From NCBI RefSeq assembly GCF_002494345.1, contig NZ_NXNI01000001.1, positions 3,844,001-3,908,000 of the forward strand: 64,000 nucleotides of DNA. Direction: 5' to 3'. The notes under the pieces were generated by a model that saw nothing but the letters and a program-made list of their open reading frames with translations, had not been told where the DNA came from and did not search any database. The position numbers and the translations under genes are program-made. Of the stretch, positions 1 to 64,000 are shown piece after piece; the stretch's first letter is position 1; the number at the start of each line of letters is the position of its first letter. This DNA is from Natrinema ejinorense (GTDB taxonomy: Archaea; Halobacteriota; Halobacteria; Halobacteriales; Natrialbaceae).

Positions 1-109
1 GGAGGGCGTCGGCCCGGAAAAACGGATTCGATCCGTCCGCTCGGTCGACGTAGCGGTTCCACTCGTCGGCGTCGGTTTCGGGATCGAGGGTACGTATCTC
101 GACACTCAT
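1..109 (-). CDS. FemAB/GNAT-like acyltransferase, N-terminus only
   Basis: Only the first 36 codons are inside the window; the gene continues past the left edge. The start ATG overlaps the stop of the upstream phosphatase gene in an ATGA arrangement, so the two are almost certainly co-transcribed and translationally coupled. The visible N-terminus (MSVEIRTLDPE, then WNRYVDRA and NPFFRADAL) resembles haloarchaeal GNAT/FemAB-type transferases, which attach amino-acid or acyl groups to surface polymers or lipids. That family call rests on a short stretch and is tentative; the reading frame itself is solid. Confidence 0.55.
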   Translation of the reverse strand, partial: MSVEIRTLDPETDADEWNRYVDRADGSNPFFRADAL

Positions 110-1734
110 AGATAGCCCAGATCGGACAGCCGATCTTCGACGGTACCGTCGTCAGTTGCCGTGATCGGGGCCGGATCGTACGCCGGATACGATCGCTCTC
201 CGCTCCCCTCGACGGCCGGGAGCGGTGTCCCGTCCATCGCGGCGTCGACCGGCACGTCGAACAGCGAACAGATCGTCGGCGCGACGTCGAATATCGTCGC
301 TCCCTCGAGGTCGACCTCGTGGTCGAACGCGGTCCCGGCGGCGGCGACGACGCCGGTTCGCTTGTGATTCCACGACTCCATTGGCTCGCCGAACTGTGAG
401 TTCCCGAGGTCGGCCGCGATCGCGTTGTCGAATCCTCGCGGGACCGTCAGCACGTCCGGTGCCGCCTCGACGTGTGGCCCCTCGAAGTACGTCTCCCGTG
501 GCTCGACGGCCTCGAACATCGGCTCGCCGTCGGGCGTTCGAACGCTCGAGAGCGCCTCGATGAGGTCCTCGCGGACGCTCTCGTAGGCCCCGGCCGGGAC
601 CTGTCCGTCGGGTTCGCGACCCTCGAGATTGATGCGGACGCCGAGTTCGCTCTTCGAACGGACGTACGCTCGCGACTCGGGGAAGTCGACCTGTTCGCTC
701 GCCGCCCGGATCATCTCGTTGGGGACCCGTTTCCCGATCGGTTCCTTCAGTCCGACGCGGTCGAGCGCGCTCGCGACCCGTTGTGTCGTGAGTCCGACTT
801 TCGCGGCGACGTTCATCGCCCGCTCGATCGGCCCCGGCTCGTGATCGCTGGCCTCGGAACCCTCGAGGAGGTCGTTCTCCCAGGATGTCGACCAGTTGGG
901 CATCCCCTCGCCGCCGCTTTTCGCGCGGACGTCGCCCCGCTCCCGGAGGAACTCGTTGACGCGGAACTCGTCGCCGGTCACCTTCCCCATGCCGTGGTCG
1001 CTGACGACCAGGACGTTGTCGGGCTCGGTCCGCTCGAGGGTCGCCTCGAGCTGTCGATCGACCTCGCGGTAGACCGCTTCGATCGCCCGCTTGTCCCCCG
1101 GTCGTTCGTGGAACACCGAGTCGGTCTGCTGGAACTGGAGAAAGCCGAAGTCGGGATCGAACCGTCGGCTGAGATAACGAAACGCCCGGCCCCGGAGTTC
1201 GACCGTCCGTTCGTACCCCTCGATCGACCGGTCCGGTGTCGGAGCGCTCTGTGGATAGAGCCAGTAGTCGCCGCCGCAGGCGAGTTTCACGTCCTCGAGG
1301 ATCCCCGCCGGGTGACAGTCCGGCTCCTCGGGGGCGGTCAGTCCGGGAATCAACGCGCCGTCGAACGCCCGCGGGGGGTGGGTGACGGGGACGTTGACGA
1401 CGACGCTCGAGAAGCCGTGCTCGCTCAACAGCTCCCAGATCGGTCGTGCACGGACGTGCGTCGCGTTGACGACGTCCCAGTCGTAGCCGTCGAACGAGAG
1501 GAAATCGTAGACGCCGTGTTTGCCCGGATTCTTTCCGGTGTACAGCGACGGCCAGGCGCTGGCCGTCCACGGCGGGATTTGGGATTCGAGCCCCCCGGCA
1601 GTCCCGCGATCGAACAGCCCCTCGAGGGTCGGAACGTCGCCCGACTCGAACAACGGCTCGAGCACCGGCCGACAGCCAGCGTCCACCCCGATGACGAGCA
1701 GACGGAGGTCGTCTCCGTCGGTCGAACCTGCCAT
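106..1734 (-). CDS. Alkaline phosphatase superfamily protein (type I phosphodiesterase/nucleotide pyrophosphatase-like)
   Basis: A 542-residue metal-dependent hydrolase of the alkaline phosphatase fold. The first metal ligand lies in VIGVDAG (Asp18), the likely nucleophile is Thr57 in PPWTASAWPSL, followed by KHGVYDF, and a second metal site includes TDSVFH (about 205-209) and VVSDHGMG (245-248). No signal peptide or membrane segment is seen, so a cytoplasmic place is likely. The frame is open further upstream, but the extra N-terminal residues are low-complexity and basic; the ATG at 1734 gives the usual family start. It is coupled to the FemAB/GNAT-like gene and divergent from a DegT-type gene, a setting common in haloarchaeal surface-glycan loci. 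The substrate cannot be read from sequence; a phosphodiester- or sulfate-bearing glycan precursor is an inference. Confidence 0.85.
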   Translation of the reverse strand: MAGSTDGDDLRLLVIGVDAGCRPVLEPLFESGDVPTLEGLFDRGTAGGLESQIPPWTASAWPSLYTGKNPGKHGVYDFLSFDGYDWDVVNATHVRARPIWELLSEHGFSSVVVNVPVTHPPRAFDGALIPGLTAPEEPDCHPAGILEDVKLACGGDYWLYPQSAPTPDRSIEGYERTVELRGRAFRYLSRRFDPDFGFLQFQQTDSVFHERPGDKRAIEAVYREVDRQLEATLERTEPDNVLVVSDHGMGKVTGDEFRVNEFLRERGDVRAKSGGEGMPNWSTSWENDLLEGSEASDHEPGPIERAMNVAAKVGLTTQRVASALDRVGLKEPIGKRVPNEMIRAASEQVDFPESRAYVRSKSELGVRINLEGREPDGQVPAGAYESVREDLIEALSSVRTPDGEPMFEAVEPRETYFEGPHVEAAPDVLTVPRGFDNAIAADLGNSQFGEPMESWNHKRTGVVAAAGTAFDHEVDLEGATIFDVAPTICSLFDVPVDAAMDGTPLPAVEGSGERSYPAYDPAPITATDDGTVEDRLSDLGYL

Positions 1735-2063
1735 AGCCGCGTTGTTCGTCCGTTCGTGCTTTGTTATGCGACCGCTGGCGGAGTGTATGCTCGTACTGGC
1801 GGCTGTACGCTCGGAATAGCGGCTCGGATATCGTGACTGTCTGTCCCCGTCGACGGGTGTATGCCTCGATTGTTCGACGGCTCCGGTCTGTACTCTCCCT
1901 ATCACTAAATCCCCGCCCGTGGCCGTCGTACGTCCATGATCGGTTCTACTGCGACCGACTCGTTTGGTTCCACGCGCCGGCTCCAGGGCCGCCCCGGTCG
2001 GTGCTCCCGACCTCGAGCCCACAGTCCAGTCGTGGACTGGGACCGACCGTTCCGTGCCTCGAT
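1735..2063. other. Divergent intergenic region
   Basis: A 329-bp gap between two divergent genes. It presumably holds both promoters, but I see no clear operator, RNA gene or convincing small gene. Open frames here lack family resemblance and read as low-complexity basic peptides. Confidence 0.5.
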
Positions 2064-3182
2064 ATGATCAGTACAGTCCCCTCCCTGTTCGATCGGTCGC
2101 TCTCGCGTTCAGGGACGGGAATCGACGCGTTCGTCGACCGACACGCCGACGAGGCCGTGGCGATCGAGTACGGATCTGGAAAGGTCGCGCTCCGGGACGG
2201 CCTCGCCGGAGTGGTCGAACCCGGCGAGAACGTCCTCGTCCCGGCCTATCTCTCGCCCGCCGTCGTCGAGCCGTTCCACGAACTCGGGCTCGAATCTCGG
2301 TTCTACGCCATGCAGGACACGCTCGCACCGGATGGTGCGGATCTCGAGGCCCGGATCGACGACGACACCGTCGCCGTCATGTCGGTCAACTACTTCGGGT
2401 TTCCACAGCCCGACCTCGAGCTGATCGCGTCGCTGGCCGACACCTACGACCTGTACCACATCGACGACAACGCACATTCACCGCTCAGCGTCCACGAGGG
2501 TCGGCTCCTCGGGACCAGCGGCGATCTCGGCATTACGTCGTTGCGGAAACTGCTCCCGGTTCCTGACGGTGCGTTGCTCTACTGCACCGACGGGACGGTC
2601 ACGGCCGAGTGTTCCCCGTCGTCGCTGGCCGGCCGGTCGGACCGGTTCACCGCCAGAGACTGGCGATTCGTCGCTACGTCGGCCGCCGGAGCCGTCCTCG
2701 AGCGGAGCCCGGCGCTCTACCGATCCGTCGAACGGGCCGTCTCCGACGGCGACGGCTCGTCGGCCGCCGAGCCCGGCGACCGATACGAGGCCGCAAAAGT
2801 TCCGATGTCGAAGCTGTCGACGCTCGTCATCGATACTGCCGATCCGGCGGCGATCCGGACCGCTCGCCGGGAGAACTACCTCGCGTGGAAACGAGTACTG
2901 AGCGCCCGTGACGACGTGACGATGTACTACGAACGGCTGCCAGCGGGGATCAGTCCGTACGGGGTCCCAATCCGGGCGAGCGAGCCGGCGTCGTTCCTCG
3001 CGGAACTCGAGGACTGTGGCGTCGTGGGGGCCCACACTTGGCCGACGCTCCGCCGGCGCGTGCGCGAGGACGAGACCTACGAGATCGCGAGGACGCTCGC
3101 GGCGGAACTCGTCGTGCTCCCCGTCCACCAGGGCATCGAACCGTCGGCGATCGAGCGGGTCGGGACTCGACTTCGGCGGTAG
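2064..3182 (+). CDS. DegT/DnrJ/EryC1/StrS-type aminotransferase family protein
   Basis: A 372-residue PLP-fold protein. The cofactor-contacting acidic stretch is YHIDDNAHS (residues 131-139), and the Schiff-base lysine is Lys162 in GITSLRKLL, so the catalytic lysine is present. Members of this family transfer amino groups to keto-sugars during surface-polysaccharide or glycoprotein sugar synthesis; some act as dehydratases. The ATG at 2064 is chosen because the 101 upstream codons of the open frame look non-coding. It is convergent with the HerA-like gene (8 bp between stops) and divergent from the phosphatase gene. It is shorter and more divergent than textbook sugar aminotransferases, so an altered substrate, or a non-sugar one, is possible. 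Confidence 0.75.
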   Translation: MISTVPSLFDRSLSRSGTGIDAFVDRHADEAVAIEYGSGKVALRDGLAGVVEPGENVLVPAYLSPAVVEPFHELGLESRFYAMQDTLAPDGADLEARIDDDTVAVMSVNYFGFPQPDLELIASLADTYDLYHIDDNAHSPLSVHEGRLLGTSGDLGITSLRKLLPVPDGALLYCTDGTVTAECSPSSLAGRSDRFTARDWRFVATSAAGAVLERSPALYRSVERAVSDGDGSSAAEPGDRYEAAKVPMSKLSTLVIDTADPAAIRTARRENYLAWKRVLSARDDVTMYYERLPAGISPYGVPIRASEPASFLAELEDCGVVGAHTWPTLRRRVREDETYEIARTLAAELVVLPVHQGIEPSAIERVGTRLRR

Positions 3183-3190
3183 GAGCGGCC

Positions 3191-4909
3191 TCACTCGGTC
3201 GGCGTCGTGGCCGCCAGTTCCTCGCGAAGGGCCTCGCTCAGCGCGTACGTCCGTTCGCCCGACCGCTCGAGTAGCCCCGCCGTTCGGAGTTCCGAAAGCA
3301 GACTCTGGACCGCGACTCGCGATCGATCCACCTGACCGGCGATGGGTGCCGTCTCGAGGGGGCCGTCCCGGACGAAGACGGCCAGGATTTCCTCGGCCGT
3401 TTCGGCCGAACACTGCGATCCCTCGCACGCGCGGGTGATCCGCTCGTCGATCCACGAGTGCTCGAGTAACTCCGAGAGATCACGCTCTTCGTCCGCGACG
3501 ACGAATCCCGACTCCTCGGTTGTCTCCGTCTCCGAACCCTGTTCCTCGTCGACGGACGTGTAGCCGAACTCGACGGCGTCACCGCCGGCCTGGACGATCG
3601 ACGTCTCACCGTCGCCGCCGTCGCCCCGCCCCGTCGCGCCATCGTCCTCCTCGTCGCTCTCGCGGTCGCGGACGATCTCTCGCAACTGCGTGGCTTCGGT
3701 TCGGAGCCGATCGACTTCCGCCTCTCGGCCCGCGAGCTGGTCCTCGAGGCGCTCGATGCGGTCGTCGCGAGCCGCGAGCTCCGCCTCGAGTTCGTCTCGC
3801 TCGGCCTCGAGATCGGCGATCTCCTCGTGGAGCCGGCGCAGGTCCTCGTCGGACCCAGGGAGCTGTGACTGGATCGTGTCGGTGTTCTGCAAGGCGTCGG
3901 CCATCTGTCTGGCCGCACTCGAGACGTCCCGCGCGGAGGAGAGTTCGTCCTCCAAGGTCTCGATCCGGGTCTCCTTTTTCTCGAGTTCGGCCTCGAGTTC
4001 GTTGATCCGGTCCTGTTCGCGCTCCTTGCGCTCGGAGATGTCCTGCAGGTCGCCGACCAGCGCGTCCGAGACGGACTTGAGTTCGGGGCGCTCGAAGTCG
4101 TCGAGGCCGGGCGTCGCGCCGGCATCGAAGGTCCGTTTCCGGCGGAACTGGACCTTCCGGACGTCGACCTCGGTCCAGTCGGTCTGGACGAACGCCTGGC
4201 CGTCGTCGAGGTCGGAGACGAGTTCCTTGTACTCGGTGTCGATGATCCGCCCGACGACCTTCGTATCGTTGTCCCAGGTCAGTCGATGCCAGACGAGCCA
4301 GTTCGCTTGCGTGATGAAGTCCTTCTTGACGTCGGCCGGCCGCTGGCTGATTCCCAAGATCCCAAGCCCGTGTTTGCGACCGCGCTTGCTGATCTTGATC
4401 AGCAGCTTGCCGGTCTCGCCGACACCGCCACCTTCCGGAATGTACTCGTGGACCTCCTCGACGACCAGCAGGAACGGCTTCTTGAGCTTCTTCTCCTTGA
4501 CGAACAGCTGGCGGGCGATCTTCCGGAGGAGTTCGTCGGCCACCTCCTCGTCGAGATAGCCCGAGACGTCGAGGATGACGGGGACGTTCTCCTCGAGTGC
4601 GAGCGTGGCCATCTGTTCGGCGTGTTCGGGCCCGATCTGGATGTCACACTCCTCGTCGGCCCCCGCGTGCAGCATCTCGTACTCCTCTTTGAGCCCGTAG
4701 TACTCGCCGTCCGTATCGACGATGAGGAGTGGATAGCCGGCCTCGAGCAGCTCCTCGGCGACGACCGACGCGGTGTTTGACTTCCCCGAGCCGGACTTGC
4801 CGGTCGCGAACCCCCGACCGGTCAGGATCTCGATGACGGGGAGCTTGAGATCGGCACCGTCGGCCGTCCGCCCGACGCGGATCTGTCGCTGCCTCGAGTC
4901 GTCGCTCAC
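3191..4909 (-). CDS. HerA-like ATPase (DUF87) with coiled coil and C-terminal winged helix
   Basis: A 572-residue HerA/FtsK-superfamily P-loop ATPase. Walker A is GKSGSGKS at 37-44, Walker B is FLLVVEEVHEY around 146-156, and RGRKHGLG near 177 supplies the conserved arginine region. Residues about 290-430 form a long charged coiled coil, followed by an acidic linker and a C-terminal domain (about 480-572) that looks like a winged helix. HerA pumps form hexamers that move along DNA, normally with the nuclease NurA in end resection; no nurA lies nearby. The start is GTG at 4909. It follows an XPB-like helicase on the same strand by 85 bp, which supports a DNA-repair role. The wHTH and coiled coil are not part of classical HerA. 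Confidence 0.85.
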   Translation of the reverse strand: MSDDSRQRQIRVGRTADGADLKLPVIEILTGRGFATGKSGSGKSNTASVVAEELLEAGYPLLIVDTDGEYYGLKEEYEMLHAGADEECDIQIGPEHAEQMATLALEENVPVILDVSGYLDEEVADELLRKIARQLFVKEKKLKKPFLLVVEEVHEYIPEGGGVGETGKLLIKISKRGRKHGLGILGISQRPADVKKDFITQANWLVWHRLTWDNDTKVVGRIIDTEYKELVSDLDDGQAFVQTDWTEVDVRKVQFRRKRTFDAGATPGLDDFERPELKSVSDALVGDLQDISERKEREQDRINELEAELEKKETRIETLEDELSSARDVSSAARQMADALQNTDTIQSQLPGSDEDLRRLHEEIADLEAERDELEAELAARDDRIERLEDQLAGREAEVDRLRTEATQLREIVRDRESDEEDDGATGRGDGGDGETSIVQAGGDAVEFGYTSVDEEQGSETETTEESGFVVADEERDLSELLEHSWIDERITRACEGSQCSAETAEEILAVFVRDGPLETAPIAGQVDRSRVAVQSLLSELRTAGLLERSGERTYALSEALREELAATTPTE

Positions 4910-4994
4910 CGACCGATCACCCTGCTCGCGCGCGAGTCGTTCATGCTATCTGTACAGTCCGAACACGCGACCTTGAATATTGGCCCCGCGTTCG

Positions 4995-6872
4995 TCACTC
5001 GCCCTCGCGCTCGACCGTCTGCTCGCGGATCGTCATCCCCTTGCGGCCCAGATGTTGGAGCTGTTTCCGGGCGAAGTCCTCCTCGCGCGTGCCCCGCGTC
5101 GCGAGGACGTAGACGAGCGCGCCGCCCGCGGGCCGCATCGTTCGACCGGCTCGCTGGGTTCCCTGCCGTCGGGAGCCACCCAGTCCCGAGGCGACGATCG
5201 CCAGATCGGCCGTCGGCAGGTCGATCCCCTCGTCGCCGACCCGCGAGACGAGCAACAGCGCCCGCTCGTCGCGGCGGAACTCCTCGAGCAGCCGCCGGCG
5301 CTCGTGGTGGGGCGTCTCGCCGCTGAGGAAGGGAACCTCGAGGGCCTCGGAGAGCTCGCGGCCCTGCTCTAAGTAGTCGACGAAGACGATCGCCTTCGAG
5401 TCGGGGTGGGCCGACAGCAGATATCGAACCTCATCGATCTTCCCCCGGTTTCGTGCGGCGATCCGGTACTTCTCTCGGCCGTCGGCCGAGCCGTAGGCGT
5501 TGGCCTGTTCGTCGTCACCCCACGGCACGTAGCGGATCTCGAGTTCGGGCTCGGCGACGAAGCCGGCCTCGAACAGGGCGTCCCAGTCGGTCCCGATCGG
5601 CGGGCCGACCAGGGTGAAGATCTCGGTCTGGCGGTCGTCCTCCCGGATCGGACTCGCGGAAAGGCCGAGGCGGTGTTTCGACTGGAGATGCGTACTCCGT
5701 CGGTAGACGTCCGAGGGGACGTGTTGGCACTCGTCGAAGATCACGAGCCCCCACTCGCGGTCGTCGAACAGCGATCGGTGGCGGTCCATCCCCGCGATCT
5801 GGTAGGTGGCGATCGTCACGGGCCGGACCTCCTTCCGGCCACCGTGGTACTGGCCGATCTGGCTCGCCTCGAGCGAGGTGTACTCCACGATGGCGTCGGC
5901 CCACTGCTGTGCGAGGTCGCGACTCGGGACCAACACGAGGGTCTCGCCGTCGACGTGGGCCATCGCACCCATCGCAGCGACGGTCTTGCCGCTGCCCGGC
6001 GGGCCGACGAAGACCCCTTCCCCGGCGTCGGCGAAGCGATCGACCCAGGTCCGTTGGTAGTCCCGGAGGCGTCCCTCGAGATCGATCGGCAACTCCTCGC
6101 CGGACTCGAGTTCGCGGTGGTCCTGGACGGGATAGCCGGCCTCGTAGAGGATGCGCTTGATCGCGGCCTCCGACCCCTCCCGGACCCAGTCTTCGGTCTC
6201 CGAGATCGGCGCGTGGACGTGTTCCTCGTCGAGTTTCTGCCGGGCGACGTTGCCCATGATCTCCGGACTCTGGGCCTCGAGGACGGTGTATCCCTCCTCG
6301 TGAGTCACGAGCCGGAACTGGTGGGATCGCTCCCACTGGCTGTGGACCCACTCCTCGAGCGCGTCGGAGCGTTGCCCCAGCGCCTGTCGCATCGTTCGCG
6401 CGAGGTCCTCGAAGGAATCGTGGGGCGTCCCCCAGACGTCGGCCGGTCGAACGACGTAGCGATACCCCTGTTCGCCGTTCGCGTCGGCGAGATGGGCGAA
6501 CTGGGAGAGCTGTGCGCGGGTAAACTGGTCGGGCCGATCCACGACGATTTCTCGGCGCTTCGGGAAGACGACCACCCGTTCGCGATCGGTCAGATCCTCG
6601 AGTTCGCTCGGGTACCAGACGACCGGATCGGTCGAGACCGAGAGCCGCTCGAGGTCGCCCCGGTCGGCGAGGTCCTCGAGGCGTTCGCTGGCGGCCTCGT
6701 GGGGGACCTCAAGCGCGCGGGAGACGGCTGCGGCGGTCAGTACGGGCCGTCCCGCCTGCTGGCTGGCGTCGTGAAAGTCGGCGATGGTAAACTCGTCGGT
6801 CGGAGACTCGGGGTCGTCATCCCGCGACTCGATATCGTCATCGCGGTCACTCGAGGACAGTTCGTCGGTCAC
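4995..6872 (-). CDS. XPB/Rad25-like DEAD/DEAH-box superfamily 2 helicase
   Basis: A 625-residue helicase. The first about 270 residues form a family-specific DNA-binding or damage-recognition region with a winged-helix-like segment. They are followed by motif I GPPGSGKT (about 290), motif II DECQ (about 380), motif III SASPIR, and motif VI QRAGRTMRP near the C-terminus. Archaeal XPB proteins work with the nuclease Bax1 in repair; none is visible here. I chose the GTG at 6872 over the TTG at 6896 because a GAGGGGG ribosome-binding stretch sits just before it and the remaining sequence begins as a typical acidic haloarchaeal N-terminus. It lies directly upstream of the HerA-like ATPase gene. 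Confidence 0.85.
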   Translation of the reverse strand: MTDELSSSDRDDDIESRDDDPESPTDEFTIADFHDASQQAGRPVLTAAAVSRALEVPHEAASERLEDLADRGDLERLSVSTDPVVWYPSELEDLTDRERVVVFPKRREIVVDRPDQFTRAQLSQFAHLADANGEQGYRYVVRPADVWGTPHDSFEDLARTMRQALGQRSDALEEWVHSQWERSHQFRLVTHEEGYTVLEAQSPEIMGNVARQKLDEEHVHAPISETEDWVREGSEAAIKRILYEAGYPVQDHRELESGEELPIDLEGRLRDYQRTWVDRFADAGEGVFVGPPGSGKTVAAMGAMAHVDGETLVLVPSRDLAQQWADAIVEYTSLEASQIGQYHGGRKEVRPVTIATYQIAGMDRHRSLFDDREWGLVIFDECQHVPSDVYRRSTHLQSKHRLGLSASPIREDDRQTEIFTLVGPPIGTDWDALFEAGFVAEPELEIRYVPWGDDEQANAYGSADGREKYRIAARNRGKIDEVRYLLSAHPDSKAIVFVDYLEQGRELSEALEVPFLSGETPHHERRRLLEEFRRDERALLLVSRVGDEGIDLPTADLAIVASGLGGSRRQGTQRAGRTMRPAGGALVYVLATRGTREEDFARKQLQHLGRKGMTIREQTVEREGE

Positions 6873-6962
6873 TGCCCCCTCGTAGCGGCGGGGCAAGTAA
6901 ACCGATTACGCTCGCCTCCCGAAGGGAGCGTGCTGAGCCGGGGAACGAAGCGAAACGGGCCG

Positions 6963-7346
6963 TCAGAAGTCGTGGTCGGGGTCGTCTTCGACCTTCCGTT
7001 TCATCGATTCGCGGCGGGACTTGGCGTCCCGGCCGGTCGCCTCGAGCAGGAAGTCGTTTTTCGCGTCGACGGCGTCGCCCGCGTCCTCGAGTTCGTCGGG
7101 CCCGAGTTCGGTGGGGTCGCGTTCGTGGAACTCGACCGCGAGTTTGTCCTTCTTCCCGGAGTACTCGACGGCTCCGACGATGATCTTCTCGAAGACGGCG
7201 TTGTCGGGCTCGGCGACGACGAAGAGGTCACTGCCCTTGAACTCCTGGGTGCCGGTGATGGGGCCGAAGTAGTCCTCGACGGTCGCCTCCATATCGGGGA
7301 TTCGTTCCTCGAGATATTCACCGCGACGCATCTTGTACTCCTTCAT
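6963..7346 (-). CDS. DUF5611 family protein
   Basis: A 127-residue haloarchaeal protein beginning MKEYKMRRGEYLEERIP, a start I associate with DUF5611. The body alternates short beta-like segments (DLFVVAEPDN, IIVGAVEYSG) with an acidic, charged C-terminus (ending in EDDPDHDF); there is no signal peptide or membrane segment. No function is established for the family as far as I know. The frame stays open upstream of 7346, including another ATG 13 codons earlier, but the shorter start matches the family. It precedes the helicase/HerA genes on the same strand by about 90 bp, which may mean co-transcription. Confidence 0.75.
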   Translation of the reverse strand: MKEYKMRRGEYLEERIPDMEATVEDYFGPITGTQEFKGSDLFVVAEPDNAVFEKIIVGAVEYSGKKDKLAVEFHERDPTELGPDELEDAGDAVDAKNDFLLEATGRDAKSRRESMKRKVEDDPDHDF

Positions 7347-7550
7347 GGATTGGAGAAACACGGCGGAGTGTTTACCTCTTTTCATAGCCGACGTTTCGGG
7401 CGCCTGATGGGTACTCGAGCGCGGAGACAGTCGATCCGCTATCCGTGGCGGGAGTGGATCGGACCGAACGGTGTCCATCGGATCGTCCGTTCGGATCGAC
7501 GCCTCGGGAAAAGAACCCGTGTGAGCGGGGATCGTCGTCGGCCGCCCGTC

Positions 7551-8516
7551 CTACCGTCGCTCGCGCTCGCTGAGATAGCCTTTCCGACAGTCGGGACAGA
7601 TGTCGCCGGTACGCAGGGACCCCCGATCGCCAGCGGCGACGAACTCACACCGCGGACAGTAGAACTCCGTCGGGACGTCCTCGTCGGGCGTCGCGTCGCT
7701 CTCGGCCGGTGCCGGCACGGAGTCGGCGCGTTCGATGCCGGTGCCGTGATCGGCCGCGGGGTCGGCATCGGCGTCGGCAGCGGCGCGATCGTCGGTCGGG
7801 GGGTCGGCCGTCACCGATCGGGCGTCGGCTTCCCCCGCGGCCGCTCCGTCGCCGTCTGCGCCGTCGGCTCCGATACGTGCTGCGTCGTCGCTTTCGAGGA
7901 CGACGGCATCGTCGTCGATCGCAGCCGGATCGGGATCGTCGTCGGGAACCGTCTCATCGTCGGCCGGGTCGTCCGGCCAGGTGGCTGGCTCGGAATCCGC
8001 GTCGACCGGTGGGCCGACGTCGTCCGAATCGGGCCACTCGCCGTGGTCGCGGTCCCGAGCGACCGACGGCTCGTCGTCCTCGAGGATCTCACCGTCGTCG
8101 GTGACCGGATCGCCGTTCTCGTCGGTCGGAAGCTCGAACTCGTCGTCGTCGGTCGATGTCGCGGTAGTCGCCGCGTCCGCCGCCGTGTCTTGTGGCTCGG
8201 GCTCGGGAGCGGTCCGCTCGGCGGCACCGGCGTCGACGAACTCGGTATCGACGACCTCGGCGTCCGTCGTCTCCGCGTCGGACTCGAGTGGTGGTTCGGG
8301 CGGTTCGGCATCGGGTTCGTCGGGGAGCGAGTCGTCCGTCCCTATGGTGAGGCTGGTCACTTCGGTGTTCTCGCTGATGACGTTTCGCTCGCCACACCGG
8401 GTACACTCCTCGTACTCCTGGACGGTAACGACGACCTCGCTGCCCCGTTCTTCGCGCTCGCGTTCGACGTCTGGATCGCCGAAGTCGTGTCCGAGCAGCG
8501 AACATCGAAGGGCCAT
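7551..8516 (-). CDS. Two-zinc-ribbon protein with long acidic linker (DUF7093-like)
   Basis: A 321-residue protein. The N-terminus (MALRCSLLGHDFGDP) carries a zinc ribbon with ECTRCGERN, and the last about 35 residues hold a second ribbon, FYCPRCEFV followed by CPDCRKGYL. About 200 residues between them are almost entirely Asp, Glu, Ala, Pro and Thr, a disordered acidic linker. I recognise the N-terminus as a haloarchaeal conserved family, probably DUF7093. The two metal-binding ends suggest protein-protein or nucleic-acid contacts, but no function is known to me. The frame is open far upstream; the ATG at 8516 is the first residue of the recognisable domain. Confidence 0.75.
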   Translation of the reverse strand: MALRCSLLGHDFGDPDVEREREERGSEVVVTVQEYEECTRCGERNVISENTEVTSLTIGTDDSLPDEPDAEPPEPPLESDAETTDAEVVDTEFVDAGAAERTAPEPEPQDTAADAATTATSTDDDEFELPTDENGDPVTDDGEILEDDEPSVARDRDHGEWPDSDDVGPPVDADSEPATWPDDPADDETVPDDDPDPAAIDDDAVVLESDDAARIGADGADGDGAAAGEADARSVTADPPTDDRAAADADADPAADHGTGIERADSVPAPAESDATPDEDVPTEFYCPRCEFVAAGDRGSLRTGDICPDCRKGYLSERERR

Positions 8517-8690
8517 TGTCCCACCGTACCGACCCAGCCCATAAAAAACGTACTGCCTGGTACCCGGGGTTTCGTGACAGCCACTCGAGCCGAACGGGGC
8601 CGCTCGTTCCCTGCGACGCGTTCGTTCTCGTCTCGAGCCCGTGGACGGAACGACAAACGTCAAATCCCAGGTGGTCGAATAGGAACGTAG

Positions 8691-8987
8691 ATGAGAGCAA
8701 AGCGGGAGTACCGGAACCGGGAGGGGACGGAGGTGGCGGTACTCGACGCGCTGGTCGACCGCGTCGACGACGGGATGACCGTCTTCGAACTCCGCGCGGC
8801 CGTCGAGGTGGACATCGACGAACTCGAGGAGGCCCTGTCGACGCTCAAAGACGACGACCTGATCGTCGTCGAATCGGGATCGGAGACGGTGATCAAGCCC
8901 GCCGATCGCGTGGTTCCCGACGCGCCGACCGACGAGGACGAGGAGCAGTCGATCGGGGACTGGCTCCGCGAGCGGATTCCTTTCTGA
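8691..8987 (+). CDS. Small winged-helix-like haloarchaeal protein (DUF6432-like)
   Basis: A 98-residue protein starting MRAKREYRNREGTEVAVLDAL. Residues about 15-65 have the helix-turn-helix-wing pattern of a small DNA-binding domain (VFELRAAVEVDIDELEEAL, then a beta hairpin DLIVVESGSETVIKP). The acidic tail ends in WLRERIPF. I associate it with DUF6432, a haloarchaea-specific family. It is immediately upstream of, and co-directional with, the YgfZ/GcvT-like gene (39 bp gap). A regulatory role is inferred from fold pattern only. Confidence 0.7.
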   Translation: MRAKREYRNREGTEVAVLDALVDRVDDGMTVFELRAAVEVDIDELEEALSTLKDDDLIVVESGSETVIKPADRVVPDAPTDEDEEQSIGDWLRERIPF

Positions 8988-9026
8988 ATCGAAACGCCTG
9001 ATACGCTCAGGCCCCAGGGAGTATGC

Positions 9027-10118
9027 ATGAGCGTCATCGAGTCGATCCACGAGGATCACGGGGCCACGTTCGGCGAACGCGCCGACCGCCGGATCGTCGA
9101 ACACTACGGTCGGCCGGAGCGAACCCATCGGGCGGTCCGCAACGGCGTCGGCCTGCTCGAACTGGCCTACGGCGTGATCGTCGTGGAGGGCGACGACCGC
9201 GTCGAGTACGTGGATAACGTGGTCTCGAACCGCGTCCCAGCGGAAGACGGGCAGGGCTGTTACGCGCTCGTGCTCGACCCCCAGGGTGGGATCGAGGTGG
9301 AACTCTACGTCTACAACGCGGGCGAGCGCCTCCTGCTCTTTACCCAGCCCGAGACCGCCGAACCCCTCGCCGAGGAGTGGGCCGAGAAGGTGTTCATTCA
9401 GGACGTCGACATCCGCGTCGCAACCGACGACTTCGCCGTCTTCGGTATCCACGGTCCCCAGGCGACCGAAAAGATCGCGAGCGTCCTCAACGGTGCCGGG
9501 TCGCCGGACGAGCGCTACTCGTTCGTCCGCGGAACGATGGGTGACGAGGGCGTCTCCGTCATCCGAACCGACGCGCTCACCGGCGAGGAAAGCTACGAAG
9601 TGATCTGTGCCGCCGACGACGCCGCGGCCGTCCACGACACGCTGCTCAATCAGGGGCTCAACGCCGCTCCCTTCGGCTATCGAACCGTCGAGAGCCTCGC
9701 GCTCGAGGCCGGCTCGGCGCTCTTTCACACCGAGCTCGAGGGGACGCTGCCCAACGTGCTCGGCCTGCGCACGGCGCTCGACTTCGAGAAGGGGTGTTAC
9801 GTCGGTCAGGAAGTCGTCTCCCGCGTCGAGAACCGCGGCCAGCCCAGTCGACGCCTCGTCGGGCTGACCCTCGAGGGCGAGGCGGTCCCCGAATCGGGCG
9901 CTGCGGTCTTCGACGGCGACGCGTCGGTCGGCGAGGTGACCCGAGCGGGAGAGAGCCCGATGCTCGGAGCCGTTATCGCGCTCGCGATCGTCGACTACGA
10001 TCTGGAAAGCGACGAGTTGACGGTCCGAGTCGACGGCGACGAGGTGGCCGCGACCCGCACCGAACTGCCGTTCGTCGAGGGATCGGATCGATCGGCGCGC
10101 CTCCCCGTCTACCAGTAG
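9027..10118 (+). CDS. YgfZ/GcvT-like folate-binding aminomethyltransferase-family protein
   Basis: A 363-residue COG0354-type protein. It has the GcvT fold and, near residue 253, the signature KGCYVGQEVVSR, diagnostic of YgfZ/CAF17-type tetrahydrofolate-binding proteins that help build or maintain Fe-S clusters; GcvT itself lacks the KGCYxGQE motif. Haloarchaeal annotation often calls these aminomethyltransferases. No glycine-cleavage genes (gcvH, gcvP) are adjacent, which favours the YgfZ-type role. The ATG at 9027 is preferred to one 4 bp upstream in another frame. It is convergent with the TrmB-like regulator across a 160-bp gap. Confidence 0.85.
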   Translation: MSVIESIHEDHGATFGERADRRIVEHYGRPERTHRAVRNGVGLLELAYGVIVVEGDDRVEYVDNVVSNRVPAEDGQGCYALVLDPQGGIEVELYVYNAGERLLLFTQPETAEPLAEEWAEKVFIQDVDIRVATDDFAVFGIHGPQATEKIASVLNGAGSPDERYSFVRGTMGDEGVSVIRTDALTGEESYEVICAADDAAAVHDTLLNQGLNAAPFGYRTVESLALEAGSALFHTELEGTLPNVLGLRTALDFEKGCYVGQEVVSRVENRGQPSRRLVGLTLEGEAVPESGAAVFDGDASVGEVTRAGESPMLGAVIALAIVDYDLESDELTVRVDGDEVAATRTELPFVEGSDRSARLPVYQ

Positions 10119-10280
10119 CCGGACACGGCCGCGGCTTCGGTCGTCTCGCTTCGTGTTGAGCCGTGTGGACGGCTGCCGTAGAACGTAGCGCGCAGCTATG
10201 TGTTTCCGCTCTTTCTGCGGTTCGCGTCCGACGGAACCGAGAACCCCTCTCTGACACTCCGAGTCGGAGGCGATTCCCGA

Positions 10281-11096
10281 TCAGATCCCCGGATCTTCGA
10301 TCTGTGGCAAGCCCGCGGTCACCAGTCGGCGAAGGAGTACCACGACCCCGTTCTCGAGGCCCTGGGCGAAGACCGCCTGCTCTTTCGCTCTCCCGTCGGA
10401 GGCGCTCGGATAGTACGAGCCGATCAGGAGCGTCTCGCGGTCGACGAGCAGGATTCGGCTGATCGCGACTTCGCCTTCGCTTTCGAACCCGGTGAGCCAC
10501 TCGAGGCCGGTCTCGAACACGTGCGTCGTCGCGACTTCCGTCCCGAGTTGCTCCGTAATCGCGTCGGTCTGTCCGCCCAGCACGAGCGAGAGGTCTCGAG
10601 TCACCGCCGAGCGCAAGCCGTCGAACAGCGCCTCGGAGAGGATGTCTTCGTCGACGACGAGCAATGCGATTTCGGATTCGGCTCCGTCGATGAGGTCGAT
10701 CGTTCGTGACTCGATCGCCTCGTGACCGGTCAGCGACCAGACTTCTTGGAGCTGATCGTCCTGTTCGACGTTCTGTACCTCCGTGTTCTCGAGGTACGTC
10801 TGGAGCGTCTCGATCCGGTCGTTGTACTTCTGACGCAGGGTCTGTGTCGCCTCGTCGATACTGACGGCGCGGTACACCTGTGGGCTCGTGTGTTGTACTT
10901 CGACCAATCCCTGTGACTCGAGGACACGGATCGCGTCGTATACCCTCGTTCGTGGGACCTCGGATATTTCGTGTATCTCCTTTGCCGTTCCACTGGGCAG
11001 TCTGTTCAACGCTATAAAACAGCGCGCTTCGTACTCCTGTAGCCCGAGGTCCTGCAACAGGCTAATCGCTTCCGTTGTAGTGTCGTCCTTTGTCAT
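10281..11096 (-). CDS. TrmB family transcriptional regulator
   Basis: A 271-residue regulator with an N-terminal winged helix (residues about 10-75, including GLQEYEARCFIALNRLPSG and VPRTRVYDAIRVLESQGLV), a coiled helix (about 80-110) and a C-terminal sensor domain (DIDGAESEIALLVVDEDIL-like PLD fold). TrmB proteins bind promoters and respond to sugars or other metabolites. It is a single gene; its upstream region contains a 14-bp palindrome 15 bp before the start, a likely autoregulatory site. The targets cannot be told from the neighbourhood because no sugar transporter is nearby. Confidence 0.88.
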   Translation of the reverse strand: MTKDDTTTEAISLLQDLGLQEYEARCFIALNRLPSGTAKEIHEISEVPRTRVYDAIRVLESQGLVEVQHTSPQVYRAVSIDEATQTLRQKYNDRIETLQTYLENTEVQNVEQDDQLQEVWSLTGHEAIESRTIDLIDGAESEIALLVVDEDILSEALFDGLRSAVTRDLSLVLGGQTDAITEQLGTEVATTHVFETGLEWLTGFESEGEVAISRILLVDRETLLIGSYYPSASDGRAKEQAVFAQGLENGVVVLLRRLVTAGLPQIEDPGI

Positions 11097-11110
11097 GGCC
11101 CAACCACGAA

Positions 11111-11124
11111 TTCGGATATCCGAA
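11111..11124. promoter_or_regulatory. Perfect palindrome upstream of trmB-like gene, candidate operator
   Basis: TTCGGATATCCGAA is a perfect 14-bp palindrome 15 bp upstream of the regulator's start codon on the minus strand, close to where transcription would begin. A related imperfect site, ACGGA-AATA-TCCGT, lies at 11193-11206. Autoregulation by the encoded TrmB-type protein is an inference. Confidence 0.5.
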
Positions 11125-11417
11125 CACGCGAAATAGAGCGCGCGGATGGATAAGGATTCGTGTCTTCCCCGGCCGTTAGCGCCCGTGTTTTTACGGAAAT
11201 ATCCGTCGTGATAGCCCGTTCACTCGAATTATCACACAAGCTACTTGGGGGCACGGTTGATATGGGTGAGTGGCGAGTCCTGTTAGGCCCAACCACGCGG
11301 GACTCGCCAAGACGTTTTCACTGACAGATCGGCAACAGAGACGTGTCTCGTCCGGTGTTTCAGTTTCGCCGGAACGGAACTCGAACTCACTGCGTTCCAA
11401 GCCTGGGTTCTGGCCCG

Positions 11418-11503
11418 CTGTAGTAGCCACTGCGAGTCAATGCACACCTGATCGTACGACAGCGGTGCGAGCAGTGTGTCAATCGGTTCGGTGACGACTA
11501 AAG
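11418..11503 (+). repeat. Short inverted-repeat element, diverged copy (B)
   Basis: It aligns without gaps over 86 bp to the intact copy at 58785-58870; by eye about 71 of 86 positions agree. The core TGCACACCTGATCG is identical. The terminal inverted repeats have decayed (CTGTAGTAGCCACTG at the left, degraded at the right), so this is an older copy. It lies between two genes without touching either. Confidence 0.75.
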
Positions 11504-11598
11504 GTGCAGTTGTTGCTAGAGCAGTCACGGAACGGTACCGAACACGCGCTCACGGACTGACGGCAGGCGAGCCACTACCTGCCGCCCGCGAGCGGTGG

Positions 11599-11922
11599 TC
11601 AGACGAACTCGAGGGTCGCTTCGGGCCGTTGACCGCGTAAGCGCTCCAGAACCGGTCTGATATCGGCGAACCGATCCCCCGGTTCGACGGCGCTCGTGTG
11701 CCGGTTCCAGTCGATGAAGCCGTAGTCGTCCAGTTTGGGGAGATGAACGTAATACCACTCGATATCGCTAGCCTGTCGGGTATCGGTCCTGTCCGGCGGT
11801 GCGTCGATGTGAACCGGTGTTTCGTTTTGCGAGTTCTGGTCGATGAGTTCGAACAGGATTCGTCGACGATGTTCGTTCGCTAGCGCTTCGAATAACGAAT
11901 CGTATATCTGATCCATTTCCAT
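11599..11922 (-). CDS. Small ArsR-like winged-helix protein (DUF7344-type)
   Basis: A 107-residue protein with the typical haloarchaeal pattern IYDSLFEALANEHRRRILF at its start, then a recognition region with EWYYVHLPKLDDYGFIDW, where wing residues follow a helix that sorts target DNA. This arrangement marks the ArsR-like/DUF7344 group of putative transcription regulators. ATG codons at 11922 and 11916 are both possible; I chose the first. The upstream 170 bp are shared with the divergent E1-alpha gene, so control of that gene is plausible but unproven. Confidence 0.75.
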   Translation of the reverse strand: MEMDQIYDSLFEALANEHRRRILFELIDQNSQNETPVHIDAPPDRTDTRQASDIEWYYVHLPKLDDYGFIDWNRHTSAVEPGDRFADIRPVLERLRGQRPEATLEFV

Positions 11923-12097
11923 GCTGATATAGGACCGTCCACTCCTTGAAGACGGTCCATTTTCATGCTCGGGCGAGTTTTGATTAACCGAGTGAACGGC
12001 CCGCCATCGGTCGGGACGCGATCGCGAGGTCCCGGCGGTCGCTCGCGACCCTACGGTCAGAGCTACTGTTATATGGACCGAACACAACGGTCAATCC

Positions 12098-13225
12098 ATG
12101 TCAGGAGACGTCCTCGAACGCGACCTCTTCGATCGGGAGCCCGACGATCGGATCCAGGTGCTCGACGCCGACGGGACCGTCGTTGCGCCGGAGCTAGAGC
12201 CCACTCTCGCGGCGGAGACGCTGCGATCGATGTACCGCGATATGCGGTTTTCCCGGCGGTTCGACGAACGAATGATCAGCCTCCAGCGACAGGGCCGCAT
12301 GGGAACGTATTCGTCGCTGGCGGGACAGGAGGGGTCCCAGATCGGGTCGACGTACGCGCTGGCCGACGACGACCTGCTTTCCTTTCAGTACCGCGAACAC
12401 GGTGCCCTGGTCGCGCGGGGGCTCCCCTGGGAGTACCTGCTGTACTGGATGGGCCACGAGGACGGCAACGCCGCGCTGGCGGATATCGACGTCTTCCCGC
12501 TGAACATCTCGATCGCCAGCCACCTCCCACACGCGGTGGGCTGGTCGTGGGCGGCGAAACTGAACGGCGACGACCGCGTGAGCGTCGTCCACTTCGGCGA
12601 CGGCTCGACGTCGGAAGGGGACTTCCACGAGGCGATGAACTTCGCGGGCGTGTTCGACACCCCGAACATCTTCTTCTGTAACAACAATCAGTGGGCCATC
12701 TCGATCCCCCGCGAACAGCAAACCGCGAGTGCCACGATCGCACAGAAGGCACACGCCTACGGCTTCGAGGGCGTCCAGGTCGACGGAATGGACCCGCTGG
12801 CGACCTACGTCGTCACGGCGGCCGCTCGAGAGAAGGCCCTCGAGGCCGACGGCGACCGGCCGCGACCGACGCTGATCGAAGCGGTCCAGTATCGCTACGG
12901 CGCACACACGACGGCGGACGACCCGAGCGCCTACCGGGAGGACGAGGAGGTCGAACAGTGGCGCGAACGGGACCCGATCGACCGGTTCGAGGCCTACCTG
13001 CGAACCGAGGGTGTCCTCGACGACGACCGGATCGACGCGATCGACACCGAAATCGAGGAGACGCTCGCGACGCTCGTCGACCGCGCCGAAGGCGTCGCTG
13101 TCGATCCCAGCGAGATGTTCGAGTACGCCTACGCGGAGCCAACCCCGCGACTCGAGGCACAACGCGACGCCCTCGCGGACCTGCGGGAACGCCACGGCGA
13201 CAGCGCATTACTCGAAGACGAGTAA
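12098..13225 (+). CDS. Thiamine-diphosphate-dependent 2-oxoacid dehydrogenase E1 component, alpha subunit
   Basis: A 375-residue E1-alpha subunit. The ThDP-binding motif runs from HFGDGSTSEGDFHEAMNFA (about 164) to FCNNNQWAIS, the classic GDG...NN pattern, and the phosphorylation-loop region RYGAHTTADDPSAYR is present. These enzymes decarboxylate pyruvate, branched-chain or other 2-oxoacids and need an E1-beta partner plus E2 and E3. None of the three partner genes is within the window, although haloarchaea usually encode them together. A TATA-like CTGTTATATGG lies about 30 bp upstream. The substrate is unknown; branched-chain or acetoin-type acids are possible. Confidence 0.85.
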   Translation: MSGDVLERDLFDREPDDRIQVLDADGTVVAPELEPTLAAETLRSMYRDMRFSRRFDERMISLQRQGRMGTYSSLAGQEGSQIGSTYALADDDLLSFQYREHGALVARGLPWEYLLYWMGHEDGNAALADIDVFPLNISIASHLPHAVGWSWAAKLNGDDRVSVVHFGDGSTSEGDFHEAMNFAGVFDTPNIFFCNNNQWAISIPREQQTASATIAQKAHAYGFEGVQVDGMDPLATYVVTAAAREKALEADGDRPRPTLIEAVQYRYGAHTTADDPSAYREDEEVEQWRERDPIDRFEAYLRTEGVLDDDRIDAIDTEIEETLATLVDRAEGVAVDPSEMFEYAYAEPTPRLEAQRDALADLRERHGDSALLEDE

Positions 13226-13302
13226 GCGCCCCCGCGAGTATATAAAACCGGCAGTGGGACAGGCGAAGGGCGATGTGGCCCCCGCAGTGACCTGCAGTCG
13301 AA

Positions 13303-13785
13303 ATGCAACTCGAGCAGTCGTCCGGGAGGGCGACCTGGAGCGGCACGGTGCCGAGTGCGGTCGACGCGCGGGTGGTGGGACTCGTCGTCGTGACGGCGGC
13401 CCTCGCGGCCTCGATAAACGTTCCCTACGGCGGATTGCCGATGGCTGCTGGGGCGTTTGCGCTGCTGGCAGGCGGTGGCGTCGCCTGCCACCTGTTCGGT
13501 GAACGGAAACTTCGCCGACTCACCGACGACCTCGTCGAGCGCTGGGACGCGGCGGGCGGGGAGATCGAAGCCGTCACGCGTTCGTCCACCGGCATGCAGA
13601 CGGAGTGGCGCGTGCACACGCCCGACGGCGAGATCGTCATCGGCGGGATCGCACTGGTGCCGATCGCTCGGCTCTCCGTCGAGTGGCAGGGTGTCGGCGA
13701 TACGATGGCTGCCGACGAAGCGGCGGCGAACATCGACCGCGTCGCCGAGAGCCTCTACCGGGAGATATTCGAGTTCACGTCGTAA
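13303..13785 (+). CDS. Small membrane protein of unknown function
   Basis: A 160-residue protein with two hydrophobic helices at about 24-40 (VVGLVVVTAALAASINV) and 45-62 (GLPMAAGAFALLAGGGVAC), followed by a soluble about 95-residue domain with beta-rich segments (EWRVHTPDGEIVIGGIALV, ARLSVEWQGV) and a C-terminal helix. The soluble part likely faces the cytoplasm. I do not recognise the family. It is convergent with the carbonic-anhydrase-like gene, with 4 bp between their ends. Confidence 0.7.
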   Translation: MQLEQSSGRATWSGTVPSAVDARVVGLVVVTAALAASINVPYGGLPMAAGAFALLAGGGVACHLFGERKLRRLTDDLVERWDAAGGEIEAVTRSSTGMQTEWRVHTPDGEIVIGGIALVPIARLSVEWQGVGDTMAADEAAANIDRVAESLYREIFEFTS

Positions 13786-13789
13786 TCGA

Positions 13790-14308
13790 TCACTCGAACA
13801 GTTCCTCGTGGCGGTCCGCCAGATCCGTGTACGCTCCCGAGGAGAACTCGTCGAGGATTTCCGTCGCATCGATTCCCGTCTTCTCGAGTGGCGTGATCTC
13901 CGCCGGAACGCCGCGGACGAACGACTCCGGTGGGATCGCGTACTCGTCCGGGACGACGGTTCCCGCGGCGACGATGCTCTCGCTGCCGACGGTGACGTCG
14001 GAGTTGATCGTCGCGTTGAACCCGACTAGCGCCCGTTCTTCGACGGTCGTCTCGTTGAGCACGGCCCCGTGTCCGACCATGACCTCGTCGCCGAGTCGCG
14101 AGGCGTGAATCGTCGCGTTGTCGCCGACGTGAGTTTCCCGTCCGATTCGGACGGGACCGATATCGCCACGGAGGACGACCCCCGGCCAGACGCTCGCGTC
14201 CGCGTCGATCTCGACGTCACCGACGAGCGTTGCGTCCCGGCTTACCCGTGCCGCGTCGTCGATCGTCGGTCGGTCTCCCTCGAATGCGTAGCTTCTGCTG
14301 TCGACCAT
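13790..14308 (-). CDS. Gamma-carbonic-anhydrase family (left-handed beta-helix) protein
   Basis: A 172-residue hexapeptide-repeat protein of the gamma-CA/YrdA/CaiE type, with repeats such as GVVLRGDIGPVRIGRETHVG. Two likely metal-binding histidines are seen, in NATIHAS and VGHGAVL. At the position where the family usually has a third zinc ligand (GHxxxLH), this protein reads GHGAVLN, so the third histidine is asparagine. It may be catalytically altered or bind metal differently. The ATG at 14308 is chosen to match family N-termini; a GTG/ATG further up at 14335 is possible. Confidence 0.8.
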   Translation of the reverse strand: MVDSRSYAFEGDRPTIDDAARVSRDATLVGDVEIDADASVWPGVVLRGDIGPVRIGRETHVGDNATIHASRLGDEVMVGHGAVLNETTVEERALVGFNATINSDVTVGSESIVAAGTVVPDEYAIPPESFVRGVPAEITPLEKTGIDATEILDEFSSGAYTDLADRHEELFE

Positions 14309-14429
14309 ACATAGCCGATCCACGATCGCGCGCATAATACTGCACCACGACTATCCTGACAGTCACCGTCGATCGGACGGACGTCGACACGAAATCGACG
14401 CCGGCTCCGTCGACTCGAGGGAGGGGCAT

Positions 14430-14452
14430 ACCATTGAACACCATTCAATGGT
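14430..14452. promoter_or_regulatory. Inverted repeat just upstream of a TATA box
   Basis: ACCATTGAA-cacca-TTCAATGGT has perfect 9-bp arms with a 5-bp spacer. A TATA-like CTATTTAT lies at about 14464-14471 and the coiled-coil gene starts at 14501, so the repeat abuts the transcription-factor-B element. This is the placement expected for an activator or repressor site. Confidence 0.55.
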
Positions 14453-14500
14453 CTGCAAGCCCACTATTTATCCCGTGTCGAGTCGAACGACTAGTCGAAC

Positions 14501-15346
14501 ATGAGCCAGTCAGAATCCCCGATTCGAGCGATGTTCGACGCACAGCGAACCGCCGTCAAACAGAGCCAGCAGCTATTCAAGCAGGGTATGGCCACCCAGC
14601 GAAACGCCGACACGATGGCTCTCACCGGCCTGAAAGGCCAGAAGTCCCTCCAGCGCCAGCAACTCGAGATCGCACAGGCGGCGACCCACGGGTATCTCAG
14701 CGCGACGGCAGCGATGCTGCCCAGCGACGACGCTCCCGAGGTCCACCGGACGATCGACGAGGCGTTCGGCCAGTTGGAAACGACTCACACCGAGTTCTAC
14801 GACGCTCTCGAGCGCGAACTGGAGCGAGACGTCGACTCCGCCAACGAGCTCTCCGAGGAGTTCGTCGACGCGCTCGACGAGCAGACCGACCAGCTCCTCG
14901 AGATGACGCGGTCCGTCGAGGACCAGACGGTCCAGAACGTCGACGAGCTCTCGGGGCAACTCCGCGAGCAACTCGAGCGGACCCAGGAGCTTCAGGACCG
15001 GCTCGAAGACAAACTCGAGGACCAGACCAGCGACGTCGAGGAACTGCTCGAACGACAGGCCGAACAGATCGAGCAGTTCCAGCAGCAACTCGAAGCACAG
15101 ACCGAGTCGATGATCCAGGAGATTCCGGTGCAGGGAACCGACGAGCCACACACGAAGATCGAGACCGATCCGGAGCACACGCTCGAGTCCGTCGAGGGTA
15201 TCGACGCGGACACCCGCGAACGGCTCTCGGAGGCCGGCATCGCGACGATCGACGACCTCACGCGTGCCGGCCCCGAGTCCGTCGCAGAAGCCGCCGACAT
15301 CTCGGAGAGTCAGGCCGAAGAGTGGATCGAGCAGGCCGAGGCCTGA
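14501..15346 (+). CDS. Coiled-coil protein with C-terminal helix-hairpin-helix domain (phasin-like N-terminus)
   Basis: A 281-residue, highly acidic, Gln/Glu-rich protein. Residues about 1-70 (MFDAQRTAVKQSQQLF, KGQKSLQRQQLEIAQ) are amphipathic helices reminiscent of phasins that coat polyhydroxyalkanoate granules. Residues about 85-215 are a long coiled coil (ERELERDVDSANELSEEF, QLREQLERTQELQDRLEDK), and the last about 55 residues fit a helix-hairpin-helix fold (LESVEGIDADTRERLSEAG, IDDLTRAGPESVAEAADIS) as in DNA-binding or oligomerisation modules. No PHA-synthesis gene is nearby, so the phasin idea is weak. It has its own promoter with an inverted-repeat site. Confidence 0.75.
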   Translation: MSQSESPIRAMFDAQRTAVKQSQQLFKQGMATQRNADTMALTGLKGQKSLQRQQLEIAQAATHGYLSATAAMLPSDDAPEVHRTIDEAFGQLETTHTEFYDALERELERDVDSANELSEEFVDALDEQTDQLLEMTRSVEDQTVQNVDELSGQLREQLERTQELQDRLEDKLEDQTSDVEELLERQAEQIEQFQQQLEAQTESMIQEIPVQGTDEPHTKIETDPEHTLESVEGIDADTRERLSEAGIATIDDLTRAGPESVAEAADISESQAEEWIEQAEA

Positions 15347-15418
15347 GGGGGACCGGGACCGTCGGCTTCCCGTAACTCCTTCCAGTCGGTCGTAGCCGAG
15401 CGAACGGCCGGCGATCGC

Positions 15419-15688
15419 TCACGACTGGATTTTCGCCACGATTTCGCGGGCTTGCTCTCTCGCTTTTTCCTCGCCGACGTGCTTGTCGATCAGGACGCTG
15501 GTGACCTCCCACTCGTCTTCGCCCTCGAGTTTCCCGGTGCGAACCTCGCTCCCCTCGGAGACGGATCGTGCCGGCTGCTCCGCCCAGTCGGGCGTTCGGA
15601 TCTCGTCGTACCGATCGAGGTCGCGAAACCGGACGTGGATGTAGTCGCCGTCCGTTTCGACGCTGTCGATATCGGGCGTATCAACCAT
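15419..15688 (-). CDS. Conserved hypothetical small protein
   Basis: An 89-residue acidic soluble protein starting MVDTPDIDSVETDGDYIHV. It has a beta-rich first half (YIHVRFRDLDRYDEIRTPDW), a middle Gly/Glu stretch (EGSEVRTGKLEGEDEWEV) and a C-terminal helix (KAREQAREIVAKIQ). I do not recognise the family. The frame is open 24 codons further upstream, but ATG 15688 gives a typical start. Codon use is typical of the rest of the window, so it is likely expressed. Confidence 0.65.
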   Translation of the reverse strand: MVDTPDIDSVETDGDYIHVRFRDLDRYDEIRTPDWAEQPARSVSEGSEVRTGKLEGEDEWEVTSVLIDKHVGEEKAREQAREIVAKIQS

Positions 15689-15914
15689 ACTCGCTTCTCC
15701 GACGCCAGTCTGCCTAAATCTCGGCCCTGAACGTGCCCGGATCGACCGTTTCACACCCATCGACCAGACACCCGCTCGGCCACAGCGAAGCGGCAGTATT
15801 CGGCGTGAATACGCCGGCCGAAACGGTTACGTGCCGATCACACTCGAACTGCAGTTCGGGTGGTCTCGAGCTTTTGGCCGGCAGTATATCCGAATCGAAC
15901 CCCTCTGTGGTCCC

Positions 15915-16559
15915 ATGCTCGTCCTCGGCGACGCCCACGCGTCCGACCCCGACCACTGTGAAACGCTGCTCGAGCTCTACCGGGCCCTCGAGCCCGATCG
16001 GGTGCTCCAGCTCGGCGACCTCGAGCGATACGACCTGCCGGCACCGACGTGGTTCGTCGCGGGAAACAACGAGGACTTCGACGTGATCGAAGCGTTGCGC
16101 GCGGGCGACGATACCGTCGAAACGCACAACGTCTCCCTCCTCGCGAGCACGGCGGCGACGGTCGACGGGCTCCGCGTTGCGGGCCTCTCGGGGAACTTCG
16201 CTCCCACGAGGTACGGCCGATCGCGGGCCGACCTCGCGGGCGAGCGCCGCCGCCACTTCACGCACGAAGACGTCGAACGAGCGGCCAAACTCGAGGACAT
16301 CGATGTCTTCCTCACGCACGAGGCCCCGAACGGCTTGCTGTCCTACGGCTACGATCCCGGCTGCGAGTACGTCGACGACCTGCTCGAGACGATCTCCCCC
16401 GAACTCTGTCTGGTCGGCCACCACCACCGCCACCGGGAGGCCGTGATCGCGGGGACCAGGGTCGTCAGTCTCGCCCCAGCCTGGGAGCGATACTACACGC
16501 TCGAGCCCGAAACGCTGGCGCTCGAGGGCCACGAACACGATCTGTCCGTGGGTGATTAG
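15915..16559 (+). CDS. Metallophosphoesterase family protein
   Basis: A 214-residue calcineurin-like phosphoesterase. Metal-binding motifs in order are LVLGDAHAS (D-x-H), VLQLGDLERYD (GD), FVAGNNED (GNxE-type), VFLTHEAP (H) and VGHHHRHRE (GHxH). This is the complete set for a two-metal hydrolase. Substrates in the family include nucleotides, RNA ends and phosphoproteins; none is implied here. The upstream part of the frame lacks homology, so the ATG at 15915 is chosen. It is convergent with glnA. Confidence 0.85.
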   Translation: MLVLGDAHASDPDHCETLLELYRALEPDRVLQLGDLERYDLPAPTWFVAGNNEDFDVIEALRAGDDTVETHNVSLLASTAATVDGLRVAGLSGNFAPTRYGRSRADLAGERRRHFTHEDVERAAKLEDIDVFLTHEAPNGLLSYGYDPGCEYVDDLLETISPELCLVGHHHRHREAVIAGTRVVSLAPAWERYYTLEPETLALEGHEHDLSVGD

Positions 16560-16688
16560 AGAGAAGGGAAGAAAACGAACCGACGCCGACGGCGGTCGCT
16601 ATTGCCTCATACGGTTTGCTGTCCCGATATCCCGGTGGGACCGCAGGGCGGTCCCGGTGCCACCGGCACCGACGGACAGGAGACCGTC

Positions 16689-18044
16689 TCAGAACGTCTC
16701 GAGGTAGCGGTCGAGTTCCCAGTCGGAGACGTCGACGAGGTAGTCCTCGAACTCCTGGCGCTTGGCCTCGACGAACTTGGAGCTGACGTGGTCGCCGAGT
16801 GCGTTGTAGATCGCGTCGTCCTCCTCGAGCGCGTCGACGGCTGCGCCGAGGTTCGACGGCAGGGTGTCGATGCCGTACTCGTCGCGCTTTGCCTCGTCGA
16901 ACTCGTAGATGTTCTCCCGAACCGGGTCCGGACACTCGAGGTCCTGTTCGATCCCGTCGAGACCGGCGTGGATCATGACGGCGAGCGCGAGGTAGGGGTT
17001 ACAGGACGGGTCCGGCGAGCGCAGTTCGACGCGCGACGCTGCAGGCGTACGTGCTGCCGGCTTGCGGATCAGCGCCGAGCGGTTGCGGTCCGACCAGGCG
17101 ACGTAGACCGGCGCTTCGTAGCCGGGCACGAGCCGCTTGTAGCTGTTGACCGTCGGGTTCGCGATCGCCGTGATCGCCGGCGCGTGCTCGAGGATACCGG
17201 CGGTGAAGGCGTGGGCCTCCTCGCTCAGGTTGAACTCGTCGTCCTCGTCGTGGAACGCGTTCTCGCCGTCCTCGGTGAACAGGGAGAGGTGCGTGTGCAT
17301 CCCCGAGCCGTTGATGCGCGGGATCGGTTTGGGCATGAACGTCGCGTGCAGGTCGTGTTGGGCGGCGATCGCGCGGACGACGGTGCGGAAGGTTCCGACG
17401 TTGTCGGCCGTCGTCAGGGCGTCGTCGTAGGTGAAGTTGATCTCGTGTTGGCCCTCGGCGACCTCGTGGTGGCTCGCCTCGACCTCGAAGCCCATGCTCT
17501 CGAGGCCGTAGATGATGTCGCGGCGAACGTCGCTCGCGAGGTCTTTCGGTGCGAGGTCGAAGTAGCCGCCGGCGTCGTTGGTCTTGGTCGTCGCTCGCCC
17601 CTCCTCGTCCTCTTCGAAGAGGAAGAACTCCGGTTCGGGGGCGGCGTTGACCGTATAGCCCATCTCGTTGGCCCGGTCCAGCGCGTTCTTGAGGACGCGG
17701 CGCGGGTCACCCTCGAAGGGCTCGCCCGTGGAGGTGTCGTAGACGTCACAGATCATTCGGGCGGCGGCGCTTTCCTCCTTCTGGCGCCACGGGAGAATCG
17801 CGAAGGTGTCCGGATCGGGCTTGAGCCGCATGTCCGATTCCTGAATGCGAACGAAGCCCTCGATAGAAGAACCGTCGAAGTAGATTCCCTCGGTAAAGGC
17901 CTTCTCGGCCTGTCGCGCCGGCACGGAGACGTTCTTGACCGTCCCCAGAATGTCGGTAAACTGCAGTCGGAGGAAGTCGACGTCCTCCTCCTCGATCTCG
18001 TCCAGTACCGCCTGTTCGGTCTCAGTAAGGTTGCCGCTTGTCAT
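16689..18044 (-). CDS. glnA: Glutamine synthetase, type I
   Basis: A 451-residue GS-I enzyme forming glutamine from glutamate, ammonia and ATP in the cytoplasm. Signatures are [17 protein letters not shown] near 56-72, the catalytic-site [15 protein letters not shown], the ATP-binding [18 protein letters not shown], and [17 protein letters not shown]. The length and absence of the bacterial adenylylation loop fit archaeal GS-I-alpha. It is divergent from an Lrp-family regulator across a 125-bp interval that contains an inverted repeat around the glnA TATA box; nitrogen-responsive control by that regulator is likely by analogy with other haloarchaea. Confidence 0.96.
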
Positions 18045-18062
18045 CTTTCTCGTCGTCGTATT

Positions 18063-18098
18063 CTCGGAACCAGCCTACTAAAACACTACTGTTCCGAG
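18063..18098. promoter_or_regulatory. Inverted repeat flanking the glnA core promoter
   Basis: CTCGGAAC at 18063-18070 and GTTCCGAG at 18091-18098 form 8-bp perfect arms 20 bp apart. Between them, read on the minus strand, is a TATA-like TGTTTTAGTAG about 30 bp upstream of where a short-leader glnA message would begin. It is a candidate binding site for the adjacent Lrp-type regulator. Confidence 0.5.
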
Positions 18099-18169
18099 CA
18101 AATCTTCGGTCTCTCCCACCAAACTGTATATTCGTAAAGTTCTAAAGGGGCGAGTGAGTGAATTGATGT

Positions 18170-18634
18170 ATGACGTACGAAAATCTCGATGCAAAGCTAG
18201 TGAATGCACTTCTCGGCGACGGGCGAGCGAGCCTGCGAAGCCTCGCCGAGGATCTCGACGTTTCCGTCACGACCGTCTCGAATCACCTCTCGGATCTCGA
18301 GGAGCAGGGCGTGATCGACGGCTACACGCCGAAGGTCGATTACGATGCGGTCGGCTACGACGTGACCGCGGTCATTCAACTCCAGGTCGAAGGCAACGCC
18401 CTGCCCGACGTCACCGACACGCTGCGCGACCACCGCCAGATGACCAGCGTCTACGAAGTCACCGGCGACTACGACGTGATCGCCATCGGCAAGTTCGAAG
18501 ACACCGACGGGATGAACGACCAGATCAAACAACTGCTGACCGATCCCGACATCAAAGCCTCGAACACCAGCGTCGTCCTCAACGCCGTCAGCGAGAACGA
18601 ACAGTTCGAACTCGCGGTCGACGACGAGGAGTAA
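18170..18634 (+). CDS. lrp: Lrp/AsnC family transcriptional regulator
   Basis: A 154-residue Lrp-type regulator. The N-terminal winged helix includes [20 protein letters not shown] and [19 protein letters not shown]; the C-terminal RAM/ligand domain begins about residue 65 ([13 protein letters not shown]) and contains [13 protein letters not shown]. Such proteins sense amino acids, often glutamine, and tune nitrogen genes. The pairing with divergent glnA is a well-known haloarchaeal arrangement (lrp next to glnA). Its promoter shares the 125-bp interval. Confidence 0.92.
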
Positions 18635-18723
18635 TCGAACGGCCCCTTTCTGACGGGACACCATCTCGAGTAGTGGCGACTCCGCGTCATCTGTCGACAC
18701 GCTACCAGCCACTCGAGCAAATG

Positions 18724-18836
18724 TCGGCGAGCGAGCGGTTCGAAGAACCCGAGCGACGCCGTTCACCGAACGCTTCGCGTTCGGGCCGACGAGCGACCAA
18801 AGCGCGGCGCTTCGCGCCGCGGGATGGCGAACGGCG
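18724..18836. other. Nested hairpins between lrp and thermosome gene
   Basis: A run of perfect stems with three-base loops: GGTTC-gaa-GAACC (18738-18750), CCGAACGC-ttc-GCGTTCGG (18766-18784) and CGCGGCGC-ttc-GCGCCGCG (18803-18821). The last two lie inside an outer stem, CGCCGTTC (18757-18764) with GAACGGCG (18829-18836), giving a three-way junction. It may be a terminator complex, an RNA gene, or a haloarchaeal intergenic repeat. Confidence 0.55.
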
Positions 18837-18872
18837 CTAGCCGTGAGCCCGGGAGCGAGGAGTGCTTTTATA

Positions 18873-18921
18873 CTAAATTTTGCCGAGGGCCGCCGAAGGC
18901 GGCCCGCAGAGCAAAATTTAG
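18873..18921. terminator. Nested 49-bp hairpin immediately 3' of the thermosome gene
   Basis: The outer stem CTAAATTTTGC/GCAAAATTTAG (11 bp) encloses the inner stem GGGCCGCC-gaa-GGCGGCCC. It begins 2 bp beyond the thermosome stop codon. No thymine run follows on either strand, so it is not a standard intrinsic terminator; RNA stabilisation or an end-processing signal is equally possible. On the plus strand a TATA-like CTTTTATA precedes it. Confidence 0.5.
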
Positions 18922-18923
18922 GC

Positions 18924-20594
18924 CTACATCATGCCGCCCATGCCGCCGCCCATGCCGCCCATGCCGCCGGGCGCGCCGCCGGGGCCGCCTTCCTCGTCGT
19001 CGCCCTTGTCGGTCGACAGGTCACCGGCGGAGATGATGTCGTCGATTTTGAGCACGAGGTTGGCCGCTTCGGCGGCGGAGGTGACGGCCTGTTCCTTGGC
19101 GTGGGCCGGTTCGACGACGCCGGCCTCGAAGGTGTCCTCGACGTCGCCCGAGAAGACGTTCAGACCGGCCGTGATCTGGCCGTCGTCGTGGGCCGCACGC
19201 AGGTCGACGAGCGTGTCGATCGAGTCCAGTCCCGCGTTCCCGGCGAGGACGCGCGGGACGAGTTCGAGTGAGTCGGCGAAGGCCTCGACGGCCAGCTGCT
19301 CGCGGCCGGAGACGGAGTCGGCGTAGTCGCGCAGGCGGCTGGCGAGTTCGACCTCGATCGCACCGCCGCCGGCCAGCACGCGGCCGTCGGAGACGGTCTG
19401 TGCGACGACGTCGAGCGCGTCGTTGACGCCGCGCTCGAGTTCGTCGACGACGTGGTCGGTCGAGCCCCGAAGCAGGAGCGTGACGCCGTGGGCGTCCTCG
19501 CCCTCGACGTAGAACAGTTCGTCTTCCTCGTCGCGGGTGACGTCACCGAAGCCGAGGTCCTCCTCGGTTGCGCTCTCGAGGTCGGAGACGATCGACGCGC
19601 CGACGACCTCCTGGAGGAACTCGAGGTCGGACTTCTTGGCGCGGCGGACTGCGAGGATGCCTTCCTTGGCGAGGTAGTGCTGGGCGAGGTCGTCGATACC
19701 TTTCTGGCAGAAGACGACGTCCGCGCCGAGGTCGGCGATCGTATCGACCTTCTCGCGGAGCTGTTTCTCCTCGCGGTCGAGGAACTTCTGGAGCTGATCG
19801 GGGTCGGTGACGGAGACTTCGGTGTCGACGTCGGTCTCCTCGACCTCGATGGCCTCGTTGAGCAGCAGGATGTCGGCGTCTTCCGCCGAGCGGGGCATGT
19901 TGTCGTGGGTGGGGTCTTTGTCGATGATGCCCCCTTCGAGGAGGTCGGATTCGCCGGCGCTGCGGCCGGTCTGGGTCTCGATGTTGAGGAACTCGAGGTC
20001 GACGACGTTGTCGCCGTTCTCGTCTTCCACGGTGACCTGACGGATGGCTTCGACGATCAACTGGGAGAGATGCTCCTTGTTGACCTCGGTCCCCTTGCCG
20101 GTCATCGAGGTTTCCGCCGTTTTGCGCAGCAGTTCTTCGTCGTCGGTGTCGATGTCGGTCGCGATGTCGTCGATCTCCTCGCGGGCCTGCTCGCTTGCGA
20201 GGTGGAAGCCCTTGATGATCGCCGTGGGGTGGATGTCCTGTTCGAGGAGGTCCTCGGCGTTCTTGAGGAGTTCGCCGGCGATCGCGACGGCCGTCGTGGT
20301 GCCGTCGCCCGCTTCGTCCTCCTGAGTCTCGGCGACCTCGATGATCATCTCGGCCGTCGGGTTGTCGATGTCCATCTCCTTGAGGATGGTGACGCCGTCG
20401 TTGGTGATCGTCACCGATCCCATGGAGTCGACGAGCATCTTGTCCATGCCCTTCGGTCCGAGCGTGGAGCGAACGGCTTCAGCGACCGCACGGGCGGCGC
20501 TGATGTTGTAATCCTGCGCGTCCTTGTCCTTGACGCGCTGGGAGTCCTCGCTCATTACGATCATCGGCTGGCCCTGCTGCATTCGCTGACTCAT
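18924..20594 (-). CDS. Thermosome subunit (group II chaperonin)
   Basis: A 556-residue chaperonin subunit that forms the double-ring archaeal folding machine in the cytoplasm. Signatures are [19 protein letters not shown] near 40-58, the ATPase motif [13 protein letters not shown] around 90, and the C-terminal Gly-Met repeat tail ([14 protein letters not shown]), normal for haloarchaeal CCTs. The ATG at 20594 is the family start. The upstream sequence on the minus strand has a strong core promoter, GGAAACTTTTATG, resembling haloarchaeal heat-shock promoters. Which paralogue (cct1, 2 or 3) it is cannot be decided here. Confidence 0.95.
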
Positions 20595-20970
20595 AGTCGA
20601 GCGGATGATTGATTGTGCTTCTACATAAAAGTTTCCAAACATCGACAGACCATAGCGGGTGTACGTCGGTCGGTGCGAAACAAAAAATCGGCATAGTGCG
20701 CGCCAATCACGACGGTTTCCGTTCGTTCAATCCGATCGTCAATCGTTCCCAGTCGATCGGCGATACGGTGCTTTTATATTAGTGGGTGTGGCGAACGGTC
20801 GGCCGACGCGATCGAGCCGTGTCTCGTCAGCGGCGGTCGGTTTCAGTTCGATAATCGTCTGTTTGTTCGGCTGAAACTGGCCTCGTCGCGGTAGTATATT
20901 GTTACTGACTCGGATTCGAGTAAACCCAACAGAAGGGTTATGCCGGTAGTCGCGTATTACCATTCGAGCA
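20595..20970. other. 376-bp divergent intergenic region with thermosome promoter
   Basis: On the minus side, TATA (CTTTTATG, about 20624-20631) and an upstream GGAAA element sit about 35 bp before the thermosome start. On the plus side, two TATA-like sequences (GCTTTTATATTA near 20770 and TAGTATATTG near 20891) precede the TraB-like gene. Between them is an imperfect 7-bp inverted repeat (GTTTCAG/CTGAAAC) but no gene I can support. Confidence 0.5.
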
Positions 20971-21723
20971 ATGGACGAGCCACCGTCCGTCACCGAATCG
21001 TTCGACGATCCCCGAATCACACCGCAGTTCTGCCGTCGACTCTCCGGCGAGACCGGCGACCTCGTTCTCCTCGGCGTCGTCCACGACCACCCCGCAAGCG
21101 TCGCACGCGTCGAACGCGTCCTCGAGTACGTCGAGCCGGAAACGCTCGCACTCGAATTGCCACCCGTCGCGATGCCGCTGTACCGCGTCTATGCACACAA
21201 CGCCGATGCCGACGACTCGCCATCGCCGCGGTTCGGTGGCGAGATGAGTGCGGCGATCCGTGCCGTACCCGACGCCGACCCGGTCGGCATCGACGCGCCG
21301 AACTGGTCGTTCCTTCGGCGACTCGTGGGACGGCTGGTCGCCGACCGCGCCGCGCCGGCGACGGCCCGACGCGTCCTCTCGAGCGTCGGTGGCGCGACCC
21401 GCGAGGCCCTCGCGTGCCGAGTCGCCGCGACGCTGACTCACGCGACGTCGATGACTGTCGTCCCCGGGGATCGGGTCGAGTATGACTGTGAGCCAGACGA
21501 CCCCCCGGCCCAGCAGGCCGCCCACGAACGGTCTCACGTCGCCGGCGTGCAGGCGCTTCTCGGGAGCATCGACACGGACGGGTCGGCGATCGCCTACCGA
21601 GACGAGACGCGCGAGGAGTGTATGATCGAGCGCCTCGAGACCGTTCGGTCGGCTCCCGGCGACGTCGTCGCCGTCGTGGGTGTCGACCACCTCGAGCGAC
21701 TCGAAACGGAACTCTCGGCGTGA
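20971..21723 (+). CDS. TraB/PrgY-like domain protein
   Basis: A 250-residue protein with hallmarks of the TraB/TIKI superfamily: an N-terminal GVVHDHPASVARV (the GxxH motif, about residue 35) and, 30 residues later, LALELPPVAMPLY (conserved Glu). A C-terminal VAVVGVDHLERL supplies the third conserved His. The family includes putative metalloproteases and pheromone-shutdown proteins; haloarchaeal versions with a membrane tail exist, but this one is short and has no obvious transmembrane segment. Its function is unproven. Confidence 0.7.
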   Translation: MDEPPSVTESFDDPRITPQFCRRLSGETGDLVLLGVVHDHPASVARVERVLEYVEPETLALELPPVAMPLYRVYAHNADADDSPSPRFGGEMSAAIRAVPDADPVGIDAPNWSFLRRLVGRLVADRAAPATARRVLSSVGGATREALACRVAATLTHATSMTVVPGDRVEYDCEPDDPPAQQAAHERSHVAGVQALLGSIDTDGSAIAYRDETREECMIERLETVRSAPGDVVAVVGVDHLERLETELSA

Positions 21724-21746
21724 GGATCGGTTTTCTCCGGAGACTG

Positions 21747-22061
21747 CTACCGTCGCGTCGGCGGTTCGATGAGGATTTCGCCGTCACCGCTGACGCTTAC
21801 GTGGTGTCCGTTGACGACGAACGAAAGCGTCCCGCCGGCTCGTGGTGTGCCGTCGTGGCGCGGTCGAAAGAGTTCGTCCAGAGCGCCCGGATCGACGGTA
21901 TCGTACAGCGAGACGCGGCTGTCGGTCACGTCGACGCCCATGCAGTCGGCCAGCGCGTGGATGACGGTCGTACTGAGTGTTGCCGGCCCGGTTGGGTCGT
22001 GCGTCGCGCGATACAGGGGCTGAGAGCGAGACTGCGAGGTGGCGGGGGTGTATCCGTTCAT
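21747..22061 (-). CDS. HalOD1 output-domain protein
   Basis: A 104-residue stand-alone HalOD1 protein, recognised by STTVIHALADCMGVDV in its first half and by the C-terminal GTLSFVVNGHHVSVSGDGEI. HalOD1 is a haloarchaea-specific domain found alone or after receiver/PAS domains and assumed to act in signalling output; its mechanism is not known to me. The ATG at 22061 is chosen over a GTG one codon upstream. It is convergent with the TraB-like gene (24 bp gap). Confidence 0.82.
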   Translation of the reverse strand: MNGYTPATSQSRSQPLYRATHDPTGPATLSTTVIHALADCMGVDVTDSRVSLYDTVDPGALDELFRPRHDGTPRAGGTLSFVVNGHHVSVSGDGEILIEPPTRR

Positions 22062-22275
22062 CACTGTTCGTCGTCTCTCACTCTCACCTTGGTGACCAAA
22101 AGCGTAACCGTTGATTACTGGATAGATTGTCGCATTTGGCCGCTATACTGGCACGTATCGGTGAAAGTCTCCGTATGAAGAACGAACCGACGGTGGGGAG
22201 ACCGTGGTATTCGTGGAGCGGTTCCGGACGGGAAACTCACAGCGGTTCGGCCTCCCGCCGATCCGCTCGAGTCCG

Positions 22276-22605
22276 TCACCGACGTAACCCCGAGATACAG
22301 TTCCAGCAGTACGTAAACGTCTGGTCGGCCTCGTTTCGTGCGCCACAATGGGGACACCGGGTCGTCTTCCCGTCGAACTCGGGTTCGCGGTCGTCGTCGA
22401 CCCGGTCGACGTCGCCGAAATCGTCGCCCCGACGGGGGTACCGATCCGGCCCGGGTGCAGACTGCATTCGCGTCCGATTCGGGTCGGCGAGCGACGGCGT
22501 GCGTTCGCTCTCCTCGTCGCCGCGTCGAACGTACAGGTAGTACAGTAACAGATGAAGCAGGGCGAACAACACGACGTAACCGATGAGCCAGCCCCAGAGC
22601 TCCAT
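22276..22605 (-). CDS. Single-pass membrane protein with C-terminal zinc ribbon (DUF7577-type)
   Basis: A 109-residue protein. Residues 4-26 are one hydrophobic helix (GWLIGYVVLFALLHLLLYYL), followed by an acidic disordered stretch and a zinc ribbon TTRCPHCGARNEA...YCWNC at the C-terminus (about 82-104). The zinc domain probably faces the cytoplasm. The family is common in haloarchaea but has no known function. It is transcribed in the same direction as the cysteine synthase gene, 81 bp before it ends. Confidence 0.72.
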   Translation of the reverse strand: MELWGWLIGYVVLFALLHLLLYYLYVRRGDEESERTPSLADPNRTRMQSAPGPDRYPRRGDDFGDVDRVDDDREPEFDGKTTRCPHCGARNEADQTFTYCWNCISGLRR

Positions 22606-22686
22606 CGTCGTGTGGTACGTTCTCGAGGCACTTGGATATTCCCCGATTTCAGCGAGAATGGGAGTTCAGGCTCGGTGAGTGTTCGG

Positions 22687-23628
22687 TTACTCGATGTCGT
22701 AGAGATCGGTCGAGAGATAGCGTTCGCCGGTATCCGGGAGGACGACGACGGTCAGTTCGTCGGGGTTGTCGGCCGCGTAGTCGGCGGCCGCAGCTAGCGC
22801 CGCACCCGAGGAGATCCCGACCAACAGCCCCTCGCTCCGACCCAGCTTTCGGGCTGCGTCTTTGGCCTCGGACGCCTCGACCGCGCGGACCTCGTCGACG
22901 AGTTCGGTCCGGAGGATGTCGGGGACGAAGCCGGGGCCGATCCCTTGAATGTCGTGGCCTGCGGAACTCAGTTCCGAGAGAGTCGGCGATTCGGCCGGTT
23001 CGACCGCGACCGACGTGAGTTCGGTCTTCCCCCTGTCTGTTTTCAGATGCTCCGAGACGCCGGTAATCGTCCCACCGGTGCCGACACCCGCGACGACCGC
23101 GTCGACCGCGCCGTCGGTGGCCGCCCAGATTTCCGGCCCCGTCGTCTCCCGGTGAGCCGCGGGATTGGCTTCGTTCTCGAACTGTCGAGCCATGATCGCG
23201 TCCTCGCGGTCGGCGACGATCTCCTCGGCGCGCTCGTTCGCTCCCGTCATCCCGTCCTCGGCGGGAGTGAGTTCGAGGTCGGCCCCCAGTGCTCGCAGGA
23301 GCTGCCGTCGCTCGGTGGACATCGAAGACGGCATCGTCAGCACGCAGTCGTACCCGCGGGCGGCCGAAACCGCCGCCAGGCCGATACCCGTATTGCCACT
23401 GGTCGATTCCACGACGGTGCCGCCGGGCTCGAGCGCGCCGGCTCGTTCGGCGGCGTCGATGATCGCCCGCGCGATCCGATCCTTGACGGAGTACGGGTTC
23501 TGTGCCTCGATCTTCCCGACGCAGTTGTCGGCGAACGCGTCCAGCCGTAACAGCGGCGTTTCGCCGATCAGTTCGCCGACGGTCTCGGCGGCGTCAATAT
23601 CGCTTGCGGATTCGACAGTCCGTCCCAT
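22687..23628 (-). CDS. cysK: Cysteine synthase (O-acetylserine sulfhydrylase)
   Basis: A 313-residue PLP enzyme (fold type II) that makes cysteine from O-acetylserine and sulfide. The Schiff-base lysine is in NPYSVKDRIARAI, the substrate loop is ESTSGNTGIGLA, and the phosphate-binding glycine loop is GVGTGGTITGVSE. Length and motifs match CysK; a CBS-like specificity (O-phosphoserine, as in some archaea) cannot be excluded. The ATG at 23628 follows an upstream basic stretch without homology. No sulfur-assimilation genes are adjacent. Confidence 0.92.
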   Translation of the reverse strand: MGRTVESASDIDAAETVGELIGETPLLRLDAFADNCVGKIEAQNPYSVKDRIARAIIDAAERAGALEPGGTVVESTSGNTGIGLAAVSAARGYDCVLTMPSSMSTERRQLLRALGADLELTPAEDGMTGANERAEEIVADREDAIMARQFENEANPAAHRETTGPEIWAATDGAVDAVVAGVGTGGTITGVSEHLKTDRGKTELTSVAVEPAESPTLSELSSAGHDIQGIGPGFVPDILRTELVDEVRAVEASEAKDAARKLGRSEGLLVGISSGAALAAAADYAADNPDELTVVVLPDTGERYLSTDLYDIE

Positions 23629-23758
23629 TAGTCTCCGTAACCGAGACAGTCCCGGTAGCAGTTGCCCCGAACGTCTTCGGAGCCACCAGTACCCGAAGCT
23701 CAAACCGTCCTTTGAGCTAGGGGCGACCTTTTTTCCGTCCCCTACTCATCACTCTCCT

Positions 23759-24517
23759 ATGGATCGACGACAGTTCCTTGCGGCCTCGAGCATCGGACTC
23801 GCAGCGACGATGGCGGGCTGTACCGGCGGCCAACTCGATACCGACGATCCCGGCGCGGCGGACGATCCCGGATCGGAATCGGATGCGAGCGAGAGTGACG
23901 GCAACATAACGGTGGGTGCCAGCGGCGAGGTCGAAACGGAGCCCGATCGGGCGATCGTTACCGTCGGGGTGGAGGCGACCGGCGAAACCGCCAGCGACGT
24001 GACCGACGAACTCGCGACCGGAGCCGAACAGCTCCGGGCGGCGTTCGACGACCTCGATATCCCCGAGGAAAACGTCGAGGAAGGCCGCTACCGGGTCCAT
24101 CCGGCGCACGGACGCGATGCCCAGGGGTTCGAGGGTGCCCACTCGTTCGAGGTGACGCTCGCCGACATCGACCGCGTCGGCGACGTCATCGACGCGGCGA
24201 TCGACGCCGGTGCCGACAATATCGGCCGAGTGAACTTTACGCTCCAGGAAGACACGCGGTCGGCCCTTCGAGAGGACGCGATCGACGCTGCACTCGAGAA
24301 CGCCGACGAGGAGGCCGCCCACATCGCCGACAATCGCGGGGTCGACCTCGCGGGGACGACGTCAGTCACGACCGGCGACGTCCGGGTAAACCCCGTTCGC
24401 GTCGAGACCTACGCCAGCGCGGGTGCGGCTGACGACGCGGCGACGTCGACGGAGATCGATGCCGATCCCGTGAGTGTGAGCGCGAGCGTCACTGTCACGT
24501 ACGCGTTCGCCGAGTGA
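23759..24517 (+). CDS. SIMPL (DUF541) domain lipoprotein
   Basis: A 252-residue exported lipoprotein. The N-terminus MDRRQFLAASSIGLAATMAGC has twin arginines and a lipobox ending in Cys21, so it is probably exported by Tat and lipid-anchored. After an Asp/Ser-rich linker, the SIMPL fold begins at about residue 46 (NITVGASGEVETEPDRAIV) with the typical VGVEATGETASDV and a C-terminal DADPVSVSASVTVTYAF. The domain is linked to envelope or stress functions in bacteria; the role here is unknown. It faces away from cysK across a 130-bp gap. Confidence 0.85.
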   Translation: MDRRQFLAASSIGLAATMAGCTGGQLDTDDPGAADDPGSESDASESDGNITVGASGEVETEPDRAIVTVGVEATGETASDVTDELATGAEQLRAAFDDLDIPEENVEEGRYRVHPAHGRDAQGFEGAHSFEVTLADIDRVGDVIDAAIDAGADNIGRVNFTLQEDTRSALREDAIDAALENADEEAAHIADNRGVDLAGTTSVTTGDVRVNPVRVETYASAGAADDAATSTEIDADPVSVSASVTVTYAFAE

Positions 24518-24585
24518 CTGCCGACGACCGAATTCACCGCGAGCGGTTCTTTTGGTCCGCCGCTAACCGAACGACTTTTGAATTG

Positions 24586-24599
24586 TTAGGCTAGCCTAA
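24586..24599. promoter_or_regulatory. Iron-box palindrome (DtxR/IdeR-type operator)
   Basis: TTAGGCTAGCCTAA is a perfect 14-bp palindrome 5 bp upstream of the substrate-binding-protein start codon. It closely matches the core of DtxR/IdeR-family metal-dependent repressor sites (TTAGG...CCTAA), which are also known for haloarchaeal Idr/SirR-type regulators. Its position over the likely transcription start would block initiation when iron is plentiful. Confidence 0.75.
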
Positions 24600-24604
24600 A
24601 ACGT

Positions 24605-25786
24605 ATGAAACCGACGCGGCAGTTCGATCGAAGTCGGCGTGCGTTCGTGGCGACGGGGATCGCGGCGGGGAGCGGGGCGCTGGCCGGCTGTCTCGGCGGC
24701 GACTCCGGCCCGGAGAGCAGTCGAGACTCGTATACGGTGTCGATGGCCCCGATGGGCGAGATTCCGTTCGACGCCGTCCCCGAGAACGCCTTCGTCAGCT
24801 TCACGCAGTACGCCGACATGGCGGTCGCGCTTGGCCACGGCGATACGGTACGGACGCTGTTCGCCCCGGAGATGTCGGGGACGACGATGAACGGGTTCTA
24901 CGAGCGCCTCGAGGGCGTCTCCTTCGATTGGAAGGGGCTGACGAACCCACTCCAGGGGGGCGTGACGAAAGAGCAACTCTACAGCGCGGAGAGCGACGTC
25001 CACTTCCTCGATCCGTCGTACGTGTTGACGACCCAGCCCGATTGGGACGAATCCGACATCGAGGAGATCGCCGACACGGTCGGCCCGTGGGTCGGCAGCT
25101 ACCACAGCGGCGTTCACAGCGACCCGGCCGAGACTTACGCCGACAGTTACGAGTACTACACGCTCTGGGAACTGTTCGAGAACGTGGCAGCCGTCTTCCG
25201 GGAACGGAACCGGTACGAGGCGCTCGCCGAAGTCTACGACGAAACCCGATCGCAGATCGAGTCGGCCCTCCCGCCCGAACACGAGCGACCGACGGTTGCA
25301 CGGGTCACGCTGGATGCCGACAACGGCGTTTTCTACGCCTATCACCTCAACACGCCCGGCTTCTGGCAGGCGGAGACGCGACCGCTGGGGGCTCGCGACG
25401 CACTCGCCGACGTAGCGTGGTCGGGCGACTGGGGCGAGATCAGCTACGAGACCATGCTCGAGGCCGATCCGGACGTCATCCTCCACCTCTGGGGCATCAC
25501 CTCGCGGTATGCCATCGGGGACATCCGCGCCCAGCTGGCAGCCGATGCGGCCGGCAGCGAGTTGACTGCGGTCCGGAACGACCGGGTCTTCGCCAGCGGG
25601 ATGCGATACCAGGGGCCGCTGATGAACCTGTTCCAGCTCGAGATGACGGCCAAACAGCTCTATCCCGAGCAGTTCGGCGAGTGGCCCGGCTCCCAACCTG
25701 GCGAGCCGTATCCGTCGATTCCGACGGCCGAGCAGCTGTTCGATCGGCAACGCGTCGCGACGATCGTTACCGACGGTGTCGAGTGA
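24605..25786 (+). CDS. Iron-siderophore-type ABC transporter substrate-binding lipoprotein
   Basis: A 393-residue exported protein. The N-terminus has RSRRAFVATGIAAGSGALAGC, a twin-arginine signal with lipobox Cys29, so it is anchored outside the membrane. The body has the two-lobe helical-backbone fold of Fe(III)/cobalamin/siderophore binders (VSFTQYADMAVALGHGDTV, WAVGSYHSG-like hinge region, EADPDVILHLWG). The start is leaderless or nearly so, with a DtxR-type operator just in front. No permease or ATPase gene is adjacent, which is unusual; the partner is probably encoded elsewhere. Iron repression is strongly suggested by the operator. Confidence 0.85.
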   Translation: MKPTRQFDRSRRAFVATGIAAGSGALAGCLGGDSGPESSRDSYTVSMAPMGEIPFDAVPENAFVSFTQYADMAVALGHGDTVRTLFAPEMSGTTMNGFYERLEGVSFDWKGLTNPLQGGVTKEQLYSAESDVHFLDPSYVLTTQPDWDESDIEEIADTVGPWVGSYHSGVHSDPAETYADSYEYYTLWELFENVAAVFRERNRYEALAEVYDETRSQIESALPPEHERPTVARVTLDADNGVFYAYHLNTPGFWQAETRPLGARDALADVAWSGDWGEISYETMLEADPDVILHLWGITSRYAIGDIRAQLAADAAGSELTAVRNDRVFASGMRYQGPLMNLFQLEMTAKQLYPEQFGEWPGSQPGEPYPSIPTAEQLFDRQRVATIVTDGVE

Positions 25787-26090
25787 GCGTCGCTGTCGAC
25801 GGTATCGGGTCGACTCAGACCCGGTGTCGGTTCGACGGCAGTAACGTGTGGAACGGGACGGCGGCGGCGGTACCGCGTGGAACGGAGCGACACCGGCAGC
25901 GAGAACGACGACTGCCGGCGCTCGTTTCGGAGTCAACACTGTCCCGTTTTTGATACGCCGTCAAAACAGACGCCCCCGCGGAAACGAGCCGTGTCGGCCC
26001 GACTCGAGTCGTCGACGACGGAAGCCATATGCTTGAAATAGGTGGCGTATCTGGTAGTCGTATCGACAACACAAGCGACAGAAGAACCTC
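25787..26090. other. 304-bp intergenic region
   Basis: It separates the substrate-binding-protein gene from the histidine kinase gene. The left part is GC-rich low-complexity (GGCGGCGGCGG), the right part carries the kinase promoter. I see no RNA gene or operator. Confidence 0.5.
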
Positions 26091-27956
26091 ATGCCTCGGC
26101 ACCCACGACAGCGGTACGAAGCGATCTGTGAAGCGTCACCGGATGCGATCGTCCTCGTCGATTCCGACGGTCGAATCACCTACGCGAACGCACGGGTTAC
26201 CGATCTGTTCGGCTACGAACCGGCGGAGCTCGTCGGTGAACCGGTCGAAATCCTCGTTCCCGAAGCCGCTCGAGACCAGCACATAGCCAAGCGGGACGCG
26301 TACACCGACGCCCCCGAGATCCGCCCGATGGGTGCGGACCTGGATCTCTCGGGTCGGCGGAAGGACGGATCGGCGGTCCCGATCGACATCATGTTGAGCC
26401 CGATCGAGACCGACGGCCACCGCGAGTTCATGGCCGCCATCCGGGACATCAGCGAGCAGGAGGCGCTCCGGGCGAAGTATCGGACGATCCTCGCGGCCGT
26501 GCCGGACGCAGTCATCGTCGCGGACGCGGCGACGGGCGAGATCATCGAGGTCAACGACCACGTCACGGATCTGCTGGGCTACGCTCCCGAGGAACTCCTC
26601 GGACGGCCACAGACGATCCTCCATCCGACGGGAGCGGAAGACCGCTATCGGGAACTCTTCGACGAGTACATGGTGAACGAGAACCAAATCCTGGGCCAGC
26701 GACCGGACGGCTCCGATCTCTACGTCGAAACGAAGACCGGCCGCCACGTTCCCGTCGAAATCAACGCCCACGTTTTCGAACTCCAAGAGCGACGACTGGT
26801 CGCCGGCGTCTTCCGCGAGTTAACGACCCGCAAGGAGTACGGGCGGCAACTCCGGACGCTTCACGCGGTGACGCGGGAGTTGATGGATGCAACCGACTGC
26901 GAGGAGATCGCCCGTCTCGTCGCCGATGCAGCGCGGACGATCCTCGGATACGAGCACAACGTCGTCCGACTCGTCGCCGACGAAACGCGATTACAGCCGG
27001 TCGCAGTGACCGAGAAAGCGGAAACTGAGATGGGCGACCGGCCGGACTACCCGATCACCGGCCCCGCACCGGTCAGTCGCGCGTACGACAACGGCGACTC
27101 GCTCCGATACGACGACGTTCGGTCCCTGGATGACGGCTACGATCGCGGCGAGGCACGATCCGCGATGTATCTCCCGCTAGGCGAGTACGGCGTGATCAGT
27201 ATCGTCGACCCCGCAGTCGGCGCGTTCGACGAGTCCGACGAGGAACTCGCGTCCATTCTGTCGCTCAACGCCGAAATCGCACTCAAACGGATCCTCTACC
27301 AGCGGGATCTCGAGCGACAGAACGAACGTCTCGACGAGTTCGCGAGCGTCCTCGCCCACGACCTCAGGAACCCGCTCAACGTCGCGCAGGGATTGCTCGA
27401 TACCGTTCGAGAGGCGGATACGAGCGAGGAACTCGACGAGATCGAGACCGTCCTCGATCGGATGGCCGGGATCGTCGACGACGTGTTGACCATGGTCCGG
27501 AGCGGCTACGACGTCGACGGCGTCGAGGCGCTCGAGTTCGCATCGACCGTCGGCGCGTGCTGGGACGCCGTCGCGACCGAGACTGCATCGGTCCGGGTCG
27601 AGTCCAACGGGTTCATCTATGCCGACTCGAGCCGGATCCGGAACCTGTTCGAGAACCTGTTTCGAAACGCCGTGGACCACGCCGGCGAGGGGGTCACGGT
27701 GACTGCCGGCGTCTTCGAAGGCGGGTTTTACATTGCTGACGACGGTCCCGGCATCCCCCCGACCGAGCGCGACCGCGTGCTGGAACCAGGGTGGACGACG
27801 ACGGAAGGCGGCACGGGACTCGGACTGAACATCGTTCGCGAGATCGCAGGGGCCCACGAGTGGGACGTTTCCGTCACCGCGAGTACGGCCGGCGGTGCGC
27901 GCTTCGATTTCACCGGCGTTCGAACCGCCATCTCCGACGACCCGTTCGACGGGTAA
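26091..27956 (+). CDS. PAS-PAS-GAF sensor histidine kinase
   Basis: A 621-residue cytoplasmic kinase with no membrane segment. PAS domain 1 covers about 8-120 (ASPDAIVLVDSDGRITYAN), PAS 2 about 125-245 (AAVPDAVIVADAATGEIIEVN), and a GAF domain about 265-400. The phosphoacceptor is in SVLAHDLRNPLNVA (about 427); the ATPase has N-box NLFRNAVDHAG, G1 DDGPGIPP and G2 GTGLGLNIVRE. All catalytic motifs are intact. No response regulator is nearby, typical for haloarchaeal orphan kinases. The signal could be redox or light through the PAS domains, but nothing in the sequence names it. Confidence 0.9.
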   Translation: MPRHPRQRYEAICEASPDAIVLVDSDGRITYANARVTDLFGYEPAELVGEPVEILVPEAARDQHIAKRDAYTDAPEIRPMGADLDLSGRRKDGSAVPIDIMLSPIETDGHREFMAAIRDISEQEALRAKYRTILAAVPDAVIVADAATGEIIEVNDHVTDLLGYAPEELLGRPQTILHPTGAEDRYRELFDEYMVNENQILGQRPDGSDLYVETKTGRHVPVEINAHVFELQERRLVAGVFRELTTRKEYGRQLRTLHAVTRELMDATDCEEIARLVADAARTILGYEHNVVRLVADETRLQPVAVTEKAETEMGDRPDYPITGPAPVSRAYDNGDSLRYDDVRSLDDGYDRGEARSAMYLPLGEYGVISIVDPAVGAFDESDEELASILSLNAEIALKRILYQRDLERQNERLDEFASVLAHDLRNPLNVAQGLLDTVREADTSEELDEIETVLDRMAGIVDDVLTMVRSGYDVDGVEALEFASTVGACWDAVATETASVRVESNGFIYADSSRIRNLFENLFRNAVDHAGEGVTVTAGVFEGGFYIADDGPGIPPTERDRVLEPGWTTTEGGTGLGLNIVREIAGAHEWDVSVTASTAGGARFDFTGVRTAISDDPFDG

Positions 27957-28056
27957 GCGTCGCTTCCCCGGTGGTCTGTGCCCGATTCCCTCGGGGCTCA
28001 CGGCGGGGTCGGCCCGACCCGGAACGGCTTTTTCGCCTCGCCCGTCAGCTAGACGT

Positions 28057-28665
28057 ATGTTTACCGGGATCGTCGAAGAAGCCGGCGAGATCGTCGCCCG
28101 AGAGCGCACCGAGGACGGCCTCCGGCTCCGCGTCGGCGCCGACGAGGTCGCGACGGGACTCGAGTACGGCCAGAGCGTCAGCGTCAGCGGCGCGTGTCTC
28201 ACCGTCGAGGAGTACGAGCCGGGCGAGTGGTTCGAGGTCTTTCTGGCGACCGAGACCGTCGAACGGACCTATCTCGGCGGGCTCGACGAGGGCGAGACGG
28301 TCAATCTCGAGCGAGCGATGCCGGCCGACGGCCGGTTCGACGGCCACGTCGTCCAGGGCCACGTCGACGCGGTCGCGACCGTCCGGAACGTCGAATCGGT
28401 CGACGAGGACTGGTTCTTCGAATTCGACCTTCCCGAGGGGTACGACCGCTACGTCGTCGAAAAGGGATCGATCACGCTCGACGGCATCAGTCTGACCGTC
28501 GCGGAGTTCGACGCCGCGAACGGCCGGGTGACCGTCGCGATCATTCCGACGACCTACCGACTGACGACGCTCTCGGAGAAAGCACCCGGCGACCCGATTC
28601 ACCTCGAGGTCGACGTGCTCGCGAAGTACGTCGAGCGGTTGCTCGAGGCGCGCTTCGAGGAGTGA
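28057..28665 (+). CDS. ribE: Riboflavin synthase, alpha chain
   Basis: A 202-residue two-lumazine-domain enzyme that dismutates 6,7-dimethyl-8-ribityllumazine to riboflavin. The MFTGIVEEAGEI start, SVSVSGACLTV, GHVVQGHVDAVA, KGSITLDGISLTVAE and VIIPTTYRLTT-like sequence (AIIPTTYRLTT) are diagnostic, and internal duplication of the beta-barrel is evident. Many archaea use a different, unrelated riboflavin synthase; haloarchaea carry this bacterial type. The ATG at 28057 overlaps no other gene and lies 100 bp after the histidine kinase stop. Confidence 0.95.
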   Translation: MFTGIVEEAGEIVARERTEDGLRLRVGADEVATGLEYGQSVSVSGACLTVEEYEPGEWFEVFLATETVERTYLGGLDEGETVNLERAMPADGRFDGHVVQGHVDAVATVRNVESVDEDWFFEFDLPEGYDRYVVEKGSITLDGISLTVAEFDAANGRVTVAIIPTTYRLTTLSEKAPGDPIHLEVDVLAKYVERLLEARFEE

Positions 28666-28715
28666 CGTGGACGCGCTGTACGACGACAGTGGCAACCGGG
28701 GGCTGGTCCGGACGG

Positions 28716-29735
28716 TCAGCGCTGTGGCGGTTCGAACTCCGTCAGTTCCGCCCGGCTGTCGCGGTCCACATCGGAGACGATGGTCTGATACGTTCGACGG
28801 TAGCGCGCGAGCTTGCGGTAGAGGTAGTAGCCGATCGTGGCGTCGTAGACGATCACGTAGCCGACGAACGCGAGTCCGGGCGCGATCGGCAGGATCTCCG
28901 TGAGCAGGCCGGGAACGATGCCGACCGTCACGTTGTACGTGCCGTGGACGAAGGCGGCGACGAGCAGACCCTTGAGGACGATCGGGCCGGCGTACTCGCG
29001 GTTGAACTTCGCCAGCCCGAGGTAGTAACCCGCGATCGCCGAGTAGATGACGTGACCGGGGCCGGCCAGCGCTCGAACCGCCGTGATGCCGCTGACGGTC
29101 ACGAGCAGCCCCGCCTCCGGTTCCGATTCTCCCACGACGCGGCCGATGTAGATCGCGTTCTCGATGGCCGCAAAGCCAAGCCCCGCGACGGCACCGTAGA
29201 CCGCCCCGTCGATGACCGCGTTGAAGCTGTCGCTTCGATAGGCGAACACCTGCACGGCGAGTAGCTTGACCAGCTCTTCGATGGGCCCGACGATCAGGTA
29301 AAAGTAGAGCAGGGTCGCGAGGAAGCCGGCACCGAAGATCAGCTGTGCAACGGAGTTGACGACCGCTGCGAACGTCGCGAACAGGATCGCCAGCAGAAAG
29401 GTCACGACGACCAAGGAGAGGGGTTCGTTCGTCGTGATGTCGGCGTACCAGACGTAGGCCGCGAGCAACCCGGCGGGAACGACCGAGAGCGCGAAGAAGA
29501 GTCCGACGAACGGTTCCTCGAGGACGAGCGCGGCCGGTGAGATCAACAACACGAGTGTGATCACGATCGCGATCAGCAGGACGATCCCTCGAAGCCCGTA
29601 GCTGACCGCGTTGTAAAGCGTGTACGCGAACAGATCGAGAATCGATCGCGGCTCCCACGTCGAGACGTCCTGGAGGTCCGTCGGCTCGCCGTTTCGGTCC
29701 GTGGCTCGTTCGACCGGGTCGCGCCTACGCTGCAT
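28716..29735 (-). CDS. PrsW family intramembrane metalloprotease
   Basis: A 339-residue protein with about 8 hydrophobic helices. The PrsW motifs are present: VGPIEELVKLLAV (EExxK), AAIENAIYI (ENxxY-like) and AAFVHGTYNVT (HGxxN). PrsW cleaves membrane anti-sigma factors in bacteria; archaea lack these, so the target is unknown. The ATG at 29735 starts a cytosolic Arg/Asp-rich N-terminus (MQRRRDPVERA). It is convergent with the riboflavin synthase gene and divergent from the DUF7532-like gene. Confidence 0.88.
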   Translation of the reverse strand: MQRRRDPVERATDRNGEPTDLQDVSTWEPRSILDLFAYTLYNAVSYGLRGIVLLIAIVITLVLLISPAALVLEEPFVGLFFALSVVPAGLLAAYVWYADITTNEPLSLVVVTFLLAILFATFAAVVNSVAQLIFGAGFLATLLYFYLIVGPIEELVKLLAVQVFAYRSDSFNAVIDGAVYGAVAGLGFAAIENAIYIGRVVGESEPEAGLLVTVSGITAVRALAGPGHVIYSAIAGYYLGLAKFNREYAGPIVLKGLLVAAFVHGTYNVTVGIVPGLLTEILPIAPGLAFVGYVIVYDATIGYYLYRKLARYRRTYQTIVSDVDRDSRAELTEFEPPQR

Positions 29736-29846
29736 GGCGGCGTATACACCCGCCGGCCCGGTATAGGTTCGGCAACCGGCGACTCGACGATCACCGCGAC
29801 GCACCGACTCGGAATTATCAAAGGCCTCCCGTCCCAACCGGCGTGT

Positions 29847-30224
29847 ATGCACTTCGACCAGCGAACCCAGCGGGCGCTTCGCGATGTCGGCCTCGAGACC
29901 GACGACCTCCGGACGGCCTCGGAGGCGGTCGTCGAGGCCGTCGCCGAGGACGCGGCGCTCCTCGAGGCCTTCTTCGACGAGCACGACACCGTCTACTCCG
30001 ACATGGAGCTGGCGCATTCGAGCGCCGACTATCCGGCACACGACGTCGACTACGCGGACATTCCGACCCACGCCGACGAGATGCGCGGCTGGCTCCGGTT
30101 CGAGAGCTGGGGCGTCCCCGTCGAGGACGGTCGGATCCTGGACGACGGCTCCGTCGAGTTGCGCCTCGGGCCGACGATCGACGACCGGGTGCGGTTCGCC
30201 GCCGACCGCGACCGCCTCCGATGA
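29847..30224 (+). CDS. DUF7532-like haloarchaeal protein
   Basis: A 125-residue acidic soluble protein beginning MHFDQRTQRALRDVGLETDDL. It has a helical first half (EAVVEAVAEDAALLEAFFDEH) and beta-rich second half (GWLRFESWGVPVEDGRILDD). Its stop overlaps the FAU-1 gene start (ATGA), so the two are translationally coupled. I link it to the DUF7532 family, but the function is unknown; the coupling suggests a role in RNA metabolism with FAU-1. Confidence 0.7.
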   Translation: MHFDQRTQRALRDVGLETDDLRTASEAVVEAVAEDAALLEAFFDEHDTVYSDMELAHSSADYPAHDVDYADIPTHADEMRGWLRFESWGVPVEDGRILDDGSVELRLGPTIDDRVRFAADRDRLR

Positions 30225-31660
30225 CGAGGGCTCGCGTCCGCGGGATCTACACGACCGCGGTTACCCAGCTGCTGAGCGAGGCCGGCTACGAGGTCGTCCA
30301 GGCCTCCGAACCGATCCGGGAGCGCTTCGAGCAGTCGTTCGAGCCCGCGCCGGCCGACGTCTCGGTCGAGACGACGCGCGACCGGCAGGGCGTCGAGCTC
30401 TCGGGCGATCCCGACGCGGTCGAGACCGTCGCGGACGAACTCGCGGCGCTCGCCATCGACGCGTTCCGCTGGACCGACGAGGCGTCCCGCGGCGCGGTCT
30501 TCGACGCCGAGGTACTCGAGGGCGGTGGCGGCAGCGGCGCGGTCGTCGACCTCGGCGACGGCCGGCGCGGCTTTCTGAACTACGACGACGCCGACGGCTA
30601 CGTCGACGCCGGGAATCGATACCGGGTCCAGGTCCACGAACCCGCACCGCCGTGGGAGGACGACCGGCCGCTCGTAGTGCCCACGCTCGAGGTCGGGGGC
30701 GGGCTCTGTACGCTCTCCCGTGACCGAACCGGTGTTTCGGCGTCGCTGCGCGGCGAGCGCGCGGAGGAGTTGGTCGGCATGACCGAGTTGCTCGCCGTCG
30801 AGATTCCGGAGGGCTGGGGCCTGCGCTGGCAACACGCCGCGGCCGACGCCGACCTCGAGGCGATGGGAACGGCCCTCGAGGACGCCGCGAACCGGGCACG
30901 GGCGCTCGAGGCTGCGCTCGCCGATGCGCCCGCGGAGCCCGGCGAGCCAGGACTCCTCGCCGCACCGCGTGGGACCGAGTGGCTCTGGTTCGGTCGCGAG
31001 TCGCGGCTCGCGCTGGACGGGGTCCGGCGTCGGGTGGAGACGACGATGCCGGGCCATCACCGGACGAAAGCGGCCGATCGAGCCGCGAGCGCGGCGGTCG
31101 ACTTCGCGGAGGCGGTCTGTGGCTCCCTCGGGGACGATCCGAGCGCCGACGGCGGCGAGTTCCCCTTCGCCGCGGTCGCTCGCCAGTTCGGCCCCACGAG
31201 GGGCGATCGCCTCGAGATCGGCCACGGCAAGCCCGACGGGCGATGCATCTCGCTGGGTCGCGGCGAGGTCACCGACTGGGAGCCCGAGGGGAAGCTCACG
31301 CTCGAGCGCTCGATGCGCGGCGGGGGCAGCTACGACGCGCTCGGCGTTCCCAAGGAGTCGGGCGACGTCGCCGTGACGAAGTTCAGGGAAGGGCGATGGT
31401 GGTATCCGACGACGTACAAAGACGCGAGCGGCGCGGCGAAGGGAACGTACGTCAACGTCTGTACGCCGGTCGAACTCTTTCCGGACTGTGCGCGCTACGT
31501 GGACCTCTACGTCGACGTGATTCGGGGAGCCGACGGGACGGTCGAGATCGTGGATGCGGACGAACTCGAGGCGGCCGTCGACGACGGACTGGTTTCCGAG
31601 GCGCTCTCGGAAAAGGCGATGGACGTCGCGGAGGCCGTCCAGCGAGCGCTCTCGACGTAG
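30221..31660 (+). CDS. FAU-1 family ribonuclease (AU-binding, DUF402)
   Basis: A 479-residue protein. The N-terminal half resembles RNase E/G-type S1/AU-binding segments (VRGIYTTAVTQLLSEAGYEV, about 1-130, with GGGSGAVVDLGDGRRGFLN as the S1-like strand pair), and the C-terminal half is a DUF402 domain (about 310-479) with ERSMRGGGSYDALG and KFREGRWWYPTTYKDASG. FAU-1 binds AU-rich RNA and processes rRNA precursors in Thermococcales; the same role is expected here. The ATG at 30221 overlaps the preceding stop. The open frame further upstream has no homology. Confidence 0.85.
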   Translation: MTRARVRGIYTTAVTQLLSEAGYEVVQASEPIRERFEQSFEPAPADVSVETTRDRQGVELSGDPDAVETVADELAALAIDAFRWTDEASRGAVFDAEVLEGGGGSGAVVDLGDGRRGFLNYDDADGYVDAGNRYRVQVHEPAPPWEDDRPLVVPTLEVGGGLCTLSRDRTGVSASLRGERAEELVGMTELLAVEIPEGWGLRWQHAAADADLEAMGTALEDAANRARALEAALADAPAEPGEPGLLAAPRGTEWLWFGRESRLALDGVRRRVETTMPGHHRTKAADRAASAAVDFAEAVCGSLGDDPSADGGEFPFAAVARQFGPTRGDRLEIGHGKPDGRCISLGRGEVTDWEPEGKLTLERSMRGGGSYDALGVPKESGDVAVTKFREGRWWYPTTYKDASGAAKGTYVNVCTPVELFPDCARYVDLYVDVIRGADGTVEIVDADELEAAVDDGLVSEALSEKAMDVAEAVQRALST

Positions 31661-31672
31661 CGTCGAGTACTG

Positions 31673-31882
31673 CTATGGACGTTCATCTTCGAGCGCCTCG
31701 ACTCGTTGCTCGAGCGCCCGAACCCGTTCGTCGTCGTTGCGCCTTCTATCGAGGAACGTGACGATCGCAACGATGACGATGATCGGAACAGCGAGGAAGA
31801 AGACGGCCAGTAACAGCAGTATCAGCAGTTCCGGACCGCCAATCCCGCCAGGGATACCGACAGTGATCACGGATCCTGTCAC
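31673..31882 (-). CDS. Small single-pass membrane protein with C-terminal coiled coil
   Basis: A 69-residue protein with a long hydrophobic helix at about 17-46 (LLILLLLAVFFLAVPIIVIV) followed by RRRNDDERVRALEQRVEALEDE, a short coiled coil that could mediate oligomerisation. No family recognised. Codon use is normal. It is convergent with the FAU-1 gene, 12 bp from its stop. Confidence 0.6.
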   Translation of the reverse strand: MTGSVITVGIPGGIGGPELLILLLLAVFFLAVPIIVIVAIVTFLDRRRNDDERVRALEQRVEALEDERP

Positions 31883-31960
31883 GCAACGATAGCGTATATA
31901 TGTTGATATGTTCGCACTTCCCGTCGGACGCGACCGTGATCGAGCACGCCGCTCGAAGAT

Positions 31961-32419
31961 TCAGTCCGAGGCGCTCGCGACTTCATCCACGCCGCTGGCG
32001 CTCGGAAGCACGCCGACGTAATCGTCCAGGTCGAGCGCGAACGTCCCTGTACGCTGGGGCCGGACCCAGCGAAACTCGAACTCGGCACCGTGTTCGCCCC
32101 CGCCGTCGGTGACAGTGTGCGTCCACCGGTCGCGTGGCTCGTGGACCGTCGCGTGGAAGAAGTGGCGCACGTAGCGCTTTGGCGGCTCCTCGCGTCGCGT
32201 CCAGACATCGGTCGTCAGGTGTCGCGTTCCGTTCAGCGTCCCGAGTCCGCTCTCCTCGAGGACCTCCCTGAACAGCGCTTCTCTTGGTGATTCGCCGTCC
32301 TCGAGCGTTCCCTTGGGGATCTGTAGGCCGTCGTGTCCCGGTCCCTCGAAGACCAGTAACTCGTCCGTGTCGCGGGTGATGTACGCACACGCCTTCTGGA
32401 CGTACGTGACATCGGTCAT
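31961..32419 (-). CDS. Nudix hydrolase
   Basis: A 152-residue Nudix protein. The box G-x5-E-x7-REVxEExGL starts at GTLEDGESP and ends in REVLEESGLG, with all four catalytic Glu/Arg positions. It begins MTDVTYVQKACAYITRD. Family substrates range from damaged nucleotides to NDP-sugars and diadenosine polyphosphates; nothing here narrows it. The ATG at 32419 is chosen because the 13 upstream codons give a hydrophobic, non-conserved stretch. It is co-directional with and downstream of the transporter gene. Confidence 0.88.
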   Translation of the reverse strand: MTDVTYVQKACAYITRDTDELLVFEGPGHDGLQIPKGTLEDGESPREALFREVLEESGLGTLNGTRHLTTDVWTRREEPPKRYVRHFFHATVHEPRDRWTHTVTDGGGEHGAEFEFRWVRPQRTGTFALDLDDYVGVLPSASGVDEVASASD

Positions 32420-32529
32420 GCTACATGCAAACACTGTTCTCCCATAAAAGTCTATCATCGAGGATCTTCTAGGGGATTAAGGGAGTTGTATGTCCGGGAA
32501 TCGTGGCAAAAATGCGACGATCGGTGTAC

Positions 32530-33519
32530 TCAGTCGGAAGCGATAGCCGGTTCCGCCTCTCCGACGGGTTCCTCGCCGTCGAGATAGGTGAACAACGTCG
32601 CGAGCGCCGGCCCGGAGATGTTGTGCCAGACGCTAAAGAGCGCCGGGATCAACGCGGCGCTCGGGCTGAAGTGAGCCGTCGCGAGGGCGACGGCCAGTCC
32701 GCTGTTTTGCAGGCCGACTTCGAACGCACACGCCCGCGCCCGATCTTCGGCCATGTTCGCCGCGTGCCCGACAGCGTACCCGGCTCCCAGCCCGAGGCCG
32801 TTGTGCAGCACGACCGCGAGGAAGACGAGGACGCTCGCGCCGAGTATCGTCTCGACGCTGAGTCCCACGACCGCCGCGACGATGGCGACGATCGCGACCA
32901 CGCTGATCGCGGGGAAGATCGAGAGCCCCGCCTGTGCGACCGCCGGGGCGTACTCGTCGAGTACGTAGCGCAACACCAGGCCGCCGATGACCGGGAGCAA
33001 GACGACCTGCACGATCGAGGACGCCATCTCGGCGAACGTGACCGTGATCGACTCGCCCGCGAGCAGGACGATCCACGCGGGCATCACTACCGGCGCGGCG
33101 ATCGTCGTCAGCGACGTGATCGACACCGACAGCGCGACGTCGCCGCGACCGAGGTAGGTCATCACGTTCGACGCGGTGCCGCCCGGCGCTGCGCCGACGA
33201 GGATCAGCCCGATGCCGATCTCCGCGGGCAGTCCGAGCACGACGACGAGGGCGTAGGCGATCGTCGGCATCAGAATCCATTGCCCCATCGCCCCGATGAA
33301 AACGTCCCGCGGCCGCTCGAGGATCCGGCGGAAATCCGCCGGGGTCAGCGTCAGCCCCATCCCGAGCATGATGATCCCCAGAAGCGGCGTAATATACGGT
33401 GCGATCGGCGTGAACGTCTCGGGCGAATAAAGTGCCAGTGGGAAAACAATTAGTACCCAGACGACGAAATATTTACTCGTCAGCGAGCCTATTTTCTCCA
33501 GGTAGCGTTGCCAGCTCAT
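32530..33519 (-). CDS. Bile acid:sodium symporter (BASS) family transporter
   Basis: A 329-residue protein with about 9-10 transmembrane helices. The core motif VGAAPGGTASNVMTYLGRGDVALSV, broken here as GAAPGGTASNVMTYL (about 111) and GRGDVALSVSITSL, is characteristic of the BASS superfamily, which couples Na+ to organic-anion uptake; pantothenate and pyruvate are known substrates in relatives. In a haloarchaeon a high Na+ gradient would drive it. The real substrate is unknown. A separate promoter is likely; it faces a 190-bp region before a zinc-ribbon gene. Confidence 0.88.
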   Translation of the reverse strand: MSWQRYLEKIGSLTSKYFVVWVLIVFPLALYSPETFTPIAPYITPLLGIIMLGMGLTLTPADFRRILERPRDVFIGAMGQWILMPTIAYALVVVLGLPAEIGIGLILVGAAPGGTASNVMTYLGRGDVALSVSITSLTTIAAPVVMPAWIVLLAGESITVTFAEMASSIVQVVLLPVIGGLVLRYVLDEYAPAVAQAGLSIFPAISVVAIVAIVAAVVGLSVETILGASVLVFLAVVLHNGLGLGAGYAVGHAANMAEDRARACAFEVGLQNSGLAVALATAHFSPSAALIPALFSVWHNISGPALATLFTYLDGEEPVGEAEPAIASD

Positions 33520-33705
33520 CGAATTCTCACCGTCTCGAGGATCATGCTCGACCGTCTGTGGGACTGATATTTCAATACTACGACTTCCGTGGCCCGCTGT
33601 CGGTTTTCGCTCGATCGACTGGAGACGTCGACCACGGCGTGACTCGTTCTCTCGGGTTCGCGACGCTCTCCGACCCGCCTCGAGTGTCCGTCGATCGACC
33701 TGGGA

Positions 33706-33840
33706 TCAGGTCGCGAAGTTGTCCTCGGCCACGGACCGTCCGCAAACGGGACAGCCGTTCGCCAGCGTTGCCTCGCGCATCGGGTCGGTTACTTGGATCT
33801 CTCGGCGACAGTCCGGGCAGGTGAATTCGTACGGTCTCAT
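33706..33840 (-). CDS. Small zinc-ribbon protein
   Basis: A 44-residue protein, MRPYEFTCPDCRREIQ at its start and GCPVCGRSV near its end, so two CxxC pairs form a zinc ribbon. It reads in frame from ATG 33840 to TGA 33706 with haloarchaeal codon choice. Such micro zinc-finger proteins are abundant in haloarchaea and are often missed; a few regulate swarming or biofilm. No function is implied here. Confidence 0.7.
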   Translation of the reverse strand: MRPYEFTCPDCRREIQVTDPMREATLANGCPVCGRSVAEDNFAT

Positions 33841-33946
33841 GGGTCTCGGTGGGGATGCTCCAGTTGATTCATTGCTCTCGTTCGGGATAGGGAGACGACC
33901 CAGATATGGAGGGCCCTATTTACCATGCGGTGGCAACGTCCCCGTT

Positions 33947-34606
33947 TCACTCCCCGAGTACCGATTTCAGGAGCGTGGCTTCGGCCTTCCGGAGGTGTTC
34001 GGCGGCCGTACTCGGCGCACAGTCGATCGCGTTCGCGACGGCCTCGTGACCGGCGTCCCGAGGGATCTCGTAGTAGCCGAGATCGACCGCCGTCTCGATC
34101 GCCTCGCGCTGGCGGTCGCTCAGCCGGGACTCGGTGATCCCGGGCGCTGTCTCCATCCCGCCGATTTCGGTGACCGTCACCGCGATCGGATCCGGGATCC
34201 GTTCAATCGCCGTCTGAATCGCTCCCGACGGCCCGACGACCGAGTACGAGACGGTGCCGTCGGCCGCGTACTCGACCGGTGGGATTACGACAACGGGGCT
34301 TCCAGTGGCGAGTTCGAACACCCCTCGGAGCGGTTCGGTCATCGCGTCCCTGATGTAGGTGTAGAAGGCCTCGTCGCCCGCCGGCGCGATTTCGGACGCC
34401 AACACGTGGGGAATCGCTTCGATCGCTGCGTCGAACCGCTCCCGATCGCCCTCGACGTAGTGCATGATGCCGAGTTCGTCCCCGGCGAAGTTCCACTGCA
34501 ACGCCCTCGAGCGGCCGACGTACGGTGCGTTGACCAGGACGTCGTATACCGGATGGATCTCGGCCTCGCGACCGTTCGCGTCGAGCGATATCCGGACGTG
34601 TTTCAT
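33947..34606 (-). CDS. Bacterio-opsin-activator-type HTH (HTH_10) transcriptional regulator
   Basis: A 219-residue regulator. Residues about 1-150 form a variable sensor domain (KHVRISLDANGREAEIHPVY) and the C-terminal about 55 residues are the HTH_10 domain: LSDRQREAIETAVDLGYYEI, PRDAGHEAVANAIDCAPSTA, AEHLRKAEATLL. This is a typical Bat-like haloarchaeal output domain. The start is ATG 34606. It is divergent from the NAD(P)-binding oxidoreductase gene, 87 bp away, which may be its target. Confidence 0.88.
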   Translation of the reverse strand: MKHVRISLDANGREAEIHPVYDVLVNAPYVGRSRALQWNFAGDELGIMHYVEGDRERFDAAIEAIPHVLASEIAPAGDEAFYTYIRDAMTEPLRGVFELATGSPVVVIPPVEYAADGTVSYSVVGPSGAIQTAIERIPDPIAVTVTEIGGMETAPGITESRLSDRQREAIETAVDLGYYEIPRDAGHEAVANAIDCAPSTAAEHLRKAEATLLKSVLGE

Positions 34607-34693
34607 ACGGTGAGTGTTTGTCTCCAACGCTTAAACCCCACAGACGGATCCGGCACCGGTGATTCGGCGCTCGAGGACGAATCGACGCTACCC

Positions 34694-35461
34694 ATGACCT
34701 GTCGGACGCTTCTCACGGGTGCGACCGGAACGCTCGGGACGGCGTTGCGTCCTCGATTGCGCGATGCGGGCCACGACGTGCGGGCGGCGAGTCGCTCGCC
34801 GCCGTCCGACGACGGCGCGTGGGTCGCGATGAACCTGGCCGACGGAACGGGTATCCGCGAAGCCATCGCAGACGTCGACGTCGTCGTCCACGCGGCGACC
34901 GCTGCGACCGGCGATAGCGAGGCAGTGGACGTCCGCGGTACCGAACGATTGCTCGAGGCGGCCGCCGACGTCGGGGTCTCGAACGTCGTGTACGTCTCTA
35001 TCGTCGGCGTCGATGCGATTCCCTACTCGTACTACCGGCACAAGGTCGCGGCCGAACGAGCCGTCGAGACGAGTTCCGTCCCGTCGACTATCGTCCGGGC
35101 AACGCAGTTCCACTCGTTCGTCTTCGATCTCCTCGAGTCGGTCGCTCGCCTGCCGGTCTGGCCGCTCCCGACGGCGTTCCGGCTCCAGCCGATCCACGTC
35201 GGCGAAGCGGCGGACACGATCGCCGAGTACGCGACGCCCGAACCGGCCGGTCGCGTGCCCGACGTCGGCGGTCCCGAGGTCCGGACCGTCGGCGAACTCG
35301 CGCGGACCTATCGCGACGCAAAGGGGTTGAGCCGCCCTCTCGTCCGCCTCCCGCTTCCCGGAGAGATCGCTGCCGGGTTTCGATCCGGCGACGGAACCTG
35401 CCCGGACCGAACGGTCGGGACGGTGACCTGGCGCGAGTGGGTCAGGGCACGCTGTGACTGA
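34694..35461 (+). CDS. NAD(P)H-binding atypical SDR (NmrA-like) family protein
   Basis: A 255-residue Rossmann-fold protein. The N-terminal TLLTGATGTLGTALRPRL carries the TGATGxLG cofactor motif, and YSYYRHKVAAERAVE holds the YxxxK pair. C-terminal residues after about 170 are a short substrate part. Members include NmrA-like redox sensors and complex I-like subunits. It is divergent from a Bat-type HTH regulator, hinting at joint control. The ATG at 34694 is selected because it starts the Rossmann strand. Confidence 0.85.
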   Translation: MTCRTLLTGATGTLGTALRPRLRDAGHDVRAASRSPPSDDGAWVAMNLADGTGIREAIADVDVVVHAATAATGDSEAVDVRGTERLLEAAADVGVSNVVYVSIVGVDAIPYSYYRHKVAAERAVETSSVPSTIVRATQFHSFVFDLLESVARLPVWPLPTAFRLQPIHVGEAADTIAEYATPEPAGRVPDVGGPEVRTVGELARTYRDAKGLSRPLVRLPLPGEIAAGFRSGDGTCPDRTVGTVTWREWVRARCD

Positions 35462-35491
35462 CCACCGATCGTCCTCCCCGCCGGGAGCCAC

Positions 35492-35722
35492 TCACCAGAG
35501 GTTCGCAACGACGAACGCGACCTGCACGAGCACCACCTGGGTCACCAGGACACACAGATCGTAGATCCCACGGGCGTCGGCCTCGTCGAACACGTCGGCG
35601 CGCTCGAGGCCGGCCCCGAGCGCCCTGGGTCCGAGACGCGTCGCCGCCGCGAGTACCGGAACGCCGAATGCCGGTGAGCGTGTTCCCGCTGGCGGCGGTG
35701 TGGCGATCGTTCCCCGGAACAC
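35492..35722 (-). CDS. Small hypothetical protein with C-terminal hydrophobic helix
   Basis: A 76-residue frame beginning at a GTG (35722) with no ATG. The middle (LGPRALGAGLERADVFDEAD) is soluble and the end (GIYDLCVLVTQVVLVQVAFV) is a hydrophobic helix. Codon choice (GCC, GAC, GTG, CTC) is haloarchaeal, and the opposite-strand and other-frame alternatives are low-complexity. It could be a real tail-anchored-like protein or a fragment of a larger gene; I do not recognise it. Confidence 0.45.
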   Translation of the reverse strand: MFRGTIATPPPAGTRSPAFGVPVLAAATRLGPRALGAGLERADVFDEADARGIYDLCVLVTQVVLVQVAFVVANLW

Positions 35723-35786
35723 GGATCGGGACTGCTCGAAGCGGCATGCTCAATCGTTATGCCTTGCGAAGTGTTACCAACACCGT

Positions 35787-36056
35787 ATGAGCACGTTAAA
35801 CGAAGAGATGGCCGACGTCCGGTCGGACGTCGACGACGTGCGAGGCCAACTCAGAGAGGACGTTCCGGCGTTCTTCGAGTTCGACGTCGCCGTCGGAAAC
35901 ATCACGTACAACGCCAACAGCAATAGCGTCTCGGTCACGGTCGAGCCGAGCTCTCGAGCCCGAGAACAGCTCTCGAACGAACTGGGCGGCGTGGCCGTGA
36001 AAACGGACGGGATGCTGGAGTTCGAGTTCAGGCTGAGCGAATCGGAGTCGGAGTAA
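35787..36056 (+). CDS. Conserved hypothetical protein
   Basis: An 89-residue acidic soluble protein starting MSTLNEEMADVRSDVDDV. The first 30 residues are helical and the rest alternates beta segments (EFDVAVGNITYNANSNSVSV, KTDGMLEFEFRL). No family recognised. A promoter-like ATCGTTATGCC precedes it by about 35 bp. It is convergent with the aldo/keto reductase gene. Confidence 0.65.
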   Translation: MSTLNEEMADVRSDVDDVRGQLREDVPAFFEFDVAVGNITYNANSNSVSVTVEPSSRAREQLSNELGGVAVKTDGMLEFEFRLSESESE

Positions 36057-36092
36057 TCCGGCCGCCGACGGCCCCCCTCGAGCCCGCCCCGA

Positions 36093-37148
36093 TCAGTCGG
36101 CCGCGAGCTTGTCCAGTCCGGCGGATTCGATGTCCTCGCCCCCGACCGACGAGCGGAGCGCGTCCATCCCGTCGTCGCGGTCGATGTCGAAGTCGGCTTC
36201 GTACAGCTCCGCGACGCGCGTCAGCTCCTCGTCGGTGAGCTTCGGCACGTCGCTGGCCGCGGCCCACTCGTCGATGTCGTCCGTGGTGCGGAACGTCGGC
36301 GTCACGGTCGCGACGGGATCGTGGCTCAGGAGCCACGCGATCGACGCCTGGCCCATGGTTCGCTCGCCGTCTCGCTCGAGGAATCGCAACTGCTCGAGTT
36401 TCTCCCAGCCGGTCTCGTACCACTCCTCGGGGCGGAAGCCTCGATGGTCGCCCTCGCCGAGTTCGGTCTCGGGGGTGACCTGCTCGTTGAGGATGCCCGA
36501 CGAGTGGGGCACGCGGGGGATCAGACTCGTCGCGGAGCCCGTTCGCTCGATCGTCTCGAGGAAGTGGTTCCCCACCTCCTGTTCGAGTACGTTCCAGACC
36601 AGCTGGACGGAGTCGAACTCCTCTTCGATCGCCAGGTCACCCTCGGCGAGCCACCCGATCGAGGGACCCAGCGCGAGGCCGACGGCCTCGATCTTGCCCT
36701 CCTCCTCGAGTTCGTCGAGCAGTTCGAGCACGTCGGGGGTGATTTCCTCGACGTCGGCGTTGTGGAGCTGGAGCAGGTCGACCGACTCGAGCCCGAGCCG
36801 ATCGAGGCTCTTGTCGACGGCGTCCCGGAGGTACTCCGGATCCATCTCCTTGGGGAGTTCGCCGTGGCCGGCCTGTGGGTTGTTGTAGAAGTCGTAGCCG
36901 ACCTTGGTCGCGACGGTGACGTCCTCGCGGACGTCGGAGAGCGCCCGTCCGACCAGTTCCTCGCTGCGGCCGTGGCCGTAGACGTCGCCCGTATCGACGT
37001 ACGTGATCCCCTGCTCGACGGCATACTGCAGCATCTCGATGGCGTCTTCTTCCGAGCGGTCGCCCCACCAGTCGGTGCCGACGGTCCACGCGCCGAAACC
37101 GACCTCGCTGACCTCGACTCCGGAGTCGCCGAGTTCGCTGTATTGCAT
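36093..37148 (-). CDS. Aldo/keto reductase
   Basis: A 351-residue TIM-barrel reductase. The catalytic tetrad positions are visible as VDTGDVYGHG (Asp-Tyr), TKVGYDFY (Lys) and LLQLHNADVE (His), with NADP-binding residues in WLLSHDPVATVTPTFRTTD near the end. It starts MQYSELGDSGVEVSEVGFGA, the usual AKR N-terminus. It likely reduces aldehydes or ketones with NADPH; the true substrate is unknown. The upstream open frame is discounted for lack of homology. Confidence 0.92.
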   Translation of the reverse strand: MQYSELGDSGVEVSEVGFGAWTVGTDWWGDRSEEDAIEMLQYAVEQGITYVDTGDVYGHGRSEELVGRALSDVREDVTVATKVGYDFYNNPQAGHGELPKEMDPEYLRDAVDKSLDRLGLESVDLLQLHNADVEEITPDVLELLDELEEEGKIEAVGLALGPSIGWLAEGDLAIEEEFDSVQLVWNVLEQEVGNHFLETIERTGSATSLIPRVPHSSGILNEQVTPETELGEGDHRGFRPEEWYETGWEKLEQLRFLERDGERTMGQASIAWLLSHDPVATVTPTFRTTDDIDEWAAASDVPKLTDEELTRVAELYEADFDIDRDDGMDALRSSVGGEDIESAGLDKLAAD

Positions 37149-37284
37149 ACCAACCCCTTCGTAGTGGGGGAACTTAGGGTGAACGGAACGCTCGAGTACC
37201 CGATCCGACCGCGTCGAACGGGTTCGGGCCCACTGGTCGGCCTCGAGCCGAACCGCTCTTGGGCAACGGATGACAAGACTCCCC

Positions 37285-37494
37285 ATGGCCGAATCCCGCC
37301 CTCGAGGCTCGAGCCGACACCTGTTGGCGGTCCTCGTCGTCGTCGTCCTGCTCGGATACCTCGCCGTGTGGCTGTTCGAGTTTCCCAGCGATCGCCTCAC
37401 GATCGGCGCTGTCGTGGGGGGTGCCTTGCTGGTGATCGGCGCGCTCGTGTTGCCCGCCGTGCTCCTCTCAGAGTGGCAGTCCAGCGAGAGGTGA
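37285..37494 (+). CDS. Small two-helix membrane protein
   Basis: A 69-residue protein with two transmembrane helices, HLLAVLVVVVLLGYLAVWLF and TIGAVVGGALLVIGALVLP, joined by a short loop, and a charged C-terminus (SEWQSSER). A second ATG at 37270 would add five residues. No family recognised; haloarchaeal codon use supports it. Confidence 0.6.
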   Translation: MAESRPRGSSRHLLAVLVVVVLLGYLAVWLFEFPSDRLTIGAVVGGALLVIGALVLPAVLLSEWQSSER

Positions 37495-37612
37495 TCCCGG
37501 ATACGGGAGTCGGTTCCCAGTCCAACCGAACAGGTTCCCCACACGACAGCAGGTCCGGCAACCCGGAACGCACAACCGAACCCCTATCAACTCGGCGGGC
37601 AATACCACGGGT

Positions 37613-38512
37613 ATGACAAAGCGGTACGTGTCGCTCCCCGAGGAGGCGGAAGCGGGGATGCGCGAGTTCATCGACGAGGTCGATCGACGGCTCTCGAGCG
37701 ACGAGGATACCTGCTCGGTCGTCGAGGACGTCCTGATCGATCTCTCGGGAGACCGCGAGGCATACGAGCGCTGGCAGCGCGGCGAGTCGGTTTCGGCGGC
37801 CGAACGCGTCCGCCTGCAGAGTTACGATCCCTGCAATACGACCCTCGAGAGCGAATACTACGCCGAGAAAGACGAGGAGCAGTTCCGCCGCTCGAAACAC
37901 CTCCAGTGGCTCTGGCGACAGTTCGATAGCCTGCCGATCGCGGACAACGTCGAGTTCGCCCTGCGATTCAGGCGGATGCTCGCCGACCACCTCTTCGAGG
38001 AGTGTGGCGACGACTGCCGGTTCTTCAAGGGGATCTCGTTTACCTACGGCCACAACATCACGATCGGCGACAACACCGTCGTCCACGACGACGTCCACCT
38101 CGACGACCGCGGGAAACTCACCATCGGCGACCGCGTCTCGATCTCCGACGGCGTCCACATTTACAGCCACGATCACGACGTCGTCGACCAGACCGAGGTC
38201 CGCAACTACCACACCATCGTCGAGGACGACGTCCGCCTCACCTACGACGCGATGGTTCGTGCCGGCTGCAAGGTCGGCGAAAACGCCATCGTCGGCGCAC
38301 GCGGCATCGTTCAACACGACATCCCCGCCCACCACATCGCGCTCGGGATGCCCGCGAAAAGCGTCAAGATCAAGCCCGGCTGGGAGGACGTCGCCACGCC
38401 GATCGACGACGCCGGGACCAACCGACAGGAGGAGCGCCACCTCGAGTACGACCTGCCCGACGACCTCGTGGTCTTCGACGAGTTTCAGCGCGACATACAA
38501 CGGCCCGAGTAG
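37613..38512 (+). CDS. Left-handed beta-helix acyltransferase (LbetaH, maltose-acetyltransferase-like)
   Basis: A 299-residue protein. The first about 135 residues are helical (WLWRQFDSLPIADNVEFALRF), and hexapeptide repeats begin about residue 145 (NITIGDNTVVHDDVHLDDRG, KLTIGDRVSISDGVHIYSHD), with the catalytic-His-type YSHDHDV and closing AKSVKIKPGW. Members acetylate sugars or other hydroxyls with acetyl-CoA; the substrate is not known here. The N-terminal extension exceeds typical members by about 100 residues. Confidence 0.85.
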   Translation: MTKRYVSLPEEAEAGMREFIDEVDRRLSSDEDTCSVVEDVLIDLSGDREAYERWQRGESVSAAERVRLQSYDPCNTTLESEYYAEKDEEQFRRSKHLQWLWRQFDSLPIADNVEFALRFRRMLADHLFEECGDDCRFFKGISFTYGHNITIGDNTVVHDDVHLDDRGKLTIGDRVSISDGVHIYSHDHDVVDQTEVRNYHTIVEDDVRLTYDAMVRAGCKVGENAIVGARGIVQHDIPAHHIALGMPAKSVKIKPGWEDVATPIDDAGTNRQEERHLEYDLPDDLVVFDEFQRDIQRPE

Positions 38513-38644
38513 GGCCGCGACTGCGGTCTCTTTTGGGTGGCTCACCGGCGACGACGGTGCTGTGGGGCGATCCTCGAGTGGAGGCCGCAGTCGAAGGCCC
38601 CCTGCCCATCGCCGTTCCGCTACTGCGTTGGCGTGGTGAACCGA

Positions 38645-38752
38645 ATGCCCGTTTGTACTACTTGTGGAAATAACGTTTCGTACGATTTCGCCCGCGCTCA
38701 CGGTGAGAACGGGACTGTCGACTGGTGTCCACGCTGTCGGCAGAATCAGTAG
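38645..38752 (+). CDS. Micro zinc-ribbon protein (DUF7563-like)
   Basis: A 35-residue protein, MPVCTTCGNNVSYDFARAHG followed by WCPRCRQNQ, with two CxxC pairs. The pattern resembles DUF7563. The frame is open further upstream, but those residues are low-complexity. It is shorter than most automated annotation limits. Confidence 0.6.
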   Translation: MPVCTTCGNNVSYDFARAHGENGTVDWCPRCRQNQ

Positions 38753-38830
38753 TCGTCCGTCGTCGATCGACGCTGTACTGGCAGAGCGGTACTCGATCAG
38801 GAGTGTCGTCCGGACGAACGGCGAAACGCC

Positions 38831-40465
38831 CTACTTGTCGGTCAGTAGCCGTCGCAGGATGTCACCGTAGGCGGGCCGGGTGATGAGAACGCCGATAAAC
38901 ACGCCGAGGATGGTGATGATCGCGAATCCCTTGAGGTCACCGAGGCTCAGGACCGCCAGCGGTGAGAGGGCAACGACGGTCGTCGCCGCGGCGGCACCGA
39001 TGACCCAGAACGCCTTGCGGAACCGCGATTGGAAGACCCGGACGGAGCTGACGTCCCCTTCGTCCATCACCTCGTCGGCGATGATCACGAGGTCGTCGAC
39101 CCCGGTCCCGACGACGGCGATGAACCCGGCGACGTGGGAGAGGTCAAGCGGCATGCGTATCAGCGCCGCGAACCCGAGCAGGATCACCACCTCCGCCATC
39201 GCCGTGACGATCATCGGCAAGGCGACGCGCGTGTCCGTGTATCGGGAGTAGACGACGCCACTGACGGTGATCACCGAGAGCAGTCCGATCAGCAAGGAGT
39301 ACTGCTTGAACTGTTCGGCGTGACTGGCATCGATCGAGTAGACCTGATTGTCCTCCATGTCGAGTGGGGCGGGCAGACTCCCCGCGCGGAGGTTGAGCGA
39401 GAGCGATTGTGCTCGCTCCTGATCCGGTGCGCCCATCTGGAAGGTCGGATCGTTCGCCCACTCGCCGTTTCGCATGGAGGTTGCGAGTCCGGGTCCGGGC
39501 TGACCGGGACCACCATCACCCATACTGTGGGCGTCGATGACCTCCCCGTCGACGACGGTGAGGAGACAGTATTGTTCACCGTCGTGGTTGAAGTCGATGG
39601 TTTCGCCATCGCCACGGAGACTACACCGGCCGACACCCTCACTCGTGAACCCGAAATCGTTCATTTTCTGTTGGAATTCCCGTGCCTCGTCCTCCTTGAC
39701 TTGTACAGGAACGTAATAGCCGGATCCACCCTGGTTTTGCTCTGGTGGATCGATATTCGCTAATTGGTCACGAGTTAGCACCGTCTCGTTCGTCTGAGTG
39801 CCGTTCTCGGTCGGGTAGTAGGCCTGCACCTCGACGACGCCGCGCTCGGAGAGGAGACTCCGGAGCTCGCTGGCACCCATGTTGGGTACCTCGACGACGA
39901 TGTAGTGCTCTCCGTTCGGTGTCGACGACTGATACGCCGTCCCGCCGGAGAGACCCGCTGCGTTAATTTTCGTCTGGATCGTCTCGATAATATCGTCACG
40001 GGTCCCTTGGGTAACACCGTCACGGATACCGTCCTCGGAGGCGTCGACGTTCGCCGACTGCAGGGCTCTGGCGAACTCCGCTTCGGTCACATTCTTGGAG
40101 AACACCTCTGCGGAAAGGGTTCCGTCCTCCTGAGCTTCGACGTTAGTGTCGGCGGGATCGAGGTCGAGTTCGTCCTGTAACGTCGACTCGATCTCGTCGC
40201 GCCGATCTTCGTCGACCTGCCCGTTGTCGCTGACTGCGTCAGGCGCGATGCCCTCGGCGGTCATACCGACGACCGGGACCCTGATTCGGGTCCCGCCCTC
40301 GAGTCCGAGGCCGAACTCGAGGTTGGTCGGACTGCTCTCGACGCTCTCGTTTCCGCCGAGGCTGTCGTCTGCGACGATGCCGCCGGGGATGAAGAGCGCG
40401 ACGACGGCAAAGCCGATGAACAGGGCGAGCAGGAGGACGCGCCAGTTGTCCTTGATCGCGCTCAT
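38831..40465 (-). CDS. secD: Protein-export membrane protein SecD
   Basis: A 544-residue component of the SecDF export-assisting pump. The start region MSAIKDNWRVLLLALFIGFA is the first membrane helix. A large external P1-type domain follows (EFGLGLEGGTRIRVPV, the D-LGGG-like motif), and five more helices carry the conserved FIAVVGTGVDDLVIIADEV in helix 4. It uses the ion gradient to help translocated proteins leave the Sec channel. The start ATG overlaps the secF stop in ATGA, so the pair is co-translated. Confidence 0.95.
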   Translation of the reverse strand: MSAIKDNWRVLLLALFIGFAVVALFIPGGIVADDSLGGNESVESSPTNLEFGLGLEGGTRIRVPVVGMTAEGIAPDAVSDNGQVDEDRRDEIESTLQDELDLDPADTNVEAQEDGTLSAEVFSKNVTEAEFARALQSANVDASEDGIRDGVTQGTRDDIIETIQTKINAAGLSGGTAYQSSTPNGEHYIVVEVPNMGASELRSLLSERGVVEVQAYYPTENGTQTNETVLTRDQLANIDPPEQNQGGSGYYVPVQVKEDEAREFQQKMNDFGFTSEGVGRCSLRGDGETIDFNHDGEQYCLLTVVDGEVIDAHSMGDGGPGQPGPGLATSMRNGEWANDPTFQMGAPDQERAQSLSLNLRAGSLPAPLDMEDNQVYSIDASHAEQFKQYSLLIGLLSVITVSGVVYSRYTDTRVALPMIVTAMAEVVILLGFAALIRMPLDLSHVAGFIAVVGTGVDDLVIIADEVMDEGDVSSVRVFQSRFRKAFWVIGAAAATTVVALSPLAVLSLGDLKGFAIITILGVFIGVLITRPAYGDILRRLLTDK

Positions 40466-41337
40466 GACCGCACCCCCTCGAACTTGTACCAGCGAAGTAA
40501 GCTCAGATTCAACATGTAGGTGTTCAGCAGGTCGGCTGCGAGGCCGACGAACAGGATGAGACCGATCGATGCCAGCAGGTCGATGCCGAAGATGGACGCG
40601 GAGATCCACATGACGAGCATCGCGGCCATCGACGTGACCGTCATCGTGACACCGGTCCGCATCGCGCGGTGGGTGCTCTCGTAGAAGTCACCGCTCCGAC
40701 GCAGAACGTGGTTGTTCAACAGGATATCGGAGTCGACCGAGTACCCGATGAGCATCAGCAAGCCCGCGACCGTCCCCAGAGAGAGCGGGATCCCGGCGAG
40801 GCGCATGAACGCGAGCGGGATCACGAGGTCGGAAAACGCCGAGAGAACGATCGCGATCGACGGGACGAACGTCCGAAAGAGGATGAACGCGATCGCGCTC
40901 ATCCCGACGAACGCGACGACGACCCCGATCATGGCCGTCTGTTGGCTCCCCTCGCCGAAACTCGCCGAGGTCGACAACACCGACCGGACGATCTCGGCGT
41001 CGCCGTCTTGCTCGAGGTTCGCCTCGGCCTGATCGCTCAGGGACTGTGCGTCAGTCTCGGAGAAGCGGACGATATACTGGTTGGCACCCGCCGTTCCGGT
41101 CACGGATTCGGGCGTCTCCTCGAACGCCGCCGAAATCTCGCCTTCCGGCGTCGTCGTCTGGACGGTTAGTTCCGATCCACCGGTGAAGTCCATTCCCAAC
41201 GGAACCGGCGAGCCGTATACGAGAAACGAGCCGCTGAGAACGAGCAGTGCAACTGCGAGAACCGCGAGCGGAACCGCCGCGAGCTGGCGGTTGCTGTACC
41301 GGGTGTAATCGATCTCCGGTACGTCGAAATACGCCAT
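40462..41337 (-). CDS. secF: Protein-export membrane protein SecF
   Basis: A 291-residue six-helix partner of SecD. The P4-type external domain includes GMDFTGGSELTVQ (about 51), and helix 4 carries GLLMLIGYSVDSDILLNNHV, the SecF signature with conserved Asp. It starts MAYFDVPEIDYTRYSNRQL after a four-residue alternative start. Its stop overlaps secD, as usual in haloarchaea, where secF comes first. Both proteins sit in the cytoplasmic membrane. Confidence 0.95.
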   Translation of the reverse strand: MAYFDVPEIDYTRYSNRQLAAVPLAVLAVALLVLSGSFLVYGSPVPLGMDFTGGSELTVQTTTPEGEISAAFEETPESVTGTAGANQYIVRFSETDAQSLSDQAEANLEQDGDAEIVRSVLSTSASFGEGSQQTAMIGVVVAFVGMSAIAFILFRTFVPSIAIVLSAFSDLVIPLAFMRLAGIPLSLGTVAGLLMLIGYSVDSDILLNNHVLRRSGDFYESTHRAMRTGVTMTVTSMAAMLVMWISASIFGIDLLASIGLILFVGLAADLLNTYMLNLSLLRWYKFEGVRS

Positions 41338-41400
41338 ATACCCGACCACTTGTCTCCCCCCGAAGTAAGCTTTCTCAATTCCGACCGCGCGGTCCGTCGA

Positions 41401-41874
41401 TCAGTCCGGCAGGTAGCGCACGCTCACGACGCCGTCGTCGGCCGACCGACGCACTTCCACGCGAACGGCCTCGAGCCGGGCCGCTCGAGCGATCGTCTCC
41501 TCGTCCGCGAGGACGTCCCGGGCCGCGGGTTCGGCCTCCCCCTCGGGGACGCTGAACACGTGGATTTCGCCGGTCCCGGCCCGCTCCTCTCGAACGAGAT
41601 CGCCGACGTCGCTCTCTGCGGCTAGCTCTTTCTCGTGGGTGGTCGGCTCGAGGTCGCTGTCGACCAGTTCGATCGTGCGTCTGTCGTCGACGTCGATCAC
41701 CTCCCAGGTGATCTCCATGGGTGGCTCGGGCGCGACGGTCGCTTCGAGGACATCGTGGACCTCGAGGCCGGGGTTCGACCCGAGGGTGTGGACCTGTGCG
41801 GTTTCGACGTCGCGGACGACCGCCGACTCGCTCTCGGCGTGTGTAACGACGAAGGTTCCGGTCTTTTCGGTCAT
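41401..41874 (-). CDS. DUF5812 family protein
   Basis: A 157-residue acidic soluble protein beginning MTEKTGTFVVTHAESESAVV. Beta-rich segments (EVHDVLEATVAPEPPMEITW, RRTIELVDSDLEPTTHEKEL) suggest a small beta-barrel; I associate the family with DUF5812, haloarchaea-specific. It precedes secF by 63 bp on the same strand, so it may share a transcript with secFD, but its function is unknown. Confidence 0.75.
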   Translation of the reverse strand: MTEKTGTFVVTHAESESAVVRDVETAQVHTLGSNPGLEVHDVLEATVAPEPPMEITWEVIDVDDRRTIELVDSDLEPTTHEKELAAESDVGDLVREERAGTGEIHVFSVPEGEAEPAARDVLADEETIARAARLEAVRVEVRRSADDGVVSVRYLPD

Positions 41875-42033
41875 GGGGGGTCGTAGCGGGCGAATCGCTT
41901 TCCGAGTTTCGGCTTCCGATAGATATCGAGAGTCGGCTTTCGACGGGAATAGCCGCCCAGCCGGTGTACGAACTGATCGCTGGCCTCTCAGACACCCAAA
42001 CTGTTATACCAACAGTCACCACAAATTTCTAAC

Positions 42034-42441
42034 ATGAATGTGAACACTCGGCGCATCGTCACCGAGGAACTCTGGCGAAGCGTCGTCTGGGCGGGTCTCG
42101 GACTGGTCGGATGGGCGATTATCGTTTCCGAGTTCGCGTGGGTAGACGGGACGTTGGTCACTGTATTTGGATTGCCGATCCTTACATGGGCCGTCCTAAC
42201 CGGCGGTATGATCGGAATCCGCCTCCGAACGGAGGGCGAACTTCAGGTACAGTCTCAGGCCGGTATCGTCCTGTCCGTGATCGTTGGGATACTCCTCGGC
42301 GGTGTGGCTGCCATCTTCTTGGTCACACGATGGTACTCGGCCCTCTCGGTGGGTTCGATCTATGTGGTTACAGCGGTCGCGACAGCGCTGTGGTCGTGGT
42401 ACGCCGTCCTCCCGGAGTTTGAAACGAGCCCGACCGCCTGA
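42034..42441 (+). CDS. Four-helix membrane protein of unknown function
   Basis: A 135-residue protein with four hydrophobic helices: VVWAGLGLVGWAIIV, TWAVLTGGMIGI, IVLSVIVGILLGGVAAIFLV and IYVVTAVATALWSWY. No conserved catalytic motif is visible and I do not recognise the family. It is divergent from DUF5812 and 128 bp before pgi. The AT content of the coding region is slightly higher than neighbours. Confidence 0.65.
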   Translation: MNVNTRRIVTEELWRSVVWAGLGLVGWAIIVSEFAWVDGTLVTVFGLPILTWAVLTGGMIGIRLRTEGELQVQSQAGIVLSVIVGILLGGVAAIFLVTRWYSALSVGSIYVVTAVATALWSWYAVLPEFETSPTA

Positions 42442-42569
42442 GTCGATCCCTCGCTTTTCCGCCCGTACTGAGCACGCGAGACACTCGAGCAGGCACGCAC
42501 TCTCCCACCACCATCGCGTCGCGATGCCGTCACGGAACGTCTTTAGCCCAGGCGGTCGCCTGCTGAGAC

Positions 42570-43865
42570 ATGAACGTCGATATCGGTAACGCACTCGCGT
42601 CCGTCGCGTCGCCGGGCGTCTCGAGGGAGTCCCTCGAGCGCTTGGACGAGCAGGTGGCGGTTGCCCACGAGCGGATCGAACGCGGGATGGCGAACGAAGA
42701 ACACGGCTACGAGGCGCTGAACCTCCCCCACCGAACCGATCCGGACGCGATCCGAGCCGCGGTGGAGCCGGTCGCCGATGCCGAGGCCCTGCTCACAGTC
42801 GGCATCGGCGGCAGTTCGCTCGGCGCGGCGACGATCACGAACGCGCTCGACTCGGAAACCGAGACCGTCTTCCTCGACAACGTCGACCCCGAGTGGGTCT
42901 CGAGTCGGCTCGCCGGAGTGTCCCTCGAGAACGCGGCGATCAACGTGGTGTCCCGATCGGGGACGACGGCGGAGACGCTGGCGAACTTCCTCGTCGTCCG
43001 CGAGGCGTTCGAGTCGGCCGGCGTCGACTGGACCGAGCGAACGATCGTCACGACCGGCGAATCGGGCCCGCTTCGCGACCTCGCGGCGCGGCACGGGCTG
43101 CCGTCGCTGATGGTTCCCGACGGTGTTCCGGGTCGCTTCTCCGCGCTGTCGGCGGTCGGCATGGTCGCCGCGGCCGTCTGCGGACACGACCTCGAGGCCC
43201 TGATCGCGGGCGCGGCCGCCGAGCGCGAGACGCTGACGGGCTCGCTGTTCGACTGTCCTGCCTACGCCTACGGCGCGACGACCTACGCGCTGGATCAGCG
43301 CGGGGCGGGGGTCAACGCCGTGATGCCCTACGCGGAGTCCCTGGAGACCGCCGCGGAGTGGTTCGCCCAGCTGTGGGCCGAGAGCCTGGGAAAAGACGAC
43401 CTCGGACAGACGCCCGTGCGGGCACTCGGCGTCACCGACCAACACTCGCAGCTCCAGCTCTATCGTGCGGGCCCGCGGGACAAACTCGTCAGCTTCGTCA
43501 CGACACGGGAGCGTCCGGACCGATCGATCCCGGCGACCGACGTCGAGGAGTTGGCGTATCTGGGCGACGCGACGCTGGGCGAACTGCTCGAGGCGGAGTT
43601 CGAAGCCACGGAAGCCAGCCTCGCGGCCGCCGGCCGACCGAACGTCCGCGTCGAACTCGAGGCCGTCGACGAGTACGAACTCGGCGGCCTGCTCTACGGG
43701 ATGGAAGCCGCCTGCGTGCTCGCGGGCGAACTCTACGGCGTCAATACCTTCGAGCAGCCGGCCGTCGAGTGGGCGAAGAAAGCGACTCGCGGGCTGCTCG
43801 GCGGTGGCGAGTTCGAAGAGGCCGATGCTGTCGCCGAAAAAACCGAGCTTCGGGTAGAGCGATAA
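42570..43865 (+). CDS. pgi: Glucose-6-phosphate isomerase
   Basis: A 431-residue phosphoglucose isomerase (PGI/SIS superfamily) interconverting glucose-6-phosphate and fructose-6-phosphate. Motifs: LTVGIGGSSLGAATITNAL (about 74), NVVSRSGTTAETLANFLVV (about 127), ALGVTDQHSQLQLY and the C-terminal NTFEQPAVEWAKK with the catalytic Glu/Lys. It has the length of the archaeal PGI form with an extra acidic surface. It serves gluconeogenesis and sugar breakdown in the cytoplasm. Confidence 0.96.
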   Translation: MNVDIGNALASVASPGVSRESLERLDEQVAVAHERIERGMANEEHGYEALNLPHRTDPDAIRAAVEPVADAEALLTVGIGGSSLGAATITNALDSETETVFLDNVDPEWVSSRLAGVSLENAAINVVSRSGTTAETLANFLVVREAFESAGVDWTERTIVTTGESGPLRDLAARHGLPSLMVPDGVPGRFSALSAVGMVAAAVCGHDLEALIAGAAAERETLTGSLFDCPAYAYGATTYALDQRGAGVNAVMPYAESLETAAEWFAQLWAESLGKDDLGQTPVRALGVTDQHSQLQLYRAGPRDKLVSFVTTRERPDRSIPATDVEELAYLGDATLGELLEAEFEATEASLAAAGRPNVRVELEAVDEYELGGLLYGMEAACVLAGELYGVNTFEQPAVEWAKKATRGLLGGGEFEEADAVAEKTELRVER

Positions 43866-43961
43866 CCGCCGGGTCGATCGCTCGCCGGCGACCGGCTGTC
43901 CTTCCCGAGCCGGAACGTCGAGTTGCGGTGCGCATATGAATCCGCACACGAATACGTACGT

Positions 43962-45083
43962 ATGACCGAGACCGCACGGGCCGACGAGGCCGGCCCGATC
44001 GCCTCCAACGTCGTTCCAGGGATCGGGACCGTCCTGGCCGGAATCACGATGGTCGCACTGCTCGTCCCCGTTCGCCGCGGCGTCGACGACCCGATCGTCC
44101 TCGCCGGTGTCGGCTTCGCCCTCGCGGCGGTCCTCACGTTTCTGGTTCGACGCCACGCCGGGCTCGAGCGGCGGATCGGGGGGCCGATCGCCGCCGCCTC
44201 GAGCGTTCTGGTCGTGTTGCTCGCCGGCTACGCGCTGAATCAGGGGGTTACCGCGCCCGCCGCTTTGCCGACGGGATCGGTGTCGATACCGGTCGTCTTC
44301 GTCGCGTTCGTCACGGCGGGGCTGGCCGCTGCGATGGGGGTTGCCGACTACTACGGAATCACCCCGACGGGACTCAAGCGCCGGAGCTTGCAGGTCGTGT
44401 CACTGTCTGCCGTCGGGATCGCAGGACTGCTCGCGACACCGGTCGTGATTGCGATCCTCGCGATTCCGATCGTCCCGCTTCTCGAGCCGCTCTCGACGTT
44501 CGAAGAAGCCGTCTTCACCCAGGTGTCGATGGCTATCGGTGCGATGCTCGTCACCGCGGGCTACCTCGCCATGACCGACCGTGACCTGTCCTTTATCGAC
44601 CTCCGACGACCCACGCTGCGGGAACTGGGCTGGATACTCGGCGGATTGTTCGTCCTCTTCGGGGCACTCTTTGCAATCTCCACGCTCATGCAATCGGCCG
44701 GCGTCGAGAGCGCCGATCACTCGACGACCCAGCGAGCTCAGGACAACCCTGAACTGATGCTGATACTGGCTCCCCTCGCGATTTTGATTATCGGTCCGTT
44801 CGAGGAACTGCTCTACCGGAACGTGATTCAGAAGTCCCTGTACGAGACGTTCTCGCGACCCGGGGCCGTCGCCGTGGCCAGCGTGATCTTCGCTGCAGTA
44901 CACGTCCTCGCGTACGCCACTGCCGGTATCGGTGCCGTGATTGCCAGTTTGGGGACGATATTCGGGCTCTCGATCGTCCTCGGAACGATCTACGAACGAA
45001 CGGACAACCTCCTCGTACCGGCACTGATCCACGGGGTGTACAACGCAGTGACGTTCGTGAGCCTGTATTTCACCTACGGCTGA
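43962..45083 (+). CDS. CPBP family intramembrane glutamic metalloprotease
   Basis: A 373-residue protein with about 9-10 membrane helices. The catalytic motifs of the CPBP/Rce1 family lie in the C-terminal third: IIGPFEELLYRNVIQKSL (EExxxR), FAAVHVLAYATAG (H) and LVPALIHGVYNAVTFV (HxxxN). Family members process prenylated proteins or protect against bacteriocins; the role here is unknown. The ATG at 43962 is chosen since upstream codons lack homology. Confidence 0.88.
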   Translation: MTETARADEAGPIASNVVPGIGTVLAGITMVALLVPVRRGVDDPIVLAGVGFALAAVLTFLVRRHAGLERRIGGPIAAASSVLVVLLAGYALNQGVTAPAALPTGSVSIPVVFVAFVTAGLAAAMGVADYYGITPTGLKRRSLQVVSLSAVGIAGLLATPVVIAILAIPIVPLLEPLSTFEEAVFTQVSMAIGAMLVTAGYLAMTDRDLSFIDLRRPTLRELGWILGGLFVLFGALFAISTLMQSAGVESADHSTTQRAQDNPELMLILAPLAILIIGPFEELLYRNVIQKSLYETFSRPGAVAVASVIFAAVHVLAYATAGIGAVIASLGTIFGLSIVLGTIYERTDNLLVPALIHGVYNAVTFVSLYFTYG

Positions 45084-45149
45084 CCGAGAGACCGAGTCGC
45101 CGACGGCGACAGGATCGAACGGCCGACCGCGACCGAGCGCGATCGTGGG

Positions 45150-45608
45150 TTACGACGGATTCTTTCGGGCAAGCGCCGATCCGCAGATCGGGCATCGATC
45201 CTTCTCCTCGTCGAACTCCCGACCACAGCCCTGACACTGGAACCGCCAGTGGCGCTGTTCGTCGATGCCCTCCCGAGCGATCACCTCGACGTCGACGTTG
45301 AGTTTCTCCGAGACGTTTTGCATCGCGTAGTCGTCGGTCACCAGAACGCCGTCGAGTTCGAAACTCGCCGCGACGAGCCGAACGTCGGTATCCGAGAGCA
45401 CCTCGAGGTCGCCGGATTCGCGCGCGGCCCGCTCGACCTTTTCGGTGGTGTCGTCGTTGGGAATGTGGATGTGCATCCCGGAGCCTTCCATCGCGTCGTA
45501 GCGATAGGCGCTCTCGTCCTCGAGTTCTTCGCGGACGAGCGGGATCGTTGCAGTCTGTTCTGTCGTGTGAAAGTCGTGGATAAAAGCGGAGGAGTCGAGA
45601 ACGTACAT
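45150..45608 (-). CDS. nob1: rRNA endonuclease Nob1 (PIN domain plus zinc ribbon)
   Basis: A 152-residue Nob1 homologue. The PIN active-site acidic residues are in YVLDSSAFIHDF (Asp5), LVREELED, SDTDVRLVAA and VLVTDDYAMQN. The C-terminal zinc ribbon FQCQGCGREFDE...CPICGSAL completes it. Nob1 cuts the 3' end of 16S rRNA during small-subunit maturation. It follows a PRC-barrel gene by 4 bp (same operon) and is divergent in overall direction from infB, another translation gene. Confidence 0.9.
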   Translation of the reverse strand: MYVLDSSAFIHDFHTTEQTATIPLVREELEDESAYRYDAMEGSGMHIHIPNDDTTEKVERAARESGDLEVLSDTDVRLVAASFELDGVLVTDDYAMQNVSEKLNVDVEVIAREGIDEQRHWRFQCQGCGREFDEEKDRCPICGSALARKNPS

Positions 45609-45612
45609 ACCG

Positions 45613-45858
45613 TTAGCGCTGGACGACGATGTAGTCTTTCACCGCTTGAACGCGGTTGACGGGAACGAGAAAGCGACCGGCGTCGTCGAGATCGAAGTCG
45701 ACCCCGCGCCGAGGCAGCTCCTCGTCGGGCTCGATAACGAGGTCGTGGAGCTTGCCGGATTTCAGATCCATCGTGATGTTGTAGAGCAGTCCAAGCTCGG
45801 TGCCGTCGGACCCCATGACGGACTTCCCCGAGAGGTTTTCAGCGAGTATATCGCTCAT
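45613..45858 (-). CDS. PRC-barrel domain protein
   Basis: An 81-residue PRC-barrel protein (MSDILAENLSGKSVMGSDGT, then LGLLYNITMDLKSGKLHDLV and GRFLVPVNRVQAVKDYIVV). Archaeal stand-alone PRC-barrel proteins sit next to translation or RNA genes, and this one lies 4 bp upstream of nob1, so a ribosome-assembly role (like RimM's PRC barrel) is plausible. A promoter with TTTAATACC lies about 30 bp upstream, giving a short leader. Confidence 0.85.
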   Translation of the reverse strand: MSDILAENLSGKSVMGSDGTELGLLYNITMDLKSGKLHDLVIEPDEELPRRGVDFDLDDAGRFLVPVNRVQAVKDYIVVQR

Positions 45859-46141
45859 GTATGCCCGTACTTACTAATCGGTATTAAACAATGGGGGACC
45901 GCGCGCAACGGCGTCGGAATCGGGCGGCGGTCGGCGACGAGCGGATCGTCGCGCGATCCGGCCGACCGAACGGCGATGGCACGCTGCTCGAGTCTAAGCC
46001 GGCGATCCCTCCCATGTCCGGAGCGCCGATCGGTGGCGGGCGTGACCGCGGCTCGCGTCGCGGCCTCCGGAACGCGGATGACGATGGGTTTAACTACGGC
46101 GCTACGGAGGTTTTAGGTAAGACCTTCTCGGGTGGTTCACC

Positions 46142-47941
46142 ATGTCGGATACGGATACACGCGACCCCACATCTCTCAGAACGCCGATCGTCGCCGTCCT
46201 CGGACACGTCGATCACGGCAAGACAAGTCTCCTCGATAAGATCCGCGGCTCCGCGGTCATCGAGGGCGAAGCAGGCGCGATCACCCAGCACATCGGCGCG
46301 ACCGCCGTCCCGCTGGACATCATCTCCACGATCGCGGGCGATCTCGTCGACCCGGACGACTTCGACCTCCCCGGCCTCCTCTTTATCGACACGCCGGGGC
46401 ACCACTCCTTTACGACGCTCCGGTCCCGCGGGGGCGCGCTGGCCGACATCGCCATTCTCGTCGTCGACGTCAACGACGGCTTCCAGCCCCAGACGCTCGA
46501 GGCCTTGGACATCCTCCGGCGTTCGGAAACCCCCTTTATCGTCGCGGCGAACAAGATCGACACCGTTCCGGGCTGGAACGCCAACGAGGATTCCCCGATC
46601 AACGACACCTACGAGGCCCAGTCGGATCGCGTGCGCGAGCGCCTCGACGAGAGCCTCTACGAGATCATCGGAAACCTCTCCGACGAGGGCTTCTCCGCGG
46701 ACCTCTACTGGCGGGTCCAGAACTTCCAGCGTAACGTCGGCGTCGTCCCCGTCTCGGCGATGACCGGCGAGGGCGTCCCCGACCTCCTGACCGTCATGAT
46801 GGGGCTCTCCCAGCGCTACATGAAAGAGGAGATGGAGATCGACGTCGCCGGTCCCGGGGTCGGCACCGTCCTCGAGGTCAAAGAGGAGAAAGGGTTCGGG
46901 ACGACGATCGATACGGTGCTGTACGACGGGACGATCCGTTCGGACGATCGGATCGTCGTCGGCGGACAGAACGAGCCGATCGTCACCGAGGTGCGCGCGT
47001 TGCTCCAGCCGCGGCCGCTCGCGGAAATCCGGACCGAGAGCCGGTTCGAGAAGGTCGACGAAGTGTCGGCCGCGTCCGGGATCAAGGTCGCCGCCCCCGA
47101 ACTCGCAGATGCGATGGCCGGCGCGCCGGTCCGGGTCGTCCGCGACCGTGACATCGACGAGGTCGTCGCGGAGGTCCAGGCCGAACTCGCGGACATCGCC
47201 GTCGACACCGCCGAAGAGGGCGTCGTCGTCAAAGCCGACACCCTCGGGAGCCTCGAGGCGATGGCCGACGCCTTGGACGACGCGGAGGTGCCGATCGTCC
47301 GCGCGGAGGTCGGCGACGTTGCACCGCGGGACGTCTCGGTCGCCTCGACGGCCGAGGACGGCAAGCAAAAGGCAATTCTCGGATTCAACGTCGACGTCCT
47401 CGACGACGCCGAACAGCGCGCGGAGATCGAGGACGTGACGATCTTTACCGACGAGGTCATCTACCAACTCATCGAGGAGTACGAGGAGTACGTCGAGGGG
47501 ATCGAGCAGGCCCAGCAGGACACCATCCTCGACAACATCACCCGGCCCGCCCGCTTTCGCATCCTGCCGGATCACACCTTCCGCCAGAACGACCCCGCGG
47601 TCGTCGGCGTCGAGGTGAATTCGGGAACGATCCAGAACAACGCGAACGTCGTCAAGTTCGAGGGCAACGACCCCGACCGGGTCGGCCAGGTCAAGGGCAT
47701 TCAGGAGCAAGGCGAGGACGTCGACGAGGCCCGCGCGGGCAACCGCGTCTCCGTCGCCATCGACGGCCCGACCGTCGGCCGCCAGATCGAGGAGGACGAC
47801 GAACTCTGGATCGAGATCCCGGAGAAACACGCGAAGATCCTCGAGCAGGAACTGGCCAGCGAGATTCCCGGCGACGAACTCGAGGCGCTGAACATGTACC
47901 TCGACAAGCAGCGTAGCCGGGATCCCTTCTGGGGCAAATAA
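46142..47941 (+). CDS. infB: Translation initiation factor aIF5B (IF-2 homologue)
   Basis: A 599-residue GTPase that joins ribosomal subunits. G1 is GHVDHGKT (21-28), G3 DTPGHHSF, G4 NKID (about 140) and G5 VSAMTGEGV, all intact; domains II-IV follow and the C-terminus ends YLDKQRSRDPFWGK. It has the length of archaeal IF-2. The upstream 280 bp carry a TATA-like GGTTTAACTA about 46084. It is divergent from the nob1/PRC-barrel operon, making a small translation cluster. Confidence 0.96.
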   Translation: MSDTDTRDPTSLRTPIVAVLGHVDHGKTSLLDKIRGSAVIEGEAGAITQHIGATAVPLDIISTIAGDLVDPDDFDLPGLLFIDTPGHHSFTTLRSRGGALADIAILVVDVNDGFQPQTLEALDILRRSETPFIVAANKIDTVPGWNANEDSPINDTYEAQSDRVRERLDESLYEIIGNLSDEGFSADLYWRVQNFQRNVGVVPVSAMTGEGVPDLLTVMMGLSQRYMKEEMEIDVAGPGVGTVLEVKEEKGFGTTIDTVLYDGTIRSDDRIVVGGQNEPIVTEVRALLQPRPLAEIRTESRFEKVDEVSAASGIKVAAPELADAMAGAPVRVVRDRDIDEVVAEVQAELADIAVDTAEEGVVVKADTLGSLEAMADALDDAEVPIVRAEVGDVAPRDVSVASTAEDGKQKAILGFNVDVLDDAEQRAEIEDVTIFTDEVIYQLIEEYEEYVEGIEQAQQDTILDNITRPARFRILPDHTFRQNDPAVVGVEVNSGTIQNNANVVKFEGNDPDRVGQVKGIQEQGEDVDEARAGNRVSVAIDGPTVGRQIEEDDELWIEIPEKHAKILEQELASEIPGDELEALNMYLDKQRSRDPFWGK

Positions 47942-47990
47942 TATTCACTTGACCGACATTATTTTGTGATATCGAGCGGGAACGGGTGAT

Positions 47991-48170
47991 ATGGTTTCCC
48001 GTGAAAACAAAGTGGTCGGTGGATTCGTCGTCGTCGCTTTCGTCCTCGCGTACGGAGGCTTCTGGGTAACCGATCTCCCATCGGAAATTCTGCTGGGGGT
48101 ACTCCTCTTCGTCGGTGTCGTCGCACCGATGGTCGTCAACAACTATCTCGATAGCCGGAAATCTACCTGA
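47991..48170 (+). CDS. Small two-helix membrane protein
   Basis: A 59-residue protein, MVSRENKVVGGFVVVAFVLA at the start, with helices around residues 8-27 and 32-51 (EILLGVLLFVGVVAPMVVNN) and a charged end NYLDSRKST. ATG 47991 and TGA 48168-48170 bound it. It follows infB by 49 bp and may share its transcript. The moderate GC and normal codon use support it; no family recognised. Confidence 0.65.
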   Translation: MVSRENKVVGGFVVVAFVLAYGGFWVTDLPSEILLGVLLFVGVVAPMVVNNYLDSRKST

Positions 48171-48263
48171 CTGAACGACCTGTCGTGTACACTTCGTTCC
48201 AGCGTTCGCTTCTGGGGCGAGTAGCGGACGGGTTTCGGCCTCGGGGTCGCTCGCAGCGCTCGT

Positions 48264-48641
48264 TCACCCCTCAGTCCGCTCGAGGCGAACCCGCGCCCCA
48301 CCCTCGAGATCGGCCAGCGCCACCGTCTCGTCGATGCGCGCGACGACGGTCACGGGCGCGGCGGCGCGCGGTTCGCCGTCCTCGCTGGCCGGCGTCTCGC
48401 CCCAGAAGAGACACAGTTTCTTCCCGGCCGGCCAGTAGGCGATCGCGCCCTCGGGGACGGCCGCGCTGGCGTTTTCCGGCGGCGCGTCGAGCGCGAGATC
48501 GAAATAGAGTTCCTCGCCCCAGCGGATCGCGTCGCCGGCGACCGGCAGTGCGTCCTCGAGCGCGGCTCGCGTTTCGGGTGCATCGTCGGTCCACGTGGCC
48601 TCGAGTTCGCGGCCGTCGACGGTAACGCGCAGATCGGTCAT
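48264..48641 (-). CDS. Cyclophilin-like fold protein (DUF369/COG2164-type)
   Basis: A 125-residue beta-barrel protein. It begins MTDLRVTVDGRELEATWTDD and carries DALPVAGDAIRWGEELYFDL and EGAIAYWPAGKKLCLFWGET, the arrangement of archaeal cyclophilin-like proteins. These lack peptidyl-prolyl isomerase residues of true cyclophilins and their role is unclear. The upstream part of the open frame lacks homology, so ATG 48641 is used. It is divergent from the next plus-strand gene. Confidence 0.75.
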   Translation of the reverse strand: MTDLRVTVDGRELEATWTDDAPETRAALEDALPVAGDAIRWGEELYFDLALDAPPENASAAVPEGAIAYWPAGKKLCLFWGETPASEDGEPRAAAPVTVVARIDETVALADLEGGARVRLERTEG

Positions 48642-48761
48642 AGATGCGTCCACGAACAGCGGCCACTTCTCGGTGGCGGTCGCCAGTTCTCTCGACTCGA
48701 GTCGGAGGCCCCCGGCGACTTCCACTGGAAGCATTAACACGCTGCTCGTGGTGAACCCGGT

Positions 48762-49130
48762 ATGCTCGTCCAGCTCCGCCAGTACAAACACGAGGAGGTC
48801 CAGTTCGACGACAACAGGACGACCGGTGAGTCCCAGACCGAAGACACGGTCAACCCGGATGCCGAAGGATACTTCGGCAAAGACATGGCCGACCTCGACG
48901 TCGAGACGTGGGATACCGTCGAGTACGAGGGTGATCCGATTCAGCGCCGTTCGCTCACGCTCGATGGGGTCACAGCCGTCTCGGTGCCACAGGACCCGAT
49001 CGACGAGGGGGACCCCGCCCTCCCCGGACGGACCGTCCAGGTGCGGATGGAGGGCGGCATCGAATCCCTCGAGCAGGCCGCGATCGTCGAAGTGCAAGAC
49101 GAGAACCCACAGGGATCGACGGCCGAGTGA
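48762..49130 (+). CDS. Conserved hypothetical protein
   Basis: A 122-residue acidic protein starting MLVQLRQYKHEEVQFDDNRT. It contains repeated short segments rich in Asp/Glu (TEDTVNPDAEGYFGKDMADL, WDTVEYEGDPIQRRSLTLDG) and ends with a possible beta strand QVRMEGGIESLEQAAIVEV. I do not recognise it. It precedes pyrG by 89 bp and probably has its own promoter. Confidence 0.65.
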   Translation: MLVQLRQYKHEEVQFDDNRTTGESQTEDTVNPDAEGYFGKDMADLDVETWDTVEYEGDPIQRRSLTLDGVTAVSVPQDPIDEGDPALPGRTVQVRMEGGIESLEQAAIVEVQDENPQGSTAE

Positions 49131-49219
49131 ACGGTGGCACCGCCGGCGAGGAGTGACAATCTCTGTCGGAGGCGGTGCGGTCCCGAAATCGTTTTCAAGC
49201 GGTCGCGCGCACACTCGGT

Positions 49220-50899
49220 ATGCCGACGGAATCGGACACTCATTATGACCCCTCGCTGGGGAACAAGTTCATCTTCGTCACCGGCGGCGTCATGTCGGGG
49301 CTCGGCAAGGGGATCACGGCCGCGAGCACCGGCCGGCTCCTCAAAAACGCCGGGTTCGACGTCACCGCGGTGAAGATCGACCCGTACCTGAACGTCGACG
49401 CGGGGACGATGAATCCCTACCAGCACGGGGAGGTCTACGTCCTCGAGGATGGCGGCGAGGTCGACCTCGATCTCGGGAACTACGAACGGTTCCTCGACAT
49501 CGACATGACCTCGGATCACAACATCACGACGGGGAAGACCTATCAGCACGTCATCGAGAAGGAACGCGCGGGGGACTACCTGGGCAAGACGGTCCAGATC
49601 ATTCCACACATCACTGACGACATCAAGCGGCGCATCCGCGAGGCCGCGGAAGGGACCGACGTCTGTATCATCGAAGTCGGCGGTACCGTCGGGGACATCG
49701 AGGGGATGCCCTACCTCGAGGCCCTGCGCCAGTTCGCCCACGAGGAACCCGAGGAGAACGTCCTCTTTACCCACGTGACCCTCGTCCCGTACTCGAAAAA
49801 CGGCGAGCAAAAGACCAAGCCGACCCAGCACTCGGTCAAGGAAGTCCGGTCGATCGGCCTCCAGCCCGACGTGATCGTCGGCCGCTGTGAGGATCGGCTC
49901 GACCCCGAAACCAAGGAGAAGATCGCGCTGTTCTGTGACATTCCCACGGAAGCGGTGTTCTCGAACCCCGACGTCGAGGACGTCTATCACGTTCCCCTGA
50001 TGGTCGAAGACGAAGGGCTCGACCAGTACGTCCTCGAGCACTTCGGGCTCGACGACGAGGCGCTCCCGGAGGGCGAGCGGGCGAACGACTGGCGTGAGAT
50101 CGTCACCACCGAGAAGGAAGGGACGGTCGACATCGCGCTGGTCGGGAAGTACGACCTCGAGGACGCGTACATGTCGATCCACGAGTCGCTGAAACACGCC
50201 GGCTTCGAGGTCGGCGTGGACGTCGACGTCCACTGGGTGGCCGCCGACGAACTGAGCAAGGGCCACGACGGCCAACTCGAGGGAATGGACGGAGTCATCG
50301 TCCCCGGCGGGTTCGGAATGCGTGGCTCCGAGGGCAAGATCCGGGCGGTCCAGTACGCCCGCGAGAACGACGTCCCCTTCCTGGGCCTGTGTCTGGGCTT
50401 CCAGATGGCCGTCGTCGAGTACGCCCGGAACGTGCTCGGTCTCGAGGGGGCCCACTCCGCCGAGATGGAGGCGGACACGCCCCATCCCGTCATCGACATC
50501 CTGCCCGAACAGTACGAGGTCGAGGACATGGGCGGCACGATGCGACTCGGCGAGCACACGACCGTCATCGAACCCGAGACGCTGGCCTACGACCTCTACG
50601 GCGACACGTCCTGCTCGGAACGACATCGCCACCGCTACGAGGTCAACCCCGAGTACTTCGACCGCTTCGAGGACGAACCCCTCGTCTTCTCCGGTACCGC
50701 GGGCAACCGGATGGAGATCCTCGAGCTCGACGACCACCCGTTTTTCCTCGGCACGCAGTTTCACCCCGAGTACACGTCCCGACCGGGGCAGCCGAGTCCA
50801 CCCTTCCTCGGGCTGGTCGAGGCCGTCCTCGAGGAACCCGATGCCGAGAGTGAGAGCGAACCCGACGATGCCGACGCCGAAACGGAGGTAACCCACTGA
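49220..50899 (+). CDS. pyrG: CTP synthase
   Basis: A 559-residue enzyme that aminates UTP to CTP using glutamine. The synthase domain begins [20 protein letters not shown] with the P-loop and [20 protein letters not shown]; the glutaminase domain has the nucleophile in [17 protein letters not shown] and the His-Glu pair in [18 protein letters not shown]. The about 20-residue acidic tail is haloadaptation. The ATG at 49220 is the family start. Its stop overlaps guaA by one base (TGATG), coupling CTP and GMP synthesis. Confidence 0.96.
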
Positions 50900-51816
50900 T
50901 GGTAGATACCGAGACGTTCGTCCCCGACGCAGTCGCAGAGATCGACGAGAAAATCGGCGATGCGAACGCCGTCATCGCGCTGTCGGGCGGCGTCGACTCC
51001 TCGACGGCCGCCGCGCTGGCCTACGAGGCGATCGGCGACCAGCTCACGCCCGTCTACGTCGACACCGGGCTGATGCGGAAAGGCGAGACCGAGGAGATCC
51101 GCGAGACCTTCGGCTACATGGACAGTCTCCGGATCGTGGAGGCACAGGACCGCTTCCTCGACGCACTGGAAGGCGTCACCGATCCCGAGGAGAAGCGCCA
51201 CATCATCGGCGAACAGTTCATCCGGGAGTTCGAGACGGTCGCCACGGACGTCGACGCCGACTATCTCGTGCAGGGGACGATCTACCCCGACCGCATCGAG
51301 AGCGAGGGAACGATCAAGTCCCACCACAACGTCGGCGGCCTCCCCGAGGTCGTCGACTTCGAGGGTATCGTCGAACCCATGCGCGACCTCTACAAGGACG
51401 AGGTCCGCGAGGTCGCACGCGAACTCGGCCTCGAGGAGATCATCTCCGAGCGCATGCCGTTCCCCGGTCCCGGCCTCGCCGTGCGGATCATCGGCGAGAT
51501 CACCGCGGAGAAACTCGAGGTGGCCCGCGAGGCCAACCACGTCGTCGAGGAGGAACTCGAAGAATACGAGCCCTGGCAGGCGCTTGCTGCCGTCATCGGG
51601 AAGGCGACGGGTGTCAAGGGTGACAATCGGGTCCACGGCTGGGTCGTCTCCGTCCGCTCGGTCGAGTCACGCGACGGGATGACTGCCCGCGCCCAGGAGA
51701 TCGACTGGGACACCCTCCAGCGCATCCAGTCCCGAATTACGGGGTCCCACGAGAACGTCGCCCGCGTCGTTTACGACGTAACCCACAAACCGCCCGCGAC
51801 CATCGAGTACGAATGA
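50899..51816 (+). CDS. guaA: GMP synthase, PP-ATPase (synthetase) subunit
   Basis: A 305-residue synthetase half of archaeal two-subunit GMP synthase (often called guaAB or guaA subunit B). The PP-loop is [19 protein letters not shown] (about 27), followed by [17 protein letters not shown] and [17 protein letters not shown]. It adenylates XMP; ammonia comes from the separate glutaminase subunit, not encoded here. It is coupled to pyrG upstream and to a DUF7126 gene downstream (ATGA). Confidence 0.93.
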
Positions 51817-52145
51817 GTTCCACGACGACCGCGGTCGTCGCCGGCCCCGACGACGACGGCATCGGCGCTGCACTCGAGGGCGAGGGTGTCGACGTGACCC
51901 GGCTCGATGGCGTCATCTCTCGACCCCAACTCGAAGAGGCGGGCGTCGTCGGGGTCGACCTGTACGTCCTGACCGACGTGGGACAGGCGACCACCATCCC
52001 GATCGTCTGTGATCTGAACGACGACGTGCGGACCGTCGTCTACGCGCGACGAACGGTCCCCGAGTTCGTCAAGGGGCAACTCGATATCGCGATCGATCCA
52101 CAGTTGATGGATGCACACGTCGTCGCCGACGAACTGGTCGAGTGA
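51813..52145 (+). CDS. DUF7126 family protein
   Basis: A 110-residue protein starting [20 protein letters not shown]. Its alpha/beta pattern ([57 protein letters not shown]) suggests a small Rossmann-like receiver fold without catalytic residues. It overlaps the guaA stop by 4 bases, so it is co-translated and may work in nucleotide metabolism. I associate it with DUF7126. Confidence 0.75.
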
Positions 52146-52687
52146 GACGCTCCGGTGTCGCCGGGTCCCGGCGCACCCGCGACTCGCTGTGGCGCTGGGC
52201 CGCCACTGACTGACAGGCGTCCGTACGACAGCGTCGATCCGGTCTCCGGACGCAGTTTTTTCGGGACCGGAGTCGGCTATGAAGCCAGTATAAACTTTTT
52301 CGAGCCGGAATTCGGGCGGCTGAACTCGCGTTGAATTCGGCGTAATTCGGCGTAAAATCGGTATACCATCACCCCCGTTCAAGTGGTATCGGCCATCACG
52401 TCGTGATGGAGGTCGACGGGCAGATCCCACCGATGGCATCCACCGCCTTCCCGCGACTTCCAGCAATCCCACCACAGCACCCTTCCCCACCACTGCCAAT
52501 CGATTCTCGCTGACGCGAGCCGCTCACCCACCCGGCTCGTGTCGCTTTTGGGAATCTGGCGTTCGGAACGCGGCGGGTTCCGCCGCGTTCCGGGGATGGA
52601 CACCCTTTCATTGCTACGACTGGGTAGACCGACGTCCAGCGAATCGACCCCGGGATCGTTCCGATTTCGAGTCCGGAGCGCCGCGAG
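52146..52687. other. Large gene-poor stretch with a perfect 13-bp hairpin
   Basis: With the repeat copy that follows, this forms a 613-bp gap. It contains the sequence AATTCGGCGTA twice in tandem (about 52332), a palindromic GGTATACC near 52360, and a perfect hairpin with 13-bp arms, CGGAACGCGGCGG/CCGCCGCGTTCCG, and a GTT loop at 52564-52592. No tRNA shape, no convincing ORF; the candidate 71-residue minus-strand frame is low-complexity. Confidence 0.6.
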
Positions 52688-52767
52688 CGAGAGGAGCCAC
52701 TGGAACGATTGACTCCGCAACGCTGTCGTGCGAGTCGGTGTGCAGTGACGTTCAGTTGCTACGAGAC
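52688..52767 (-). repeat. Short inverted-repeat element, shortened copy (C)
   Basis: In reverse orientation it matches the intact copy at 58785-58870: GGAGCCACTGGAACGATTGA, then CAACGCTGTCGTGCGA and CAGTTGCTAC near the end, with about 9 bp missing in the left half. Its right end lies over the 3' end of the 5-formyl-THF ligase gene, whose TAG stop at 52759-52761 is inside the repeat's terminal arm. Confidence 0.72.
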
Positions 52768-53553
52768 GTTCCCTCGGAACCCGTCGAGAACGGGGATTTC
52801 CTCGAGTCGCTCGTCGGCGAGCAGGTCCCAGTCGATCCCCGTCGGCTGGTCGCTCCCCTCGGGTCGGATCACCCGATCGGGCGTGACGACGAGATCCATC
52901 GCGACGTCGTGGTCCCCCATCGCGACGCGCTCGTCGATCAATTGCCGTTCGTGGATCGTCGTCGCCACCGGCGTGGACGCGTCGACGAGTCCGAGCTCTC
53001 GGAGCACGGCGTACTCGAGGTCGCTGTAGCCCTCGCCCTTGCCGATCCGGCCGCCGTCGTCGGTCGTGTGGCGATCGTCGCTCCCCGTCCGTGCGGACTC
53101 CGGCTCCGCGCTGACGGCGACGCTCCCGGAGACGATCAGATCGACGCGGTCGACCTCGTCGGGCCCCACCTGTTCGCCGTGCTCCGAGGAACCGGAGACG
53201 GTCGTCGCGGCGTCGTAGTCCTCGAGTGCCGCGGGATCGAGTTTCAGGAAACACTTCTCGTCTCGCAGTCGCGGCACCGCCATGTAGACCGTCTTCCCCT
53301 CGCGGAGCGCGCGCCGTCGGACGGGGAGTTGCGGCGCGTCGGGATTGGCCTTGATCGTCGTCGCGTCCGTCCACTCCGGTTGCTCGGCCAGCCGATCGGC
53401 TGCGTCGTCCGCCCCGGCGAAGTTCGGAATCCGGCCGTGGGGTGGAAACGGAAACCGGGCCTCGCCGCTCTCCTCGAGGTCGTCCCAGACGCGCTCGCGG
53501 ATGGACTCCTTATCGGTGCCGTGGTCCCCTCGATCGTCGTCGGCGGCCCCCAC
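52759..53553 (-). CDS. 5-formyltetrahydrofolate cyclo-ligase family protein
   Basis: A 264-residue protein of the 5-FCL/NagB-RpiA fold that converts 5-formyl-THF to 5,10-methenyl-THF. Early motifs are RERVWDDLEESGEARFPFPP and GRIPNFAGADDAADRL; the family's phosphate-binding region is GRIGKGEGYSDLEYAVLREL. The GTG at 53553 is chosen because a perfect GGAGGTG ribosome-binding site lies 7 bases upstream, inside the end of moaB, so the two genes are coupled. Its stop codon lies within a repeat copy. Confidence 0.82.
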   Translation of the reverse strand: MGAADDDRGDHGTDKESIRERVWDDLEESGEARFPFPPHGRIPNFAGADDAADRLAEQPEWTDATTIKANPDAPQLPVRRRALREGKTVYMAVPRLRDEKCFLKLDPAALEDYDAATTVSGSSEHGEQVGPDEVDRVDLIVSGSVAVSAEPESARTGSDDRHTTDDGGRIGKGEGYSDLEYAVLRELGLVDASTPVATTIHERQLIDERVAMGDHDVAMDLVVTPDRVIRPEGSDQPTGIDWDLLADERLEEIPVLDGFRGNVS

Positions 53554-53554
53554 G

Positions 53555-54199
53555 TCAGGCACCTCCGTCGGTCGCGTCGACTTCGGTTGGGTCTCCGGCC
53601 GCGGCGTCCGGGTCGTTTTCGGCGTCGTCGTCGGCCGCAGCGTCCAGGTCGTCCTCGGCATTGTCGTCGTCCTCGGTGTCCGGCTCGTCCTCCCGGAGAC
53701 AGTCGATGATCTCGGGCGCTTCCGACAGGACGATCTCCTCGAGTGCGAGGCGGACCGCATCGGCGTTGCCGGGCAGACAGAAGACCGGCGTTTCGTCGGC
53801 GATGCCGGCAAGCGTCCGCGCGGTCACGGCGCTCGTCCCCACCCGGTCGTAGGCCAACACGGTGAAGAGTTCGCTGAAGGTCGCCAGCTCCTTGTCGAGT
53901 AACGGGGCGACGGCCTCGATGGCGACGTCGGTCGATTCGACGCCCGTCGCGCCGGCCGTGAGCACGACGTGGACGTCGTTGCGGTCGATCAATCGCGAGA
54001 CGATCGACTGGACGGTATCGTGATCCGGGCCGACGTGTTCTCGCACCGTGACTTCGTTGCCGTCGGCCTCGAGGATCTCGGTGAGTGCCTCCCCGGGTTC
54101 GTCGGTCTCGAGGCTTCGATCCGAGGCGATCGTGAGGACACCGGTACAGAGCGTCCCGTCGCTATCGTCGGACGTCTCGTCCGCAGCCGTTTCCGTCAT
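53555..54199 (-). CDS. moaB: Molybdenum cofactor biosynthesis protein MoaB (MogA-like)
   Basis: A 214-residue molybdopterin-adenylyltransferase-type protein. The core has VLTIASDRSLETDEPGEALT, VVLTAGATGVESTDVAIEAV and FCLPGNADAVRLALEEIVL. After about 165 residues it continues into a 45-residue Asp/Ala/Glu tail (DDDNAEDDLDAAADDDAEND) not found in bacterial MoaB; this looks like an acidic halophilic extension. The downstream 5-FCL gene begins inside its end. It activates molybdopterin in Mo/W cofactor synthesis. Confidence 0.88.
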   Translation of the reverse strand: MTETAADETSDDSDGTLCTGVLTIASDRSLETDEPGEALTEILEADGNEVTVREHVGPDHDTVQSIVSRLIDRNDVHVVLTAGATGVESTDVAIEAVAPLLDKELATFSELFTVLAYDRVGTSAVTARTLAGIADETPVFCLPGNADAVRLALEEIVLSEAPEIIDCLREDEPDTEDDDNAEDDLDAAADDDAENDPDAAAGDPTEVDATDGGA

Positions 54200-54301
54200 A
54201 CCTCGTCTTCGGGAGGGAGTGGGTAAAGTACTGGGCGAAGAGGGGGCACGCCGCGTCGGGTTGCCAAACTGTTATGCATCGGCTTTCCGTTGCCTGCGTG
54301 T

Positions 54302-55327
54302 ATGAAGGCAGTCCAATTCGCGGAACACGGCGACACGGACGTCATCGAGTACGGCGACTATCCCGACCCCGAAATCGATCGGGACGAGGTACTGGTCGAC
54401 ATCAAGGCGGCCGCCCTCAACCACCTGGACATCTGGACCCGGCGGGGAATGCCGGGGATCGACCTCGAGATGCCCCACATTCCGGGCAGCGACGGGGCCG
54501 GCGTCGTCGAGGACGTCGGCGAGGACGTCAGCCGCTTCGAGGAGGGCGACCACGTCGCGCTCTCGGCCGGCGTCGGCGACCTGCGGATGGACGACCCGAC
54601 GCTCGACCCGCGCTTTCACATCATCGGCGAACACGTCACCGGCGTCCACTCCGAATACGCCGCGATCCCCGAGGACAACCTGATTCCCGTTCCCGACCAC
54701 GTCGACTGGACGGTCGCCGGCTCGAGTTCGCTGGTCTTCCAGACCGCGTGGCGGATGCTCATCGAACGGGCCGACCTCGAAGCCGGCGAGTCGGTGCTCG
54801 TGTTGGGGGCCAGCGGCGGGGTCGGCCACGCTGCCCTCCAGATCGCCGACTACGCGGGCGCGGAGGTCTACGCGACCGGCAGTACGGCGGAGAAGCTCGA
54901 CTACGCCGAGGAACACGGCGCGGACCACGTCTGTAACTACGAAGAGGAGGACTTCGCGGACTGGGTCCTCTCGGAGACGGGTGGTCGCGGCGTCGACATC
55001 GTCGTCGAACACGTCGGCGCGCCCACCTGGCAGAACTCGCTGAAGAGCCTGACCAAGGGCGGGCGACTCGTCACCTGTGGCGGTACCGGCGGCGGCAATC
55101 CCGAGACGGACATTCCGCGTATCTTCTGGAATCAGCTCCAGATCATTGGCTCGACGATGGCCACGCCCGATCAAGTCGACGACGTGTTGGAACTCGTCTG
55201 GGACGGGACGTTCGAGCCCGCGATCCGCGAGGAACTGCCGATGAGCGAAACCGCACGCGCCCACGAGATCATCGAGAACCGGGAAGGGTTCGGCAAAGTC
55301 GTCGTCCGACCGGACAGCGAACTCTAG
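54302..55327 (+). CDS. Medium-chain dehydrogenase/reductase (zinc-type alcohol dehydrogenase-like)
   Basis: A 341-residue MDR protein. The first half is the GroES-like domain (MKAVQFAEHGDTDVIEYGD, AALNHLDIWTRRG, PHIPGSDGAGVVEDVGEDVS) and the second the Rossmann domain (VLVLGASGGVGHAALQIADY). The usual catalytic cysteine (NHxD in place) and the four-cysteine structural zinc loop are missing, so this is closer to quinone oxidoreductases or enoyl reductases than to zinc alcohol dehydrogenase. Its substrate is unknown. Confidence 0.88.
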   Translation: MKAVQFAEHGDTDVIEYGDYPDPEIDRDEVLVDIKAAALNHLDIWTRRGMPGIDLEMPHIPGSDGAGVVEDVGEDVSRFEEGDHVALSAGVGDLRMDDPTLDPRFHIIGEHVTGVHSEYAAIPEDNLIPVPDHVDWTVAGSSSLVFQTAWRMLIERADLEAGESVLVLGASGGVGHAALQIADYAGAEVYATGSTAEKLDYAEEHGADHVCNYEEEDFADWVLSETGGRGVDIVVEHVGAPTWQNSLKSLTKGGRLVTCGGTGGGNPETDIPRIFWNQLQIIGSTMATPDQVDDVLELVWDGTFEPAIREELPMSETARAHEIIENREGFGKVVVRPDSEL

Positions 55328-55422
55328 ACCACCCCGTCGACGCTTCCCGACCGCCCCGATCCGGTGGAACGTCAGGGTGGCCAACCGTGAGGGCTTTCAC
55401 TCTGCGGTCGAACGATCCGATA

Positions 55423-55743
55423 GTGACCTCGAGCGACGACGGCGGCTACGTCCACGATCCTGCGGCGTTCGATGCCGGCGCGGACGACGAACAGGGGACC
55501 GATTCGTCGGCCGACGACGGAGACGGCGCCGATCCGCCCCATCCAGCGACGATCGACCGGGAGTTCGACTGGCGCGGCTGGATCCTCGTCGGTGTCCTGG
55601 TCTTCGCATTTCTCGTCGCCCCGATGGCGATCTATCTCTTCCCGCCGAGTGCGGAGGGGTATCGCTTCGCGTTGCTGATTCTCCCGCTCGCACCCGCGAT
55701 CTTGCTCGCGATCACGGCCGTCTGGGCGACGACGCGGCCCTGA
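55423..55743 (+). CDS. Small membrane protein with acidic N-terminus
   Basis: A 106-residue protein. The N-terminal half is an Asp-rich soluble stretch (DPAAFDAGADDEQGTDSSAD), then WRGWILVGVLVFAFLVAPMA and FALLILPLAPAILLAITAVW form two membrane helices. GTG at 55423 (MTSSDDGGY) is preferred, with an alternative GTG at 55387. No family recognised. Its 3' end is 94 bp from a convergent small gene. Confidence 0.65.
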   Translation: MTSSDDGGYVHDPAAFDAGADDEQGTDSSADDGDGADPPHPATIDREFDWRGWILVGVLVFAFLVAPMAIYLFPPSAEGYRFALLILPLAPAILLAITAVWATTRP

Positions 55744-55837
55744 GCCGGGCCGACCGCGTGGCTGCTCGAGGGCGTTCGTCCCGTTCGTCTAATAAATCTA
55801 CCAGCGAGTGTCTCCAGCGCTCGAGCGCTGGCGGCCG

Positions 55838-56155
55838 TTATGCCGGCGTCTCTTGGATCTCCTCGAGTCGTTCGAGGACGGCCGATCCGTGATCGACGTC
55901 CCGGTCGGGTGTCTCCTCGTGGTCGACGTACGTGGCGAGTTCCGCATAGATGCGATCGGCCTGCAGGCCGGTGAATCGTTCCGTGTCGCCGTCGGTCTCG
56001 AGTATCTCGATGACCTCGAGTACCCACTCGGGTGGTCGTTCGTCCGCGTCGAGGGCCTCGTCGAGGCGGGTCGACAGGACGTGGTGGACGACCCATTGCT
56101 CGTCTCTGGAGAGCGGGACTTCGTACGTCTCGGTTGTCGGTGGTGAGGAGCTCAT
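55838..56155 (-). CDS. DUF7853-like haloarchaeal protein
   Basis: A 105-residue, highly acidic helical protein: TYEVPLSRDEQWVVHHVLST, PPEWVLEVIEILETDGDTER and FTGLQADRIYAELATYVDHE. The pattern of Trp and paired helices matches a haloarchaea-specific family I believe to be DUF7853. Function unknown; no operon partner in the same direction. Confidence 0.7.
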   Translation of the reverse strand: MSSSPPTTETYEVPLSRDEQWVVHHVLSTRLDEALDADERPPEWVLEVIEILETDGDTERFTGLQADRIYAELATYVDHEETPDRDVDHGSAVLERLEEIQETPA

Positions 56156-56377
56156 TTCGTCGGACGGGACCGGGGTGGTCCTCGACCGAAGCTACGAACA
56201 CCGTCCTAATAAGCCTTGTCACAGTGTGGCATAGTTGCTGGGAACTCGCCGGGCCAGCGGCGGGGTCGGCCACCCGGCGTCTCGAGCGGGAGTCGCCGGT
56301 CCGTCGCTCCGAACGGTCACGCTGGCGATCAAAAGCTACTAACAGAATCGGATCCACCACTCAGGTAGGAGCCGACG

Positions 56378-57442
56378 GTGATTGATTTCGCGACGGTATC
56401 CGGCAAGATCGCGACCGGACGCATCGGCTATACGCTCTCGCAACTCGTCCCCGCCACGCCGATCTGGGAGCGTGAGTGGGACGTCTGTTGCGTCCTCGAC
56501 GGCTGTCGCCTCGATCTCATGCGTGAGGTCGCGAGGGCCGGCCATCCGGCGCTGCCCGACGCCGACGGGGTCGATTCGCTGTGGTCGGTCGGGTCCCAGT
56601 CCGCCGAGTGGATGGACCGAACGTTCGCCCCGCAGTACCGCGAGGAGATGGCCCGGACCGCCTACGTCACCGGCAACCCCTTCTCCTCCCAGCCCTGCGA
56701 GCACATTCTCGTCACCTCCGACGAGGTCCTCCCGCTCGAGGCCGACGACTTCGGCGTCTTCCACGAGGCCTGGCGGGAGGAGTGGGTCGACGACGACATC
56801 TCGACGATCCCGCCCGACCCGCTGACCGACGCCGCGATCGCGATCTGGCGCAACCGGGCGGAGCTGGGCGTCGACCGCGTACTGATTCATTACATGCAAC
56901 CCCACGCCCCCTTCCGGTCGCAACCGGGCTGGTTCTTCGGCTCGGCCGACATCGAACACTGGGGGCAGTTCACCGACGGGGACGACGAGGAGGAGATCGA
57001 CCTCGCGGACCTCGAGCCGGAGGAACGCGAGGCACTGGAGGCGCTGGCCGAGGCCGAAGCCGAGGAAGACGACGACACGGACTCGATGAACGACCCCTGG
57101 ATCAAACTTCGGAACGGCGAACTCTCCTACGACGCGGTCTGGGCGGCCTACCGGGACAACCTCGAGTGGGTGCTCGACGACGTCGCGCGACTCCTCGCGA
57201 ACTGCGACGGACGGGTCGCGATGACCAGCGATCACGGCAACGCCATCGGCGAGTTCGGCGTCTGGTCGCACCCGCCCGGAACGCCAGTTCCCGCCCTGCG
57301 CCGGGTGCCCTGGGCGGTCAGCGAGGGGCAGGATCGCGGGACGTGCGATCCCGCCCTTCCGGATGGACTCCGCGACGACGACCCGGCCAGCGCGAACGAA
57401 CCCGCGGTCGAATCGCGCCTCGAGGCGCTGGGTTACCGATGA
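56378..57442 (+). CDS. Alkaline phosphatase superfamily (sulfatase-like) hydrolase
   Basis: A 354-residue protein. The metal site includes CVLDGCRLDLM near residue 38 (VLDGxR motif) and MTSDHGNAIGEFGVWSHPPG around 273, both typical of sulfatase/arylsulfatase-like members; an active nucleophile is less clear, but LWSVGSQSAEWMDRTF occupies the usual place. Residues 175-215 form an acidic insertion (DGDDEEEIDLADLEPEEREA). The start is GTG 56378. Its stop overlaps the downstream methyltransferase start (ATGA). Haloarchaeal relatives lie in surface-sugar loci; the substrate may be a sulfated glycan, by inference. Confidence 0.8.
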   Translation: MIDFATVSGKIATGRIGYTLSQLVPATPIWEREWDVCCVLDGCRLDLMREVARAGHPALPDADGVDSLWSVGSQSAEWMDRTFAPQYREEMARTAYVTGNPFSSQPCEHILVTSDEVLPLEADDFGVFHEAWREEWVDDDISTIPPDPLTDAAIAIWRNRAELGVDRVLIHYMQPHAPFRSQPGWFFGSADIEHWGQFTDGDDEEEIDLADLEPEEREALEALAEAEAEEDDDTDSMNDPWIKLRNGELSYDAVWAAYRDNLEWVLDDVARLLANCDGRVAMTSDHGNAIGEFGVWSHPPGTPVPALRRVPWAVSEGQDRGTCDPALPDGLRDDDPASANEPAVESRLEALGYR

Positions 57443-58197
57443 CGACCCCCCTTCGCGACGCGATTTACGCCGTTCGGAAAGCTCGGTTGGGGCTCGAGCG
57501 CCGTCGACTCGACTACGGCCGGGAGACGCGCGAGCGGGCCGAGCGGCTGGCCGACGTGCTCCCGGCGTCGGCCGCCGAACTGCGGGCGTACGAGCAGGAA
57601 TACGACGACCTCGAGTGGTTCCACGAGAGCTACGCCGACCGGGTCGCCGAGATCCACGAGGCCGGCGTCGCCACCGACACGACCCACTGGCGCGATGGGG
57701 TGACGCTCTACGTCGTCTGTCGCGCACTCGCGGTCGAGACGGTCGTCGAGACCGGCGTGCTCTTCGGGTCGTTCGACGCGCACATCCTCGCCGCACTGTC
57801 CGAGAACGGCGGCGGGACGCTCTACGCGGTGGATCTCCCCGGCGGACCGCCCGGCCCCTTCGAGTACGGCCACCTGATCCCGGATCGCTGTCGGGACCAC
57901 TGGGAGCTTCGCGAGGGCGACGCACGCGAGGTACTCCCGGAGCTACTCGAGACCGTCGGCCCCGTCGACCTCTTTCTGCACGACTCGGACCACCGGTTGC
58001 CCCACATGCGATTCGAGTACGAGACGGCGCTCGCTCACCTCACGCCGGGGGGCGTGCTCGCGAGCCACGACGTTCGTCTCTCGAGGCTGTTCGATCGATT
58101 TACCGAGGCCAACGGCCTTCGATCGTGCGTCGTCTGTGATACCGGCATCGGGCGGCTCCCGTCCTCGAGCGCTCGGCCGGACTCGAGCCGGTCGTGA
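57439..58197 (+). CDS. Class I SAM-dependent methyltransferase
   Basis: A 252-residue protein. The first 95 residues are helical (AIYAVRKARLGLERRRLDYG); the SAM-binding motif VETVVETGVLFGSFDAHIL starts near residue 95 with TLYAVDLPGGPPG, and the catalytic-side motif is DLFLHDSDHRLPHMRFEYE. It resembles cephalosporin-hydroxylase/TylF-type methyltransferases (motif LHDSDH) that modify sugars or glycans. It is translationally coupled to the sulfatase-like gene. Confidence 0.82.
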   Translation: MTTPLRDAIYAVRKARLGLERRRLDYGRETRERAERLADVLPASAAELRAYEQEYDDLEWFHESYADRVAEIHEAGVATDTTHWRDGVTLYVVCRALAVETVVETGVLFGSFDAHILAALSENGGGTLYAVDLPGGPPGPFEYGHLIPDRCRDHWELREGDAREVLPELLETVGPVDLFLHDSDHRLPHMRFEYETALAHLTPGGVLASHDVRLSRLFDRFTEANGLRSCVVCDTGIGRLPSSSARPDSSRS

Positions 58198-58230
58198 CGG
58201 GGCCGCCGATTCCGGGACCGACCGGAGACC

Positions 58231-58716
58231 TTACTCGACGACGACTGCGCCTTTCATTCCCTGTTCTCGGTGGGGCTCACAGACGTAGAGGTACGTCCCC
58301 GTCTCCTCGAACTGGTGTTCGAAGGTGATGCCCTCCTCGTCCGTGATTTCGGTCTCGAAGACGGGTTCGTCCGCGCCGGTCGCGCCCTCGATCTCGAGTT
58401 CTTCCTCGTCTTCGGGCACGTGGACGACGTTGTGACTGCCGCCCTCGCCGGTCCACTCCCAGACGACCGTCGCGTCCTGGTCGATGCGGATCGCGGGCGG
58501 ATCGAACTGGAGGCCGTCGTCCCCGGCCCCGACGTCGACCGTGACCTCGTCCTCCCCGGTGAGGTCCTCGGTTTCCTCGTAGTCGTCGACGTCGTCGAAC
58601 CAGTCGCCGTAGTCCGGTTCCTCGTCGTCCTGTGCGCTCACGGTGGCACCGAGCCCGCCGAGTGCGAGGCTCGAGCCGATCGCTTTGATCGTCGTTCGCC
58701 GATCGAGTAGCCGCAT
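58231..58716 (-). CDS. Halocyanin-type blue copper protein
   Basis: A 161-residue exported protein. The Tat-type signal (RLLDRRTTIKAIGSSLALGG) is followed by an acidic linker and the cupredoxin fold. Copper ligands: His in GEGGSHNVVHVPED, then Cys, His and Met in YVCEPHREQGMKGAVVVE. It lacks the lipobox Cys of many halocyanins, so it may be released or membrane-tethered by a different signal. It carries electrons, probably between the membrane bc complex and terminal oxidases. Confidence 0.88.
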   Translation of the reverse strand: MRLLDRRTTIKAIGSSLALGGLGATVSAQDDEEPDYGDWFDDVDDYEETEDLTGEDEVTVDVGAGDDGLQFDPPAIRIDQDATVVWEWTGEGGSHNVVHVPEDEEELEIEGATGADEPVFETEITDEEGITFEHQFEETGTYLYVCEPHREQGMKGAVVVE

Positions 58717-59094
58717 ACGTAGCTCGTGGTTGGCCGGTGAGTAAACTCGAGTCCTTACCCTTGCAACGGGCGGGGTCGATCGACCTATAGTAGCAACTGA
58801 CAGTCATTGCACACCTGATCGCACGACAGCGTTGCGATCAGTGTGTAAATCGTTTCAGTTGCTACTATAGTTCGGACCAAACCGGCAGGTCGTATCGGTT
58901 CATCGGAGAGCGATGATCGGCCAAGCGCTCGATCGGCCTGAGAGAGACACACGACGAGATACGACTCGTATGGATATTCGTGACGCGAATTCTATCGACG
59001 TGCAACGTCGGTGGGCTGGGGAACACGTCTCGTTCAGCTATTCGATGAGTTCAGTGACGCTATCGACAGGTGAATAATACCCGTTCTTTTCGAC
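58717..59094. other. Intergenic region with intact repeat element and a possible gene remnant
   Basis: It holds the halocyanin promoter, the intact 86-bp inverted-repeat element (58785-58870), and a 35-residue plus-strand frame starting MDIRDANSIDVQ at 58970-59077, which may be a GNAT-like remnant. AT content rises here and marks the start of the accessory region. Confidence 0.55.
58785..58870 (+). repeat. Short inverted-repeat element, intact copy (A)
   Basis: 86 bp with perfect 16-bp terminal inverted repeats, CTATAGTAGCAACTGA at 58785-58800 and TCAGTTGCTACTATAG at 58855-58870. The inner arms TGATCGCA and TGCGATCA also pair, so the whole unit can fold into one long hairpin. This is the architecture of a non-autonomous transposon (MITE). 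No clear target duplication is seen. Three diverged or truncated relatives are in the window. Confidence 0.8.
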
Positions 59095-59565
59095 TCACGT
59101 CGTATGCCAGGATTCTGCTTCTGCTACAGATATTTCTTCGTTCTCGATCCCACGAATAAGGATCCCGAGCGACCCGGTACACGGAACATCGACCGTTTCT
59201 GCTGCCGATCGAGCTTCCATGTCATCCGTCGCTAGTGCCCATCCGTGATCTCGTGCGTAGGCGAGAGCGTGCCGTTCGCCGTAGTCTAATTTCTGGATTT
59301 GCTGGATCGATCGGTCCTGAACGCTCCCTACCGGAATCGTCTCCGTCTGGCCGCTCCCAGTCAAATATCGGAGCGCCTCCTCGAGATAGGGACGACCCTG
59401 TTTACTCCCCCGTTCGAGTTCCTCTTTCACAGCAGCTACTGACAGCGGGTGAGCGAACGTAGCGGTGAGGAATCCGACAGAATCCGATGCAGCGTAGTTC
59501 GACAGGACGGTCGTATCTAACACAACTCCCTCGATCGAATCACTACTGTCGGAGTCGTCCGTCAT
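59095..59565 (-). CDS. PIN-domain (DUF3368-like) RNase toxin
   Basis: A 156-residue PIN protein. The active-site acids are in VVLDTTVLSNYAAS (Asp16 approx.), VKEELERG, DYGERHALAYARDHGWAL (Glu) and LATDDMEARS. It ends CTGSLGILIRGIENEEISVA, the usual C-terminus of DUF3368 toxins. It is coupled to the upstream small UPF0175-type gene by ATGA overlap, the standard layout of toxin-antitoxin pairs. RNA cleavage is the known activity of relatives. Confidence 0.85.
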   Translation of the reverse strand: MTDDSDSSDSIEGVVLDTTVLSNYAASDSVGFLTATFAHPLSVAAVKEELERGSKQGRPYLEEALRYLTGSGQTETIPVGSVQDRSIQQIQKLDYGERHALAYARDHGWALATDDMEARSAAETVDVPCTGSLGILIRGIENEEISVAEAESWHTT

Positions 59566-59780
59566 TCGATTCGGCGGGCAACATCGATTTCGTCGTCGAT
59601 GTCTTGTCGAGTCGCTGGCCCATGTCGGGGAACGACATCGGCCTCCAGCAAGATGTCACGAAATTCCCCCGGATCTATTCCCAACCGGTCTGCACCTTCC
59701 GTAACGGTGAGTTCGCCGAGAACGTGCAACCCAACGACAGTAGCGACCTCTTCGTCGTCGAAGGTCTGAGAGGGGGACAT
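59562..59780 (-). CDS. UPF0175-type antitoxin
   Basis: A 72-residue small protein: VATVVGLHVLGELTVTEGAD, then IDPGEFRDILLEADVVPRHG, a ribbon/helix-like arrangement typical of UPF0175 proteins that neutralise DUF3368-like PIN toxins. ATG at 59780 is chosen over one four codons upstream. Its stop overlaps the toxin start. It may repress the operon's promoter. Confidence 0.8.
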   Translation of the reverse strand: MSPSQTFDDEEVATVVGLHVLGELTVTEGADRLGIDPGEFRDILLEADVVPRHGPATRQDIDDEIDVARRIE

Positions 59781-59873
59781 CGTATTCTTCACTAGATGGA
59801 GTACGACTATAACAGTTGTTCTGCCAGATCAGGGACTTCCCTCGAGGGAGGACGCCGTCCCGTTTCCCAGGAT

Positions 59874-59925
59874 CTGACGGCCGTCGTGCGAGCGGGTGTG
59901 CAGTGACGTTCAGTCGCCACTCGAG
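59874..59925 (-). repeat. Short inverted-repeat element, half copy (D)
   Basis: CCGTCGTGCGAGCGGGTGTG, CAGTGACGTTCAGTCGCC match the right half of the reversed repeat family; the left half is absent. The TGA stop of the adjacent minus-strand regulator gene (59910-59912) is inside the repeat. Boundaries are approximate. Confidence 0.6.
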
Positions 59926-60374
59926 TCCTCGTCTCGAGTCCCACTCGACCGATCGGCCCCCTCCCCTCGAGTGGTCCCCTCCGTTATCGCGTCGTGGTCG
60001 GGTCGTCGCTCGCGGAGGACGGCGAGCCGGTCGGCGCGCTGGACGAGCAGCGCGCGCCCGGCACCCGTGAGGCGATAGGCGTGGACGGAGCCCGGGAAGC
60101 CATCGCGCGTCGTGACGAGGTCGCGATCGACGAGCGCGCGCAGGCTCGACTCGAGTCGGCCGGGGCTGACCCTCGGATACCAGCGCTCGATGGTCTCCGC
60201 GATCCCCCAGGGATAGCAGGGGTAGCCCTCGTGTTCGCGGCGGGCGACGGCCTCGAGACAGTCGCGCTGGAAGCCGGTGAGTTTGGCCCACGCGCGCCGG
60301 TCGTCCGTGGTATTTGGGGGCGATGCGTCTGCTCGAGCGGGACGTTCAAGATCCCGCGAATCGTCGTCTGACAT
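59910..60374 (-). CDS. Winged-helix transcriptional regulator (PadR-like)
   Basis: A 154-residue protein. The core LTGFQRDCLEAVARREHEGY, GIAETIERWYPRVSPGRLES, SLRALVDRDLVTTRDGFPGS and VHAYRLTGAGRALL is a PadR/MarR-like winged helix. The C-terminal 25 residues are acidic and low-complexity, ending within the repeat copy. ATG 60374 is preferred to one 19 codons upstream. Small single-domain regulators like this are common on haloarchaeal mobile DNA. Confidence 0.75.
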   Translation of the reverse strand: MSDDDSRDLERPARADASPPNTTDDRRAWAKLTGFQRDCLEAVARREHEGYPCYPWGIAETIERWYPRVSPGRLESSLRALVDRDLVTTRDGFPGSVHAYRLTGAGRALLVQRADRLAVLRERRPDHDAITEGTTRGEGADRSSGTRDEDSSGD

Positions 60375-60600
60375 GGCTTTCGGCAGGGTACGGAAGCCAC
60401 GCGGGCCGGTGGTAGGGCACCGGGTCCGCATTTTCGAGGACCGATGTGGGTAGTCGTGGGTCCGTCTGGCCTCCGTTGCTCTGATTAACGGACGGAGAGG
60501 ACTTATAATTGACCCTATATGGGATCAAATAGAACTCGTATAATCCCATTCAACTGCATGCCACCTGCAGTTATGATAGGAAAGCGTGACTTCCGACTGA

Positions 60601-60867
60601 ATGCGCCCGCTGGTTTCGTGGATGACGAAGTCTGATCCCGCGATTCTCGAAATTTTCGAGGAAGCGGGGATCGCTATTCCCCCAGCGGTTGCAGAATACA
60701 ATTTGGAGGGCGTTTCAAAATCTACGATCAAAAGACGCCTTCCTGTTTTAGTGGATCACGATCTACTGGAAAAAGTAGACGACGATCGAGGCTATTACCG
60801 AATTACGGATCGAGGTCGCGCCTATCTCGAGGGGGAACTGGAAAGTGACGACCTCGAACCATCGTAA
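60601..60867 (+). CDS. PhiH1-repressor-like winged-helix protein
   Basis: An 88-residue protein: MRPLVSWMTKSDPAILEIFE, IAIPPAVAEYNLEGVSKSTI, KRRLPVLVDHDLLEKVDDDR, YYRITDRGRAYLEGELES. This matches the family of small haloarchaeal regulators that includes the phage PhiH1 repressor. It is separated from the divergent PadR-like gene by 226 bp. In this accessory stretch it may control neighbouring mobile genes. Confidence 0.75.
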   Translation: MRPLVSWMTKSDPAILEIFEEAGIAIPPAVAEYNLEGVSKSTIKRRLPVLVDHDLLEKVDDDRGYYRITDRGRAYLEGELESDDLEPS

Positions 60868-61102
60868 CGAACTCGTACCCACGATACCTGAAATCCTGTC
60901 TTTTCGACTCGCTGAATAACCTATTTCGGACCAAAATCAGCGGAACACGCTGGCTGCTCGAGAAAACTAATAGGCCAACCGGTGGATGGATTCGATATAT
61001 ACACATAACGAATAGCGGTTTGTGTGCATATTCGGGGATCGGATTCTGTCGACATGCAACCCCTTAGGCGGGGACGGTCCAAGGAGCGATGCTATAATTC
61101 TT

Positions 61103-61116
61103 GGCTCTGTTGAAAT
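61103..61116 (+). repeat. Left terminal part of an IS5-family element
   Basis: GGCTCTGTTGAAAT is the outer end of the interrupted IS5-type element; it continues at 61822 (CCTCACAGGG) after the IS6 insertion. The last eight bases, GTTGAAAT, are duplicated at 61814-61821. Confidence 0.7.
61109..61116 (+). repeat. Target-site duplication, left copy
   Basis: GTTGAAAT directly precedes the IS6 left end and recurs directly after its right end (61814-61821). Eight bases is the normal IS6 target duplication. Confidence 0.9.
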
Positions 61117-61813
61117 GGCGGTGTTCAGATAAGGATGAAGGATGAGGCGGTTCGTTTTCTGAGTGATCTATGCCCGAAAACGACCGCCTCAACGGTTGTT
61201 TAGACGAGATCAACTTAGAGTTTGTTGAACGAGAAGCGACACCGCGATTGCTGATGAAGCTCAGTATTCAACTGCACCTCGCTGGACTTTCGCTTTCGAA
61301 TACTGTCTCTGTTCTTGAGGTATTCGGTGTCAAACGCGCTCGGTCTACTGTTCACAATTGGGTACACAAGGCCGATCTACAGCCCGAATCTGGCCGGTGT
61401 CCGGATCACGTTGCGGTTGACGAGACCGTGATCCGACTGAACGATGAGCAGTATTGGCTGTACGCCGCAATCGATCCAGAGACAAACGAATTGCTCCATA
61501 CAAAGCTTGAACCGACAACAACGAAGGTTCTCGCTCATTCGTTTCTTACGGAACTATCCGAGAAACACAACGTCTCTGACGCCGTGTTTCTCGTTGATGG
61601 GTCGCACTCGTTACAAGATGCATGTCAGCGCCACGGCTTCGATTTCAGATACGAAAAGCATGGAAATCGAAATGCTGTTGAACGTGTCTTTAGAGAGATA
61701 AAACGACGAACACTCTGCTTCTCAAACTGCTTCAGCAACGCCGAAGCAGAAACTGCCGACGACTGGCTCAGATCGTTCAGCTTCGCATGGAATCAGCTTA
61801 TCTGAACACTACC
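61117..61813 (+). mobile_element. IS6-family insertion sequence, apparently intact
   Basis: A 697-bp element bounded by 17-bp inverted ends, GGCGGTGTTCAGATAAG at 61117-61133 and CTTATCTGAACACTACC at 61797-61813 (15 of 17 match). It is flanked by the 8-bp duplication GTTGAAAT and carries one complete transposase gene. Size and ends match haloarchaeal ISH14/ISH15-like elements. It landed between the left end and transposase gene of an IS5-type element. Confidence 0.92.
61170..61805 (+). CDS. IS6-family transposase
   Basis: A 211-residue DDE transposase. The N-terminus has an HTH (FGVKRARSTVHNWVHKADLQ), and the catalytic acids are in DHVAVDETVIRLNDEQYWLY (Asp), DAVFLVDGSHSLQDACQ (Asp) and GNRNAVERVFREIKRRT (Glu). 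All three are present and the length is normal, so it should be active. Start ATG 61170 lies 36 bp inside the element's left end. Confidence 0.93.
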   Translation: MPENDRLNGCLDEINLEFVEREATPRLLMKLSIQLHLAGLSLSNTVSVLEVFGVKRARSTVHNWVHKADLQPESGRCPDHVAVDETVIRLNDEQYWLYAAIDPETNELLHTKLEPTTTKVLAHSFLTELSEKHNVSDAVFLVDGSHSLQDACQRHGFDFRYEKHGNRNAVERVFREIKRRTLCFSNCFSNAEAETADDWLRSFSFAWNQLI

Positions 61814-61821
61814 GTTGAAAT
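61814..61821 (+). repeat. Target-site duplication, right copy
   Basis: GTTGAAAT, identical to 61109-61116, immediately after the IS6 right end. Confidence 0.9.
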
Positions 61822-62681
61822 CCTCACAGGGTTACAGGCTCGACAGCTAGTGTAAGTGAATGCAGGCCCTCCCAAAGTCACGATTGCTCCAGTTCGTTGA
61901 GCAGGCAGTCCACTTGGCCCGACGAACTGTCGCTCACTACTCCTCGAAGTTCTCGAAACGACGCTACACACTCCACCAGCACATCGTTCTACTCTGTCTC
62001 AAAGTTCGGAAGAACACGACGTATCGGGCGCTTCTCGACGAACTCATCGAGATGCCCCGCATTCGGAGAGCCATCAACTTGGACGAACTCCCGTCACCCT
62101 CAACGTTGTGCAAAGCGTTCAACCGACTCGATATGGCTGTCTGGCGTGTTCTGCTTAACCTCTCGGTCACGCTTCTCCCGACTAACGGTATCGTTGGGAT
62201 CGACGCTTCAGGGTTTGACCGGAGTCACGCCTCGAAACACTACACGAAGCGAACGAAGCTAACGATTCAGCAGTTGAAGGTGACTCTTCTGGTGGACACG
62301 AGGTCGAACGCGATTATCGACGTACACGTAACGACGACACGAAAGCACGACTCAAAGATTGCACCGTCGCTCATCAAGCGGAATACCGGGGACGTAGCGG
62401 TTCTCCTTGGCGACAAGGGATACGACGACCAGAAGGTTCGCGCAGTAGCCTGTGAGACCGGTGTTCGACCGCTCATCAAGCACCGCGAGTTTTCGTCGCT
62501 CCACAAGGCGTGGAATGCTCGACTGGATGCTGATCTCTATGGTCAGCGTAGTCAGAACGAGACTGTGAACTCCCGACTCAAACGCAAGTACGGTGCGTTC
62601 GTCCGGTCACGGCACTGGTGGAAACAGTTTCGAGAACTCGCTATCACCTGCGTTGTTCACAATATCGACCGATCATTCTAA
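61822..62681 (+). mobile_element. IS5-family element remainder, interrupted at left, right end not found
   Basis: This segment continues the IS5-type left end after the IS6 insertion (CCTCACAGGG...) and includes its transposase gene. A right terminal repeat matching GGATTTCAACAGAGCC is not seen in the 1.3 kb downstream, so the element seems cut at or just after the transposase stop. It is probably immobile on its own. Confidence 0.7.
61860..62681 (+). CDS. IS5-family (ISH-type) transposase
   Basis: A 273-residue DDE transposase. Catalytic residues are in NGIVGIDASGFDRSHASKHY (Asp), VAVLLGDKGYDDQKVRAVA (Asp) and YGQRSQNETVNSRLKRKYGA (Glu of the Y-2-R-3-E-6-K region). The frame is complete, but the element has lost its right end and its left end is separated by an IS6. 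The start is ATG 61860. Related haloarchaeal ISH elements are common on plasmids. Confidence 0.9.
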   Translation: MQALPKSRLLQFVEQAVHLARRTVAHYSSKFSKRRYTLHQHIVLLCLKVRKNTTYRALLDELIEMPRIRRAINLDELPSPSTLCKAFNRLDMAVWRVLLNLSVTLLPTNGIVGIDASGFDRSHASKHYTKRTKLTIQQLKVTLLVDTRSNAIIDVHVTTTRKHDSKIAPSLIKRNTGDVAVLLGDKGYDDQKVRAVACETGVRPLIKHREFSSLHKAWNARLDADLYGQRSQNETVNSRLKRKYGAFVRSRHWWKQFRELAITCVVHNIDRSF

Positions 62682-62975
62682 CCGGTAGATACAGGCAAAC
62701 CACCAAACAAGACTCCCGTAACACACCTACGTGGGCGATCGCCCCAACTTATCACGAACCCAAACGCTTCCACCCGGACTGGCGCTGCAAGCATGGGTCG
62801 GCCAGCGTGAGGTCCGTAGACTCGTCCGGGACTCGTCCAGCAATGGGCGAGTCCCCGACGAGTGCCTGCGCGTTACGACCCCAGCTGGGACCCGGGTTAC
62901 GACAGCGTAACGACCTCGCGTCGTTCCTCGACGCCACTCCAGCGGGTCGTTCAGGGCGCGACCCAACACATCCCT
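62682..62975. other. GC-rich region with palindromes, no gene supported
   Basis: The 294 bp contain a perfect 12-bp palindrome GGGCGATCGCCC (62733-62744) and the hairpin pair GGGACTCG/CGAGTCCC about 62830-62857. Long open frames exist on both strands but lack homology or coherent composition. It could be a decayed gene remnant joined to the IS fragment. Confidence 0.5.
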
Positions 62976-63158
62976 TTATTGTTGGATTGCCTGTACGAGG
63001 TTGGTTCCGAGTAGATAGATGAGATAGGCGAGTATGCCGTATGAGAGGAAAAAGGAGACTTGTTGGAACCATCTGGCGGGTTGGTTCTCGAGGCTGTTTA
63101 TTAGTATCATTGCTGCTAAGGCAGCTAGAATGATAAATCGTCTGTCGTCTTTTTCCAT
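62976..63158 (-). CDS. Small two-helix membrane protein
   Basis: A 60-residue protein starting MEKDDRRFIILAALAAMILI, with a second hydrophobic helix FFLSYGILAYLIYLLGTN and a short charged region NSLENQPARWFQQ between. AT-rich codons (ATT, AAT, TTG) contrast with upstream genes. No family recognised. It may be part of the same accessory unit as the next gene. Confidence 0.6.
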   Translation of the reverse strand: MEKDDRRFIILAALAAMILINSLENQPARWFQQVSFFLSYGILAYLIYLLGTNLVQAIQQ

Positions 63159-63245
63159 GTTTGGGTTCGATTATTGCAGCGTAAAAATGGTGTTGGAATC
63201 GTGCGTGCTGTCCAGCGGTTCTTCGACAGTTCAACTGATGTATTT

Positions 63246-64000
63246 TCAGGTGTTGTCTGGGATTTCTTTCAGAGCATCTTTATTCCAAGAATCAGCTTCA
63301 ACTGGAATAGTGATGTCAACGGAGCTAGCATTTTTTGAAATGCTAGTGTTGAATATCGGGTCGAATTGGGAGACGTTGCCGATCGACCAGGTGTGTTCGA
63401 ACCGCGTCTGGACGTTTGCGGGGCCGTCTGCCTGACGTTCGATTTCGATATTTGCATGGCCGTACTGTCGCTGGGGCCAGTACACGCTGACGCCGGTGGA
63501 TTCCTGTGCGTGGTCGAAGATTCGGAATCCGATGCCGTTGTTGTAGTCACCGATGAGTGGGCCGTTGGACACCTCCATGTAGTCGACGTATTTTCCGCCT
63601 TCGAGGGTGTGGCCGTCGGTGTGGGTGACGGTCCCTGACGGCATGTCGTACTCGTGCGTGACTTCGTAGTCGAGGGAGTTGGGATCGTATTTGAAGTGGG
63701 AGTCGTCCCAGGCAAGAATCAGTGCGTCCGTGGGTTCGGGGCCATCGAAATCTGAGTTTCGGGTGAGGTTCCAGCCCGTACTGAGGTGCCAGACGCCATC
63801 GGTATAGGTTTCGTACAGGAGGGTGCTGATCTTGTTCGATTCGGGGTTGGTGAAGAAGTCTTGGGTTGAGATGCCATCTTCGTCGTTGGTTGAGTCTGCT
63901 GCGCTGGGGTCGTCGGAGATTGGGACGGAGTGTTCGGCGTGTTTGTGCGGGATGCCGGCGTCTTCGAGGATTTCAACTGCTTTGGAGGTCTCCTGTTTTT
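63246..64000 (-). CDS. Unrecognised protein, C-terminal part
   Basis: The frame is open from the window's right edge (first full codon ends at 63998) to a stop at 63246, giving 250 visible residues; the start lies outside. The visible sequence begins with ETSKAVEILEDAG and an Asp/Ser/Thr-rich linker, then a beta-rich region with many aromatic residues (LLYETYTDGVWHLSTGWNLT, ALILAWDDSHFKYDPNSLDY, VSVYWPQRQYGHANIEIER). No signal peptide can be judged. Codon choice is less GC-biased than in the chromosomal part. I do not recognise the family; the aromatic beta-rich body could suit a surface or binding protein, but this is a guess. Confidence 0.65.
   Translation of the reverse strand, partial: KQETSKAVEILEDAGIPHKHAEHSVPISDDPSAADSTNDEDGISTQDFFTNPESNKISTLLYETYTDGVWHLSTGWNLTRNSDFDGPEPTDALILAWDDSHFKYDPNSLDYEVTHEYDMPSGTVTHTDGHTLEGGKYVDYMEVSNGPLIGDYNNGIGFRIFDHAQESTGVSVYWPQRQYGHANIEIERQADGPANVQTRFEHTWSIGNVSQFDPIFNTSISKNASSVDITIPVEADSWNKDALKEIPDNT

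Follow-up and report, generated by a model that had tools for sequence, protein, structure and literature searches.

Features of the locus

The window (the whole 64-kb stretch of Natrinema ejinorense DNA that was analysed) contains an intact 86-bp repeat, CTATAGTAGCAACTGA...TCAGTTGCTACTATAG. Its inverted ends match perfectly over 16 bp and are separated on either side by six unpaired bases from an inner hairpin. The predicted RNA fold of this repeat has a minimum free energy of −48.3 kcal/mol. The inverted ends and paired inner arms had been described in the first-pass annotation of the sequence and were confirmed at exactly 58785–58870. The three diverged or shortened copies listed there, at 11418, 52688 and 59874, were all found by blastn, the last of them at 59880–59921. 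With a covariance model of the family, the intact copy scored 113.9 bits. The half-copy was not recovered by this model and has blastn as its sole support. The components of the intact repeat and the other copies are listed in Table 1.

Table 1. Components of the intact repeat and further copies of the family in the window
Feature	Position	Strand	Evidence
Whole footprint: host C + TA + 80-bp element + TA + host G	58785..58870	+	Sequence; borders via empty sites at other copies
80-bp mobile unit, TAGTAGCAACTGA...TCAGTTGCTACTA	58788..58867	+	Inferred from occupied/empty comparison at L015, L018, L005
Duplicated target TA, left copy	58786..58787	.	Empty sites C-TA-G of other family copies
Duplicated target TA, right copy	58868..58869	.	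Empty sites C-TA-G of other family copies
Left terminal inverted repeat, TAGTAGCAACTGA	58788..58800	+	Perfect inverted match to 58855–58867; likeness to IS630 ends
Right terminal inverted repeat	58855..58867	-	Perfect inverted match to 58788–58800
Left unpaired subterminal stretch, within conserved AAGTCATTGCACAC	58801..58806	+	96% mean column conservation; matches IS630 downstream end AGTAATTGCTCAC
Right unpaired subterminal stretch, + strand AATCGT	58849..58854	+	97.5% mean column conservation
Inner hairpin arms and loop	58807..58848	+	Predicted fold; pair counts across copies
Diverged full-length copy, intergenic	11418..11503	+	blastn 82.6% identity, E 1.6e-20; covariance model 74.5 bits
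Diverged, internally shortened copy, intergenic	52688..52763	-	blastn 52692–52762, 77.9%, E 1.8e-13; covariance model 29.2 bits, E 2.7e-4
42-bp half-copy, left half only	59880..59921	-	blastn 81%, E 2e-6; no covariance-model match

A stretch of about 1.1 kb that includes the intact copy (approximately 58778–59896) was absent from a second genome of the same species (G149), in which 58777 is joined to 59897. The absent stretch holds two small adjoining ORFs on the minus strand, 59095–59565 and 59562–59792, which by eye resemble a PIN-type toxin and its antitoxin; neither gave a Pfam match at E ≤ 0.001. Plasmid pNMAG02 of Natrialba magadii (L437) carries a copy immediately downstream of a gene pair annotated as AbrB/MazE-family and PIN-domain. 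Further along the window are two adjoining transposase genes unrelated to the repeat, one at 61170–61805 with a weak, below cut-off match to DDE_Tnp_IS240 and one at 61860–62681 matching DDE_Tnp_1 (PF01609).

Copy number and distribution

The covariance model was built from 54 copies and applied at a threshold of E ≤ 0.01, with matches counted on both strands. In the genome from which the window was taken (4.48 Mb, three contigs), 139 matches were obtained, representing at least 76 distinct places among the matches listed. G149 gave 114 matches at 54 or more distinct places. The terminal 15-mer alone, with two mismatches allowed, matched 107 times in the own genome compared with two for the reversed control. 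Eight of the own-genome copies were one identical sequence, the consensus, and shared the top covariance-model score. The four copies seen in the window were therefore real, but calling them a four-member family understated its size; the expectation of many copies genome-wide was borne out, and confinement to these four places, named beforehand as evidence against an inserted repeat, was contradicted.

Most copies were intergenic according to a simple codon-usage gene call. Their flanks were mutually unrelated rather than conserved, conserved flanks being the other observation that had been named as pointing away from insertion. The repeat is thus dispersed and multicopy in unrelated surroundings, as is usual for miniature inverted-repeat transposable elements (MITEs).

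The comparison with other Halobacteria that had been recommended was also carried out. The repeat was present, patchily, in 80 of 149 related genomes, mostly within its own family and in some other families of the order. It was carried by 47 haloarchaeal plasmid records from several genera including Haloarcula, Natrialba and Halomicrobium, megaplasmids among them. A search of annotated phage records gave no match to the repeat. When viral contigs were searched for the 15-mer end alone, the interior not being required, at least 120 stretches were found among the matches listed.

Insertion footprints and target choice

Occupied sites were compared with their empty counterparts in relatives, including the genome of the same species, as had been proposed in the first-pass annotation. 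At L015, the empty sequence GGGCG-CTAG-TCGCC corresponded to GGGCG-C-TA-[80 bp]-TA-G-TCGC in the occupied site. Clean footprints with duplication of TA were also found at L018 (empty site GACC-TA-CGAG) and L005 (CTC-TAG-TGG), and the empty sites of L017 and L030 showed the same footprint save for one substitution in the TA (CA and GA, respectively). Comparison of L024, L016, L007, L009 and L028 with relatives revealed no clean footprint because the flanks had diverged. The empty site of the window copy itself is unreadable, since G149 lacks the whole 1.1-kb stretch around it, and the borders of this copy are taken from the other copies. Because the empty sites of those copies show these borders, the mobile unit is 80 bp rather than 86, the flanking TA is the duplicated target, and the outer C and G are host target sequence.

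The context of 30 own-genome copies was CTAG in 24, CTAT or CTAC in five and a mutated GTAG in one. Among the 1184 TA contexts of the window just 22 are CTAG, giving a binomial P of 1.5e-36. The repeat therefore inserts at TA, preferably CTAG, with a 2-bp duplication of the TA, the pattern of an IS630-type element. At L018, the insertion splits an OsmC-like ORF (Pfam PF02566, E 4.5e-9; L018 1410–2093) that is intact in G149. The 80-bp unit has inverted ends and is too short to contain a transposase gene. With its many copies, unrelated flanks and empty sites with TA duplication, the earlier suggestion of a MITE-like, non-autonomous transposon is upheld.

Abundant, intergenic palindromes are also typical of REP/BIME-like or PATE-like repeats moved by a Y1 transposase (IS200/IS605, RAYT), and the GTAG motif at the hairpin base would fit such an origin. 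IS605-type elements and PATEs, however, are without terminal inverted repeats and without target duplication (PMC3119063), whereas the repeat described here has both true terminal inverted repeats and the 2-bp TA duplication, which makes a Y1-moved palindrome scarcely credible.

Resemblance to IS630 ends and the missing transposase

IS630-family (PF13358) elements of about 1055–1059 bp were found in related genomes with the ends C-TA-TAGTA(G/A)NNRTTAGAA, sharing the TA target and the TAGTAG start with the repeat. The remaining end sequence was compared over 24 positions, leaving out the shared first seven bases (TATAGTA), allowing one gap and using 1000 shuffles as the null. For the left end of the repeat against the IS630 downstream end, the mean number of matching positions was 14.3 of 24 (best single element 18 of 24), where the highest of the shuffles reached 12.7; the downstream end at L093, in a Natrinema relative, ranked among the best. 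For the right end the values were 12.3 against the downstream end (P 0.007) and 10.8 against the upstream end (P 0.04). By this comparison the ends of the repeat resemble those of IS630 elements, being similar rather than identical, with a significant match on the left and a moderate one on the right. IS630 elements as a rule duplicate TA (PMC2170065), and IS630 itself prefers a CTAG target according to the same source, which cites Tenzen and Ohtsubo 1991. Based on the TA duplication, the CTAG preference and the IS630-like ends, the 80-bp repeat is very probably a non-autonomous MITE of the IS630 (IS630-Tc1-mariner) type.

In the mechanism postulated here, the 80-bp unit, itself devoid of genes, would carry two transposase-recognition ends, each consisting of TAGTAGCMACTGA and the subterminal ATTGCACAC/TTTACACAC stretch. 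These ends would be cut by a transposase of the IS630 family acting in trans, now or in the recent past, and the excised unit would be reinserted at a TA, favouring CTAG, with duplication of the TA.

The own genome contained no intact IS630 transposase, only an 80-aa PF13358 remnant, and G149 gave no PF13358 match even at E ≤ 1. IS630-type ends were sought in both of these conspecific genomes and none were found. The first-pass annotation had considered mobilization by a resident transposase, which is thus unsupported in the own genome. The repeat-rich genomes G001, G005 and G009 had no PF13358 match above the family cut-off, and G023 was rich in PF13358 with few copies of the repeat. An autonomous partner was also sought with an end-pair pattern that excluded the MITE interior. 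The matches, in 90 relatives and among the public-genome matches listed, were degraded or composite copies of the repeat and no transposon; a full-length element with exact TAGTAGCMACTGA ends was found in neither set, nor was the full transposon with exact CTATAGTAGCAACTGA ends that had been proposed as a check. IS630-family elements with partly matching ends do exist in relatives, the exact ends being present in none of those found. The PF01609 (DDE_Tnp_1) elements of the own genome were considered as partners and rejected, their ends being unlike those of the repeat.

Near-identical copies are therefore present in the own genome despite the lack of an intact IS630 transposase there. Such recent spread, with eight identical consensus copies, could also be explained if the MITE were moved by a DDE transposase of another family, such as one domesticated by the host or that of a resident element, and 16 DDE_Tnp_1 matches are resident. 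This is improbable, as the resident elements examined have other ends, where the ends are visible, and both the TA/CTAG targeting and the end sequence point to IS630. An IS630 transposase is thus the probable mover, one that would have been lost from these strains or only transiently present; it was lost recently, or is gained and lost along with plasmids, or belongs to a type that escaped detection. With an intact IS630 transposase in neither conspecific genome, the copies in both look stranded.

Covariation between the arms

Across 53 distinct copies, 13 of the 34 pairs were changed on both sides, a number reached in none of 500 shuffles. Together with the very stable predicted fold and the mostly intergenic location, these paired substitutions could indicate a structured RNA inherited vertically, or a cis-regulatory hairpin under selection for RNA pairing, in either case multicopy by chance. 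With pairing in RNA, G-U would be tolerated on one of the strands. The mismatched cells, counted by pair-column, were A-C in 22 and G-T in 19, and after removal of one fixed G-T pair (49 cells) the totals were 38 G-T and 39 A-C; as pair-columns are not independent events, this parity is an indication rather than proof. With G-T mismatches as frequent as A-C ones and no strand-specific tolerance of G-U, the covariation fits DNA-level correction between the arms better than selection on RNA. Furthermore, the unpaired subterminal stretches were conserved as strongly as the stems, as expected if they are ends bound by a protein, and an Rfam search of the window gave no match. A regulatory RNA stem, the other alternative raised in the first-pass annotation, is accordingly disfavoured: the flanks are unconserved, orthologous sites are empty with a clean TA footprint, one copy splits the OsmC-like ORF and G-U is no more frequent than A-C. 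Overall, a structured RNA is very unlikely.

A possible source of the arm correction was seen at one locus. The own-genome copy L021 (1501–1586) and its ortholog in G149 (L173) have the same flanks and share an atypical right-hand CTAC context, and the interior is reversed between them. Unflipped, the interiors differ by 34 mismatches; flipped, by four, with a diagnostic T-to-G at position 23 common to both. Recombination or template switching between the arms is suggested by this single pair, and either would also yield paired substitutions without selection on RNA. From the paired substitutions and this one in-place inversion, the two arms of the IS630-type MITE would appear to be held to one sequence through events at the DNA level, whether arm recombination or template switching. 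A more speculative extension, for which the same inversion is the direct support, is that the repeat is a self-correcting, invertible palindrome. The arms would be continually equalized and the unit would flip in place through recombination or template switching, and the ends would stay usable for the next IS630-type transposase, letting the MITE persist and burst without a resident one. We consider this possible but rather doubtful.

Relation to known repeats

The nearest analogues of the repeat appear to be RUP and the Correia/NEMIS elements. RUP of Streptococcus pneumoniae is 107 bp long, occurs in about 108 copies, has ends like those of IS630-Spn1 and inserts at TA (PMC2229807). The similarity lies in a non-coding unit of about 0.1 kb with around a hundred copies, IS630-like inverted ends and insertion at TA. 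Unlike RUP, the present repeat is haloarchaeal, has perfect 16-bp outer inverted repeats and is a near-complete palindrome, and no intact IS630 was present in the two genomes closely inspected (own and G149). Like the repeat, the Correia/NEMIS elements of Neisseria are small, palindromic and intergenic, have inverted ends and duplicate TA (PMC2229807); their hosts are unrelated. According to the same review, bacterial repeat ends that resemble insertion sequence ends are known for RUP only (PMC2229807).

The IS630-family elements (PF13358) of Natrinema and its relatives share with the repeat the C-TA-TAGTA(G/A) ends, the pattern of TA duplication and a subterminal ATTGCTCAC. Unlike the repeat they encode a transposase, and their terminal inverted repeat continues as NNRTTAGAA rather than CMACTGAA.

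Among haloarchaeal repeats, the HqIRS MITEs of Haloquadratum, compared here by description only, share few terminal bases with their transposon, and HqIRS39 appears to be mobile though every copy of its presumed transposase is broken (PMC3119063). The latter is a parallel for apparent mobility without an intact transposase; IS630 is not mentioned in that paper. The small mobile repeat (SMR) of Haloquadratum, which makes no duplication and whose inverted ends have no relation to transposons, was rejected as a match, as the present repeat duplicates TA and has IS630-like ends. In the literature searched, which took in few of the subscription journals, no description of the repeat by its end sequence and no IS630-type family among haloarchaeal MITEs were found. 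We regard the repeat as a new family, possibly described before, of a known kind of mobile DNA; it has moved and left TA footprints, presumably through an IS630-type transposase.

The haloarchaea thereby gain a large family of MITEs for which a transposase family is likely, TA footprints are precise and presence or absence differs between strains. Many hairpins left unannotated in halophile genomes are explained by this family, which has disrupted one gene or more. Covariation without a G-U bias is a caution that a repeated hairpin may show compensatory changes without being an RNA. With identical copies and no resident transposase, the persistence of orphan MITEs becomes directly testable.

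Other palindromic repeats

Two other palindromic units were encountered during the analysis. In several genomes one of them, of about 85 bp (TGATACGG...CCGTATGA), was nested within the inverted end of the repeat, at its TGA. It was seen at L066 (1511–1595), L084, L045, L072 and L188, occurs alone too, and is possibly another MITE with a TGA duplication. The other, a dispersed repeat of about 73 bp (GCACTGCAGGGTCGGCGGG...CCCGCCGGATTCGACCCTGCAG), was found at L030 (1426–1498) and had around a dozen matches in G149, including L168, L177, L187 and L190–L195.
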